In this document: piece after piece, positions 1 to 41,840 of the stretch
Layout of the letters: every line of letters starts with the position of its first letter
How positions within the stretch are numbered: position 1 is the first letter of the stretch
Origin: a virus
IMG/VR virus record: IMGVR_UViG_3300042465_001723
Coordinates: 1 to 41,840 of that record
Reading direction: 5' to 3' (one strand)
DNA length: 41,840 nt
The notes under the pieces: generated by a model
Told to the model about the DNA's origin: nothing
Databases searched by the model: none
Seen by the model: only the letters and a program-made list of their open reading frames with translations
Position numbers and translations under genes: made by a program

Positions 1-1491
1 GATCAGCTAGAAGAAACAGGAGCGTCTAAGCATTTACGTTCCACTGCTTTTGAGATGGCCTTGTTTGGTACAGGTGTGATGAAAGGGCCTTTTGCTGTTA
101 ATAAAGAATATGCAAATTGGGCTGAGAATGGTGAGTATAAGCCGTTGATTAAAACTGTGCCAGAAGCTTCACACGTTTCTATCTGGAACTTCTATTGGGA
201 CCCTGACGCAACTAACACTGATGAGTGTCAGTATGTGATTGAGCGCCACAAGATGAGCCGCACTCAGCTTCGTGCTTTGAAGAAGCGTCCCTATTTCAGA
301 TCTAATGTCATTGATCAAATCATTGCTGAGGGTGAAACCTATTCCAAGAAATATTGGGAGGACGACCTCAGAGACTACACACCCAACTTTGGTGTGGAGC
401 GTTTTGAAGTGTTGGAATATTGGGGCAACGTAGACATTGAGTTGCTTGAAGAAAACGACATTGTTATTCCTGAGGACATGATGGAAGCTGGAGAACTCCA
501 AGCTAACATTTGGTTCTGTAATGGAAAGATTTTGAGACTTGTTCTCAATCCGTTTAAGCCAGCAAAGATTCCGTATTATGCTGTGCCATATGAACTAAAC
601 CCCTACTCTCTAGCTGGTGTAGGTATTGCCGAAAACATGGACGATACCCAAACCTTAATGAATGGTTTTATGCGTATGTCAGTGGATAATGCGGTTCTTT
701 CTGGCAACCTTGTATTTGAAGTTGATGAAACCAATCTTGTTCCGGGTCAAGACCTTTCTGTCTATCCCGGCAAAGTGTTTAGAAGACAGGGTGGAGCACC
801 GGGCCAAGCTTTGTTTGGTACAAAGTTTCCCAATGTTTCACAAGAAAATCTACAACTGTTTGACAAAGCTAGACAGCTAGCAGATGAATCTACAGGACTT
901 CCTTCATTCTCCTACGGACAAACAGGTGTGTCTGGTGTAGGCCGTACAGCAAGCGGTATTAGCATGCTGATGAATGCAGCTAGTGGCAGCGTTAAAACTG
1001 TCATTAAAAATCTGGATGACTATTTGCTTGGCCCTATCGGTAAAGCCTTTTTCAACTTCAACATGCAATTTGATTTTGATCCAGAAATCAAAGGCGACTT
1101 GGAAGTTAATGCCAGAGGCACTGAAAGCTTGATGGCTAACGAAGTGAGAAGCCAGCGTCTAATGCAGTTTTTACAAATTGCAAGCCAACCTTCGCTTATG
1201 CCCTTTGCTAAGTTTCCATACATCATTAGAGAAATTGCAAAGAGCATGGACTTAGACCCTGACAAGGTGACTAATAACATGGATGAAGCTATGCGTCAAG
1301 CCATCTTGATGCAACAGAATTCTCCAGCGGCTCCTCCTGCTGCTGCTGGTCAGCCTCCACAAGGTGTGGCAGGGCCACCCGGAGTTGCTGATATGACTGG
1401 TGGTGGTGGTGGTAATATTGGAGTGGGAACACCTCCTACACCACAAGAACAAGGATTTAGCGGAAATGTTGAACAAGCCCCACCTATCTAA
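1..1491 (+). CDS. Portal protein (5' end outside window)
   Basis: The reading frame is open from the first base, so the N-terminus lies upstream; the ATG at 55 is probably internal. About 497 residues are visible. The portal is the dodecameric ring at the DNA entry vertex, which docks the terminase and later the tail. The assignment rests on the overall sequence: an acidic/aromatic body, a central stretch around PGKVFRRQGG and a conserved STGLPSFSYGQ region, followed by a long helical segment and a Pro/Gly-rich C-terminus, as in portals of podoviruses with large unfused head genes. It is first in a head cassette (portal, small proteins, scaffold, capsid), which supports the call. The terminase is expected just upstream. 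Arg codons here are often AGA. Confidence 0.85.
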   Translation, partial: DQLEETGASKHLRSTAFEMALFGTGVMKGPFAVNKEYANWAENGEYKPLIKTVPEASHVSIWNFYWDPDATNTDECQYVIERHKMSRTQLRALKKRPYFRSNVIDQIIAEGETYSKKYWEDDLRDYTPNFGVERFEVLEYWGNVDIELLEENDIVIPEDMMEAGELQANIWFCNGKILRLVLNPFKPAKIPYYAVPYELNPYSLAGVGIAENMDDTQTLMNGFMRMSVDNAVLSGNLVFEVDETNLVPGQDLSVYPGKVFRRQGGAPGQALFGTKFPNVSQENLQLFDKARQLADESTGLPSFSYGQTGVSGVGRTASGISMLMNAASGSVKTVIKNLDDYLLGPIGKAFFNFNMQFDFDPEIKGDLEVNARGTESLMANEVRSQRLMQFLQIASQPSLMPFAKFPYIIREIAKSMDLDPDKVTNNMDEAMRQAILMQQNSPAAPPAAAGQPPQGVAGPPGVADMTGGGGGNIGVGTPPTPQEQGFSGNVEQAPPI

Positions 1492-1681
1492 AATAAAAGC
1501 GTTTGTTAATAACAATAATCAATGGGACGCTTTTTTAGAAACTCTTGAATATGAAATAAGTTGTTGCCATAAAAAGCTAGAACAATCAAAAGATATTCAA
1601 GATATTTATCAAACGCAGGGAGCCATTTCTGCTTTACGCAGATTGAAATATTTAAAGGATGAAGTAAATGTACAACAATAA
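1466..1681 (+). CDS. Small helical protein of unknown function
   Basis: The product is 71 residues. It starts at an ATG overlapping the portal 3' end by 26 bases, with an AAGGA-like ribosome site 15-11 bases upstream. An upstream start would run far into the portal gene and is less likely. The protein is Lys/Glu/Gln-rich and predicted helical, with a pair of cysteines near the middle (SCCHKK). It has no recognised domain. Its position between portal and scaffold, where small structural or packaging-accessory proteins often lie, suggests a head-assembly role, but this is inference. It overlaps the next gene by 14 bases. Confidence 0.6.
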   Translation: MLNKPHLSKIKAFVNNNNQWDAFLETLEYEISCCHKKLEQSKDIQDIYQTQGAISALRRLKYLKDEVNVQQ

Positions 1682-2216
1682 ATTTTTAGCTGAAGGTGGT
1701 ATGCCTGATGAGAGCGGCACAATAGATCCTGTGAGTGGTAATAAAGTTCCTCCGGGCGCTATGCAAGAAGAAGTGAGAGATGATATTAGTGCAAAGCTCA
1801 GCGAAGGAGAGTTTGTTTTCTCTGCTGATGTTGTACGTTATATTGGCCTAGAACGTCTAATGAATATTAGAGACTTGGCTAAGCGTGGCTTGCAGAAGAT
1901 GAGTGAGCAAGGACAGATGGGTAATGCCGATGAAGTGGCTAATCCAGAAGCTCCACATGGGGACGAGTTTGCTAAGAACGTAGATAAGATTATGTCTGAA
2001 CTTCCTGAGGAAGAAGAAGCTTCTGAAACTGAAATGGCTTTGGGCGGTATGGCTACAGATCAGACACAGTTTCAAGCCCCTCCTCCCGCTGGCTCTATTA
2101 CTGACCAACAAGTGATGAATAACATTGCTCCGTACATTGTTGCTGAACAAACTGCTGCAACACAGCCCCCAGAACAAGGTGCTAAAACAGGCTTAATGGC
2201 AAAGAAAAAAGTGTGA
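1668..2216 (+). CDS. Conserved head-cluster protein, function unknown
   Basis: A 182-residue acidic protein. The N-terminal half contains a compact conserved-looking region (about residues 9-75, with KLSEGEFVFSADVVRYIGLE), followed by a disordered Glu-rich middle and a Pro/Ala/Gln-rich tail ending in a basic MAKKKV. The first part resembles proteins often found between portal and scaffold in marine and freshwater podoviruses; I know no biochemical function for them. The short C-terminal sequence GLMAKKKV is echoed at the end of the 19499-20005 product (GLMARKQKEMV), which hints at a shared virion-targeting or processing tail. It is probably a structural or morphogenesis protein. Confidence 0.6.
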   Translation: MYNNKFLAEGGMPDESGTIDPVSGNKVPPGAMQEEVRDDISAKLSEGEFVFSADVVRYIGLERLMNIRDLAKRGLQKMSEQGQMGNADEVANPEAPHGDEFAKNVDKIMSELPEEEEASETEMALGGMATDQTQFQAPPPAGSITDQQVMNNIAPYIVAEQTAATQPPEQGAKTGLMAKKKV

Positions 2217-2222
2217 TATACT
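2214..2222 (+). promoter_or_regulatory. Candidate extended -10 promoter for scaffold gene
   Basis: TGATATACT fits the extended -10 pattern TGnTATAnT at the end of the preceding gene. The expected start of transcription is near 2229, about 105 bases before the scaffold start. No good -35 box is visible. The same motif type occurs upstream of the capsid and adaptor genes, which raises confidence. Confidence 0.4.
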
Positions 2223-2334
2223 GAACATATCGGAACCAGAGGTGGGCTGGTCGATACTTATAAAACCCACCATTATTGGCTACCTATCTCCCCGCACAGG
2301 CGGCAACAGCTAGCCCCAACTTATAGAGGTATTT
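2217..2334 (+). other. Intergenic leader with hairpin before scaffold
   Basis: A 118-base gap in an otherwise tightly packed gene block. GGTGGG at 2241-2246 pairs with CCCACC at 2266-2271 (6 bp, 19-base loop). No T-run follows, so it is not a clear terminator. AGAGG at 2324-2328 is the ribosome site for the scaffold gene. Confidence 0.4.
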
Positions 2335-3195
2335 ATGACAGACGTTGTTTTGGAACAGAAACAAGAAGTAAAAGCTTATTCTCCTTTTGGTAAACGTAAC
2401 GCCAACAATGAGAAGATTGAGCAAGAAGAAGCAGAGCTTAAAGAACTACAAGAAGAGAATAGATCAGAGAAGAAACAAGAAGACGATGACTCTAAGTTGT
2501 CGGCAGAGGAAAAGACGTTTAAGAAGCGTTATGGTGATCTGCGTAGACATTCCCAACAGCAGCAGACACAGCTTCAAACTCAGATTGATGAGTTGAAAAC
2601 TCAGCTTCAAAAGAGCACAAGCAACCAGATTAAACTGCCAAAGTCAGAAGAAGAACTCGCTGCTTGGGCTGAGCAATACCCAGACGTAGCAAAGATTGTT
2701 GAATCCATTGCTATGAAGAAAGCAAAAGAACAGTCTGAGTCTATTGAGCAACGCTTGCGTTCTTTGGATGAACGAGAGATGGAGACTGCTAGAGACAAGG
2801 CTGAATCAGAATTGTTGCGTCTACATCCAGACTTTGACAAGATTCGGGACACAGATGACTTCCATGATTGGGTAGAAGACCAACCAAAATGGGTACAACA
2901 AGCTTTGTATGAAAACGACACCGATGCTAAAGCTGCTGCTAGAGCAATTGATTTGTACAAAGTAGACAAGAATATTACTAAAAGTAGAACTAAAGAATCT
3001 AGTAAGGATGCTGCACAAAGCGTTGGAACTAGAGGAAGTAGATCATCTCCGTCTAATGTAGACACAGATGGACTTGTCTATGAATCTTCTGTGAATCAAA
3101 TGAATTCACATGAATACGAAGCCAACCAAGAAGCTATTTCTAAAGCTATTAAGTCTGGCAAGTTCGTATACGACATCAGCGGCAACGCTCGATAA
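2335..3195 (+). CDS. Capsid scaffolding protein
   Basis: A 286-residue, highly charged protein, rich in Glu, Lys and Gln. Residues about 20-105 and 115-165 are predicted to form long coiled coils (runs such as EEAELKELQEENRSEKKQ). It lies directly before the major capsid gene, the usual place for the scaffold, which lines the procapsid interior and is released or degraded during maturation. The middle part (LLRLHPDFDKIRD, then FHDWVEDQPKWVQQAL) matches a pattern I associate with scaffolds of T7-like and related podoviruses. The C-terminal 60 residues contain a Ser/Lys-rich linker and a short basic end, consistent with a capsid-binding tail. The assignment rests on position plus composition. 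Confidence 0.8.
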   Translation: MTDVVLEQKQEVKAYSPFGKRNANNEKIEQEEAELKELQEENRSEKKQEDDDSKLSAEEKTFKKRYGDLRRHSQQQQTQLQTQIDELKTQLQKSTSNQIKLPKSEEELAAWAEQYPDVAKIVESIAMKKAKEQSESIEQRLRSLDEREMETARDKAESELLRLHPDFDKIRDTDDFHDWVEDQPKWVQQALYENDTDAKAAARAIDLYKVDKNITKSRTKESSKDAAQSVGTRGSRSSPSNVDTDGLVYESSVNQMNSHEYEANQEAISKAIKSGKFVYDISGNAR

Positions 3196-3207
3196 CTTGA
3201 TTTATAC

Positions 3208-3241
3208 GTCAACAATCACTATTTTATAGAAGATTGTTGAC
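3208..3241. repeat. Inverted repeat overlapping a -35 box
   Basis: GTCAACAATC (3208-3217) and GATTGTTGAC (3232-3241) are perfect reverse complements separated by 14 bases. The right arm overlaps TTGACA at 3237-3242. In RNA it could also form a hairpin, but the following bases are AAATAC, not a T-run, so an operator or processing site is as plausible as a terminator. Confidence 0.6.
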
Positions 3242-3264
3242 AAATACTTCAAGTGTGCTATAAC
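3237..3264 (+). promoter_or_regulatory. Strong sigma70-type promoter for major capsid gene
   Basis: TTGACA at 3237-3242, a 16-base spacer, and TATAAC at 3259-3264, with TG at 3256-3257 giving an extended -10. Transcription would start near 3271. The full -35 match plus extended -10 is the best promoter in the window, and it drives the most abundant virion protein. Confidence 0.75.
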
Positions 3265-3273
3265 TTTAAACAC

Positions 3274-3289
3274 GGCTACTTCGGTAGCC
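3274..3289 (+). promoter_or_regulatory. UUCG-capped hairpin at 5' end of capsid mRNA
   Basis: GGCTAC (3274-3279), loop TTCG, GTAGCC (3284-3289): a perfect 6-bp stem with a super-stable tetraloop. No T-run follows. It would sit within about 3 bases of the predicted transcript 5' end, where such hairpins are known to block 5'-dependent mRNA decay. Confidence 0.6.
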
Positions 3290-3502
3290 AGTTTCCTTAA
3301 GCCGTTATTTGCTATAACCACCTTAAGCAAACAAGCAATCTGTAACGCAAAGCAAGTAAACTGTCAGAATTACCTGTAAGTTTATTAGCCTGTTTTAGTA
3401 GCGAGGGCACTTGTTACTATTACACACCTAATAATGTCAGCCTCTGTAGTTGTGTGAGCGTATTTAATTATATGCCCTATCAATATCTTAGGAGGATACA
3501 TC

Positions 3503-4573
3503 ATGGCATTTCCAAAAGCTGCTGGCTATAACAACTTACCCAACGGTAATTTTAGTCCAGTTATTTATTCCAAGCAGGTTCAACTTGCTTTCCGTAAGTC
3601 TTCTACTGTAGAAGCTATTACTAATAGCGACTATTTTGGCGAAATCGCCAACATGGGCGACTCTGTTAAAATCATCAAAGAGCCTGAAGTTTCTGTTCAG
3701 TCTTATGCTCGTGGCACACAAATCACTGCACAAGACCTGAATGACGAAGACTTCACCTTGGTTGTTGATCAGGCTAACTATTACGCCTTCAAGATTGATG
3801 ACATCGAAGCTGCTCATTCCCATGTGAATTTCATGCAAATGGCTTCTGATCGTGCAGCTTATCGCTTGCGTGACCAGTATGACCAAGATGTGTTGGGTTA
3901 CTTGTCTGGCTATCAACAGTCTGCCAAGCACACCCAAGCTGGCACTGCTCGTACCACTTTCCCCGGTACTAAAGCTTTGACAGAAGCTGGTTCTAACGAA
4001 CTGTTGGCTAGCATGCAATTGAAAAAGGGTGACTTTGGTAACATTACCACTTCGTCTGCTGGCGACCACTCTATTCCTATTGCCGCTCGTTTGCCCGGCG
4101 CTACTGCCCTGCCTACCGCTACAGCTTCTCCTTTGATGGTGATTGCTCGTATGGGTCGTTTGTTGGATCAACAGTTTGTTGACTCCAATGGTCGTTGGTT
4201 GGTGGTTGATCCCGTCTTCATCGAAATGTTGAAAGACGAAGACAGCCGCTTGTTGAACAGCGACTTCGGTGGTTCTGGCTTGCAGAATGGCTTGGTCATT
4301 AACAACCTGCACGGCTTCAAGATCTACGTGTCTAACAACCTGCCTAAGATTGGTACAGGTGCTGGTACTACTGGTACTGCTAACCAAAACACCAACTTCG
4401 GTGTGATCGTTGCTGGTCATGATTCTGCTGTGGCAACCGCTCAGCAAATCACCAAGACAGAAACCTATCGTGATCCCGATAGCTTTGCTGACATCGTGCG
4501 TGGTATGCACCTTTATGGTCGCAAGATTTTGCGTCCCGAAGGTATTGTCACTGCTAAATATAACGCTGCTTAA
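3503..4573 (+). CDS. Major capsid protein
   Basis: A 356-residue protein expected to have the HK97 fold and form the icosahedral shell. Evidence is its place after the scaffold, its length (T7-like capsid proteins are about 345-375 residues), a strong ribosome site AGGAGG with ideal spacing, its own strong promoter, and typical features: an N-terminal arm, an acidic NDEDFTLVVDQ-type beta segment near residues 83-95, and a C-terminal P-domain-like part with YRDPDSFADIVRGMHLYG. All 15 Arg codons are CGT or CGC and none is AGA or AGG, unlike its neighbours. This is a sign of selection for very high expression with host tRNAs. A three-base SD variant GGAG follows for the next gene. Confidence 0.9.
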   Translation: MAFPKAAGYNNLPNGNFSPVIYSKQVQLAFRKSSTVEAITNSDYFGEIANMGDSVKIIKEPEVSVQSYARGTQITAQDLNDEDFTLVVDQANYYAFKIDDIEAAHSHVNFMQMASDRAAYRLRDQYDQDVLGYLSGYQQSAKHTQAGTARTTFPGTKALTEAGSNELLASMQLKKGDFGNITTSSAGDHSIPIAARLPGATALPTATASPLMVIARMGRLLDQQFVDSNGRWLVVDPVFIEMLKDEDSRLLNSDFGGSGLQNGLVINNLHGFKIYVSNNLPKIGTGAGTTGTANQNTNFGVIVAGHDSAVATAQQITKTETYRDPDSFADIVRGMHLYGRKILRPEGIVTAKYNAA

Positions 4574-4584
4574 GGAGAACATAA

Positions 4585-5079
4585 ATGGCTACAGTTGACG
4601 TTTCTAGTGGTATTAATGCTGCTACCCACCCAAGTCGTGCTATTCGCAGCATGCCTTATGTAGTTGAGACAACTCTCAACTTTGCTACTGCCACCACAAC
4701 CAAAGGCTCTGCTCTTGCAGCAGCCGATGTGTTGGAAGTGTTGGACATTCCTGCTGAGACTTTGATTCTCAACGCTGGCTACGAAGTCACTGCCACCATC
4801 ACTGGTGATGTGACCTTGGACGTTGGTATTACAGGTGTGGATGCCGATGTCTTCGTTGATGGCGCTACTCTTGCTGCTGCCACTGCTGTTGGTACTTATG
4901 CTCAAAACGCTGCGGCTTTCCAGCCCATCGTGATTGGCTCTAGTGCTGACACCTTGGACGTTCTCATTGCGACTTCTACCACAGCAGTGTCTGCTGGTAC
5001 TATTCGTGTGTGGGCAGTCTTGGTTGACCTGAATGGTCGTGCTGGCCCTGCCTCAGTTGACCGTGAACAGTTGGCTTAA
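4585..5079 (+). CDS. Putative capsid decoration/stabilising protein
   Basis: A 164-residue protein rich in Ala, Thr, Val and Gly with alternating hydrophobic residues, suggesting an all-beta fold. It is eleven bases downstream of the capsid gene, with GGAG before the ATG, so both are probably made from the same transcript at a high level; codon choice is similar to that of the capsid gene (CGT for Arg). No transmembrane segment or signal peptide is visible. Its position, between major capsid and the adaptor and just before a terminator, matches head decoration or head-fibre proteins in several podoviruses. Function is inferred from context only; I recognise no specific domain. Confidence 0.55.
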   Translation: MATVDVSSGINAATHPSRAIRSMPYVVETTLNFATATTTKGSALAAADVLEVLDIPAETLILNAGYEVTATITGDVTLDVGITGVDADVFVDGATLAAATAVGTYAQNAAAFQPIVIGSSADTLDVLIATSTTAVSAGTIRVWAVLVDLNGRAGPASVDREQLA

Positions 5080-5095
5080 AAACTAACTAAACCAA

Positions 5096-5128
5096 GGGGC
5101 AGCTTCCAAAAGAGGTTGCCCCTTTTTT
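5096..5128 (+). terminator. Rho-independent terminator after capsid operon
   Basis: GGGGCA (5096-5101) pairs with TGCCCC (5117-5122). The stem extends inward to about 11 bp with two GU pairs around a CAAAA loop and is followed by six T residues (5123-5128). It closes the capsid transcription unit. Confidence 0.85.
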
Positions 5129-5140
5129 GTTTATATATTA

Positions 5141-5149
5141 TGTTATAAT
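5141..5149 (+). promoter_or_regulatory. Extended -10 promoter for the tail genes
   Basis: TGTTATAAT is a perfect extended -10 (TGnTATAAT), just downstream of the terminator and 25 bases before the adaptor start. No -35 match is present at the correct spacing. The predicted transcript start is near 5156. The terminator-promoter order suggests independent control of capsid and tail genes. Confidence 0.6.
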
Positions 5150-5173
5150 AAGAGCACGGTTTGAAAGATAATA

Positions 5174-5896
5174 ATGGCATATAATTTTCTTGATTTAGTT
5201 AACGAAGTGAATAGAAGATTGAATGAGGTTGAACTCACATCTTCTAATTTTGCTTCAGCTACAGGATTTTATGCACACAATAAAGATGCTGTGAATGCAG
5301 CCATCAGAGATGTTAACCACATTCATTATGAATGGCCCTTCAATCACGAAGTGAAGGAACAAGTTTTAACGGCTGGAACAATCAGATATTCTTTTCCAGC
5401 AGACGCAAATACAATTGATTTTGATTCATTTAGAATTAAAGAAAATACAGGGCTAGGAAATAAAACTCAAAAGCTCACTTTAATTTCATACGAAGAATAT
5501 TTAAATAGTTTTATAGATCAAGAGTATGCCGTAGACTCTAGCAAGAGAAAACTGCCAGAGTTTGTGTTCCATGCACCAAGCTTGGAATATGGGATAGTTA
5601 ACGCACCTGATCAGGCATACACATTGGTGTATGAATATTATCAAGTGCCTGTTGATCTTTCTGTTTATTCAGATGCTCCTACTATACCTGAACGATTCCG
5701 ACATGTAATTATTGATGGAGCTATGCTCTATGCTTACTTGTTCAGAAGCAATGAGCAAGCTGCTAACTTAGCTAAAAGTAAGTTTGATGATGGTGTAAAA
5801 CGCATGCGTACCATGTTAGTCAATCGTTATGTCAATATGCGCTCTGGTATGATTGTCCCGTCTAAAGCAACTGCCTTTGGCGACAGGGTGAATTAA
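5174..5896 (+). CDS. Head-to-tail adaptor (T7 gp11 / tubular A-like)
   Basis: A 240-residue protein. The N-terminus (MAYNFLDLVNEVNRRLNEVE) is a typical adaptor helix, followed by a region of NAAIRDVNHIHYEWPFNHE type and a beta-rich middle; the C-terminal half has the ERFRHVIIDGAMLYAYLFRSN helix commonly seen in this family. Such proteins form a 12-fold ring below the portal that receives the nozzle. Length fits (T7 gp11 is about 196, related podovirus adaptors 220-250). It is followed directly by the nozzle gene, with TAATG overlap at 5894-5898. The family call is from overall pattern; confident as a tail adaptor. Confidence 0.8.
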   Translation: MAYNFLDLVNEVNRRLNEVELTSSNFASATGFYAHNKDAVNAAIRDVNHIHYEWPFNHEVKEQVLTAGTIRYSFPADANTIDFDSFRIKENTGLGNKTQKLTLISYEEYLNSFIDQEYAVDSSKRKLPEFVFHAPSLEYGIVNAPDQAYTLVYEYYQVPVDLSVYSDAPTIPERFRHVIIDGAMLYAYLFRSNEQAANLAKSKFDDGVKRMRTMLVNRYVNMRSGMIVPSKATAFGDRVN

Positions 5897-7866
5897 TGGC
5901 TGACGCTTGGCAAACATATGCTTTTGAATTTAAGGGTGGACTTGTTTCTAACTTGTCTCCTCTACAGCAAGGTATTAATGCTCCGGGCAGTGCTCGTCTA
6001 TTGAAAAACTTTGAGCCTTCTGTTGATGGTGGCTATAGAAGAATAGAAGGCTTTGCTAAATATGACAGTGCGTCAGTGCCTCCTTATGGGTTTCCAAAAG
6101 TACATGGCAGTGGTCAAACTGGAACAACATTAATTATTGCTAATATTTTTGTAACTCCTGAAGTGAATGATACATTTACTATTGCAGGAGTTACTGGCAC
6201 GTATAGTATCAATAGCATTTCTTATGACAATGTCACTAAGAGAGCTACGCTTAGTTTAAACACTTCCCTAGCGAGTAGTCCTGCTGACTTAGCAAACATT
6301 ACCTTTGCAGCCCATAGCGGATTGATTAAAGGAATTGCTGCTTGGGAAAGCAATGTAATTTCGCTAAGAAATAATTCTTTATACAAGTCAACTGGTAGTG
6401 GATGGACAAAAATAAATGTCCCTTCTTTTGGTACAGTGTTGGTTAATGGTGCTGGTCAAACTGGCACTAGCCTCATTGTAGACGGTTTAACTGCCACTCC
6501 AAGGGCAGGAGACACATTCACTATTAGCGGCGTTGAGAAAGTGTACACAGTCACTTCTACAGCAACTGTTACAGCAGGTGGAGCCACCCTTTCTATCAAT
6601 CCTGCTTTGGCTAGTAGCCCCGCAGATAATGCTGGCTTGTCTTGGTTAACTTCTAATTATAGTGACAGTGAAAAACTGCGTGTTTCTAAATACAGAATAA
6701 GCACCACCAGCAAGATAGTTGGGGTTGACTCAGTAAACTATCCTTTTATTTATGACGGTAGCACATATAAAGTATTAGACACCTCAGCAGATTTGTTGGG
6801 TGCTTCTTTTGTAGCCTTTCATAAAAATCATTTGATGTTTGCAAAGGGCGATAAGATTATCTTTTCATCCCCTTACACTGACACAGATTTTAATGTAGCC
6901 AATGGTGCTGGTATCATTTCTATTGGTGGTGTGATAACAGGCATCATTGTGTTCCGTGAAGCACTAATTGTTTTCACTGAAAAAAGCATTAGTCAAATAA
7001 CTGGCAACACATCAGCAGATTTTAATCTTCAACCAATCACAAGGAATGTAGGCTGTGTGGCTACAGACACCATACAAGAGGTTGGTGGAGACATTATGTT
7101 CTTAGGCCCTGAAGGTTTAAGACTGCTCAGTGCAACAGATAGAACGGGTGATTTTAATTTAGGAGTTGTTTCTAAAGTTATTCAACAAGAAGCAACTGAA
7201 TTAATTTTTTCTAGTTCTTCTTTCTCTAGTGTAGTGATTAAACAAAAATCTCAGTATAGAATATTTGGATATAATAGTGCCGTCACTCCTTCTAGTGCTA
7301 AGGGTATTCTAGGAACACAGATGGCTGCTGACAATACGGCTAGTATTGCTTGGGCTGAAACCTCAGGCATTAAAGCGTATGTAGCAGACAGCGACTATAG
7401 AAACCAAACAGAAACCGTAGTGTTTGCTCACGCAGATGGTTATGTTTATCAGATGGAAAGTGGTAGTAGTTTTGATGGGGCTAATATTGTAGCTAGCTTT
7501 GCTACTCCTTATGTGCCTATCAATGATCCACGAGTTAGAAAGACTTTTTATAAATTGTTCTTGTACACAGACCCTTTGGGCAGTGTCACAACATCCGTGA
7601 ATTTAAAGCTGGATTTTGATGATAGAGGAAGTATTCAACCCGAAACAATCATCCTTTCTAATAATACAGGAAGTGTTGGGTTTTACGGTACAAGCACAGC
7701 AAAATATGGTACAACTGTGTATGGAGACAGGCTTAAAAGATTGTTTCAAACTCAAGTGGTAGGGTCTGCTTTTTCCGTATCTCTTCAATTTGTTTCAAAT
7801 AGTACAGACCCTGCCTTTTCGTTGGACGCTGCTACATTAGAATACTCCACGCATGATAGAAGATAA
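5896..7866 (+). CDS. Tail nozzle protein (tubular B-like)
   Basis: A 656-residue, beta-rich protein predicted to form the hexameric tail tube tip. The N-terminus (FKGGLVSNLSPLQQG, then ARLLKNFEPSVDGGYRRIEG) is typical of nozzle or 'stabilisation' proteins in podoviruses: a beta-propeller-like family in which strands return to a central ring. A segment of about 70 residues is present twice (residues about 66-137 and 178-250), each with GQTGT, DTFTI and LASSPAD motifs; this looks like a duplicated inserted domain that would sit on the outside of the nozzle. The rest (residues 260-656) follows the family pattern. The start overlaps the adaptor stop. Confidence 0.75.
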   Translation: MADAWQTYAFEFKGGLVSNLSPLQQGINAPGSARLLKNFEPSVDGGYRRIEGFAKYDSASVPPYGFPKVHGSGQTGTTLIIANIFVTPEVNDTFTIAGVTGTYSINSISYDNVTKRATLSLNTSLASSPADLANITFAAHSGLIKGIAAWESNVISLRNNSLYKSTGSGWTKINVPSFGTVLVNGAGQTGTSLIVDGLTATPRAGDTFTISGVEKVYTVTSTATVTAGGATLSINPALASSPADNAGLSWLTSNYSDSEKLRVSKYRISTTSKIVGVDSVNYPFIYDGSTYKVLDTSADLLGASFVAFHKNHLMFAKGDKIIFSSPYTDTDFNVANGAGIISIGGVITGIIVFREALIVFTEKSISQITGNTSADFNLQPITRNVGCVATDTIQEVGGDIMFLGPEGLRLLSATDRTGDFNLGVVSKVIQQEATELIFSSSSFSSVVIKQKSQYRIFGYNSAVTPSSAKGILGTQMAADNTASIAWAETSGIKAYVADSDYRNQTETVVFAHADGYVYQMESGSSFDGANIVASFATPYVPINDPRVRKTFYKLFLYTDPLGSVTTSVNLKLDFDDRGSIQPETIILSNNTGSVGFYGTSTAKYGTTVYGDRLKRLFQTQVVGSAFSVSLQFVSNSTDPAFSLDAATLEYSTHDRR

Positions 7867-7875
7867 GGAAATATT

Positions 7876-9681
7876 ATGACTGGTTATGTTCGTGCTGATG
7901 GTACTAATAATATTGCTGATGGTAATATTATTAACGCTGCTGATTTGGATGGAGAATTTGATGCTGTCGTAGCAGCGTTTAATGCGTCTACTGGTCATAC
8001 TCACGATGGCACTGCTGCGGAAGGTGCTCCAATTACTAAGTTGGGGCCTGTCCAAGATGTTGTTGTTTCAAGCGGAAACATCACTCCTAAGATAACTAAT
8101 ATTGTTGATATTGGTTCTTCTTCTTTAAAATTCAAAGATGTCTATTTAACAGGCACAGTTAATGCCGCTTCATTGACAGCTTCTCAGGCTGTGTTTACTG
8201 ATGCTTCTAAAGGTTTGGTAAGCAATGCAATTACAGGCACTGGCAATGTTGTCATGTCTACCAGCCCTACGCTGGTTACACCAGCCTTAGGCACTCCCTC
8301 TTCTGTCACCCTCACAAACGCCACTGGCTTGCCTGTATCCACTGGTATCAGTGGTTTAGGCACTGGCATGGCTACGTTCTTAGCTACGCCTTCCTCAGCC
8401 AATCTAGCCTCTACTGTTACAGACGAAACAGGTAGCGGCTCTCTAGTCTTTTCAAACAGTCCTACACTAGTCACTCCAGCATTGGGGACACCTTCATCAG
8501 CCACACTGACTAATGCAACTGGTTTACCTATAGCCACTGGTGTCAGTGGTTTAGGCACTAGTGTTGCTACAGCATTGGCTGTTAATGTAGGTTCTGCTGG
8601 TGCGGTTGTGGTTAATGGTGGAGTTTTAGGAACACCTAGTTCTGCCACTCTTACCAATGCTACAGGACTCCCTGTTTCTACAGGCATTAGTGGTTTGGGG
8701 ACAGGAGTGGCTACATTCTTAGCCACGCCTTCTTCTGCCAACTTAGCTGCTGCTGTGACAGATGAGACAGGCACTGGCTCTGTGGTGTTCTCTAATAGTC
8801 CCACATTGGTTACTCCTGCATTAGGCACTCCTTCTTCTGTCACTCTTACTAATGCAACAGGGCTTCCAGTTGCTACAGGCATCAGTGGCTTAGGCACTGG
8901 TGTTGCTACAGCTTTAGCTGTTAACACTGGTTCTGCTGGTGCAGTGGTGCTGTTTAACGGCGCTTTGGGTACACCCTCTAGTGGCACATTAACTAATGCT
9001 ACAGGACTTCCCATCGGCACAGGTGTGTCTGGCTTAGGCACTGGTGTTGCTACAGCATTGGCTGTCAACACAGGGTCTGCTGGTGCTGTGGTGCTGTTTA
9101 ACGGCGCTTTGGGGACACCCTCTAGCGGCACAGTGACCAACCTAACTGGCACTGCCTCAATCAATATTAACGGCACTGTGGGTGCAACGACAGCCAACAC
9201 AGGCGCATTCACTACACTTACTGCTAGCGCAGATTCCACCTTTAGTTCCACTGGTGCATTAACTATCAGCAAGGGAACAACATTACAGCGTCCTACAGCA
9301 ACATCTGGAATGCTCCGCTTCAATACCACTACAACTGAGTTTGAAGGCTACAACGGCACGGCATGGGCTTCTGTGGGTGGTGCGGCACTGAGCAACGACA
9401 CCAGCACAGCAACCAACGTCTATCCATTGTTTGCAAACGCCACGACTGGAACAGCCTCCACGCTGTTTACAGGCAATGCTTTCTTGTTGTACAAGCCAAG
9501 CACTGGTGAGCTTCAGTCAAGAGTTCCTGTGGCTTCCAACGGCATCGTGGTGAACAGTTTGACTGTGGCAACAAGCTATACGATTGCGGCTGGATTTTCT
9601 GGTGCATCGGCTGGTCCCATCACAATTGCGAGCGGTCAGTCGGTCACGGTTGCTGGTGGTTCACGCTGGGTGATTTCTTAA
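7876..9681 (+). CDS. Tail fibre with long repeat region
   Basis: A 601-residue protein. Residues 1-50 (ending in TGHTHDGTAAEG) resemble the virion-attachment end of short-tail fibres. Next comes a segment NIVDIGSSSLKFKDVYLTGTVNA, common in phage fibres. Residues about 130-430 are six repeats beginning LGTPSS, with two alternating extensions: one with VTDETG and VFSNSPTLVTP, the other with ALAVN and GSAGAVV. The remaining part is a beta-rich tip. Nucleotide copies are diverged at third positions, so the repeats are old or maintained by protein-level selection. It is probably a trimeric shaft. SD AAGGAAA precedes the start. Confidence 0.75.
   Translation: MTGYVRADGTNNIADGNIINAADLDGEFDAVVAAFNASTGHTHDGTAAEGAPITKLGPVQDVVVSSGNITPKITNIVDIGSSSLKFKDVYLTGTVNAASLTASQAVFTDASKGLVSNAITGTGNVVMSTSPTLVTPALGTPSSVTLTNATGLPVSTGISGLGTGMATFLATPSSANLASTVTDETGSGSLVFSNSPTLVTPALGTPSSATLTNATGLPIATGVSGLGTSVATALAVNVGSAGAVVVNGGVLGTPSSATLTNATGLPVSTGISGLGTGVATFLATPSSANLAAAVTDETGTGSVVFSNSPTLVTPALGTPSSVTLTNATGLPVATGISGLGTGVATALAVNTGSAGAVVLFNGALGTPSSGTLTNATGLPIGTGVSGLGTGVATALAVNTGSAGAVVLFNGALGTPSSGTVTNLTGTASININGTVGATTANTGAFTTLTASADSTFSSTGALTISKGTTLQRPTATSGMLRFNTTTTEFEGYNGTAWASVGGAALSNDTSTATNVYPLFANATTGTASTLFTGNAFLLYKPSTGELQSRVPVASNGIVVNSLTVATSYTIAAGFSGASAGPITIASGQSVTVAGGSRWVIS
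8260..9160 (+). repeat. Tandem coding repeats of fibre shaft
   Basis: Six LGTPSS-headed units, starting at about residues 138 to 412 of the fibre. Two unit types alternate: a longer one with VTDETG/SNSPTLVTP and a shorter one with ALAVN/GSAGAVV. The last two short units are nearly identical at the DNA level around GTGCTGTTTAACGGCGCTTT, suggesting a recent duplication or slippage. Confidence 0.8.
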
Positions 9682-9691
9682 AGGATTTGAC

Positions 9692-10894
9692 ATGAGCTTA
9701 GTATTACTTGGATCAACAAGCGGAAGCGTTACGCTACAGGAACCAGCGATTGCTGGGAGTACCGTTATTGACCTTCCTGCCACATCAGGGACGATGGCGG
9801 TGTTGCCTACGGCTACAAGTGTGTTGCCTCAAGCTTCTGGTGGCACGGGTACAACCACTGGCTACTACGGGTTTAAAAACCGCATCATCAACGGCGCAAT
9901 GGTTGTTGACCAGAGGAATGCGGGGGCGAGTGTTACCCCAACTAATGCTCAATATTTGGTTGATCGATGGAGTGCCAATCTAAGTCAAGCATCAAAATAT
10001 AGCGTTCAGCAAAATGCGGGTTCTGTTACTCCACCAGCAGGATTTATAAATTATTTGGGCGTTACATCTTTGTCAGCTTATTCAATTGTTTCTACCGATA
10101 CTTTTGGTGTTCGCCAACGAGTTGAGGGATTAAACATGACTGACTTTGGTTGGGGTTCTGCCTCTGCTGTAACAGTCACTTTATCGTTTTGGGTTCGTTC
10201 ATCATTGACTGGAACATTTGGCGGTGCTTTGCAAAACTCTGCTGGAAATAGGTCATATCCATTCAGTTACACAATCAGTTCTGCAAACACTTGGGAACAG
10301 AAAACTGTCACGATTGCTGGCGACACATCAGGCACTTGGTTGACAACAAATGGAATTGGTGTTGAAGTTTATTTTGGTTTAGGTGTTGGTTCAACATACT
10401 CAGGAACAGCAGGCGCATGGGCTGGAGCAAACTATTCATCGGCCACAGGCGCAACCAGCGTAGTCGGCACAAACGGAGCCACTTTCTACATCACAGGTGT
10501 CCAGCTTGAGAAAGGCTCAACAGCAACGAGCTTTGACTACAGGCCGTATGGCACTGAGCTTCAGCTTGCACAGCGTTATTATTGGAAACGTCAAGATACT
10601 TCATCAAGCACTGCTTTTGCAAACCTCGCTTGTTTTACATCAACAGATGCTCGTGGAAGCATTTCCTATTCTCAAATGAGGTCTGCCCCAACAATAGGAT
10701 TTTCTGGTTCGTTTCTCGTGCAAGCAGTTAATGCTATTCAATTAACAGTAACTTCTGGAAATATGTCTTCAAACAGTGCCACTGATACAAATTTTCTTGT
10801 TATTGCATCAACATCTGGTCTTACCGCAGGACAAGCCGCAGTTTTGCTAAGAAGCTCTGGAACTTGTTTTATAGATGCATCATCGGAGCTTTGA
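9692..10894 (+). CDS. Tail fibre / receptor-binding protein with carbohydrate-binding-like domain
   Basis: A 400-residue protein. The N-terminal 60 residues are a Thr/Ser/Gly-rich lead-in ending in ASGGTGTTTGYYGF. The main domain (residues about 65-295) has RIINGAMVVDQRNAG, YLVDRW, VRQRVEG, VTLSFWVRSS and FYITGVQLEKG, a pattern found in many phage fibre tips and resembling carbohydrate-binding beta-sandwich domains. It ends in LAQRYYWK and a further short tail. This is probably the receptor-contacting fibre, mounted with the neighbouring fibre products. It starts ten bases after the preceding fibre and is followed immediately by a small gene. Confidence 0.7.
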   Translation: MSLVLLGSTSGSVTLQEPAIAGSTVIDLPATSGTMAVLPTATSVLPQASGGTGTTTGYYGFKNRIINGAMVVDQRNAGASVTPTNAQYLVDRWSANLSQASKYSVQQNAGSVTPPAGFINYLGVTSLSAYSIVSTDTFGVRQRVEGLNMTDFGWGSASAVTVTLSFWVRSSLTGTFGGALQNSAGNRSYPFSYTISSANTWEQKTVTIAGDTSGTWLTTNGIGVEVYFGLGVGSTYSGTAGAWAGANYSSATGATSVVGTNGATFYITGVQLEKGSTATSFDYRPYGTELQLAQRYYWKRQDTSSSTAFANLACFTSTDARGSISYSQMRSAPTIGFSGSFLVQAVNAIQLTVTSGNMSSNSATDTNFLVIASTSGLTAGQAAVLLRSSGTCFIDASSEL

Positions 10895-10895
10895 A

Positions 10896-11063
10896 ATGTA
10901 CAAACTAATTAAACCAATTTTTGACGGCGCAGAATCAAATACCGTAAGACGATTAGAAGACGGTGCTTGCATCCCTTTTGCCGAAGACAACACCGACTAC
11001 CAAGCCTATCTTGCTTGGGTGGCTGAAGGCAACACACCAGAGCCAGCAGAGGAGAACACATAA
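10896..11063 (+). CDS. Small fibre-cluster protein
   Basis: The product is 55 residues. It starts at an ATG one base after the fibre stop, with GGAG 10 bases upstream, and its stop overlaps the next start (TAATG). The C-terminal part (DNTDYQAYLAWVAEGNTPEPAEEN) is the recurring ending of small tail proteins such as XkdW-like or tail-fibre assembly-type proteins. In larger relatives this stretch is at the end of a longer protein. Function is unknown; it may be a chaperone-like helper of the fibres. It is small but clearly coding by coupling and motif. Confidence 0.65.
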   Translation: MYKLIKPIFDGAESNTVRRLEDGACIPFAEDNTDYQAYLAWVAEGNTPEPAEENT

Positions 11064-12139
11064 TGGCTGTAACACTGAACGCAAATTCGTCAACGGGCTT
11101 TATCGCCACCTCTGACACATCGGGAGTCCTCCAACTCCAAACTGGCGGGACTACGGCGGTCACTGTGGACGCTTCGCAGAATGTCACGCTGGCGGGGACA
11201 TTAACTGCTACAGGTGTGACTACGGTTCCAGCGGGCACTGTCTCTGCCCCTGCCATCACAACTACTGGCGACACCAACACAGGCATCTTCTTCCCTGCGG
11301 CTGACACTATTGCTTTCTCTGAAGGCGGTACAGAGGCTATGCGTATCGACTCCTCTGGTAATGTGGGGATTGGTACGATTTCGCCTACTGGAAAACTGCA
11401 AGTCAAGGCAGCTAATCCTCAGATTTGGATGGAGGACTCTGCTGCCGGGACAAACGGAAAATTCACCGCCATTGGCACAAGCAACGGAAACATGACCTTT
11501 AACCGTTACCTTGATAACGGTACTTTAGCTGGTGAATATATGCGCCTCGACTCCAGCGGTAACTTGCTGGTGGGGGCTACGAATAATTCGGGGCAGCGTC
11601 TCCAAGTTGCCGGAAGCAGCACAAACGACAACTCTGGTATTTTTTCAGCGGTAAATACGAACACCGCAGCCGCTGCGTGTGTTGCCGCCTTCGCTACCGG
11701 AACAAACAGCACCGCTACAAGCAATGTGTTGATTAGGTTTGGTATTGATAACTATAACCAAGGTAGCGGGCAGATAAACGCCAACGGTGCTGGCGCGGTG
11801 GCTTTTGGCGCTTTTTCAGATAGCCGTTTAAAAGAAAACATTGTTGACTTGCCTTCACAGCTTGACAACATCATGGCTCTGCGCCCTGTTGAGTACGACT
11901 ACATTGAATCAATGGGTGGCGGTCACCAAATAGGTTTTGTGGCTCAAGAAGTGCAAGCTATTTATCCTGATTTGGTTGGTGAAGCTGAAGATGGAATGCT
12001 TACTCTTTCCGATATGAACAAAAACGATGCTCGGCTCATCAAAGCCATCCAAGAGATGAAGGCAATCATTGACACCCAAGCCAGCACCATCACCCAATTA
12101 CAGGCAGACGTAGCCGCCCTTAAAGGAGCATCAGCATGA
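11063..12139 (+). CDS. Tail fibre with C-terminal S74 intramolecular chaperone
   Basis: A 358-residue fibre protein. The C-terminal part (residues about 250-358) starts at SDSRLKENI and contains ALRPVEYDYIE, HQIGFVAQEVQAIYPDLV and a final coiled coil, which together define the Peptidase_S74 endosialidase-type intramolecular chaperone. In this family, the domain trimerises the fibre and then cuts itself off at the Ser of the SRLKE motif. The N-terminal part is beta-rich with an NTGIFFPAADTIAFSEGG module near residues 73-90 and a shaft with repeating SSGN units. The stop overlaps the next gene (ATGA). It shares its module with the next fibre, which points to recombination between fibre genes. 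Confidence 0.85.
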   Translation: MAVTLNANSSTGFIATSDTSGVLQLQTGGTTAVTVDASQNVTLAGTLTATGVTTVPAGTVSAPAITTTGDTNTGIFFPAADTIAFSEGGTEAMRIDSSGNVGIGTISPTGKLQVKAANPQIWMEDSAAGTNGKFTAIGTSNGNMTFNRYLDNGTLAGEYMRLDSSGNLLVGATNNSGQRLQVAGSSTNDNSGIFSAVNTNTAAAACVAAFATGTNSTATSNVLIRFGIDNYNQGSGQINANGAGAVAFGAFSDSRLKENIVDLPSQLDNIMALRPVEYDYIESMGGGHQIGFVAQEVQAIYPDLVGEAEDGMLTLSDMNKNDARLIKAIQEMKAIIDTQASTITQLQADVAALKGASA

Positions 12140-13290
12140 CTTTAATTCTCTCCGGCACAGACGGCCTCTCTGATGTAGACGGTTCTGCCGCAACCCCTGC
12201 TATCAGGGGAACGGACGCTAACACAGGCATCTTCTTTGGTGCGGACATTATTGGGTTTGCTGAGGGCGGTGCTGAGGTCGCTAGATTTAACGCAGATGCA
12301 CAGTTTGTAGCGGCGGCTGGAACAGCCTCTTTGCCTGTTATTACGACGACTGGAGATGTGAACACAGGCATCTTCTTTCCTGCGGCTGACACTATTGCTT
12401 TCTCTGAAGGTGGTGCGGAGGCTATGAGGATTGATGCGAGTGGGAATTTAAGGTTAGGTACAACAGGCTCATCTGATGCTCGTTTGTATGTCCGTGGCGC
12501 TGGAACAACAAGTGCAACAGCATCATTTGAGGCGGCTAACTCATCTGGTGCTACACGCTTGTTTGTTCAAGACGATGGCACTACACGATTCTTTGGTTCT
12601 GCTGGATCAGAAACAGCCCGCATCACCTCCAGCGGTGAATTTCTGGTGGGGAAGACTGCGTCTGATGTTGGAACCGTAGGTACAAGGATTACTTCCAGTG
12701 GAACACTAGTGGCTTCTACAAGCTCAGAAGTTGGGTTGTTTGTAAACCGAAACACAACCGATGGCACTCTTGTCTCTTTCCGTCAGGACAACAGCGACGA
12801 AGGCAACATCTCTGTTTCTGGCACAACCGTGTCCTACAACGGTGGTCACTTGTCTCGCTGGGCGCAGACCACCACAGCCAAAGATGATTCGCTGGTCAAA
12901 GGCACTGTGCTGTCCAACTTGGATGCAATGAACGTATACACAAATGATGAAGGCAATCCTGTAGACAACGAGCAGTTGAATAAAGTCAAGGTGTCTGACG
13001 TTGAAGGCGATGCCAATGTTGCTGGTGTGTTCGTCAACTGGACTTATGACGATGCCCACAACGTGGACGAAATCAACATGGCAATGACGGGTGACATGAT
13101 TATCCGCATTGCACAAGGCGTGACTGTTGCCCGTGGCGACTTGCTCATGTCTGCTGGTGATGGCACTGCCAAGCCGCAGGGTGACGACATTGTTCGCTCC
13201 AAGACCATCGCCAAAGTCACATCAACCCATGTCACTTGCACCTACGCAGACGGTTCATTCTGTGTGCCTTGTGTTCTGATGGCTTGCTAA
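12136..13290 (+). CDS. Second tail fibre with different C-terminal domain
   Basis: A 384-residue protein. It opens with two copies of the NTGIFF-type module (residues about 30-48 and 76-95), the second nearly identical in DNA to the module of the previous fibre. A shaft with repeated SGN/SGE turns follows. The last 110 residues (with VAGVFVNW, INMAMTGDMIIRIAQ and DLLMSAGDGTAKPQ) form a distinct domain. It resembles C-terminal domains of other fibres that may self-process (IMC/G2-type), but I cannot confirm the catalytic residues. The ATG overlaps the preceding stop by four bases. A Cys-rich end (CVPCVLMAC) is unusual for a fibre. Confidence 0.7.
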   Translation: MTLILSGTDGLSDVDGSAATPAIRGTDANTGIFFGADIIGFAEGGAEVARFNADAQFVAAAGTASLPVITTTGDVNTGIFFPAADTIAFSEGGAEAMRIDASGNLRLGTTGSSDARLYVRGAGTTSATASFEAANSSGATRLFVQDDGTTRFFGSAGSETARITSSGEFLVGKTASDVGTVGTRITSSGTLVASTSSEVGLFVNRNTTDGTLVSFRQDNSDEGNISVSGTTVSYNGGHLSRWAQTTTAKDDSLVKGTVLSNLDAMNVYTNDEGNPVDNEQLNKVKVSDVEGDANVAGVFVNWTYDDAHNVDEINMAMTGDMIIRIAQGVTVARGDLLMSAGDGTAKPQGDDIVRSKTIAKVTSTHVTCTYADGSFCVPCVLMAC

Positions 13291-13300
13291 AAGGAAATAT

Positions 13301-13591
13301 ATGACAACCACTTGGACAATTTCACAACTTGACCGTCAAACATCTGATGGATTTGTAACCACTGCCCACTGGCAAGCCACGGCGGTGGATGGTGACTACT
13401 CAGCATCCACCTACGCCACCTGCTCATGGTCTGATGGCACTCCAACTGTTGCCTATGACCAGTTGACACAAGAAACTGTGTTGGGATGGATTTGGGCTAA
13501 TGGTGTGGACAAGGACGCTGTTGAGGCTTCTTTAGCGGCACAGATTGAAGCGCAGAAGAATCCAACTACTGCCACTGGAGTGCCTTGGTAA
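13301..13591 (+). CDS. Small conserved fibre-cluster protein
   Basis: The product is 96 residues. Its WTISQLDRQTSDGFVTTAHWQATAVDG start is a pattern repeatedly found next to tail fibres in marine and freshwater phages, where it is a domain of unknown function. Following segments predict a small beta-sandwich (residues 1-60) and a C-terminal helix with a VLGWIWANGVDKDAVEASLAAQIEAQ pattern. SD AAGGAA precedes the ATG. Its stop shares one base with the ATG of the next gene (TAATG). Likely a tail-associated or fibre-partner protein. Confidence 0.65.
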   Translation: MTTTWTISQLDRQTSDGFVTTAHWQATAVDGDYSASTYATCSWSDGTPTVAYDQLTQETVLGWIWANGVDKDAVEASLAAQIEAQKNPTTATGVPW

Positions 13592-13806
13592 TGGAAGTAG
13601 AAAACAAATACATCTCTGAAACAGAGGCTAAGCTGATGACACATGAAGAAGTGTGTGCTCAGCGATATGAAGCCATTAAGAAGTCTTTTGAAGAAGGCGA
13701 TAAGCGTATGACAAAGATTGAATATCTTTTGTATGCTGTCATTGTGGCTGTGTTGTTTGGCCCCGGCGTTGCTGCTGAAGTTGTTAAGAAATTTATAGGG
13801 GTTTAA
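13591..13806 (+). CDS. Small XhlA-like membrane protein
   Basis: The product is 71 residues. The first 42 are charged and helical (EEVCAQRYEAIKKSFEEGDK), followed by one transmembrane segment at about 44-62 (IEYLLYAVIVAVLFGPGVA) and a short basic tail. This layout is like XhlA-type lysis-accessory or holin-partner proteins. An upstream TTG would add two residues; the ATG overlapping the preceding stop is preferred. It begins the lysis and membrane-protein cluster. It is not certain that this protein alone makes holes. Confidence 0.55.
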   Translation: MEVENKYISETEAKLMTHEEVCAQRYEAIKKSFEEGDKRMTKIEYLLYAVIVAVLFGPGVAAEVVKKFIGV

Positions 13807-13807
13807 A

Positions 13808-14506
13808 ATTGATCCAATCAGTCTTTGCCTTCTTGCTGCTGGCTTGGTCAAAAACATCCAAGCTGGCTGTGAGCTTTACAAACAAGCCAAAGAATCTTTT
13901 GTTGAGATTAAGAGCACTGTTGACGAAGTTGTTGGTATTGGCAAAGAGGTGTATGGATTTTGGGGTCAGCTTCTTGCCTTCTTTGGTAGCAAGCCTAAGC
14001 CTCAAGCTGTTCAGCCTGTGGCTAAGCCTAAGAAGACTAAGTATGTTGCTGTTGACGAAACTCAAGTTAAAGTTGACATCGTCAAAAACCTAACAGAGTT
14101 TTTTAAACTACAAGAACAACTAGCTGCACACATAAGAGAAGAAGAAGATAAGTCAAGAAACGTATACGACCCAAATCAGAACCACATGGAAGCTGCCTTA
14201 AAGAGAGTGATGGCACAGCAGCAGATGGCTGAATTGGAGATAACGATTAGAGAAACAATGGTGTATCAGAGTCCTCCTGAAATGGGAGCTTTATACAGTT
14301 CAGTGTTTGAAATGCGTGAGGTTATACAGGAAGAACAAGAAGGAGCCAGACTTAAAGAAGAGGCTAAAGAAAGATATAGGCTATGGCTACGAAGGGAAAA
14401 ACAAAGAAACTTCCAAGCAAAGCTAATCTACCTAGCCGCAACAATGATATTTATCGTGTACCTTTGGATGTGGTTCCTCCTCATAAAGAATTGGGGGAGG
14501 ACATAA
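13808..14506 (+). CDS. Membrane-anchored coiled-coil protein, probable ATT start
   Basis: If translation begins at the ATT (13808), the protein is 232 residues and opens with a segment DPISLCLLAAGLVKNIQAG, whose pattern I recognise from related phage proteins beginning MDP. AGGGG lies six bases upstream. The only conventional alternative before residue 40 is TTG at 13844, which would delete this segment; the frame has a stop at 13796, so no ATG or GTG is available upstream. Residues about 20-80 are helical with a Pro/Lys linker, 90-190 are Glu/Lys-rich coiled coil, and a transmembrane helix is near the C-terminus (KLIYLAATMIFIVYLWMW). Lies in the lysis region; role unknown. Confidence 0.6.
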   Translation: MDPISLCLLAAGLVKNIQAGCELYKQAKESFVEIKSTVDEVVGIGKEVYGFWGQLLAFFGSKPKPQAVQPVAKPKKTKYVAVDETQVKVDIVKNLTEFFKLQEQLAAHIREEEDKSRNVYDPNQNHMEAALKRVMAQQQMAELEITIRETMVYQSPPEMGALYSSVFEMREVIQEEQEGARLKEEAKERYRLWLRREKQRNFQAKLIYLAATMIFIVYLWMWFLLIKNWGRT

Positions 14507-14673
14507 TGGGATGGATAGCAGCTTGTATATTAATAGCAGTGTTACTTCCTCTACTAGGTTTTTTATATGTAGACATATTGGAAGTGAAGCACGAGTCGAA
14601 GACACAACTTGAGAAGGTTGAGAAATTGCGAAAGCAAATTGAACAGAAAGAAAGGAAACAAAGAGATGACTAA
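14506..14673 (+). CDS. Small single-pass membrane protein
   Basis: The product is 55 residues, starting at an ATG overlapping the previous stop (TAATG), with a very strong GGGGGAGG ribosome site. It has one transmembrane helix (residues 3-25, WIAACILIAVLLPLLGFLYV) followed by a charged helix ending in a basic-acidic tail. An earlier ATG at 14383 would add 41 residues in the overlapping frame and has a weaker ribosome site, but cannot be excluded. It may act in lysis beside the adjoining membrane proteins. No family recognised. Confidence 0.55.
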   Translation: MGWIAACILIAVLLPLLGFLYVDILEVKHESKTQLEKVEKLRKQIEQKERKQRDD

Positions 14674-14995
14674 GCAACTAGAGAAAGATTCAAACTTCAA
14701 CCAGTTTGATACAGATCATGATGGTGTGGTGACAGATGCTGAATTGGCACGGTCAGAACGCATGCTGATGATTGAGAACATGGACAAGATGGCTGACCAA
14801 CAAAGAGTTATGGCATGGGCTGCTCTTGGTGCTCCTCCTGCTTTGATTGCTTTCATGGCTTCTGCTTTGGTTACACTGGAGAAGGTGAATGCTTTGAGTG
14901 GTTTGACTACCACCTATTGTGCTGCTATGGGAACCATTGTAGTGGCTTTCATGGCTGCTCAAGCCTATGTTAGAGGTAAGACTAACGATGCGTAA
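14666..14995 (+). CDS. Two-helix membrane protein with EF-hand, putative holin
   Basis: A 109-residue protein. Residues 15-26 (DTDHDGVVTDAE) match the canonical EF-hand calcium loop: D1, D3, D5, G6 and E12 are all present. Two predicted transmembrane segments follow at about 48-69 and 82-102. Its place directly before Rz/Rz1 and endolysin, and its size, fit a holin. The combination of a calcium-binding loop and a two-helix hairpin occurs in some uncultured phage proteins, but I know no experiment on it. The stop overlaps the next gene by 8 bases. Whether it binds calcium or other ions, and makes holes, is not shown. Confidence 0.65.
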   Translation: MTKQLEKDSNFNQFDTDHDGVVTDAELARSERMLMIENMDKMADQQRVMAWAALGAPPALIAFMASALVTLEKVNALSGLTTTYCAAMGTIVVAFMAAQAYVRGKTNDA

Positions 14996-15437
14996 CCTGC
15001 TATCTGGTCTGATAGCTCTGCTGCTTGTATTTGGTGGTGGCTATTGGTATGGCACAGAAGCTGAATATGATAGGCAACAAGCCGAGATAGCTGCTCTTAA
15101 TGCTAAGGCCAGAGAGACAGAGAAGCAGATGGCTGTAGTGGCTACAACATATGCTGATACATTGAGAAAGTCTAATAAAGATGCTGAAAAGAAAATTACC
15201 ACTCTTAGGGCTGCTGTTGCCTCTGGTGATGTGCGCTTGTCAATCCCGACCCAAGGCTCCGTATGTCCCTCCTCAGATGCCTCCGTTGCCACAGGAGATA
15301 ACGATGGAGAGACACGAGCCGAACTTGACAGATCGGTTGGTGAAGCTCTTATCGCCATCACAGCCGAAGGCGACACAGCCATAAGAAAGCTTAATGCTTG
15401 TATAGAAACTTATAACACTCTAAGGAATATGAAATGA
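14988..15437 (+). CDS. Rz-like inner-membrane spanin
   Basis: A 149-residue protein. A short N-terminal transmembrane helix (residues 4-20, LLSGLIALLLVFGGGYW) is followed by a long periplasmic coiled coil (AEYDRQQAEIAALNAKARETEKQ type). This is the i-spanin layout: the protein sits in the inner membrane and reaches the outer-membrane partner, together fusing the two membranes at lysis. The predicted partner is nested inside at 15181 in the +1 frame. The gene starts eight bases inside the preceding gene and overlaps the endolysin start (ATGA), so the lysis genes are translationally coupled. Confidence 0.8.
   Translation: MRNLLSGLIALLLVFGGGYWYGTEAEYDRQQAEIAALNAKARETEKQMAVVATTYADTLRKSNKDAEKKITTLRAAVASGDVRLSIPTQGSVCPSSDASVATGDNDGETRAELDRSVGEALIAITAEGDTAIRKLNACIETYNTLRNMK
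15181..15384 (+). CDS. Rz1-like outer-membrane lipoprotein spanin, nested in Rz
   Basis: The product is 67 residues, fully inside the Rz-like gene in the +1 frame. It has a basic start, a hydrophobic signal (LPLLGLLLPLVMCAC) with the lipidated cysteine probably at residue 20, then a proline-rich periplasmic part (APYVPPQMPPLP). Short length, lipobox and proline content are exactly those of Rz1-type o-spanins, and nesting in Rz is the classic arrangement. Start choice is the ATG at 15181. The lipobox -1 residue is Ala; -3 is Met, slightly atypical. Confidence 0.75.
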   Translation: MLKRKLPLLGLLLPLVMCACQSRPKAPYVPPQMPPLPQEITMERHEPNLTDRLVKLLSPSQPKATQP

Positions 15438-15898
15438 ATTTAACAGCCAACTTCTCCCTACATGAATTGACTAAGTCTGAGACAGCCTTGCGTCTTGGTT
15501 TGGACAACACACCAGATGAAGCTGCCATTGCTAGCTTGAAGCTACTTTGTGAGAAAGTGTTACAACCTGTTAGAGATCATTATAAAAAAGGTGTAAAATG
15601 TAATAGTGCATTTCGCAGTCCTGAAAGTAATGCTGCGGTGGGAGGATCAAAAACCTCAGACCATTGCCTTGGGAGAGCAGCCGATATAGAAATTCCGGGT
15701 GTTGCAAATGCTGATCTGGCCCAGTGGATTATGGATAATTTAGAATACACACAACTCATCCTAGAATTCTATACTCCCGGTATTCCAGACAGTGGTTGGG
15801 TGCATGTCTCATACGACCCAAGCAACCTAAAGAAACAAGAGTTGACAGCTACTAAACAAAATGGTAAGACGGTGTACCTAAATGGACTTGTCGCTTAA
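15434..15898 (+). CDS. Peptidase M15-family endolysin
   Basis: A 154-residue zinc peptidase, likely an endolysin that cuts peptidoglycan peptide links (L-Ala-D-Glu or D-Ala type). Visible motifs are NSAFRSPESNAAVGG (residues 57-71), SDHCLGRAADIE with H77 and D84, and GWVHVSY with H124. The pattern H-x6-D ... H is the zinc site of the M15 family. E111 in LILEFY is the probable catalytic base, which fits the family spacing. No signal peptide is present, so release depends on a holin. It overlaps the Rz-like gene by four bases. Host wall cleavage chemistry cannot be told from sequence. Confidence 0.85.
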   Translation: MNLTANFSLHELTKSETALRLGLDNTPDEAAIASLKLLCEKVLQPVRDHYKKGVKCNSAFRSPESNAAVGGSKTSDHCLGRAADIEIPGVANADLAQWIMDNLEYTQLILEFYTPGIPDSGWVHVSYDPSNLKKQELTATKQNGKTVYLNGLVA

Positions 15899-15909
15899 GG
15901 AGTGATATA

Positions 15910-16206
15910 ATGTCCTTTAAAAATCTAAATATAATTGGCAGAGAATATGAAGTGGTTTATTTAGATGATTTAAAAGATGTTATAGGGGATTGTGATTGTG
16001 ACAATTTAAAAATTAGAATAAAGAATGGACAGCCCCCTTCACTTGAAACAGACACTGTGTTACATGAAGTGGTGCATGCAATAGATAATGCAATGCAATT
16101 GAATATGACAGAAAGACAAGTGTATTGTGTGACAACAGGCTTGATAGCCACATTAAAAGATAATCAACAATTTTTAGAATATTTGTATAAGGCGTTAAAG
16201 AAATGA
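15910..16206 (+). CDS. Small HExxH metallopeptidase-like protein
   Basis: The product is 98 residues. A core helix has VLHEVVHAIDNAM with the HExxH zinc-binding motif (residues about 52-56), followed by a helix that could supply a third ligand. Similar tiny zincin-like proteins are common in phage and virion-adjacent regions, often with no tested activity. The start ATG overlaps a perfect TGATATAAT. A Cys-rich loop (GDCDCDN) lies near residue 30. Placed after the endolysin, it might process a virion or host protein or act in lysis; the function is not known. Stop and next start overlap (ATGA). Confidence 0.6.
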   Translation: MSFKNLNIIGREYEVVYLDDLKDVIGDCDCDNLKIRIKNGQPPSLETDTVLHEVVHAIDNAMQLNMTERQVYCVTTGLIATLKDNQQFLEYLYKALKK

Positions 16207-16688
16207 AAGAAGATTTCACAGCAACACAAAAAGAAGTTGTAGCTAGAAAGATGGGCTACAACGGGCCTATGCATATGTTTGATGAGTTCTTGATGTCAAC
16301 ACCAGCAGAAGCAAAGAAATATTCTTTGATCACTTCTAAGCTCTCAGAAGGCATGGCTAAGGGTGGTGCTGTTGTTCACTACGCTAAAGGTGGTCAAGTC
16401 ATTAAAGGGCCACAAGCTAAGCAAGTAGCTGAGGCTAAGAAGATAATTAGAGAGATGATTATTGAAGATGATGTAGACCCAAACATCATTATCAAATTGT
16501 CTCAAATGGCTGAGGATGTTATTAAAGATGCTTCTCTGTATCCCCGCTTTAGACAGGAACTGCTGGCTAACGACCTAGCAGAAGAAGAAGATGTTAGAGA
16601 GAAGATTGATTATCAAGTCTTGGCTATCTATTCAACCTTGGGAATTTTGACTCAGCAGATGATTGCATCTGGTGAATTGGGAGCATAA
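16203..16688 (+). CDS. Conserved virion-cluster protein, unknown function
   Basis: A 161-residue protein. The start (TQKEVVARKMGYNGPMHMFDEFLMSTPAEAKKY) is helical, followed by a Gly-rich linker with two AKGG motifs (AKGGAVVHYAKGGQ) and a C-terminal helical region rich in Glu, Asp and Ile. Stand-alone role is unknown; the short KGG-type linkers resemble those of phage internal-core and virion proteins. It overlaps the upstream gene by four bases and is followed two bases later by a large internal protein. A virion role is inferred from context. Confidence 0.55.
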   Translation: MKEDFTATQKEVVARKMGYNGPMHMFDEFLMSTPAEAKKYSLITSKLSEGMAKGGAVVHYAKGGQVIKGPQAKQVAEAKKIIREMIIEDDVDPNIIIKLSQMAEDVIKDASLYPRFRQELLANDLAEEEDVREKIDYQVLAIYSTLGILTQQMIASGELGA

Positions 16689-16690
16689 GA

Positions 16691-19303
16691 ATGGTAAATT
16701 GGAAGAAGCTTAAAAGGTTTACAAAGAAAGTTGCTAAGGCCGCTCTTGTTGTTGCGGCCCTTGTCAATCCTGCTTTGATACCAATGATAGGTAATGCTGT
16801 CTTGGGTGCTGTTGGTGTCACTGGAGCTAGTGCTGCTGCTGTCAGTGCTGCTGGTGCTTTTGCCATCACCACAGGAGGCAACTTAGTTGCAGGAGAATCT
16901 CTAGAAGATTCGGTGATAGCAGGGGCCACTTCAGCAGCCCTTGTTGGCGGCACACAATTGTTGTCGGATGCTGGCAGCCTTAGCTTAGGAGGAGGAAGTT
17001 CCTCTGCCGCTGGTGTGGATTCAGCTAGTGTTGGTGCTGCCAACACCACTAGTGCGTATACAGGAGTGACTGGTGGGGCAGGAGCAGAAGCCCTAACTCT
17101 CCCTGCTGCTGACACTAGTATGTATTCTATCGCTCCTAGTAGCAGCGTTTCTAGTACAGGCATACAAGCAAGTGCTGGTGAAGGGGTTAACTTATACACC
17201 CCTCCCACCACTCCTGCTAGTGCAGCAGCGTCTAGTGCCGACCTCACTGCTGGTACAGGCATGCAAGCTCCTGTCACTTCTAATTTAACAGGCTCAACCC
17301 TTTCACAGCCATTTTTAACAGACATGGGTGGAGGTCAAGGACTGACAGCACCCGCTGCTGGTGGCGGCACTGTAAGTGAGGCTGGTGTTTTTGGTGCTCC
17401 CTTAGGTGCTTATGATGTTCCTTCTGTCAGCTTAACTGATGCTTATGCTGTTAATGAATTAACAAAAGACGAAGAAGACGAAGAAAAGAAAAAGAGAGAA
17501 GAAGAAGAAAAAGCAAAGAAAGAAAAAGAAGCTTTAGATTTGACAGCAGCTTTTGCTGCTATTGGTGAGCTTCTCTCTTCAAGAGATGCTGGTACAAGAG
17601 GTGAAAGAACATTTGCTGATGGTGGTGCTGTGCTTCCTACTCAGCCAACAGCAACACAAGCTCCCGTTCAACAAACAGCAATTACTTCTGGAATGACAGC
17701 AACTGCACAACAAGCAGGTGCAATACAACAAGCTACACCTACAGCAGGTGTGGTGTCAGCAGAAGTGGCTGCTCCAACAGCAGTGGCTGAAGAGAAAATT
17801 GCAGCAGACCAAGCTCAAGCTAAACTTGCTGAGAGCCTAACTGGTGTGAAAGCAGAGCAGGGTGTCTTGTCTAAAGAAGCACAAGCTCAAGCAGCCACTG
17901 TTGTTCCTACAGAGACAGCGGTTGGTAAAGAAGCAGCAGCACAGGGAGTGGCTACACAAGTGGTTGCTCCTCAACAAAGAACACTACAAGCTGGTGAAGT
18001 TGTTAGTGGTGCTGCCGTAGATCAGAAACAAGTGGAAGCTGCTCTGGCTAAGACACAGGCTGCTCAAGGAGTTGTCTCAGAAGAGATGACAACACAAGGA
18101 CAGCTTAATAAGCTTCTGACAAACTTTGATGCTGGTAACCCACCTCCGTGGGCTGCTGCCTCTATGCGTGGTGTTACAGCACAGCTTGCAGCTAGAGGAT
18201 TGGGTGCTAGTAGCATGGCTGGTCAAGCCATTGTTCAAGCCACCTTAGAAGCTGCTTTGCCTATTGCTGCTGCTGATGCTAAAGTGTTTGAACAGATGGG
18301 TTTACAAAACCTTTCTAACAGACAACAAACAGCTATGGTATTGGCTGAGCAAAGAGCTAAGTTTTTGGGTCAAGAGTTTGATCAGAACTTCCAGACTAGA
18401 GTGTTGAATGCTGCTCGTGTTGCTGACATTGCTGACAAAAACTTCACTGCTGATGTCACCATTGCTTTGGAGAATGCTCGTCTTACAAGCACAATGGACT
18501 TACAGAACTTGTCTAATAGACAAGCACTGATATTGGCAAAGACAGCACAGGTGGCTTCTCTTGAGACAGCCAACCTAAACAACAGACAACAAGTGGCTGT
18601 TGAAAATGCTAAGTCTTTCTTGGCTATGGATGTTAGAAACTTAGACAACAGACAACAAACAGCTTTGTTTAAAGCTAAGGAAATTGCTGACTCCATCATC
18701 TCTGACACTGCTGCTGCTAATGCAGCTAAAGCAACCAATGCAGCAAATGCATTAGAGGCTGACAAGGTGAATGCACAGCTGGCTTTGTCTGCTTCTCAAT
18801 ATAATACAGCAGAGAAAAACAAAGTGTCTATGTTTAACAAGTCTGCTGCTGATGAGCTTTTGAAATTTAATGCACAAGAAGCTAATAACAGAGCGGAGTT
18901 CAATGCAAACTTAGCGACACAAATTAACATAGCAAATGCTAAAGTGTTGGCAGAAGTTTCAACAGCAAACACAAGAGAAGTGAATGCTATGGCTGCTGTT
19001 AATGCTAAGAATGCTACAGACTTGTCTGCTTCCACATATGCTCAGCTTTCACAAACCTATCGTGATAGGATTGAGCAAGCATGGAAGACAGCCGATAATG
19101 ATGCAACTAGAGCTAATGAAATTACCAAGGCAAACATTACTTCTTCGATGAGTAAATACACTGCTGACTCTGCGGCAGATGGTGCTTTTTATTCATCTAT
19201 GGGCCAACTAGCTGTGGCATTACTATCCACAGGTGGAACGACAGGTGGAAAGATTGGCTTAGAGAGCCTGTACGATCTGTTTAAGAAGATAAAAGGATCA
19301 TGA
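16691..19303 (+). CDS. Large internal virion protein with 22-residue repeats
   Basis: An 870-residue protein, probably carried inside the capsid and ejected with DNA. The N-terminus is basic, then strongly hydrophobic and Gly/Ala-rich (residues about 14-66), which could insert into membranes. An acidic/basic coiled-coil block lies near 257-280 (DEEDEEKKKREEEEKAKK) and a Gln/Ala-rich linker near 300-470. Residues 538-660 hold repeats of NLxNRQ type: Asn at 540, 606, 628 and 650 (with a degenerate copy at 584), all on a 22-residue grid. Downstream to 830 is a long helical Asn/Ala-rich stretch. Composition and place fit the internal core proteins of podoviruses. Confidence 0.6.
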   Translation: MVNWKKLKRFTKKVAKAALVVAALVNPALIPMIGNAVLGAVGVTGASAAAVSAAGAFAITTGGNLVAGESLEDSVIAGATSAALVGGTQLLSDAGSLSLGGGSSSAAGVDSASVGAANTTSAYTGVTGGAGAEALTLPAADTSMYSIAPSSSVSSTGIQASAGEGVNLYTPPTTPASAAASSADLTAGTGMQAPVTSNLTGSTLSQPFLTDMGGGQGLTAPAAGGGTVSEAGVFGAPLGAYDVPSVSLTDAYAVNELTKDEEDEEKKKREEEEKAKKEKEALDLTAAFAAIGELLSSRDAGTRGERTFADGGAVLPTQPTATQAPVQQTAITSGMTATAQQAGAIQQATPTAGVVSAEVAAPTAVAEEKIAADQAQAKLAESLTGVKAEQGVLSKEAQAQAATVVPTETAVGKEAAAQGVATQVVAPQQRTLQAGEVVSGAAVDQKQVEAALAKTQAAQGVVSEEMTTQGQLNKLLTNFDAGNPPPWAAASMRGVTAQLAARGLGASSMAGQAIVQATLEAALPIAAADAKVFEQMGLQNLSNRQQTAMVLAEQRAKFLGQEFDQNFQTRVLNAARVADIADKNFTADVTIALENARLTSTMDLQNLSNRQALILAKTAQVASLETANLNNRQQVAVENAKSFLAMDVRNLDNRQQTALFKAKEIADSIISDTAAANAAKATNAANALEADKVNAQLALSASQYNTAEKNKVSMFNKSAADELLKFNAQEANNRAEFNANLATQINIANAKVLAEVSTANTREVNAMAAVNAKNATDLSASTYAQLSQTYRDRIEQAWKTADNDATRANEITKANITSSMSKYTADSAADGAFYSSMGQLAVALLSTGGTTGGKIGLESLYDLFKKIKGS

Positions 19304-19512
19304 AACACATTAAAGCTTATATGAATAAAATAGATGCGATGCTCGCTTCTACTAAGCCTTCTTCCCCTAAAAAGAAGAGCTTTGGCTTTGCTTCTTCTAA
19401 AGAGAAACCAGCAGAAGAAACAAAGAGAGAAGACATGAATATGAAAATCATTGCAGACGTTGTCCAAGGTATTAGAGAAGCACGAGAGGAACTGGTTAAT
19501 GCAAAAAGCTAA
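19300..19512 (+). CDS. Small basic protein of internal-protein cluster
   Basis: The product is 70 residues, Lys-rich, with a Ser/Pro/Lys middle (KPSSPKKKSFGFASSKEK) and a C-terminal helix (IIADVVQGIREAREELVNAKS). It starts four bases inside the preceding gene (ATGA) and overlaps the next start by 14 bases, so it is translationally coupled in both directions. No domain recognised. Its size and charge would suit a minor virion component or a DNA- or protein-binding adaptor. Codon bias is as in the neighbours, so it is likely real. Confidence 0.55.
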   Translation: MKHIKAYMNKIDAMLASTKPSSPKKKSFGFASSKEKPAEETKREDMNMKIIADVVQGIREAREELVNAKS

Positions 19513-20005
19513 AACTTCACCCTTTGATGTTATTACACCAGTACCTCCGGGTGTGTCTTGGACTGCTCCTGAGAAAAGCAGACCGTGGCAACAGCCTCCA
19601 CAGCTTACAAGCATTTCTGATGTAGCACAACGCTACATGGATATGTTTTCTAGTCCAGACGTTATGCTTAATACACTAGATGTACTAGAGAGCAAGGTTC
19701 CTCTATCTGCCATTGCTGAGTCATTGATGTTAAACAATGTATCAGAAGGGCTGCATACACTAGACGCTGGCATCTTGGTGATGCCTGTCATTATTGAATT
19801 GTTTGTTTCTATTTGTACCTTGCATAAGATTGAATACATTATCTATGCAGATGATGTGGAAAGAAACACAACAGTGCCTACTCGTATTGCCAAGCTTGCT
19901 GTAAAGAAAGCTATGGAGAAGATGGAGGAAGCAGTTCCAACAGAACAACCACGAGAAGAAAAGCCAATGGGTTTAATGGCACGTAAACAGAAAGAGATGG
20001 TGTAA
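19499..20005 (+). CDS. Conserved internal-cluster protein, unknown function
   Basis: A 168-residue protein. Start chosen at the ATG (19499), which gives MQKAKTSPFDV and keeps only a 14-base overlap; an earlier TTG would extend it by 16 residues. The N-terminal segment is proline- and Trp-containing (VPPGVSWTAPEKSRPWQQPP). Then come helices, including a hydrophobic one (ILVMPVIIELFVSICTLHKIEYIIY) that might be membrane-associated, and an acidic/basic tail ending GLMARKQKEMV, reminiscent of the end of the 1668-2216 product. Found among internal virion genes here; presumably a structural protein. Confidence 0.55.
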   Translation: MQKAKTSPFDVITPVPPGVSWTAPEKSRPWQQPPQLTSISDVAQRYMDMFSSPDVMLNTLDVLESKVPLSAIAESLMLNNVSEGLHTLDAGILVMPVIIELFVSICTLHKIEYIIYADDVERNTTVPTRIAKLAVKKAMEKMEEAVPTEQPREEKPMGLMARKQKEMV

Positions 20006-20006
20006 T

Positions 20007-21542
20007 ATGCCTTCAGCTTTAACAGCTTTCCTTGGCGGTGCAGCAGCACAAGCCACCACAATGATTGAAGCAGAGAAGAAGAATGCTAGAGAGCTTGCTG
20101 CTGCTCAGGCTTCCACCATGTTGAAAAACTACATGGAAGTGGATAAGCAAGCTAAGGACTTGTCTAGCAAGATGGCTTCAGATGTAGAGTTTTTGAAGGG
20201 CTATTATCCAGATGTCTCTGATGATGACTTAGTAGAAGCTGCTAAGAATCCAGAAGCTATGGCTGTGTTCAAGAAGAAAGCTAGTGAGCCAGACTTTGAT
20301 TCTCGTGCCATTAAGTTTAATGACTTTGTCACTGTTGCTTCTAAGAATTCTGGTAAAGATTTTAAGACTCAGATTAATGAGCTTTACGACATTAGAAAAC
20401 TGGAAGCTGCTCCTACACCAGCAGCAAAAAATTTAGGATTCTTTAGACAGATAGCAGCAGGGGCAGGAGAAGAAGAGCTTAAACGCATTGTGGCTCCTTT
20501 CGGTGTCACCCCTGAGCAGCTTAGAGGTGCTATGACTTATAAGCCTTCTGTAACTTCTGCTGCTAAGTTTAATTTGAATGCTTTGTCTACTAAGACATTT
20601 GCTCAGGAAGAAGACAAGGCTAAGCTTGATGTGGTGGCTGCACAAGCCTTGCCTAAAGACGATCCAAAAAGAGAGGCTGCTTTGGTAGCAGCCACTACAA
20701 AATTGTCTCAGTTCACTGTTGTTAAGTCTTTGGTGAGCACCGAAGGATTGACTAATGAAAAGATTCTTTCCAACTTGGTGTCTCAGATTCAAGACCTTCC
20801 TAAAGATTCTCCAAAGCGTAAAGAGTTGGAAGCTCAAGTTGAAGAACGTAAAAAACTCATGTCTTCTAAAGAAACAAAAGTTACAGAGAATGACATTAGA
20901 ACAGACTTAGCCACTCGTATCATTGAAGCTAAAAAGAGCGGAAAGACACAAGAAGCTACAGCTTTAACTGCTGAGTTGAAGCAGCGTGAAGCTTTGTTGG
21001 ATAAGGCAGAAACTGACCCCAATAAGATTTCAGCAGCTTCCTATCAAACAGCAGCTAACAGAGCCATTGCTTCTGCCATCGCCACTTATGTACCTGCTGG
21101 TGACTTCAATATAGTCACTGATCCCAATGGTAATCAAACTGTGACGTTGAAGAATCTCACTAAGACAGCAGACTATGACAAGGGCTTAAACGCAGGTAGG
21201 CTTGCTGTGTTGAAAGAATACACAAATGAGAATGGTGTTCCTAAGTCTGAAGAACACAAGCTTGCTTTGATTGCTATTGGCATTGTGTTTGATAATAGAG
21301 GTGTTGCTTCTGTGCCAACAGCCAGAACTGGCGGCGGGATTCCCGCTCCTGCTGCACCTGCACCAGCCCCTGCTGCACCAACACCAGCCCCTGCTGCCGC
21401 TGCACCTGCTCCTAAGCCGTTGCCTTCTAAAACTAAGACAGCAACTATGGCAGATGTTAATGCCTTTGCAGCACAGAAGAAACTTTCTCCTGCACAAGTA
21501 AAAGCAGACTTGGAAAAAAACGGCTATAAGATTGTAGACTGA
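20007..21542 (+). CDS. Internal virion/ejection protein
   Basis: A 511-residue, mostly helical protein. The start (MPSALTAFLGGAAAQATTMIEAEKKNARELAAAQ) is Ala-rich and amphipathic, with continuing helices through 300. A Pro/Ala-rich linker (residues about 440-475, PAPAPAAPTPAPAAAAPAP) precedes a small folded C-terminal region (TMADVNAFAAQKKLSPAQVKADLEKNGYKIVD), which looks like a helical end domain. Place between two other large helical virion proteins fits an internal core or ejection protein. The gene is followed eight bases later by the giant gene. Arg codons are mostly AGA here, unlike in the capsid gene. Confidence 0.6.
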   Translation: MPSALTAFLGGAAAQATTMIEAEKKNARELAAAQASTMLKNYMEVDKQAKDLSSKMASDVEFLKGYYPDVSDDDLVEAAKNPEAMAVFKKKASEPDFDSRAIKFNDFVTVASKNSGKDFKTQINELYDIRKLEAAPTPAAKNLGFFRQIAAGAGEEELKRIVAPFGVTPEQLRGAMTYKPSVTSAAKFNLNALSTKTFAQEEDKAKLDVVAAQALPKDDPKREAALVAATTKLSQFTVVKSLVSTEGLTNEKILSNLVSQIQDLPKDSPKRKELEAQVEERKKLMSSKETKVTENDIRTDLATRIIEAKKSGKTQEATALTAELKQREALLDKAETDPNKISAASYQTAANRAIASAIATYVPAGDFNIVTDPNGNQTVTLKNLTKTADYDKGLNAGRLAVLKEYTNENGVPKSEEHKLALIAIGIVFDNRGVASVPTARTGGGIPAPAAPAPAPAAPTPAPAAAAPAPKPLPSKTKTATMADVNAFAAQKKLSPAQVKADLEKNGYKIVD

Positions 21543-21550
21543 GGAACATC

Positions 21551-24500
21551 ATGCCACTTGTTGATGACTTTGAAAGCTTCATTGCCACCCCTTCGGAGCA
21601 GCCTACCCCTGCTTCTCCTCCACTACAAGAGAGCATTGCCAATGCTTTCGAGACTTTCAAACAAACATCTTCCGCTTTAAAGCCCTCAGAAGCCCCTACA
21701 GAGGTCCCTTCTTTTGGGGGATATAGGTCTAGGGCTGGTGTGGGGAGAACCCCTGCTCCTGCCCCTGTAACAGAGCCTACACCTGCTAAGCCTTCTGTCC
21801 TAGACATTGCTAAACAAAGCAGTATTCAAGCCAAAGCTAGTAATTTAGAGAGGCAAAAGAAGATTGAAGAAGGCCAGTTCTCTTTTAAAGACTTGTCTGA
21901 GAAGCCTGACACATTCAAAGCAATCAATGACTATGCCGTAGCTAGGTTTGGCAAAGAGGGAACTATGCTTCCTAATGAAACCAAGGATGATTATGTTAAG
22001 CGGTGGGCTGGTCACATGCGTATGCTTTCTTTTGGTAACCTTATTTCAGGTACACAAGAGCTTCAATATCTAAACAACGCTAGCCAAGAAGACTTATTAA
22101 AAGCCAAGAAAGCTTATGACATCTTTGACAGCACTGCCAGCTACTTCAGTGCTAAAGGACAGAAGGGATTTACCCCTGTCCTAGATGCTTTAGGTAGCAT
22201 TGTGTCTGACCCCACCACAGCCATCTCTTTAGGCGCTGGTACTATAGCAAAGAATGTCTTTGCTAAAGAAGCAGCAACTAAAGGATTGAGAGCAGCCTTG
22301 ACTAGTAGGCTTGGAGCAACTGCCGCTGTTACAGTGCCCACTGTTGAGGGAACAGGTGCTGCCTTGTCTAATGTACAAGAGCAACGTAGAAAGCTTATTA
22401 CACAAGACGCTGCTAATAAAGACTCTAGAGCAAAAGTGGAACAGGCTAAGCAAGTGGTGGCACAGCTTCCTCCTGAGCAGCAAAAAGAACTGACTGATCA
22501 AATCAAAGAAGTTGAAACCACATTAGCAGCAGAAGAAAAGAAAGTTGCTGAGGGTATCAATCTTGCTGAGGTGGGCACTGCTGGCACTATCGGTGCAGTG
22601 GCAGGTACAGCAGAAACTGCTGGCTTGTTAACAGCAGCTAGACTTGCTACAGGCAAGACACCAGTGAATGAGCTTGATGCTATATTGGCACAGCGACAAC
22701 AAGCTGCAAGAGGACGTATAGAGCCACAGATGGATGTGTCTGTCCCTCCTCCAAAGGTGGAGATAACTCCTAAAGATCCCACAGAGACACAGCTTGAAGA
22801 TGCTTATGACATCTTTGAAGGTAGGAAGCTTCTGGATAAAGAGGGAGATCCTACAGCCATTGCTGAGATGCAAATAAGAAATGATGTGAACAAGAAAGCT
22901 GCACAGATTGCTGGCAACATTTGGTCACAGGTTCCTGAGCTTGCTCCTAAAGCAGATCAAAAAGTTAGCGATGCTGTCAAGAATGTTTTCATGAACATTG
23001 ACAACATTGATGATGTTGTTCTTCGTGATGCTCTTTCTAATGCTGGTGTTACACCAGAAGAGTTTGCTCGTATGAACAGAACAACAGCAGGAGATGCTGG
23101 TCGTACCTTACAAGCCTATTCTGTGCTTGCTCGTATTCAGAACAAGCTTAAGAACATTGACCCTGCTGCTGCCAAAGAAGTTGATTTGATGTATGGCAAA
23201 CGCAATACACTTACCTCTGCCTTCACTGGCTTGTATGATTTATCTCTGAGACTTGATAGAGAACTTAAAGCTCTGATGGTGTCACAAGTGGCTACCACCA
23301 TTCGTAACGGCTACTCTGGCTTGGCTGTTGTCACCTTTGGCACAGCCTCTGAAGCTGTGGAGTCTGCTCTATATCGCATGGGCAAGACAGCCTATGAACT
23401 TGGTAGTGGTAAGCCACTGACAGGCAGCTTCACTGGTGGCATCAAAGGTGTTTATGATGATGCTGTTAGAACAGCTTTCTATTTAGGCCAAGGCAACTTA
23501 TCTTCTGATGTAGCAGAGAGATTGCTTGCTGGTTCACCAACATTGCGTGGACGCATCTTACGTACAGTGGGTGAGAACGAAGCCGCTGAACTTTCTAAAG
23601 TGGCACAAATAGCTAATACATTAAACGTAGCTCAGGATGCTTTCTTTAGAAAAGCCATCTTCACTGCCTCTGTTGAGAAGCAACTCAGCAGAGTTGGTAT
23701 TGATATGTATGATGTGATGGCTCAAGGAAAGAACATTCCTATTGATGTTCTTAAGAATGCTACAGATGAAGCCTTGGCTGCTACATTTAGCAAGATGCCA
23801 ACACAGGGCATTATGTTTCATGGCGTTAAGTTTATTGAAGCACTAGGCCCTGTTGGTTCCACTGTCATTCCTTTCCCCCGCTTCATGGCTAACGCTATGT
23901 CATGGACGTACAAGCATAGCCCTATGGGAATCTTCTCTGGTGCTGGTGACATAGCTAAAGGATCTGCTATGTTGAAGGCTGGAAACGAAGAAGGTCAAAG
24001 GTATTTGATGCAGGGTTTAGAGAATACTTCTAAGGGTGCTATCGGCACTGCTGCCATCTATGCTGCTTATAAATACAGACAAGAAAACCAAGACACCAAC
24101 TGGTACGATGTAAAGAATCCAGACGGTAGCACAGTGGATGCGAGAGCTTTGTTCCCTGCTGCTCCTTTCCTTGCGATGGGTGACTACTTGGTTAAGTTTG
24201 GAAAAGCTAGAACAGATGAGTTTAAAACCAAGGAATTCTTAGAGGCTATGACAGGCTTTAAAGTACCTGCTGGTACTTCTGCTTGGTTGGGAGATAAGTT
24301 TGCTGAGTCCTTGTCTAATATGCAGACAGGTGAAGGCAGTGCTGACACTAAGGTTGCTACGTTCTTTGGTGAATGGGCAGGACAATATTTAGGTAGGGCA
24401 CTCATTCCTTTGCAACAAGTGAGTGATTTGTTTGGTGCTATTGATAGAGATGAAACTCTGCCTAGAGATGCCTATCAAATCCCTGCTGGTGAGGAAGGCT

Positions 24501-27190
24501 TTGTTTCTTCTGCTGCTGCACAGCTACAAAAGAAAGTGCCTGTCTTAAAGCAAGAGCTTCCTGTATTTCAACCCGCTACAAGAAAAGAAGCAGCGTTCAA
24601 TGACTCTGGCCCTTTGAAGATGTTTACTGGTATCACCATTAAAGGAAAGCCACAGCCCTTAGAAGAAGAGATAAGCAAGCTAAAAATTCCTTTCAATAAA
24701 ATCTTTACCACCACTGGAGATAAGATTGTAGATGCTAGTGCTCGTAAGGTGATGGCTCCTTTGGTTGTAGATACGTTTACATTGCTTGAGGGTACAGACT
24801 TCTATAGACAGGCTAGCCCTGATGAAAAGAAAATTGCTTTGCAAAACCTGCTTGCTTGGGCACAGAAGAATGCTAAGGAGATTGCTTCTCAAACAGCTAT
24901 GGCAGAAGCCTTTAACAAGGGAGAGCAAGCACGTTTGTTTGCTGTGCAATATAGCAAGCTGCCCCCAGAAGTTAAGAGAGCCACAGCAGAATTCTACAAG
25001 CGAAATATAGGTAAAGACTTGGCAGAAACTAAAGACTATATGTCTGCCTTGTCCATCGCTGCTGCCCTTAAGAAGCAGCCTGAGTTTGCTGGTGGTGGTT
25101 TAGCTAAACAGATGGCTGAGACTCTTATTGGTAAGGGTACAGCTAAGGTGGCTACTAAGTCTGTGATTCAGTCTGCTGATGAGTTGTTGCAGAAAGCAAC
25201 TGACATGGCTGCTAAGGCAGGGGTGTCTATACCTCCTGCTGCTAAGCAGACAGAGGAAGTTCTTCCTGCTGCTAAACAAACAGAAAACTTGCTTAGTCAA
25301 AAGGGAACTGAGGTAGTGGTTCCTGCTGAACAGCAAGTAGCTGGTGTCATTAGCAAACCTGCTGAGGCAAAGCCAAGTGTTATTGATTGGAGCAAATATT
25401 CAGAAGAGCAACTACAACAAGCTGAGTCTTTGTTAAAGACTAGCATGGGGTCGCAGTATCAACTGGATAAGTTTAAAGCTAGCTCTTCTACAGATTACCA
25501 GAAAAGCTTACTAGCTAAGCTGCAAGAAATTGCACCAGAAGGAACAGCCACACCACCAACACCAAAAGATTTGTCTATTGTGTCCCCAGACATTGTCTTC
25601 ACTCCTTTGAACATAAGAGATAAGAAGAGGCTGGCTGAAATACCAGACTTGGGTAAGCTTCCTATGGCTTCAAATGACACCTTCAAAAGAAAAGAATTGC
25701 TTCATAATATTAGACAACTAAGACAAGAAGCTTTCCCTCTTTTGATAGACCAGCTAGACCAGCTTTCGTTTATTAAAGGCGCTAAGCCTTTAGATGATGA
25801 AGTTGTTGCTGTTGCTCAAGGTGAATACAGAGCGGCTAAGGGTAGAGAAGTTGATGTGAATGATGCAGCCTCTGTAGAAGACTTTGCTTCGCTTGCTTCT
25901 AAGCTTCAGAACAAGCTGGATGACTTGCGTATTAAATATAAAGACACACCACCTGTTGTTCTTTATCATGGCAGCAGAACAGAACGTACAAAAGAAAAAC
26001 TAGCAAGAGGTTTCTATGACCCACAAACAAACAAGAAGTCTCATGCAGAGTTGAATGCAGGAGCCATCTCATTCACCAAAGACCCCAACTTGAATTACTT
26101 TGTAGAGAAGTTTGGTGGCAAAGAGCCTAAGAACATTTCACAAACTGTGATGCCATACGCTGAGTATGAATTCAGAAGAGTGAACATGACTCCTGATGCT
26201 TATGACAAACAAGATATAAACTATCTTGCTAGAACAATTACAGGTAGTCCATCTGTAGCTAGACCTCTGAGCATTCCACGATCACAAACATTTAAAGAAA
26301 CAGAAGATGCTTTTATTGAAGCAGACAAGCTTAAGATCACTCAGGATGTGAAAGCTGTGGAAGAGAAGTATGGGCTTATCCAGAAAAGAACAGAAGCTAT
26401 TGACGATGCGTTCAGTAAACTTGAAGCTTATGATGCTGCTCCAATTAGTACAAAGCAAGACCCGCTTGCTTCTTATGAAGCATATAGAAACATCCGCACT
26501 CTTTTCAAAGAGCTTAGAAAACAAAGTGATGTGACATCTACAAAAACAGGCTATGGTCAAAACTATTTAATTGGTTTAGAAAAGTTTGGCCCTGCTCTGA
26601 TTAATATTATTAACGATGTTCAGTTTGCTTTCAAAACTCAGAAGGCTATGAAAGGAAGTGACAAGCCTTCCTTGCTTGCAACCTTTAAAGAGCAGTTAGA
26701 GATTCTTACTAAGAAGCAAATAAACCCAATCACTGGAGATTTGGACATGGCTACAGTGAAGGAAAAGACTAAGGCTATGAATAAAATTCAGCAGCTTACT
26801 CCTAAGCTTAACAAGGGTGGTGCTTTAGGACTAAAGAAAGACAGCACACAAGGTGGACTAGCACCATATGGTGTTAGACACAGTGGTGAAGGTGTTAAAG
26901 GTAAGGGATTTTTTGGTTCTCTCCCAACTAAACAGGGAGATGTGGCTACAGAAATGTCTTCTGAGTTTGAATATAAAGGAAAGAATGTAGAGCATCCCCT
27001 CATTGTGCCTACATTAAATAAAGCTGAGCTTGATCATCTGTTGTCTGGTAAGCAACCTACAGAAGCCATCTACTCAAAAGCACAAGCCTTCGCAAAGAAA
27101 AGAATAGATGAGGGTAAGGGTACGTTTGCTGAGCCTACAGAGATACGCTATCCTGTGCCTGATCAAAAGGGACTAGCTTCTAGAAAATAG
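21551..27190 (+). CDS. Giant internal virion protein with candidate ADP-ribosyltransferase domain
   Basis: A 1879-residue protein, probably packaged and ejected into the host. Residues 1-120 are Pro-rich and disordered. Regions near 200-235 and 330-365 are Gly/Ala-rich and hydrophobic. Residues about 630-930 form a helical block including GSTVIPFPRFMANAM and GAIGTAAIYAAYK; it resembles domains of large polyvalent phage proteins. Residues about 1460-1545 look like an ADP-ribosyltransferase: VVLYHGS (His1473), GAISFTKDPN (Ser1507-Thr1509) and EYE (1538-1540). A C-terminal domain (about 1770-1860, VEHPLIVPTLNKAELDHLL) recurs in other phage proteins with no known role. Nothing here resembles the lysozyme-type domain found in some internal proteins. 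The gene ends the late block. Confidence 0.65.
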   Translation: MPLVDDFESFIATPSEQPTPASPPLQESIANAFETFKQTSSALKPSEAPTEVPSFGGYRSRAGVGRTPAPAPVTEPTPAKPSVLDIAKQSSIQAKASNLERQKKIEEGQFSFKDLSEKPDTFKAINDYAVARFGKEGTMLPNETKDDYVKRWAGHMRMLSFGNLISGTQELQYLNNASQEDLLKAKKAYDIFDSTASYFSAKGQKGFTPVLDALGSIVSDPTTAISLGAGTIAKNVFAKEAATKGLRAALTSRLGATAAVTVPTVEGTGAALSNVQEQRRKLITQDAANKDSRAKVEQAKQVVAQLPPEQQKELTDQIKEVETTLAAEEKKVAEGINLAEVGTAGTIGAVAGTAETAGLLTAARLATGKTPVNELDAILAQRQQAARGRIEPQMDVSVPPPKVEITPKDPTETQLEDAYDIFEGRKLLDKEGDPTAIAEMQIRNDVNKKAAQIAGNIWSQVPELAPKADQKVSDAVKNVFMNIDNIDDVVLRDALSNAGVTPEEFARMNRTTAGDAGRTLQAYSVLARIQNKLKNIDPAAAKEVDLMYGKRNTLTSAFTGLYDLSLRLDRELKALMVSQVATTIRNGYSGLAVVTFGTASEAVESALYRMGKTAYELGSGKPLTGSFTGGIKGVYDDAVRTAFYLGQGNLSSDVAERLLAGSPTLRGRILRTVGENEAAELSKVAQIANTLNVAQDAFFRKAIFTASVEKQLSRVGIDMYDVMAQGKNIPIDVLKNATDEALAATFSKMPTQGIMFHGVKFIEALGPVGSTVIPFPRFMANAMSWTYKHSPMGIFSGAGDIAKGSAMLKAGNEEGQRYLMQGLENTSKGAIGTAAIYAAYKYRQENQDTNWYDVKNPDGSTVDARALFPAAPFLAMGDYLVKFGKARTDEFKTKEFLEAMTGFKVPAGTSAWLGDKFAESLSNMQTGEGSADTKVATFFGEWAGQYLGRALIPLQQVSDLFGAIDRDETLPRDAYQIPAGEEGFVSSAAAQLQKKVPVLKQELPVFQPATRKEAAFNDSGPLKMFTGITIKGKPQPLEEEISKLKIPFNKIFTTTGDKIVDASARKVMAPLVVDTFTLLEGTDFYRQASPDEKKIALQNLLAWAQKNAKEIASQTAMAEAFNKGEQARLFAVQYSKLPPEVKRATAEFYKRNIGKDLAETKDYMSALSIAAALKKQPEFAGGGLAKQMAETLIGKGTAKVATKSVIQSADELLQKATDMAAKAGVSIPPAAKQTEEVLPAAKQTENLLSQKGTEVVVPAEQQVAGVISKPAEAKPSVIDWSKYSEEQLQQAESLLKTSMGSQYQLDKFKASSSTDYQKSLLAKLQEIAPEGTATPPTPKDLSIVSPDIVFTPLNIRDKKRLAEIPDLGKLPMASNDTFKRKELLHNIRQLRQEAFPLLIDQLDQLSFIKGAKPLDDEVVAVAQGEYRAAKGREVDVNDAASVEDFASLASKLQNKLDDLRIKYKDTPPVVLYHGSRTERTKEKLARGFYDPQTNKKSHAELNAGAISFTKDPNLNYFVEKFGGKEPKNISQTVMPYAEYEFRRVNMTPDAYDKQDINYLARTITGSPSVARPLSIPRSQTFKETEDAFIEADKLKITQDVKAVEEKYGLIQKRTEAIDDAFSKLEAYDAAPISTKQDPLASYEAYRNIRTLFKELRKQSDVTSTKTGYGQNYLIGLEKFGPALINIINDVQFAFKTQKAMKGSDKPSLLATFKEQLEILTKKQINPITGDLDMATVKEKTKAMNKIQQLTPKLNKGGALGLKKDSTQGGLAPYGVRHSGEGVKGKGFFGSLPTKQGDVATEMSSEFEYKGKNVEHPLIVPTLNKAELDHLLSGKQPTEAIYSKAQAFAKKRIDEGKGTFAEPTEIRYPVPDQKGLASRK

Positions 27191-27322
27191 GTTGTTGGTG
27201 GCTACTGGGCCAGTCTATTCACCACCGCAATCTGCAATGGAACCACCAACACAGGTGAAGACTAGTCTTGGATGAACCCAATTAAATGCCACTGAAGGCA
27301 AGTTGCCAGTCTTCACTCATCT
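27191..27322. other. Structured intergenic region between converging gene blocks
   Basis: Several nested inverted repeats: GTTGGTGG (27194-27201) with CCACCAAC (27243-27250); ACTGGGCCAGT (27204-27214); AAGACTAGTCTT (27258-27269, a perfect palindrome); GTGAAGACT (27255-27263) with AGTCTTCAC (27308-27316). No T-run is seen, so an intrinsic terminator is not clear. A structured RNA, a bidirectional terminator or a recombination site are possible. Confidence 0.5.
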
Positions 27323-27397
27323 TGGTAGGGCATACAGGAATTGAACCTGTATTGATGGCTTAGAAGGCCATTGTACTATCCATTGTACTAATGCCCT
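27323..27397 (-). tRNA. tRNA-Arg(UCU)
   Basis: A complete cloverleaf on the - strand. Acceptor AGGGCAT pairs with ATGCCCT over 7 bp, D stem GTAC/GTAC, anticodon stem ATGGC/GCCAT with loop CTTCTAA (anticodon TCT), 4-base variable region, T stem ACAGG/CCTGT with loop TTCAATT, discriminator A and an encoded CCA; total 75 nt. It reads AGA/AGG. Phage genes here use AGA heavily outside the capsid gene. Confidence 0.93.
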
Positions 27398-27402
27398 AGC
27401 TT

Positions 27403-27588
27403 TCAAGAAGCTTCGTTAAGCTTTCTCAGATTATCAAAATATCCTTTGTCAAATCCCCTCTGCCACTCTTTGCCTTGAGTGGTGTTGGGATTGTATTGGT
27501 TATTCAACCATCCCTTTGTGAATGCAAAATAGCCTTGCTCAAATTGAATACGCAGCGGTGCTGTGCGTTCTACTTTGACAATGTTCAT
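27403..27588 (-). CDS. Small ribosome-modulation-factor-like protein
   Basis: The product is 61 residues, starting at an ATG overlapping the upstream stop by four bases (ATGA). The sequence FEQGYFAFTKGWLNNQYNPN followed by WQRGFDKGYF has the GY-x-A, short loop, NP, W-x-x-GF/GW order seen in bacterial ribosome modulation factor and related phage small proteins. In RMF the protein promotes 70S dimerisation in stationary phase. Here the sequence shares only pattern, so ribosome binding is a suggestion. Last coding gene of the - strand block, just upstream of the tRNA. Confidence 0.55.
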   Translation of the reverse strand: MNIVKVERTAPLRIQFEQGYFAFTKGWLNNQYNPNTTQGKEWQRGFDKGYFDNLRKLNEAS

Positions 27589-28061
27589 AGCTGTTCCTTT
27601 AGCTGAGATATTTTTAAATTCCAACAGTCTGACTTTACCACATATCCATTCGTAGGGTCAACATCTCCCTTCTTCATGAACACAGCATCTTTAAAATATT
27701 GATGTTTTTCATACACACCAAGATACCAACCAACAGAGAAGTCATTCTTCACTCGACAGAAAGCATAGTAGTCACAGTCTTGCTTAATGTTTAGATTAGC
27801 AATGCTGCAATCATATGTTTCCAAAGGAACATAGCCTGTCTGCTTTGTCTTGACATCAATCTTAATTCCACTGTCTAAAACTAAGTCGTAGTCATAAGTG
27901 TTGGCTAGTCTCCCACCCAACACCTGTTGAGCAATAGCTTCACCAATGAAGCCAGCCATGTTGCCAGCCCCCCTGATGATGCTATTGTAAAGCTGCCCCA
28001 TCTCAGCAGCTTTATCTCTCGCTTCCACTAACATAGTGGGAGTGATGACTACTTCTATCAT
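27585..28061 (-). CDS. PD-(D/E)XK nuclease-like protein
   Basis: A 158-residue protein. The catalytic-core pattern is visible: GFIGEAIAQQVLGG with E41, then a beta strand with YDYDLVL (D59), then IKIDVKTK with D69 and K71, which fits the E...D...D-x-K arrangement of this fold. The rest is a mixed alpha/beta region with several Cys. It begins at an ATG overlapping the RNR stop (ATGA). Such phage nucleases may act in DNA processing, host-DNA degradation or recombination; which one is not clear. No helicase domain is fused. Confidence 0.6.
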   Translation of the reverse strand: MIEVVITPTMLVEARDKAAEMGQLYNSIIRGAGNMAGFIGEAIAQQVLGGRLANTYDYDLVLDSGIKIDVKTKQTGYVPLETYDCSIANLNIKQDCDYYAFCRVKNDFSVGWYLGVYEKHQYFKDAVFMKKGDVDPTNGYVVKSDCWNLKISQLKEQL

Positions 28062-29974
28062 CGAACAGGACAAGCGCCAGAAGCACAGTCGTCATCAAGG
28101 CCGATGTTAGCTTCATCAATGGAAGTGATGAGGCGTGTGCTAGCTACCAATTCGTTGTACTGGTCTTCACTGATTTCTTCCAACGGTGCTTGGTGGAAGC
28201 CATGCTCTGAGTGCAACAAGAAAGACAAGCTCTTATGATTGTTCTTGTAATTCTTCTTCAGATATTTACGAATCTCAGGCAGTTCTTCCTTGCGATAGTA
28301 GACAGTGCAGGACACACTATTATCACTCCACACTTCTTGCAACCACTTCACTGTCTCCAGTTGTTGGATGGCTGTCATATCCTTAGCCAACACAGCATGT
28401 TCAGGATGACGGAAGGGGAAAGACACAACCATTGTTGAATGATCAGTGCTGCCATCAAAGTTACGCTGTGGCTCTACAGGGTAGCCATGATCACGACACA
28501 CCTGCACCAATGAATGATTGGATGCAATGCGAATACGTCTAATCATGAAACGAGCATAGGCAGGGTGGCAACCACTGGTGACACCGGGCAACAAAGACAA
28601 TGTGCCAGAGGGCTTCACAGTGGTGAGCTTCACAGATTTATTGAAGCCATGCTTCTGGCTGTAGAAGGCATCAAAGTTACGCAGCTTCTTGTATGCCATA
28701 TCAAGCCAACTCTTCTGTTCTTCAGTGGCTTGCAACACACCAGTGATGCCAATACCCATACGCATGTTCTCATGAACAATGGCTTCTGTCTGTGGCAGAT
28801 GGCAAGGCAAAGCAAGGCTGTGTTTGTTAATACGATAGAGCAATGTAGCCACATCGTTAAACTCTTCTTCGCTTTCAATGTTAGGCAGATAGATTTCTGC
28901 CAAGCAGCAGGTTTCTTTATCAGCCAAGCTTTGTTCAGCACATGGGTTGTAGCCCTGCACTTTAGGGTCTGGATATTCTGTCTCACCCAAGCGTCCAATC
29001 TTACGTGACAGCTTCAAGTTAATCAGGCCATAAGGTTCTCCCTTGCCTTCATAACCATCCCAGAAGAATTCATGCAGGTCGCTGATGTCATCACAGACAA
29101 CAGAGTTGTTGGACATAGCTCTCCATGAGGGAATGTTTCCCATGTCCCATCGCTTAGCCAACAAATATTCCACATCATCAGCATCACCAATGGCAATCTG
29201 TGCTGATCTACGGACATTACCAGCCACCACAATGGAGCCAATGATGTTCATAATGTCCAAGCAATCAATGGGGCGTAGTTGTTTTCCTTTGCGCTTCTCT
29301 AGCACATCAGAGATGTTGTTGATGCCGTTGCACAAATCTTCAGGGCCGCTGGCTGTACCACCAAAGCCTTTGATGGGTGCGCCCTTGCCACGAATAAGCT
29401 GTGTGCTGTAGGTGAAGGTGCTGTCGTTCTCTGTGTCGCTTAGGAGAGCCGCTTTAAGCGTCTTGCCCAAAAGCTTAACCCAACCTTCACGGCTATCTGG
29501 CACAATGAAAGAAGCGTCAGCGGTATCAATACGAGTAGGACGAACAAATCCAGAATTAACGATTGGAAGTTTCTCAACATTTTCCCTTTGGATGTTATAG
29601 CCAACACCACTACCAAGCATCAACAAATCCATAGCCCAAGTGAAAGGCTCAACTGGTTTGTCTATGACAGTGAAGGCACAGTTTTGTAAACTAGCCAAGC
29701 CAAGCTTAGAGACAGTGGGAGTGCCAAGCTGCCACAGGAAACGTCCTGCAACAATGCCTTTTAAACCCAACAGATAGCCCCTTAAACGCTCTTGTTCTGC
29801 TTCGGTGAAGCCACACCCTAGCTGCTCATTGGTGGCCCTTACAACCCTGTCTACTACGTCAGTAAACTCCTCTGTCTTGCTGTTTAAATCTGTCTCATTA
29901 AGTCTTCGTGCGTATGTACGCTTCATTGTTAAATAGCCTACAGTAGACCAAGGCGTTACTACATTAGTATTCAT
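28058..29974 (-). CDS. nrdJ: Adenosylcobalamin-dependent (class II) ribonucleotide reductase
   Basis: A 638-residue monomeric enzyme that reduces ribonucleotides to deoxyribonucleotides, using B12 instead of an iron or glycyl-radical partner. Visible active-site signatures are LQNCAF (C99), NPCAEQ (C345, E347) and a CC pair near 356-357; the C-terminal CASGACPVR provides the redox pair C630 and C635. Order and spacing match Lactobacillus-type class II enzymes, and no separate small subunit or activase gene lies nearby. It follows a terminator and starts an SD-led cistron (GGAG before ATG). The phage therefore depends on host B12 or uptake. No intein is seen. Confidence 0.92.
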   Translation of the reverse strand: MNTNVVTPWSTVGYLTMKRTYARRLNETDLNSKTEEFTDVVDRVVRATNEQLGCGFTEAEQERLRGYLLGLKGIVAGRFLWQLGTPTVSKLGLASLQNCAFTVIDKPVEPFTWAMDLLMLGSGVGYNIQRENVEKLPIVNSGFVRPTRIDTADASFIVPDSREGWVKLLGKTLKAALLSDTENDSTFTYSTQLIRGKGAPIKGFGGTASGPEDLCNGINNISDVLEKRKGKQLRPIDCLDIMNIIGSIVVAGNVRRSAQIAIGDADDVEYLLAKRWDMGNIPSWRAMSNNSVVCDDISDLHEFFWDGYEGKGEPYGLINLKLSRKIGRLGETEYPDPKVQGYNPCAEQSLADKETCCLAEIYLPNIESEEEFNDVATLLYRINKHSLALPCHLPQTEAIVHENMRMGIGITGVLQATEEQKSWLDMAYKKLRNFDAFYSQKHGFNKSVKLTTVKPSGTLSLLPGVTSGCHPAYARFMIRRIRIASNHSLVQVCRDHGYPVEPQRNFDGSTDHSTMVVSFPFRHPEHAVLAKDMTAIQQLETVKWLQEVWSDNSVSCTVYYRKEELPEIRKYLKKNYKNNHKSLSFLLHSEHGFHQAPLEEISEDQYNELVASTRLITSIDEANIGLDDDCASGACPVR

Positions 29975-30002
29975 GTTTCTCCAGTGTATGAATGTTTAGG
30001 GA

Positions 30003-30027
30003 AAATAAAAGGAGCAGAGTTGCTCCT
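30003..30027 (-). terminator. Rho-independent terminator on - strand
   Basis: Read on the - strand: AGGAGCA, loop ACTC, TGCTCCT, then TTTTATTTT. The perfect 7-bp stem (arms 30010-30016 and 30021-30027) with a T-rich tail lies after the small gene ending at 30054 and before the RNR start at 29974, so it splits the early block. Confidence 0.8.
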
Positions 30028-30053
30028 AGAAGGGGATGCAGTTATACACCAAT

Positions 30054-30332
30054 TTATTCTTCGTAGTCTTTCTTTTCTTTCTTTTTTGGTTTCCAGTTAG
30101 TGGATACTAACCTATTAGTAGGAAGGTCGGTTGAATGGGCTGCATCATACAATACCTGATCTTTAATTGGATACCCGTAGATAATTTCCATGAAAGAAAG
30201 AAAGGCTTCCACAGCAGAACACCAAGTATTAGCATCTTCTGTTGAATAAGAAAGCTTAGTGGATTGTCCGTCTGGTGAGACATAAGAAAAAGTATATCTA
30301 ACAGTAGGCGGTGTTTCTAAATATTCTCTCAT
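30054..30332 (-). CDS. Small conserved protein after ThyX, unknown function
   Basis: The product is 92 residues, starting at ATG 30332 (AAAGG upstream), one base after the ThyX stop. It has a beta strand-rich N-terminus (VRYTFSYVSPDGQSTKLSYS), a helix with EDANTWCSAVEAFLSFMEIIYG, and a basic-acidic tail ending KKKEKKDYEE. Its position in a nucleotide-metabolism operon suggests regulation or support of replication, but no domain is recognised. The gene is followed by a terminator. Confidence 0.6.
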   Translation of the reverse strand: MREYLETPPTVRYTFSYVSPDGQSTKLSYSTEDANTWCSAVEAFLSFMEIIYGYPIKDQVLYDAAHSTDLPTNRLVSTNWKPKKKEKKDYEE

Positions 30333-30333
30333 G

Positions 30334-30954
30334 TTAAGACCTTTCAAATAAATTGGGGTACAAAGATGATAGCACAACTTTACATTGCTCTGCTATTTCC
30401 CTATGTTCTTTCTGGGTAGATTCATCACAGCGAATGTCTACATAGTGCAACCAGCTACGCAACGTACCGTTCATGTACATGCGAGACATTGTCAAGCCTT
30501 CTGGCAACACTTTCCTAGCCACCTCTTTAGCTATGCCCATACCAATTGCAGCTTTGTATGCATTGGTAGCTAGCTTCCATGTGGCTACTTGTTGCTCATC
30601 CCACCACCGCCGAAGCTCTCTGTCTTGTGTTGGCAAACTGTTCTGTCTGTTCTTATCGTCTTGCATACGCACTTCACCAGCAGCCCAATCAATTACTTCA
30701 GCATAGCGTTGACTAAACTCTTGAAAGCTAAAGCTTCTGTGACGTAAGATTTGTCTGGCAATATCTCTAGTGGTGTTGATTTCCATACAGATATTTACCA
30801 TTTCAAAAGGACTCCAGTGCTTGTGCTTCATAAGATATTTAAGAAGCTTAGGCGCTGTGTCCTTGTTGTCTTGGTTGTCGGGGTTAGAAACCCGTGCCAT
30901 GTAAGCAACGAGTTCCTCCCCATTCGGTGTAGACCAAATAAGTTTAACGCTCAT
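30334..30954 (-). CDS. thyX: Flavin-dependent thymidylate synthase (ThyX)
   Basis: A 206-residue enzyme that makes dTMP from dUMP with FAD and methylene-tetrahydrofolate. The signature motif RHRxxSxxxxSxRY is complete at residues 71-84 (RHRSFSFQEFSQRY). Start chosen at ATG 30954 (MSVKLIW); a TTG four residues earlier is possible. Near the C-terminus DIRCDESTQKEHREIA matches the family's substrate-binding end (usually ...QxEIR). It starts 11 bases inside the acidic-protein gene, so the two are coupled. Together with the RNR gene it serves deoxynucleotide supply for phage replication. Confidence 0.93.
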   Translation of the reverse strand: MSVKLIWSTPNGEELVAYMARVSNPDNQDNKDTAPKLLKYLMKHKHWSPFEMVNICMEINTTRDIARQILRHRSFSFQEFSQRYAEVIDWAAGEVRMQDDKNRQNSLPTQDRELRRWWDEQQVATWKLATNAYKAAIGMGIAKEVARKVLPEGLTMSRMYMNGTLRSWLHYVDIRCDESTQKEHREIAEQCKVVLSSLYPNLFERS

Positions 30955-31504
30955 ACATAGCTTCAATCTTAGCTAAGTAGTTTTCTGCTTCATGGGGAAT
31001 CATGTAATACCTCAACAACTCTTTGCATGCCTTACGCACATTGTTGGTCATTTCAATATCGTCTTCGTGAGTGGAAGTGTTGAAGTGTGTGTTTACAAAA
31101 CATGATTTGAGTTCATCGACAAACAAGGAGTCCATTTGTTCTGGCTCAAGAGACACCCATTTTTTATTATCATCCGCTACATCTGAATCTGTGTATGCGT
31201 ATGTCTCATCTTCATCAATGCACCATTCTTCTGTTTCTTCGTCATAGTAATACCAAGCATCTTCTTCTTCAACATAGTACCACTCAACACCCTCTTCCTC
31301 ATCGTAGTAGTAGTTTTCATCCACTGCTTCTTCTTCACTGCTATTAAACTCAGGGCTGTACAAAGAGCCTGTCTCAATAGCCTTAGTCAGCATGTCCAAC
31401 AAAGCATAGTTGAGCAAGCAATGCACTGCTTCTTTGTCCATGTCCACATGGAAGTCTGCACTTCCATCTGCGTTTTCTTGATACTGATTCAGTTCAATTT
31501 TCAT
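30944..31504 (-). CDS. Acidic Tyr/Trp-rich protein, unknown function
   Basis: A 186-residue protein with a most unusual middle: residues about 57-110 are almost only Glu, Asp, Tyr, Trp and Val, in imperfect repeats such as WYYVEEEDA and WYYYDEETEE. The flanks are ordinary: an N-terminal helical domain (about 23-45) and a C-terminal helical domain (125-186) with LDMLTKAIETG and VRKACKELLRYY. The charged aromatic block could be a flexible DNA- or protein-mimic arm or a binding tail. The start overlaps the HNH stop (ATGA). Real function unknown. Confidence 0.6.
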   Translation of the reverse strand: MKIELNQYQENADGSADFHVDMDKEAVHCLLNYALLDMLTKAIETGSLYSPEFNSSEEEAVDENYYYDEEEGVEWYYVEEEDAWYYYDEETEEWCIDEDETYAYTDSDVADDNKKWVSLEPEQMDSLFVDELKSCFVNTHFNTSTHEDDIEMTNNVRKACKELLRYYMIPHEAENYLAKIEAMYER

Positions 31505-31890
31505 TTCTGCTTCCTTTTGATTTTTTCCTCGTCAGTTTTTACTTTGTGACAAGGCTTACACAATACCTGTAGATCAGGTAACTCACAAAACATTCGATCA
31601 ATATACACATCCCAACTAATAAACCCTACAGAAGGATCAACCACTGGATGTATATGATCTACTTGCACATCTCCAGCAACAAACTCTTCTGCACACATAG
31701 CACACTTGAAATGCTGTGCTAGTAGCCCTGTCTTCTTATTAGTTTTTCTTCCGATTAATGCGGATTTAAGAGCCGTGTATTTCGGAGGCCACCTACGTGA
31801 GGCTGCTCTTAAAGCAGACGTAATGAAGCTTCTGAATCTAGCGTCTGTCCATTGACCGCCGTTTCTATTCTTGGGGGATAGTTTCGTCAA
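31501..31890 (-). CDS. HNH endonuclease
   Basis: A 129-residue protein with a classic HNH core: CAMC (C63, C66), VDHIHPV (D78, H79) and CKPCH (C111, C114, H115), giving the zinc-knuckle plus catalytic His arrangement. It starts inside the next upstream gene and ends with ATGA overlap with the acidic protein. A basic N-terminus precedes the nuclease domain. It may be a free-standing homing-type nuclease or take part in packaging or host-DNA breakdown. No intron or intein is visible next to it, so homing is not supported. Confidence 0.75.
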   Translation of the reverse strand: MTKLSPKNRNGGQWTDARFRSFITSALRAASRRWPPKYTALKSALIGRKTNKKTGLLAQHFKCAMCAEEFVAGDVQVDHIHPVVDPSVGFISWDVYIDRMFCELPDLQVLCKPCHKVKTDEEKIKRKQK

Positions 31891-32074
31891 GGATGTTAAC
31901 TAGGTTGTTATAAGACTCTTCCTGAGAAAGGAGGTCACGGATGATGTTCAACACTTCGTCTAAAGAGATGGCAACAAACTCAGCATTGAGTTCTCTATCA
32001 TTCTTAATCTCTGAATAGAACACAACGTAGCCGTTAGCTGCTGGTCTAATTTCAATGTGTTGTTCTAGTGACAT
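31865..32074 (-). CDS. Small unknown protein
   Basis: A 69-residue, acidic protein starting with a beta strand-rich segment (IEIRPAANGYVVFYSEI) then helices (LDEVLNIIRDLLSQEE). The stop of the upstream gene and this ATG share one base (TAATG), and the end overlaps the HNH gene by 26. Coding is supported by tight coupling. No domain recognised. Confidence 0.55.
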   Translation of the reverse strand: MSLEQHIEIRPAANGYVVFYSEIKNDRELNAEFVAISLDEVLNIIRDLLSQEESYNNLVNILDETIPQE

Positions 32075-32250
32075 TAAGAAAGTCCCTCAATGTCAATATG
32101 ATTGAACACCACTTCTCGTGGGTACAGAGGATCAAGACCCTCTGCCACAGACTCTTCAATAAATTCAGTTAATGAAACCTCATCTAAATAAATAGAGGGC
32201 AAATCTTCTGGGTCAATAAATGTAGTGATGGATATGTTTATCTTAATCAT
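32074..32250 (-). CDS. Small acidic protein, unknown
   Basis: The product is 58 residues when started at ATG 32250 (MIKINISITTFIDPED). It is acidic, with a C-terminal VVFNHIDIEGLS. It overlaps the preceding gene by eight bases, and its stop overlaps the next ATG (TAATG). No recognised fold. Likely a minor early protein. Confidence 0.5.
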   Translation of the reverse strand: MIKINISITTFIDPEDLPSIYLDEVSLTEFIEESVAEGLDPLYPREVVFNHIDIEGLS

Positions 32251-32509
32251 GATGTTTCTCCAAGCGCATGTCAATCAATTTGGCATAGCCCATAATGTCA
32301 TGCCAACTATCACGATGATAACAATCCCCATTAACAAGTCGTGACATTTTGTGAGCAATCATATCAAGGGCTTCTGCCATGTCAGGTTCTAACAGAGAAT
32401 AGTTAACACCATATTTCAAAACAGCTTTTAAGTCTTGGGCTGTGGTGGCAATGTTAATAAAGTCACCGTAGTGCCTAGCTCTTCGGTCTAAAGTTTCTGC
32501 AATATCCAT
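32243..32509 (-). CDS. DUF6378-like small protein
   Basis: The product is 88 residues. A typical pattern is ARHYGDFINIATTAQDLKAVL, then ALDMIAHKMSRLVNGD, then DSWHDIMGYAKL. These three blocks are what I recall for a DUF6378-type family common in phages, with unknown function but helical, MazG-like look. No catalytic residues are sure. The ATG overlaps the preceding stop (TAATG), so it is coupled to the upstream gene. Confidence 0.65.
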   Translation of the reverse strand: MDIAETLDRRARHYGDFINIATTAQDLKAVLKYGVNYSLLEPDMAEALDMIAHKMSRLVNGDCYHRDSWHDIMGYAKLIDMRLEKHHD

Positions 32510-32844
32510 TATTGCTTACCCCCTTGAGTGATGGTTTCTTCTGTCAATACAAAAGAGTCCCCAAAGCTATTGTGATTTGGGTCGTAAGAAATCTCACCAA
32601 ATTCGCTGTAACATTCATTACAATGTTCCATGATTTGTTCTGCAACATCTTCATGTTTCTCCATAAAAGGAACCACTGAGGCAAGAAGCACACCCATACC
32701 TATCATGTCATCCATCTGTTCTTTAGACAAAGTGATGGGGCCAAAGCCTGATACCAACACTTCAAAGCTTCCGTGCCATTGTCCGTCTTCAATGGTTGGT
32801 CTTAAAATTACTGCCACATCATTAGGTTTAACTTCATTTGTCAT
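32509..32844 (-). CDS. Conserved early protein, unknown function
   Basis: The product is 111 residues, starting at ATG 32844 (MTNEVKPNDVAV); an upstream start would only add a stretch out of the overlap with the exonuclease gene. The N-terminal 45 residues are beta-rich (VAVILRPTIEDGQWHGSFEVLVSG) followed by a helix and an acidic, Cys-containing middle (EHCNECYSE). Its stop shares one base with the next ATG. Possibly helps replication; no family recognised. Confidence 0.55.
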   Translation of the reverse strand: MTNEVKPNDVAVILRPTIEDGQWHGSFEVLVSGFGPITLSKEQMDDMIGMGVLLASVVPFMEKHEDVAEQIMEHCNECYSEFGEISYDPNHNSFGDSFVLTEETITQGGKQ

Positions 32845-33547
32845 GTTCTTCTTTCTTAGGCGGTTGCCATTCCTGTCCTTCATATCGTCTTAGCCAAAGA
32901 AGCCTTCCATTCTCCAGCACTCTAGCTTCATCCCCATCATAAGCTTCTAAGCAAGCAGCATACAAAGCTTCTTCATCAAAAGCTTCAGCCAATATCTCCT
33001 CAGCTTTAACAGGGCCTATGCCTTGTAAGCCAATGATATTATCAGCAGCATCGCCTGTCAAGATTTGTTTGTAAAAAGAATGCATGCCTTGCTCAGGAGT
33101 GATGTGATAGCCTTGCTTCTTTACAAAGTTGTAATGCCACCCTGCAATTTGATCTAAGTCTTTATCTACAGAGGAAATAATGCAAGTGTCTTTTAAAACT
33201 GTAGCTTCAATAGCTATAGCATCATCTGCTTCTTGTCCTTCAACAACAACAGCGCCCCACTCCTGCACCATATGTTGACGCAAGGCGGGGAGATGTTCTG
33301 GTTTAGGGGCTGTCCTGTTTCCTTTGTAGACAGCAGTGATTGCTATGTTGTTCCTGAAGTTGTCTTTCCCTGTGAGAAAGAGTTTCCACTGGTCAACATA
33401 GCAACCATTAAATGTGTTGTCCACACCGCACATAAGGATGTCAGCAATATAACTATTAAGCGTATGCCTAGCAGTGGTAATGCTTTCATCCTTACATGCA
33501 AAAGCGATGCGATATCCTATGATATCGGCATCAACTAAGACTAGCAT
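32834..33547 (-). CDS. 5'-3' exonuclease / flap endonuclease
   Basis: A 237-residue FEN-type nuclease for primer removal or DNA degradation. Metal-binding acidic residues are seen in LVDAD (D6, D8), EGQEADDA (E106, D108, D109), SVDKDLDQ (D128, D130) and TGDAADNI (D166, D169). A helix-hairpin-helix with GLQGIGPVKAEEIL (about 173-186) follows, as in T5/T7-type exonucleases. Start is ATG 33547, sharing one base with the preceding stop (TAATG). The C-terminal tail (PPKKEEHDK) is short and basic-acidic. Genes around it include an SSB-like protein and DNA polymerase. Confidence 0.88.
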   Translation of the reverse strand: MLVLVDADIIGYRIAFACKDESITTARHTLNSYIADILMCGVDNTFNGCYVDQWKLFLTGKDNFRNNIAITAVYKGNRTAPKPEHLPALRQHMVQEWGAVVVEGQEADDAIAIEATVLKDTCIISSVDKDLDQIAGWHYNFVKKQGYHITPEQGMHSFYKQILTGDAADNIIGLQGIGPVKAEEILAEAFDEEALYAACLEAYDGDEARVLENGRLLWLRRYEGQEWQPPKKEEHDK

Positions 33548-33744
33548 TAAGCGTCAGGCTGTTCAGAGAACAAAGGAAGCTGTGCTTCTTTAGCCTTGGC
33601 TTCTTGCTGTGCAGCTTGCACCTGTGGGCTAGCTTGTTGTTGGATGGTGTTAACAAGTTTAAAGGCAAGCTCATAAGGAATTTTTCCCAGAGCGCCCATA
33701 ATGATGTTAACGTCATCAACGTGGAGATCAAGTTTAATTTGCAT
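33547..33744 (-). CDS. Small conserved replication-cluster protein
   Basis: The product is 65 residues, starting at ATG 33744 with GAAGGA upstream. It begins MQIKLDLHVDDVNIIMGALG and continues with an amphipathic helix and a Gln/Ala/Lys-rich tail. Proteins with this look are common next to phage 5'-exonuclease and polymerase genes; no biochemical role is known to me. It is coupled to the exonuclease gene through a shared base (TAATG). Confidence 0.6.
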   Translation of the reverse strand: MQIKLDLHVDDVNIIMGALGKIPYELAFKLVNTIQQQASPQVQAAQQEAKAKEAQLPLFSEQPDA

Positions 33745-33755
33745 TATGTTTTCCT

Positions 33756-34178
33756 TCAAAGAACATCTTCATCATCGGCAGCAATGCCACCAGCACCAGC
33801 GTATTCAACCAAGTCAGTGATGACAAGCTTGATCAATGAGGGGCTAACACCTTTCTTGTTCTTGTATGTCCAATCATAGCTACCAACCAAAGCCTTAGCT
33901 TTGCTACCATTACCAATGTCTTCAGTGATTTCATCACCGTCCACATCGAATGCTTTCATTGGTTTGTTCTTAGACTTACAAGTGATGTAGCGTCCCATGT
34001 CAGCCTTCTTCTCGCTGTCTTGATTGACAGAGATGCCCATTTCTTCCAGAGCCTCCACTGCTGCATCAGACAGATTACACAAGTTGACTTGGTAAGCACC
34101 ACTCATCTCATTCATTTTGCTCAATTGTGCCCAATAAATATCACATTTAATCTTCAACTTCTTTTTCTCTGTAGTCAT
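33756..34178 (-). CDS. Single-stranded DNA-binding-like protein
   Basis: A 140-residue protein started at ATG 34178 (MTTEKKKLKI), with AAAGGAAAT upstream. It is beta-rich (DIYWAQLSKMNEMSGAYQVNLCNLSD; GRYITCKSKNKPMKAFDVDG) and ends with an acidic tail ADDEDVL, as in many SSB proteins, where such tails bind the polymerase or helicase. Sequence resembles phage gp2.5-type SSBs more than bacterial ones, but I see no diagnostic motif. Location between exonuclease and DNA polymerase supports the role. Confidence 0.7.
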   Translation of the reverse strand: MTTEKKKLKIKCDIYWAQLSKMNEMSGAYQVNLCNLSDAAVEALEEMGISVNQDSEKKADMGRYITCKSKNKPMKAFDVDGDEITEDIGNGSKAKALVGSYDWTYKNKKGVSPSLIKLVITDLVEYAGAGGIAADDEDVL

Positions 34179-34211
34179 TTCAATTTCCTTTATCAAAATC
34201 CACCAGTAACG

Positions 34212-35921
34212 TCAGTGGCAATCACGCCAGTTGCTGCCAATCTTTCCCTCAGCATCCACTGGACACCTAAATTGTAACACTTCACCTGCTTTTGTTGCAG
34301 CCTCTTCAATAATTTTCATAGCTTGTTGCGCTTGAGATACATCAACTTCCCATTGTGTTTCGTCATGTACAAAAGCTATAAGCTTAGCGTCTATGTTAGC
34401 TTCATTCAAAGCCTTCGTAGACTCCACCAACCATTGCTTAGCCACCACTGCACCAGCACATTGAAGCAACGTGTTTAAGGCAGCATGCTGTGATCTTATC
34501 CATAACATCCTACCGTCAAGTCCGGGCAGCTTACCAAAAGCACCAATCTTATTTATCCTATCCTTCAGCTTCTTTAAAGCTGGGGTGTTTTCAAGAAAGT
34601 TTTCAATTAGTTTCTTACCCTTCGTTGCAGACACACCAGCGGTGAGGCCAATCTTTGCAGCACCCGCACCATACAACATTGCATATGTCATAGTTTTTGT
34701 TTGGTTACGAAACTTCTTGTGCTCACTATTAGCATCGTCCTTCACCGTGCCTTTAGGAACAAGGCCAAAGGCTTGGCAATTCTTCCAATGGATGTCACCC
34801 TTCAACAGTTCTTCTTGCCATTCCAGATCACGCATGTAATGGGCTAGGCAGCGTAGCTCAATGCCGCTCAAGTCTACCCCCACCTGCACCTTCCCTTTAG
34901 GCACTGTCCACATCTCTCTGCACTCAGCACCATAGGGATTGCCTACGGCTGGAACCTGTGCCATGTTGGGGCTACTGTGCGTACACCTGCCTGTCATTGC
35001 ACCGTTGGTAATCACCTTGCCATGCACCCTGCCATCAGGCTGTACAAGTTCAAGCCAACTGCTAACCTGTGCTACACGCTTTTGCAGCATGAGATATTCA
35101 GACACAAGCTTTGCTTCTGGTAGATCAATGCCTTCAAGCACTGTCTCATCCACAATGATGTTGCCCTTCTCAGTTTTCTTATTAAACACAACACCAAGCC
35201 CTTGCAAACGCTCAGCTATTTGTTGTCTACTGCCGGGATTAAAGACAGTCACTTTGTCCTTCAACTGCTTGCCTGTCTTATCAGACCAGCGTTGCTCAAC
35301 AATGGGCTTAAACACTTCCTGCATCTGCCCTTCAATGTCAGCCATACGTCCACTAAGCTCAGCCTGTAACAGCATAGCTTTGCGTTCATCAAGCATGAAG
35401 CCTGTCTCTTCCATCTGCTTGCATATGAGGGCTACTTCATGCTCAAGCTGAATGCTCTTAGCACTGAAGCCCTCATCAAACATCACTTTAACTAAGTGTG
35501 TGTGGAGTCTTCTAAGCAGCAACACATCTTGCTCACAATACTTAGCCAGCTCTTCAGACCACCCACCATCAAAGTCTGGGAAACCATGCTTGGCATCATC
35601 CAAACGAATGCCCCATGCTTCAAGGCTGTGCAATGATGGTGCTTTCTGTCCCTCAACAGAAACCATCTCAATGTCTGGCTTATACAAACGAGACATGACA
35701 AGTGTATCCTCCAGTTTGCTTGGTTGTATCTTTATGCCCCACACCTTGCTCAGCACTGGAGCATCAAAGCCAATGATGTTATGTCCACACACTTCATCAT
35801 CGCCTAAGTATTCAAGCAAGCCTTCTGGATTTCTCCAGTGTGTAAGCACACCATTTTTCATAGTGACACAAAGCCAAATGGTGGTATGGCTTGTGTTTGT
35901 TTCTATGTCAAGATAGATCAT
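34212..35921 (-). CDS. DNA polymerase A, T7-like, with 3'-5' exonuclease
   Basis: A 569-residue family A polymerase. The N-terminal exonuclease domain has YLDIET (D5, E7), HNIIGFD (D53) and YCEQDV (D132). Polymerase motif A is VDLSGIELR (D350), motif B is RNQTKTMTYAMLYGAG (about 405-420) with Tyr413 at the position of E. coli Pol I Phe762 and T7 Tyr526, and motif C is FVHDETQ (H519, D520). Shorter than T7 polymerase (704), with no thioredoxin-binding loop evident. It starts 14 bases inside the gene that follows the primase-helicase and forms the core of the replication block. Confidence 0.93.
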   Translation of the reverse strand: MIYLDIETNTSHTTIWLCVTMKNGVLTHWRNPEGLLEYLGDDEVCGHNIIGFDAPVLSKVWGIKIQPSKLEDTLVMSRLYKPDIEMVSVEGQKAPSLHSLEAWGIRLDDAKHGFPDFDGGWSEELAKYCEQDVLLLRRLHTHLVKVMFDEGFSAKSIQLEHEVALICKQMEETGFMLDERKAMLLQAELSGRMADIEGQMQEVFKPIVEQRWSDKTGKQLKDKVTVFNPGSRQQIAERLQGLGVVFNKKTEKGNIIVDETVLEGIDLPEAKLVSEYLMLQKRVAQVSSWLELVQPDGRVHGKVITNGAMTGRCTHSSPNMAQVPAVGNPYGAECREMWTVPKGKVQVGVDLSGIELRCLAHYMRDLEWQEELLKGDIHWKNCQAFGLVPKGTVKDDANSEHKKFRNQTKTMTYAMLYGAGAAKIGLTAGVSATKGKKLIENFLENTPALKKLKDRINKIGAFGKLPGLDGRMLWIRSQHAALNTLLQCAGAVVAKQWLVESTKALNEANIDAKLIAFVHDETQWEVDVSQAQQAMKIIEEAATKAGEVLQFRCPVDAEGKIGSNWRDCH

Positions 35922-36153
35922 TGTGTGGTTTATAAATTGTGTTCAGTGTTTCAAAACTTCCGTCATCAAACTTATAAATCACAATGCTTGTAGTGATTTT
36001 ATCTGTGCCCAAGATGGGGTGGTCTAAACCATACACTACAGCCTGTGTAATTTCATTGCTGTCTTGTTTGTACAATTCTTTCTGCTCATCAGTGATGAAG
36101 CTATTAAAGAATTGAGCTTCACCAACGAAGGTGACGATTGGTTTCTGACTCAT
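35908..36153 (-). CDS. Small protein between primase-helicase and polymerase
   Basis: An 81-residue acidic protein (MSQKPIVTFVGEAQFFNSF). It overlaps the primase-helicase stop by four bases (ATGA) and the polymerase start by 14. It has beta-rich ends (ITTSIVIYKFDDGSFETLNTIYKP). No domain recognised. Conserved position between two replication enzymes suggests a replication-linked role. Confidence 0.6.
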   Translation of the reverse strand: MSQKPIVTFVGEAQFFNSFITDEQKELYKQDSNEITQAVVYGLDHPILGTDKITTSIVIYKFDDGSFETLNTIYKPHNDLS

Positions 36154-37784
36154 AACGCTTCTCCTTCTTCTTCAACAAACTCTAACATCCTACCAGTGTG
36201 CTTATTGTAAAGCAAGTTACCAGCAGGGCCTGTTGTTCCACTAAACCTGTTCTTAAGTACACGCACCTTAGTCATGTTGCGTACCTGTTCTTCTTCTGCC
36301 TGTCCGTTACGCTCAAGGCCAATCACCATGTCACTAAGCTGTGCAATGGAGCCACTACCCCTAAGTTGTGCCAATGAAGTGACAGCACCTTCTTCATGTC
36401 CCTTGTCTGATGGACGTTTCAAATGACTGACAATGACCAAGGCAATGTTTGTTTCTTGTACAAGCATACGAAGCTTAGTCATAATTTCATCAATGGCTTT
36501 ACGTTCATCACCACTCTCTTGTGCAGACACAATGATTGATACGTGGTCAAGGAAAATATATTTACAGCTAAGACCCTTTGCCATGTAACGAACACGGTTG
36601 ATGATGTTGTCTGTTGTTGTGCTGCCAAAGTGGTCAAACAAAAACAATCTACCTGTACCCAATGTATTGTCAAAGGCTCTCTTGCGTTCTTCCTCTCCCA
36701 CTTCATGGTCGGGCAAGTGCAGAGGGACATTAGCGGCAAGAGACATGATGGATAAGCCTGTCTTACGAATGCTTTCTTCCAAGAACATGAGGCCAATGTT
36801 GTCCTCTGTCTTTTGCACAATGTGCCATACAATTTCTCTAAGCACTTGGCTCTTACCCAAGCCACTGCCAGCAGTGATGGTGACAAGCTCACCAAAGCGC
36901 ATACCATAGGTGAGTGCATTGAGTTCTTGCCAAGGATAGAAGCAATCTGCTGGAGCCAAAGGCTTAGACATTTCATCCCACAAGGTGGAGCCAGAAACAA
37001 TACCGTCTGGTACAAACTGCTCAGCCCTCCACCATCTGTCTACAAAGGAAGCTTCCTTGCTGTCAGACAACCAGTCACAAGCGTCCTTGTAATCAGGCAA
37101 TGGCTTAAACACCTTGCACTTGCTACCGAAAAGCTCAGCCACTTCCTTAGCTGCCTTCACTCCATGCTCATCACCATCAAAACATACAATGATGTTTTCA
37201 AAGCTGTTGATGTATTCATAGTGTTGCTTGCAATCCTTCAAGGCAGAGCCAGCACCATTACGTATAGACACTACAGGATATTTACTACCTGTCATTTGAT
37301 ATGCAGCCAGTGCATCAAACTCACCTTCCACAATGGTGAGATAGCGCCCACCAATGGGGAACAGGTGCTGTCCAAAGAGTGTTCCCTTGCCCCATGCACC
37401 AGCAGTGGAGAAAGATTTCTCTTTAGTGCTTCTAACCTTAGCAGCCACAAGCTGATTGTCTTTATCGTGATAGGGGAAATACAACCCATCATCACAACGA
37501 ACAACTCCATACTTTTCCATTGTTGCTTTAGTGATGCGTCTATCAGAGACAGACACTGACATGCCTTCTCTGTATTTCTTTAGGAAAGAAACGTCTTGTT
37601 TCACATCCACTTCTTCTGCTGCTGCTAACATTTTTATTTCCTCAGTGTGGCTGGTTGCTGGAGTGAATGTATTACATACAAAGCACTTGGTTGACAAGTC
37701 ATCATTGATTGCTAGTCCATCTGAGCTACCACAATGATGACAAGGTTGGTGTGTCTTTATGAAAGTTAAAGATTTAATTGCCAC
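36150..37784 (-). CDS. Primase-helicase, T7 gp4-like
   Basis: A 544-residue bifunctional protein. An N-terminal zinc-binding motif has C15-x2-C18 and C34-x2-C37. The TOPRIM-type primase has IVEGEFDALA (about 151-160) and CFDGDEHG (about 201-208). The DnaB-like helicase has Walker A GSGLGKS (306-312), a Walker B-like KYIFLDHVSII and a LRGSGSIAQLSD motif. It would unwind DNA at the fork and make primers. The start is GTG 37784, giving MAIKSLTFIK; it overlaps the previous gene by 19. Length and domain order match T7 gp4 (566 residues). Confidence 0.92.
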   Translation of the reverse strand: MAIKSLTFIKTHQPCHHCGSSDGLAINDDLSTKCFVCNTFTPATSHTEEIKMLAAAEEVDVKQDVSFLKKYREGMSVSVSDRRITKATMEKYGVVRCDDGLYFPYHDKDNQLVAAKVRSTKEKSFSTAGAWGKGTLFGQHLFPIGGRYLTIVEGEFDALAAYQMTGSKYPVVSIRNGAGSALKDCKQHYEYINSFENIIVCFDGDEHGVKAAKEVAELFGSKCKVFKPLPDYKDACDWLSDSKEASFVDRWWRAEQFVPDGIVSGSTLWDEMSKPLAPADCFYPWQELNALTYGMRFGELVTITAGSGLGKSQVLREIVWHIVQKTEDNIGLMFLEESIRKTGLSIMSLAANVPLHLPDHEVGEEERKRAFDNTLGTGRLFLFDHFGSTTTDNIINRVRYMAKGLSCKYIFLDHVSIIVSAQESGDERKAIDEIMTKLRMLVQETNIALVIVSHLKRPSDKGHEEGAVTSLAQLRGSGSIAQLSDMVIGLERNGQAEEEQVRNMTKVRVLKNRFSGTTGPAGNLLYNKHTGRMLEFVEEEGEAL

Positions 37785-38011
37785 TCTATGCCTTTGTATT
37801 TAATGTCATGTGTTTTTAATATCTGGGTATAAGCATCAAAGAGTTTCTGCATTCTGCTTTTGTGCAATGCTGCTATGCCAATAATTAAATTGGCTTGCTC
37901 GTCTTCTGTCAGTGGAGTTGACCTGTCCAACAATGCCCACAATAAAAGATCAAGGTCTTCTGATGTACCCCATGCTTGCATGATGAGTGCTTCTAGTTCG
38001 TGATAGTTCAT
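37766..38011 (-). CDS. Small helical protein, unknown function
   Basis: The product is 81 residues, predicted helical (HELEALIMQAWGTSEDLDLLLWALLD; LTEDEQANLIIGIAALHKSRMQKLFD). It overlaps the zinc-finger gene by four bases (ATGA) and the primase-helicase start by 19. No domain recognised. Possibly a regulator or partner of the primase-helicase. Confidence 0.6.
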   Translation of the reverse strand: MNYHELEALIMQAWGTSEDLDLLLWALLDRSTPLTEDEQANLIIGIAALHKSRMQKLFDAYTQILKTHDIKYKGIEWQLNL

Positions 38012-38166
38012 AGATGTTTTCCTTTGTGTTCGTTAGCTAAAGAGTGGTCAAGAAACACTTCACCACAAATGCGGCAACGCCATGCAACGCTTTCTACAAT
38101 TATAGTTTCTTTGTTGCCGTGTAGTCCACGTACTCTGCCAAAGAATGTGCGAATCATTTCAAGCAT
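38008..38166 (-). CDS. Small C2H2 zinc-finger protein
   Basis: The product is 52 residues when started at ATG 38166, with AAGGAGAAG upstream. The C-terminus has C31-x2-C34-x12-H47-x3-H51, exactly the spacing of a classical C2H2 zinc finger (sequence CRICGEVFLDHSLANEHKGK, then H). The N-terminus is basic and helical. Such fingers are rare in phages; bacterial Ros-type fingers are related in spacing. A DNA- or RNA-binding regulator is possible. It overlaps the next gene (ATGA) and the preceding zinc-ribbon gene by eight bases. Confidence 0.65.
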   Translation of the reverse strand: MLEMIRTFFGRVRGLHGNKETIIVESVAWRCRICGEVFLDHSLANEHKGKHL

Positions 38167-38299
38167 TGTTCTTCTCCTTGAACTTGTCAAAACAATGCCA
38201 GCACATATAACCGTGATTCTTTGTTGACCACCAGACAAAATAAAAAGGGCTGTTGTTGAATCTGTTCTTTAGGCACTTAGGACATTGTTTTATTTTCAT
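38159..38299 (-). CDS. Tiny zinc-ribbon-like protein
   Basis: A 46-residue frame too short for standard ORF calling. It has C6-x2-C9 (CPKC) and C33-x2-C36 (CWHC), a 23-residue spacing as in zinc ribbons, plus a basic C-terminus. It begins with ATG preceded by AAGGAG, overlaps the upstream gene by four bases (ATGA) and the next zinc-finger gene by eight. Two adjoining metal-binding small proteins are noteworthy. Role unknown. Confidence 0.6.
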   Translation of the reverse strand: MKIKQCPKCLKNRFNNSPFYFVWWSTKNHGYMCWHCFDKFKEKNNA

Positions 38300-38643
38300 G
38301 TGTTCTTCTCCTTGAGTTTGGCTTCAATGGCTCGGACAAATTCACGCAAACTTTCATGCCCAACAATGTTCCATGTATCAATTTCCTCATCCGTCAGTCC
38401 TACCCATGTGCGCTGTGGTGGGTGGGTGAAAAGTTTTGTGCCAACAGGCAATGCAGGTTCATGCCACCAAGACATTGTTATGTCTGCCCCTGTTTCACTT
38501 GTGACTGTCGCCACAGGCTCTTGATTTTCTAACTCTGCAATGGCTTGGCGCACTTTGTCTTTAATACCATCTGTATTCATAATCAAATGAGCGTGTTCGC
38601 CAGCATTTAACGCCTTAAGCGCCAGCTTCAATACTTCAATCAT
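38296..38643 (-). CDS. Accessory protein ending in LKEKNT
   Basis: A 115-residue protein. It begins MIEVLKLALKALNAG and has PVATVTSETGAD and the segment KLFTHPPQRTWVGLTDEEID, a combination often seen in accessory proteins of proteobacterial phages and prophages. Its last residues LKEKNT are also the last residues of the preceding product. It overlaps upstream and downstream genes by four bases each. Function is unknown. Confidence 0.6.
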   Translation of the reverse strand: MIEVLKLALKALNAGEHAHLIMNTDGIKDKVRQAIAELENQEPVATVTSETGADITMSWWHEPALPVGTKLFTHPPQRTWVGLTDEEIDTWNIVGHESLREFVRAIEAKLKEKNT

Positions 38644-38661
38644 GTGTTCTTCTCCTTGAGT
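38297..38661. repeat. Repeated gene-junction sequence (two exact copies)
   Basis: A 21-base sequence at 38297-38317 is repeated exactly at 38641-38661. It carries the last codons of one gene, the ribosome site AAGGAG and the next ATG. A third, slightly degenerate copy lies at 38164-38180. The feature spans from the first to the second copy. Confidence 0.75.
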
Positions 38662-38990
38662 GCATCAATACAGCTATCTGAATTAAATTTCACGATTGCC
38701 CAAGGGTCGATTGCATAATGCAATTCTGCTTGTGTCATAAGTTTCTTTATTCGTGTATTGCCAATCCACATTTCAATTCCCGCAAAACCCACAGGCTCTT
38801 GCTCTGGCTGTGCCAAGGCTGCTTTGATGGCGGTGATGGCTTGTTTGGCTTTGCAGCTTTCAGAGTGCGGATTGTAAGAAAGCACATCGCAACAAGCCCT
38901 GCGCCCAATGTCATCTTGTTCATTGTCGTACTTGATAACGTCTACAAAATCTTCCAACGCCTCAAGCGTTTGTTTCATTGCTTCAATCAT
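38640..38990 (-). CDS. Accessory protein ending in LKEKNT (second)
   Basis: A 116-residue protein, started at ATG 38990 with AGGGG upstream. It begins MIEAMKQTLEALEDFVDVI, has a Cys pair (RRACCDVL) and the segment ALAQPEQEPVGF, frequent in phage accessory proteins. Its start resembles that of the next product (MIEVLKLALKALN), suggesting the two are distant paralogues made by duplication. Ends in DALKEKNT. Four-base overlaps on both sides. Confidence 0.6.
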   Translation of the reverse strand: MIEAMKQTLEALEDFVDVIKYDNEQDDIGRRACCDVLSYNPHSESCKAKQAITAIKAALAQPEQEPVGFAGIEMWIGNTRIKKLMTQAELHYAIDPWAIVKFNSDSCIDALKEKNT

Positions 38991-39223
38991 GCTTGTCCCC
39001 TTGCTCTGATGTCTTCGGCACAATGATGCGGCTCAGTCGCTGGAACATCCTGCAACTCATCACACACCTTTGCACAGGCTTCACGCTCTGCCGCTGCACT
39101 GACGGTCACCAACTCCATCAGGCGTTGCATCATGAAATCGTGTGTCCAAGTCTGAAAACGCTCAGCCTTACCGTACTGCACCGCAATTTCTTTCGCCATC
39201 TCAATGATTTCATCTTGTGTCAT
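38987..39223 (-). CDS. Small phage accessory protein
   Basis: The product is 78 residues: MTQDEIIEMAKEIAVQYG, then AAAEREACAKVCDELQDV and AEDIRARG. This EREACAKVCDE / AEDIRARG signature recurs in small early proteins of many proteobacterial phages. It is helical with three Cys. Overlaps on both sides by four bases. Function unknown. Confidence 0.65.
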   Translation of the reverse strand: MTQDEIIEMAKEIAVQYGKAERFQTWTHDFMMQRLMELVTVSAAAEREACAKVCDELQDVPATEPHHCAEDIRARGQA

Positions 39224-39432
39224 GCTTCCCTCGCTTTCAACATTGCGTCTGCCATTTCATAAGCAAAACCCGCCCAATAATCGGAATACGAATCGACTTT
39301 ATTTTGTGTTGCATATCCAGTGATTACCGCTTGCATAGCCTTTGCCGCAAAATAATCACGCAAGGTCATGCCGTCTTGTGCATATTGTGTTGTTCCACTA
39401 AATGGTCTAGGAAATGCTGCTGGGTTGTTCAT
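39220..39432 (-). CDS. Small phage accessory protein
   Basis: The product is 70 residues, with MTLRDYFAAKAMQAVI and YEMADAMLKAREA, a widely repeated arrangement in phage and prophage small proteins. The N-terminus (NNPAAFPRPFSGT) is Pro-rich. It overlaps neighbours by four bases each. Function unknown. Confidence 0.65.
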   Translation of the reverse strand: MNNPAAFPRPFSGTTQYAQDGMTLRDYFAAKAMQAVITGYATQNKVDSYSDYWAGFAYEMADAMLKAREA

Positions 39433-39632
39433 TTCATACTCCTGATATAAATCGCAAACGAATCAACTGTGTCTTTACCAAACCCCTGCATCTTCTCGAT
39501 GTGCTGTGCCACCTCCTCAATGACCTGCGCTCGGTATGGGTTCAGCGATACGCTGGCTTTCACAGCCTCCTTGCGTTGCTGTGCCTGTCGTTCAATCTCG
39601 TTGGACGCTTCGTCTTCGGGATCAACTATCAT
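39429..39632 (-). CDS. Small charged helical protein
   Basis: The product is 67 residues, starting MIVDPEDEASNEIERQAQQRKEA and ending FAIYIRSMK. Mostly helical and charged. The ATG overlaps the preceding small membrane-protein gene by four bases. No domain recognised. Confidence 0.6.
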   Translation of the reverse strand: MIVDPEDEASNEIERQAQQRKEAVKASVSLNPYRAQVIEEVAQHIEKMQGFGKDTVDSFAIYIRSMK

Positions 39633-39781
39633 GTGCCTCCCTTTGCTGCCAAGTACAAACCAACATTACCTAAGCTATAGCCAATGAAAGCTATACCTAG
39701 TCCTATGTTCCCCTTCAATAGTAGGTCGGTGGCTACAACGGCATACACCACACCAACTACAGCGATAAGCCAAGCACTCAT
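39629..39781 (-). CDS. Tiny two-helix membrane protein
   Basis: A 50-residue frame. Residues 3-22 (AWLIAVVGVVYAVVATDLLL) and 27-46 (GLGIAFIGYSLGNVGLYLAA) are both transmembrane-like, separated by a short KGN loop. It overlaps neighbours by four bases each (ATGA), the main support for coding. No family recognised; could be a small membrane effector or anti-phage/superinfection protein. Confidence 0.6.
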   Translation of the reverse strand: MSAWLIAVVGVVYAVVATDLLLKGNIGLGIAFIGYSLGNVGLYLAAKGGT

Positions 39782-39939
39782 ATTTTTTTAGTAAAGTTGA
39801 TAGGTTTAAACTGATCAATGACAAGCTTCAAAGCGGCAAGGAGTTCTTCATCTCTGTCCTCAGCCTCTCTCTTTTCTTCATACTGAATTAAAAAATCAAG
39901 CTCATCAATAACAACTGCTTCAATTTCTTCTCTAGTCAT
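39778..39939 (-). CDS. Tiny charged protein
   Basis: A 53-residue frame (MTREEIEAVVIDELDFLIQY to FTKKI), acidic then basic, helical. It overlaps the next gene by four bases and the preceding one by eight. Coding is supported by its coupling in the chain. No family recognised. Confidence 0.55.
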   Translation of the reverse strand: MTREEIEAVVIDELDFLIQYEEKREAEDRDEELLAALKLVIDQFKPINFTKKI

Positions 39940-40039
39940 TCCAAGTCTCCATCCACATTACAACAGCTACAAAAATAATACCACCAGCGAAAGCTCCAAA
40001 GGCAGCTAACACTAGGAAAGTAAAGACCGATTCAATCAT
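39932..40039 (-). CDS. Tiny single-pass membrane protein
   Basis: A 35-residue frame beginning at an ATG four bases inside the end of the recombinase gene. Residues 5-29 are one hydrophobic helix (VFTFLVLAAFGAFAGGIIF). The end is METWND. Likely made by translational coupling to the recombinase. No family recognised. Confidence 0.55.
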   Translation of the reverse strand: MIESVFTFLVLAAFGAFAGGIIFVAVVMWMETWND

Positions 40040-41133
40040 ACAAACCCTCTCATTCTTGCCGCCACTGTAGCACCCTTCAGCGTATGCTTCAAGTATGGTG
40101 CAACACTTTGGGGTGTGGCATGCCCTGTCATAGCCATGATGTTTGGTAATGGCACTTCTGCTTCAATCATCTCAGTGACAGCAGTGCGTCTTAAATCCAT
40201 CAGCTTAATTTCTTCAGGCAGTTGTGCTTCTTTCTTTATCACATCACCAACCCTAGATAAGTTCATCAATGAATAGGGCAACAATCCACCCTGTCTATCT
40301 GACGCATTGCTAGGTGCAACATATTGTTGCCACCCATACTCAGCATGTTGTTGCTTAAGCATTGCTTGCAATCCTTCTGATGTAGGCAAAGTGATACGTG
40401 CTCTACGCTTGCTCTGCTCAAGAGACAACACCCCTGTATCCATGTTGTAGTTTTCCCACTTCAACATACGCATGTCCCCCATCCGCTGTCCCCATTCATA
40501 TGCCATCTGCACAATGAGTCCTACGTTGCGCCATTTAAACGAGCTATAAGCCATGTCAAGAAAGGCTTTGACATCTTCCTTTGTCCAGACAGTTTTACGT
40601 GCCTTGTCAATCCTTCTCTGCACCTTGCTGAATGGATTGTGATTGGTGAAGCCTTGCCTTATGGCATAGTTGAACAACAACCGATACACTGCAAGCACAT
40701 GGTTGGCAAGGCTAACACTCTTGGCAGCATGTTCTTCATACACACGCTGACACATCGGGGTATGTATGTCTTCAAGCTTTGCCCACATCAAAGGCACACC
40801 ACCCAATCTACTGTGCTTCCAGTTATTTAAATAATATAAATAACTTTCTTGTGTTTTTTCACCTAGCTTTTCAAAGCTCAAGCTCACTGTGTAAGCTTTG
40901 ATTAGGTCACTCACCTTTGCATTTGTGGTTAAGTTTTTTAAATGCTTACGTTCTTTTCTCCACTCGTCCAAGATTTTATTCTGTTCTTCAGCGGCAGCAT
41001 ACGCTGTTTGATACACATCCCCAAGCTCCATACGTTTAACAACACCAGCCTCTACAGCATCTGCTGGTGGGTTATATCTCCACTTAGACTTGCCTCGTGA
41101 TTTAAAGCGCAGAACATATCTAGGCATGCTCAT
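40036..41133 (-). CDS. int: Tyrosine recombinase / integrase
   Basis: A 365-residue site-specific recombinase. N-terminal part is the arm-type and core-binding region (LTTNAKVSDLIKAYTVSLSF; QESYLYYLNNWKHSRLG). The catalytic domain has R217 in EWGQRMGDMRML, K242, the box MDLRR with R315, TGH with H338, and Y347 in APYLKHT. The usual first His of the HxxR box is Met312 here, which is uncommon. It could integrate the phage into a host chromosome, as known for some podoviruses, or resolve multimers. It sits inside the coupled early block, between a 59-residue and a 35-residue gene with ATGA overlaps. Confidence 0.88.
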   Translation of the reverse strand: MSMPRYVLRFKSRGKSKWRYNPPADAVEAGVVKRMELGDVYQTAYAAAEEQNKILDEWRKERKHLKNLTTNAKVSDLIKAYTVSLSFEKLGEKTQESYLYYLNNWKHSRLGGVPLMWAKLEDIHTPMCQRVYEEHAAKSVSLANHVLAVYRLLFNYAIRQGFTNHNPFSKVQRRIDKARKTVWTKEDVKAFLDMAYSSFKWRNVGLIVQMAYEWGQRMGDMRMLKWENYNMDTGVLSLEQSKRRARITLPTSEGLQAMLKQQHAEYGWQQYVAPSNASDRQGGLLPYSLMNLSRVGDVIKKEAQLPEEIKLMDLRRTAVTEMIEAEVPLPNIMAMTGHATPQSVAPYLKHTLKGATVAARMRGFV

Positions 41134-41309
41134 GGTTTCTTCTCTTCTATGTAGCCTACAAGCCTAGCTGTCCTACGCAAGTCTTCTATCACAAGCTCAG
41201 CATGCTCTGATGATATGGCATACACAATGCAAGTACGTATGCCTTCGTCAGTGTCATAGCCAGCAATGAATGGTTTCCATTCGTTTCCCTTAGAATCTGT
41301 GATGTTCAT
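41130..41309 (-). CDS. Small protein between glycohydrolase and integrase
   Basis: A 59-residue frame beginning with MNITDSKGNEWKPFIAGYDT and ending VGYIEEKKP. It overlaps both neighbours by four bases (ATGA), which is strong support. Contains one Cys and a helical C-terminal half. No family recognised. Confidence 0.6.
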   Translation of the reverse strand: MNITDSKGNEWKPFIAGYDTDEGIRTCIVYAISSEHAELVIEDLRRTARLVGYIEEKKP

Positions 41310-41840
41310 AGCTCTCCCAATTCATAGAGGTTTTCTGCCATCTGCAATAGCTCGTCATGCTTCATCAACTTGTTGAGCCAGCGTTTCGGTATGGCTTTGT
41401 ATCCATACTTTCTACCAGCTAACATGCCTGTCACTGCACCCACTGTGTCAGCGTCATAGCCTTTGTTCACAGCCCTGATCAATGCGTCTTGAAAAGAAAA
41501 CGTAAGGTCAACACATTCCCATGCCGCATTGTAGGCATACATGATGGAGCCTTTGCCTTTCTTCATATCATATTCATGATCGAGCAAGTGCTCAAACTCA
41601 TCAAGCTGTTTACCTGCATAGAGTTCAGAGACAAAGGCAGACATGTAATGGACAGTGTCAGCATTACCGTGTGTCATCAACGACACAGCAATGGCCTCAC
41701 CAAGCCCTGTCTGCGGCCTGTTGTGGTTGGCTAACACCACAGGAGCAATACGCATGATGGAGCCATTACCGCTAGACCTAGTGCCTGTGCTGCCTTTATA
41801 TGGTTGCTCTGTTGTCATGCTCTCGATGGCTTCAAAGCAA
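41306..41840 (-). CDS. ADP-ribosylglycohydrolase (5' end outside window)
   Basis: The C-terminal part of about 178 residues is present and the frame is open to the window edge. GNGSIMRIAPVVLA and DADTVGAVTGMLAG are the two family signatures: the first is a Mg-site and substrate loop, the second has the DxDT metal-binding motif. These enzymes (DraG/ARH type) remove ADP-ribose from proteins, or act on related small molecules. The N-terminus with the other metal ligands is upstream. Located upstream of the integrase, so it is part of the early block. See findings for possible pairing with a transferase domain in the late giant protein. Confidence 0.85.
   Translation of the reverse strand, partial: CFEAIESMTTEQPYKGSTGTRSSGNGSIMRIAPVVLANHNRPQTGLGEAIAVSLMTHGNADTVHYMSAFVSELYAGKQLDEFEHLLDHEYDMKKGKGSIMYAYNAAWECVDLTFSFQDALIRAVNKGYDADTVGAVTGMLAGRKYGYKAIPKRWLNKLMKHDELLQMAENLYELGEL

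Follow-up and report, generated by a model that had tools for sequence, protein, structure and literature searches.

ADP-ribosyltransferases (ARTs) within the polyvalent proteins that phages inject were described in 2017 (PMC5512222). The ART-PolyVal family (PF18760, also Tox-ART-HYD2) has an H-Y-D active site with the Tyr in strand 2 and the Asp in strand 5, and its prototype is carried by the vRNAP of Roseovarius Plymouth podovirus 1 (PMC5512222). T4 Alt is a packaged and injected ART of the R-S-E class (PMC5512222, PMC9503650). The catalytic residues of ARTs are an Arg or His on strand 1, a Ser or Tyr on strand 2 and a Glu on strand 5, and in R-S-E enzymes a Glu two residues ahead of the catalytic one favours arginine targets (PMC7827354). 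In a survey, ARTs were present in about 3% of podoviruses and glycohydrolases were rare in phages, an ART-glycohydrolase pair occurring in certain Aeromonas phages (PMC9503650). The locus described here belongs to relatives of HMO-2011, whose group is one of the most abundant of marine viromes (PMC6918029).

The window, i.e. the whole stretch of DNA analysed, is a 41,840-base virus contig from IMG/VR in which portal, adaptor and capsid genes could be recognised. Its portal is 62–88% identical to those of the spring-water phage ctYwJ313, HMO-2011 and the roseophage CRP series, and the closest tail-protein match is that of CRP-345 (56.5% identity); on these grounds the phage was assigned to the HMO-2011-type podoviruses. 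The arrangement from the late genes to RNR is also the same as in HMO-2011 and the CRP phages. The protein of interest is a giant late protein of 1879 aa (21551..27190, plus strand), composed of a base part homologous to HMO-2011 gp22 and a C-terminal extension with an ART-like domain. It is the last in a run of large late ORFs and is preceded by three others (870, 184 and 511 aa; 16691..21542, plus strand), none of which matched a family in our scans. In SU10, gp20-24 form a run of ejection proteins (PMC9509320). By positional analogy, the ORFs of the window may represent such a run, and the giant protein is most likely one of the ejection proteins. Its packaging and ejection are plausible in view of gene position and homology. 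A literature search for virion proteomics of HMO-2011-type phages found none.

Searches of IMG/VR with the domain returned 18, 57, 77 and finally 114 related loci in successive rounds and revealed a sharply bounded conserved domain, spanning approximately aa 1435–1600 (25853..26350, plus strand), in more than 100 contigs. There are 33 near-invariant positions within aa 1441–1600 as against two in the preceding 80 residues and none in 1601–1640; aa 1201–1360 of the giant protein also contain none. No relative of the domain was found in the phage-isolate collection, and the peptide patterns used to search 84,980 prokaryote genomes returned none either. An earlier note on this DNA had suspected an ART of the H-Y-E/ART-PolyVal type from the motif order VVLYHGS, an SFT step and EYE. 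All three are present in this order, and the first two are conserved among the 56 aligned rows. VVLYHGS occupies aa 1469–1475 (25955–25975), so that its start had been placed one residue too early, at 1468. GAISFTKD corresponds to aa 1504–1511, at the beginning of GAISFTKDPNLNYFV (aa 1504–1518; 26060–26104), and EYE to aa 1538–1540, with EYEF covering 1538–1541 (26162–26173). Residues H1473, G1474, E1500, S1507, F1508, D1511, Y1536, Y1551, E1583, E1585 and K1593 are invariant in 56/56 rows, and position 1509 is T in 55 and S in one. EYE is not a conserved motif, since position 1538 is D in 48/56 rows and position 1540 is E in only 21/56, the other 35 having V, L, M or I.

The trimmed domain was modelled by AlphaFold2 from the 56-row alignment with a pLDDT of 92.0 and a pTM of 0.85. 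With longer flanks and a 31-row alignment the pLDDT was 80.9, and the fold search gave the same answer more weakly. The best 40 PDB fold matches all belong to the ART superfamily (best E 0.004, none reaching 0.001; TM-scores 0.4–0.5) and include RES toxins (probability 0.98), ParT (TM 0.49), exotoxin A domain III, tankyrases/PARPs and diphtheria-type toxins; no unrelated fold appears before rank 41, where the probability is 0.08. These 40 matches represent only a handful of families and, given this and the best E of 0.004, we regard the fold evidence as good, not overwhelming. The viral model library contained one strong match, an uncultured phage protein of 49% identity that is named only as a polyvalent-protein-associated domain. 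The predicted model and the fold matches support the ART core fold, a split beta-sheet, with His1473 on strand 1 and SFT on strand 2 as the earlier note had anticipated. The model thus supports aa ~1435–1600 as a previously unrecognised enzyme domain of the ART superfamily.

According to this model, the candidate NAD-binding residue His1473 (25967..25969, plus strand) is located on strand 1 (aa 1469–1474) and Ser1507 (26069..26071, plus strand) on a strand formed by aa 1506–1509. When strands are numbered by their order, Ser1507 would take the strand-2 position, held by Tyr in H-Y-E and by Ser in R-S-E enzymes. Glu1538 and Glu1540, previously proposed as the third catalytic residue, were rejected, as the EYE motif sits inside a predicted helix (aa 1536–1542) and is variable. 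The sole acidic pair that is both invariant and suitably placed is Glu1583-x-Glu1585 (26297..26305, plus strand), a candidate catalytic ExE beyond the span that had been considered, at the start of a late strand; Glu1585 opens the model strand 1585–1588. A His, a Ser and a Glu pair are consequently found on successive strands. We prefer Glu1585 over Glu1583 as the probable catalytic residue because the stretch TEDAFIEADKL resembles what we take to be the PARP strand that starts with the catalytic Glu. From the invariant residues and their predicted positions we infer an active site of the form H-S-ExE. If the ExE rule known for R-S-E enzymes also applied to this His-type site, the target would perhaps be an arginine.

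Scans against Pfam and PHROG with the whole protein and with 12–31 domain rows returned no family. For ART-PolyVal (PF18760), the window and 18 related phages showed no match even at E=10. The search itself works, as the vRNAP of the Roseovarius podovirus, the family prototype, matches in the same tools. Since an attempt to harvest PF18760 members from 399 genomes gave nothing, the profile for the HMM comparison that had been suggested was built from this prototype and its relatives from phage records. Profile-profile comparison aligned the YHG strand only, locally and in register (score 25, controls ≤18). The same strand-1 motif aligned with KptA (score 36.9, probability 72, 26 columns); reversed or shuffled controls all scored ≤19. 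With RES (PF08808), hhalign gave a probability of 0.3, no better than shuffled controls, so that the likeness to RES rests on the fold alone. PDB sequence searches returned only sub-threshold matches to KptA and chance matches such as a peroxiredoxin.

The domain resembles ART-PolyVal in its location within a very large late protein that the phage presumably injects and in the His of the strand-1 YHG motif. It differs in its invariant strand-2 Ser1507 and late-strand Glu1583/1585, where ART-PolyVal has Tyr and Asp, and in its carrier, an HMO-2011-type protein instead of a vRNAP. As the site is H-S-E and no PF18760 match was obtained, membership in ART-PolyVal was rejected. T4 Alt shares the strand-2 Ser, the ExE and the proposed delivery together with the DNA for immediate modification of host proteins; unlike Alt, the window domain has a His, invariant in 56/56 rows, where the R-S-E class has Arg in strand 1, lacks recognisable sequence similarity, lies inside a giant podovirus protein and is accompanied by a glycohydrolase. 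It is most aptly regarded as a separate, divergent family of ARTs. What is new is an ART lineage with a putative H-S-ExE site missed by current profiles, and its attachment to an HMO-2011-type late protein.

The base part of the giant protein is homologous to HMO-2011 gp22 (1128 aa) and to proteins of CRP-9 (1141 aa), CRP-345 (1156 aa) and ctYwJ313 (1218 aa), all four of which lack the ART domain. A search of IMG/VR with the base part yielded 80 loci, 76 of which were examined. The ART domain was present in the same ORF in 55/76, while 14/76 had complete ORFs of 1072–1315 aa that end without it. The other seven were undecided, nearly all because the contig stops there. In three loci (L035, L040 and L042) base part and module are encoded by two genes, the module gene starting directly after the stop codon of the base gene, which identifies the module as a cassette. 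In the window, this C-terminal module, grafted on the base protein, comprises about aa 1186–1879 (25106..27187, plus strand), the junction being approximate as judged from the ART-less homologues and the separate-gene cases. On the base-part tree, presence of the ART domain requires at least four changes, a number of gains and losses that is approximate because some branches (CRP-9, ctYwJ313) are long; one ART-less member, L233, is nested among ART-bearing ones. Natural controls exist, as the base protein is found fused to the module, next to a free-standing module gene, or with no module at all.

At the far end of the window, a gene on the minus strand (41306..41839) encodes an ADP-ribosylglycohydrolase, a candidate eraser of the modification, whose N-terminus is cut by the end of the record. 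The fragment scored 90.1 bits (E 2.6e-25) against PF03747 (DraG/ARH), for which the cut-off is 26.2. While the window copy is N-terminally truncated, the metal-site and TH residues (TDD, TH, DADT) are invariant in 17 full-length relatives. The closest solved relatives of the phage glycohydrolase are DraG-type ADP-ribosyl hydrolases, and the top one, 6dre, is presumably Tri1, which confers immunity to Tre1, an ART that modifies FtsZ. Directly downstream on the same strand is an integrase (40036..41133, minus strand; PF00589, E 2e-16), an adjacency and orientation found in 78/80 glycohydrolase loci.

Among 42 related records, the glycohydrolase occurs in 27/30 with the ART domain and in 0/12 without it. 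Measured along single uncut contigs, it lies 12.9–20.5 kb beyond the giant gene on the opposite strand; the three ART-bearing records without it end 4.0, 13.5 and 9.7 kb beyond that gene. In the reverse direction, the ART domain was detected in 11/22 contigs found via the glycohydrolase, and the other 11 stop short by their coordinates; among the contigs long enough on the needed side it was detected in 11/11. That the glycohydrolase merely hitchhikes with the integrase was rejected because ART-less genomes keep the integrase (9/10 records) without the glycohydrolase. We also considered mere clade structure. A control accessory gene, thyX, does not track the ART domain (14/15 vs 5/8). A naive Fisher test of the pairing gave 4e-8; when relatedness was allowed for, the three independent contrasts were all concordant (3/3, p 0.25), too few for significance on the tree. 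The near-perfect pairing of an ART with an integrase-linked eraser is new, and it suggests that the two enzymes act as a matched pair, one adding and one removing the tag, by which the phage takes over bacteria.

The pairing also bears on what the domain might do other than tag proteins. It could be an ART-fold NAD+ degrader, a NADase or NAD+ phosphorylase as the RES toxins are, and deplete or alter the NAD pool of the host. The best fold matches are indeed RES-domain toxins and ParT (PDB 9r35, 6gw6, 6d0h), but no similarity to RES was detected at the profile level and the genomic setting is that of a phage late gene instead of a toxin-antitoxin operon of two genes. Moreover, the glycohydrolase family is expected to prefer macromolecular conjugates (PMC9503650), and its strict pairing with the ART domain fits tagging better. 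For this reason tagging is favoured, and we consider NAD+ degradation unlikely.

Still less likely is that the two genes work within the producer or lysogen, as a toxin-antitoxin pair or for the maintenance of lysogeny, with virion delivery being incidental. The position of the glycohydrolase beside the integrase would fit such a role, as would the precedents of Tri1, which guards against Tre1 by removing ADP-ribose (PMC7827354), and of ART-ARG toxin-antitoxin pairs in some Aeromonas phages (PMC9503650). Against it, the genes are 13–20 kb apart, on opposite strands and in different modules, unlike a two-gene operon, and the ART is fused to a putative ejection protein in most relatives.

A KptA/Tpt1-like RNA 2'-phosphotransferase (PF01885), repairing host or phage tRNA cut by defence systems, was considered in view of KptA being the best relative at the sequence level, both in the sub-threshold PDB matches and in the profile comparison, over a PPxxLYHGT...GF stretch. 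However, this similarity ends after the first strand and helix and does not extend beyond the 26 columns mentioned above, and Tpt1 enzymes are H-H-V without a catalytic Glu (PMC7827354), whereas Ser and ExE are invariant here. None of the window proteins that were scanned was recognisable as an RNA ligase, and this kind of repair does not involve a glycohydrolase. We regard this activity as very improbable. That the fold is catalytically dead and has a structural or binding role only, for which the missing strand-2 Tyr of H-Y-E enzymes could be taken as an indication, is hardly credible given that the His, the Ser and both Glu are retained in relatives down to 41% identity to the window domain and that the ART is co-inherited with the eraser.

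In the best reading, the virion delivers an ART as the writer and the phage also encodes an eraser, and we hold it to be probable that the giant protein is an ejected HMO-2011-type protein bearing an H-S-ExE ART domain whose product is reversed in this manner. The giant protein would be packaged in the virion and would enter the cell with the phage DNA, bringing the ART with it. There the ART would use NAD+ to ADP-ribosylate a host protein, perhaps at an arginine, at the very start of infection, in the manner of T4 Alt. Later, the glycohydrolase, synthesised after entry or in a lysogen, would remove the modification. Alternatively, it may shield a producer cell or lysogen from the ART that it makes itself, or protect cells meeting the ART. 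DraT/DraG, Tre1/Tri1 and the ART-ARG pairs of Aeromonas phages likewise combine a writer with a DraG-family eraser; in contrast to these, the proposed writer of the window forms part of a late virion-type protein, with the eraser encoded 13–20 kb away beside an integrase on the other strand.

As a more tentative and somewhat doubtful extension, the ejected ART would deliver a pulse of modification that is ended by the integrase-adjacent glycohydrolase, immunity of lysogens or producers to the ART of sister phages would serve superinfection control, and the H-S-ExE enzymes would be an ART family in their own right, present in uncultured relatives of one of the most abundant groups of aquatic phages. 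In these uncultured HMO-2011 relatives a divergent ART and a dedicated eraser correspond almost one-to-one, and the system makes it testable whether ADP-ribosylation is delivered as a reversible pulse and whether lysogens are protected by the eraser.

The module carrying the ADP-ribosyltransferase (ART)-like domain, which in the window forms a C-terminal extension of the giant putative ejection protein, is a gene of its own in three related contigs (L035, at 9263; L040, at 4648; L042, at about 9200), where it starts 2–15 bases past the stop codon of the base gene, the HMO-2011 gp22-like portion. In three further contigs, G455, G456 and G457, the ART domain lies within open frames of just 612–629 aa.

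Close to its C-terminus, the giant protein contains a small stretch (aa 1768–1865; window 26852–27145) present in only about 16% of the relatives. It shows 31–43% identity with hypothetical proteins of Acinetobacter podophages, Pseudomonas phage vB_PaP_DMTU_1 and Methylophilales phage MEP301, and no PHROG match was found for it. This stretch is a mobile domain.

The giant gene is preceded by two large late ORFs of 870 aa (16691–19303) and 511 aa (20007–21542), for which no convincing Pfam or PHROG family was found; both are candidate ejection proteins. Although the phage is a podovirus, its 656-aa tail protein (5896–7866) matched a Pfam family of siphovirus tails, PF21430 (distal tail protein pb9 B domain), at E 7e-8.

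One relative, L233 (contig 3300032301_000349), whose base part is 59% identical, is nested amid ART-bearing phages. Its protein ends at 1315 aa, and both the ART module and the ADP-ribosylglycohydrolase gene are absent. L233 represents a natural double loss or swap.
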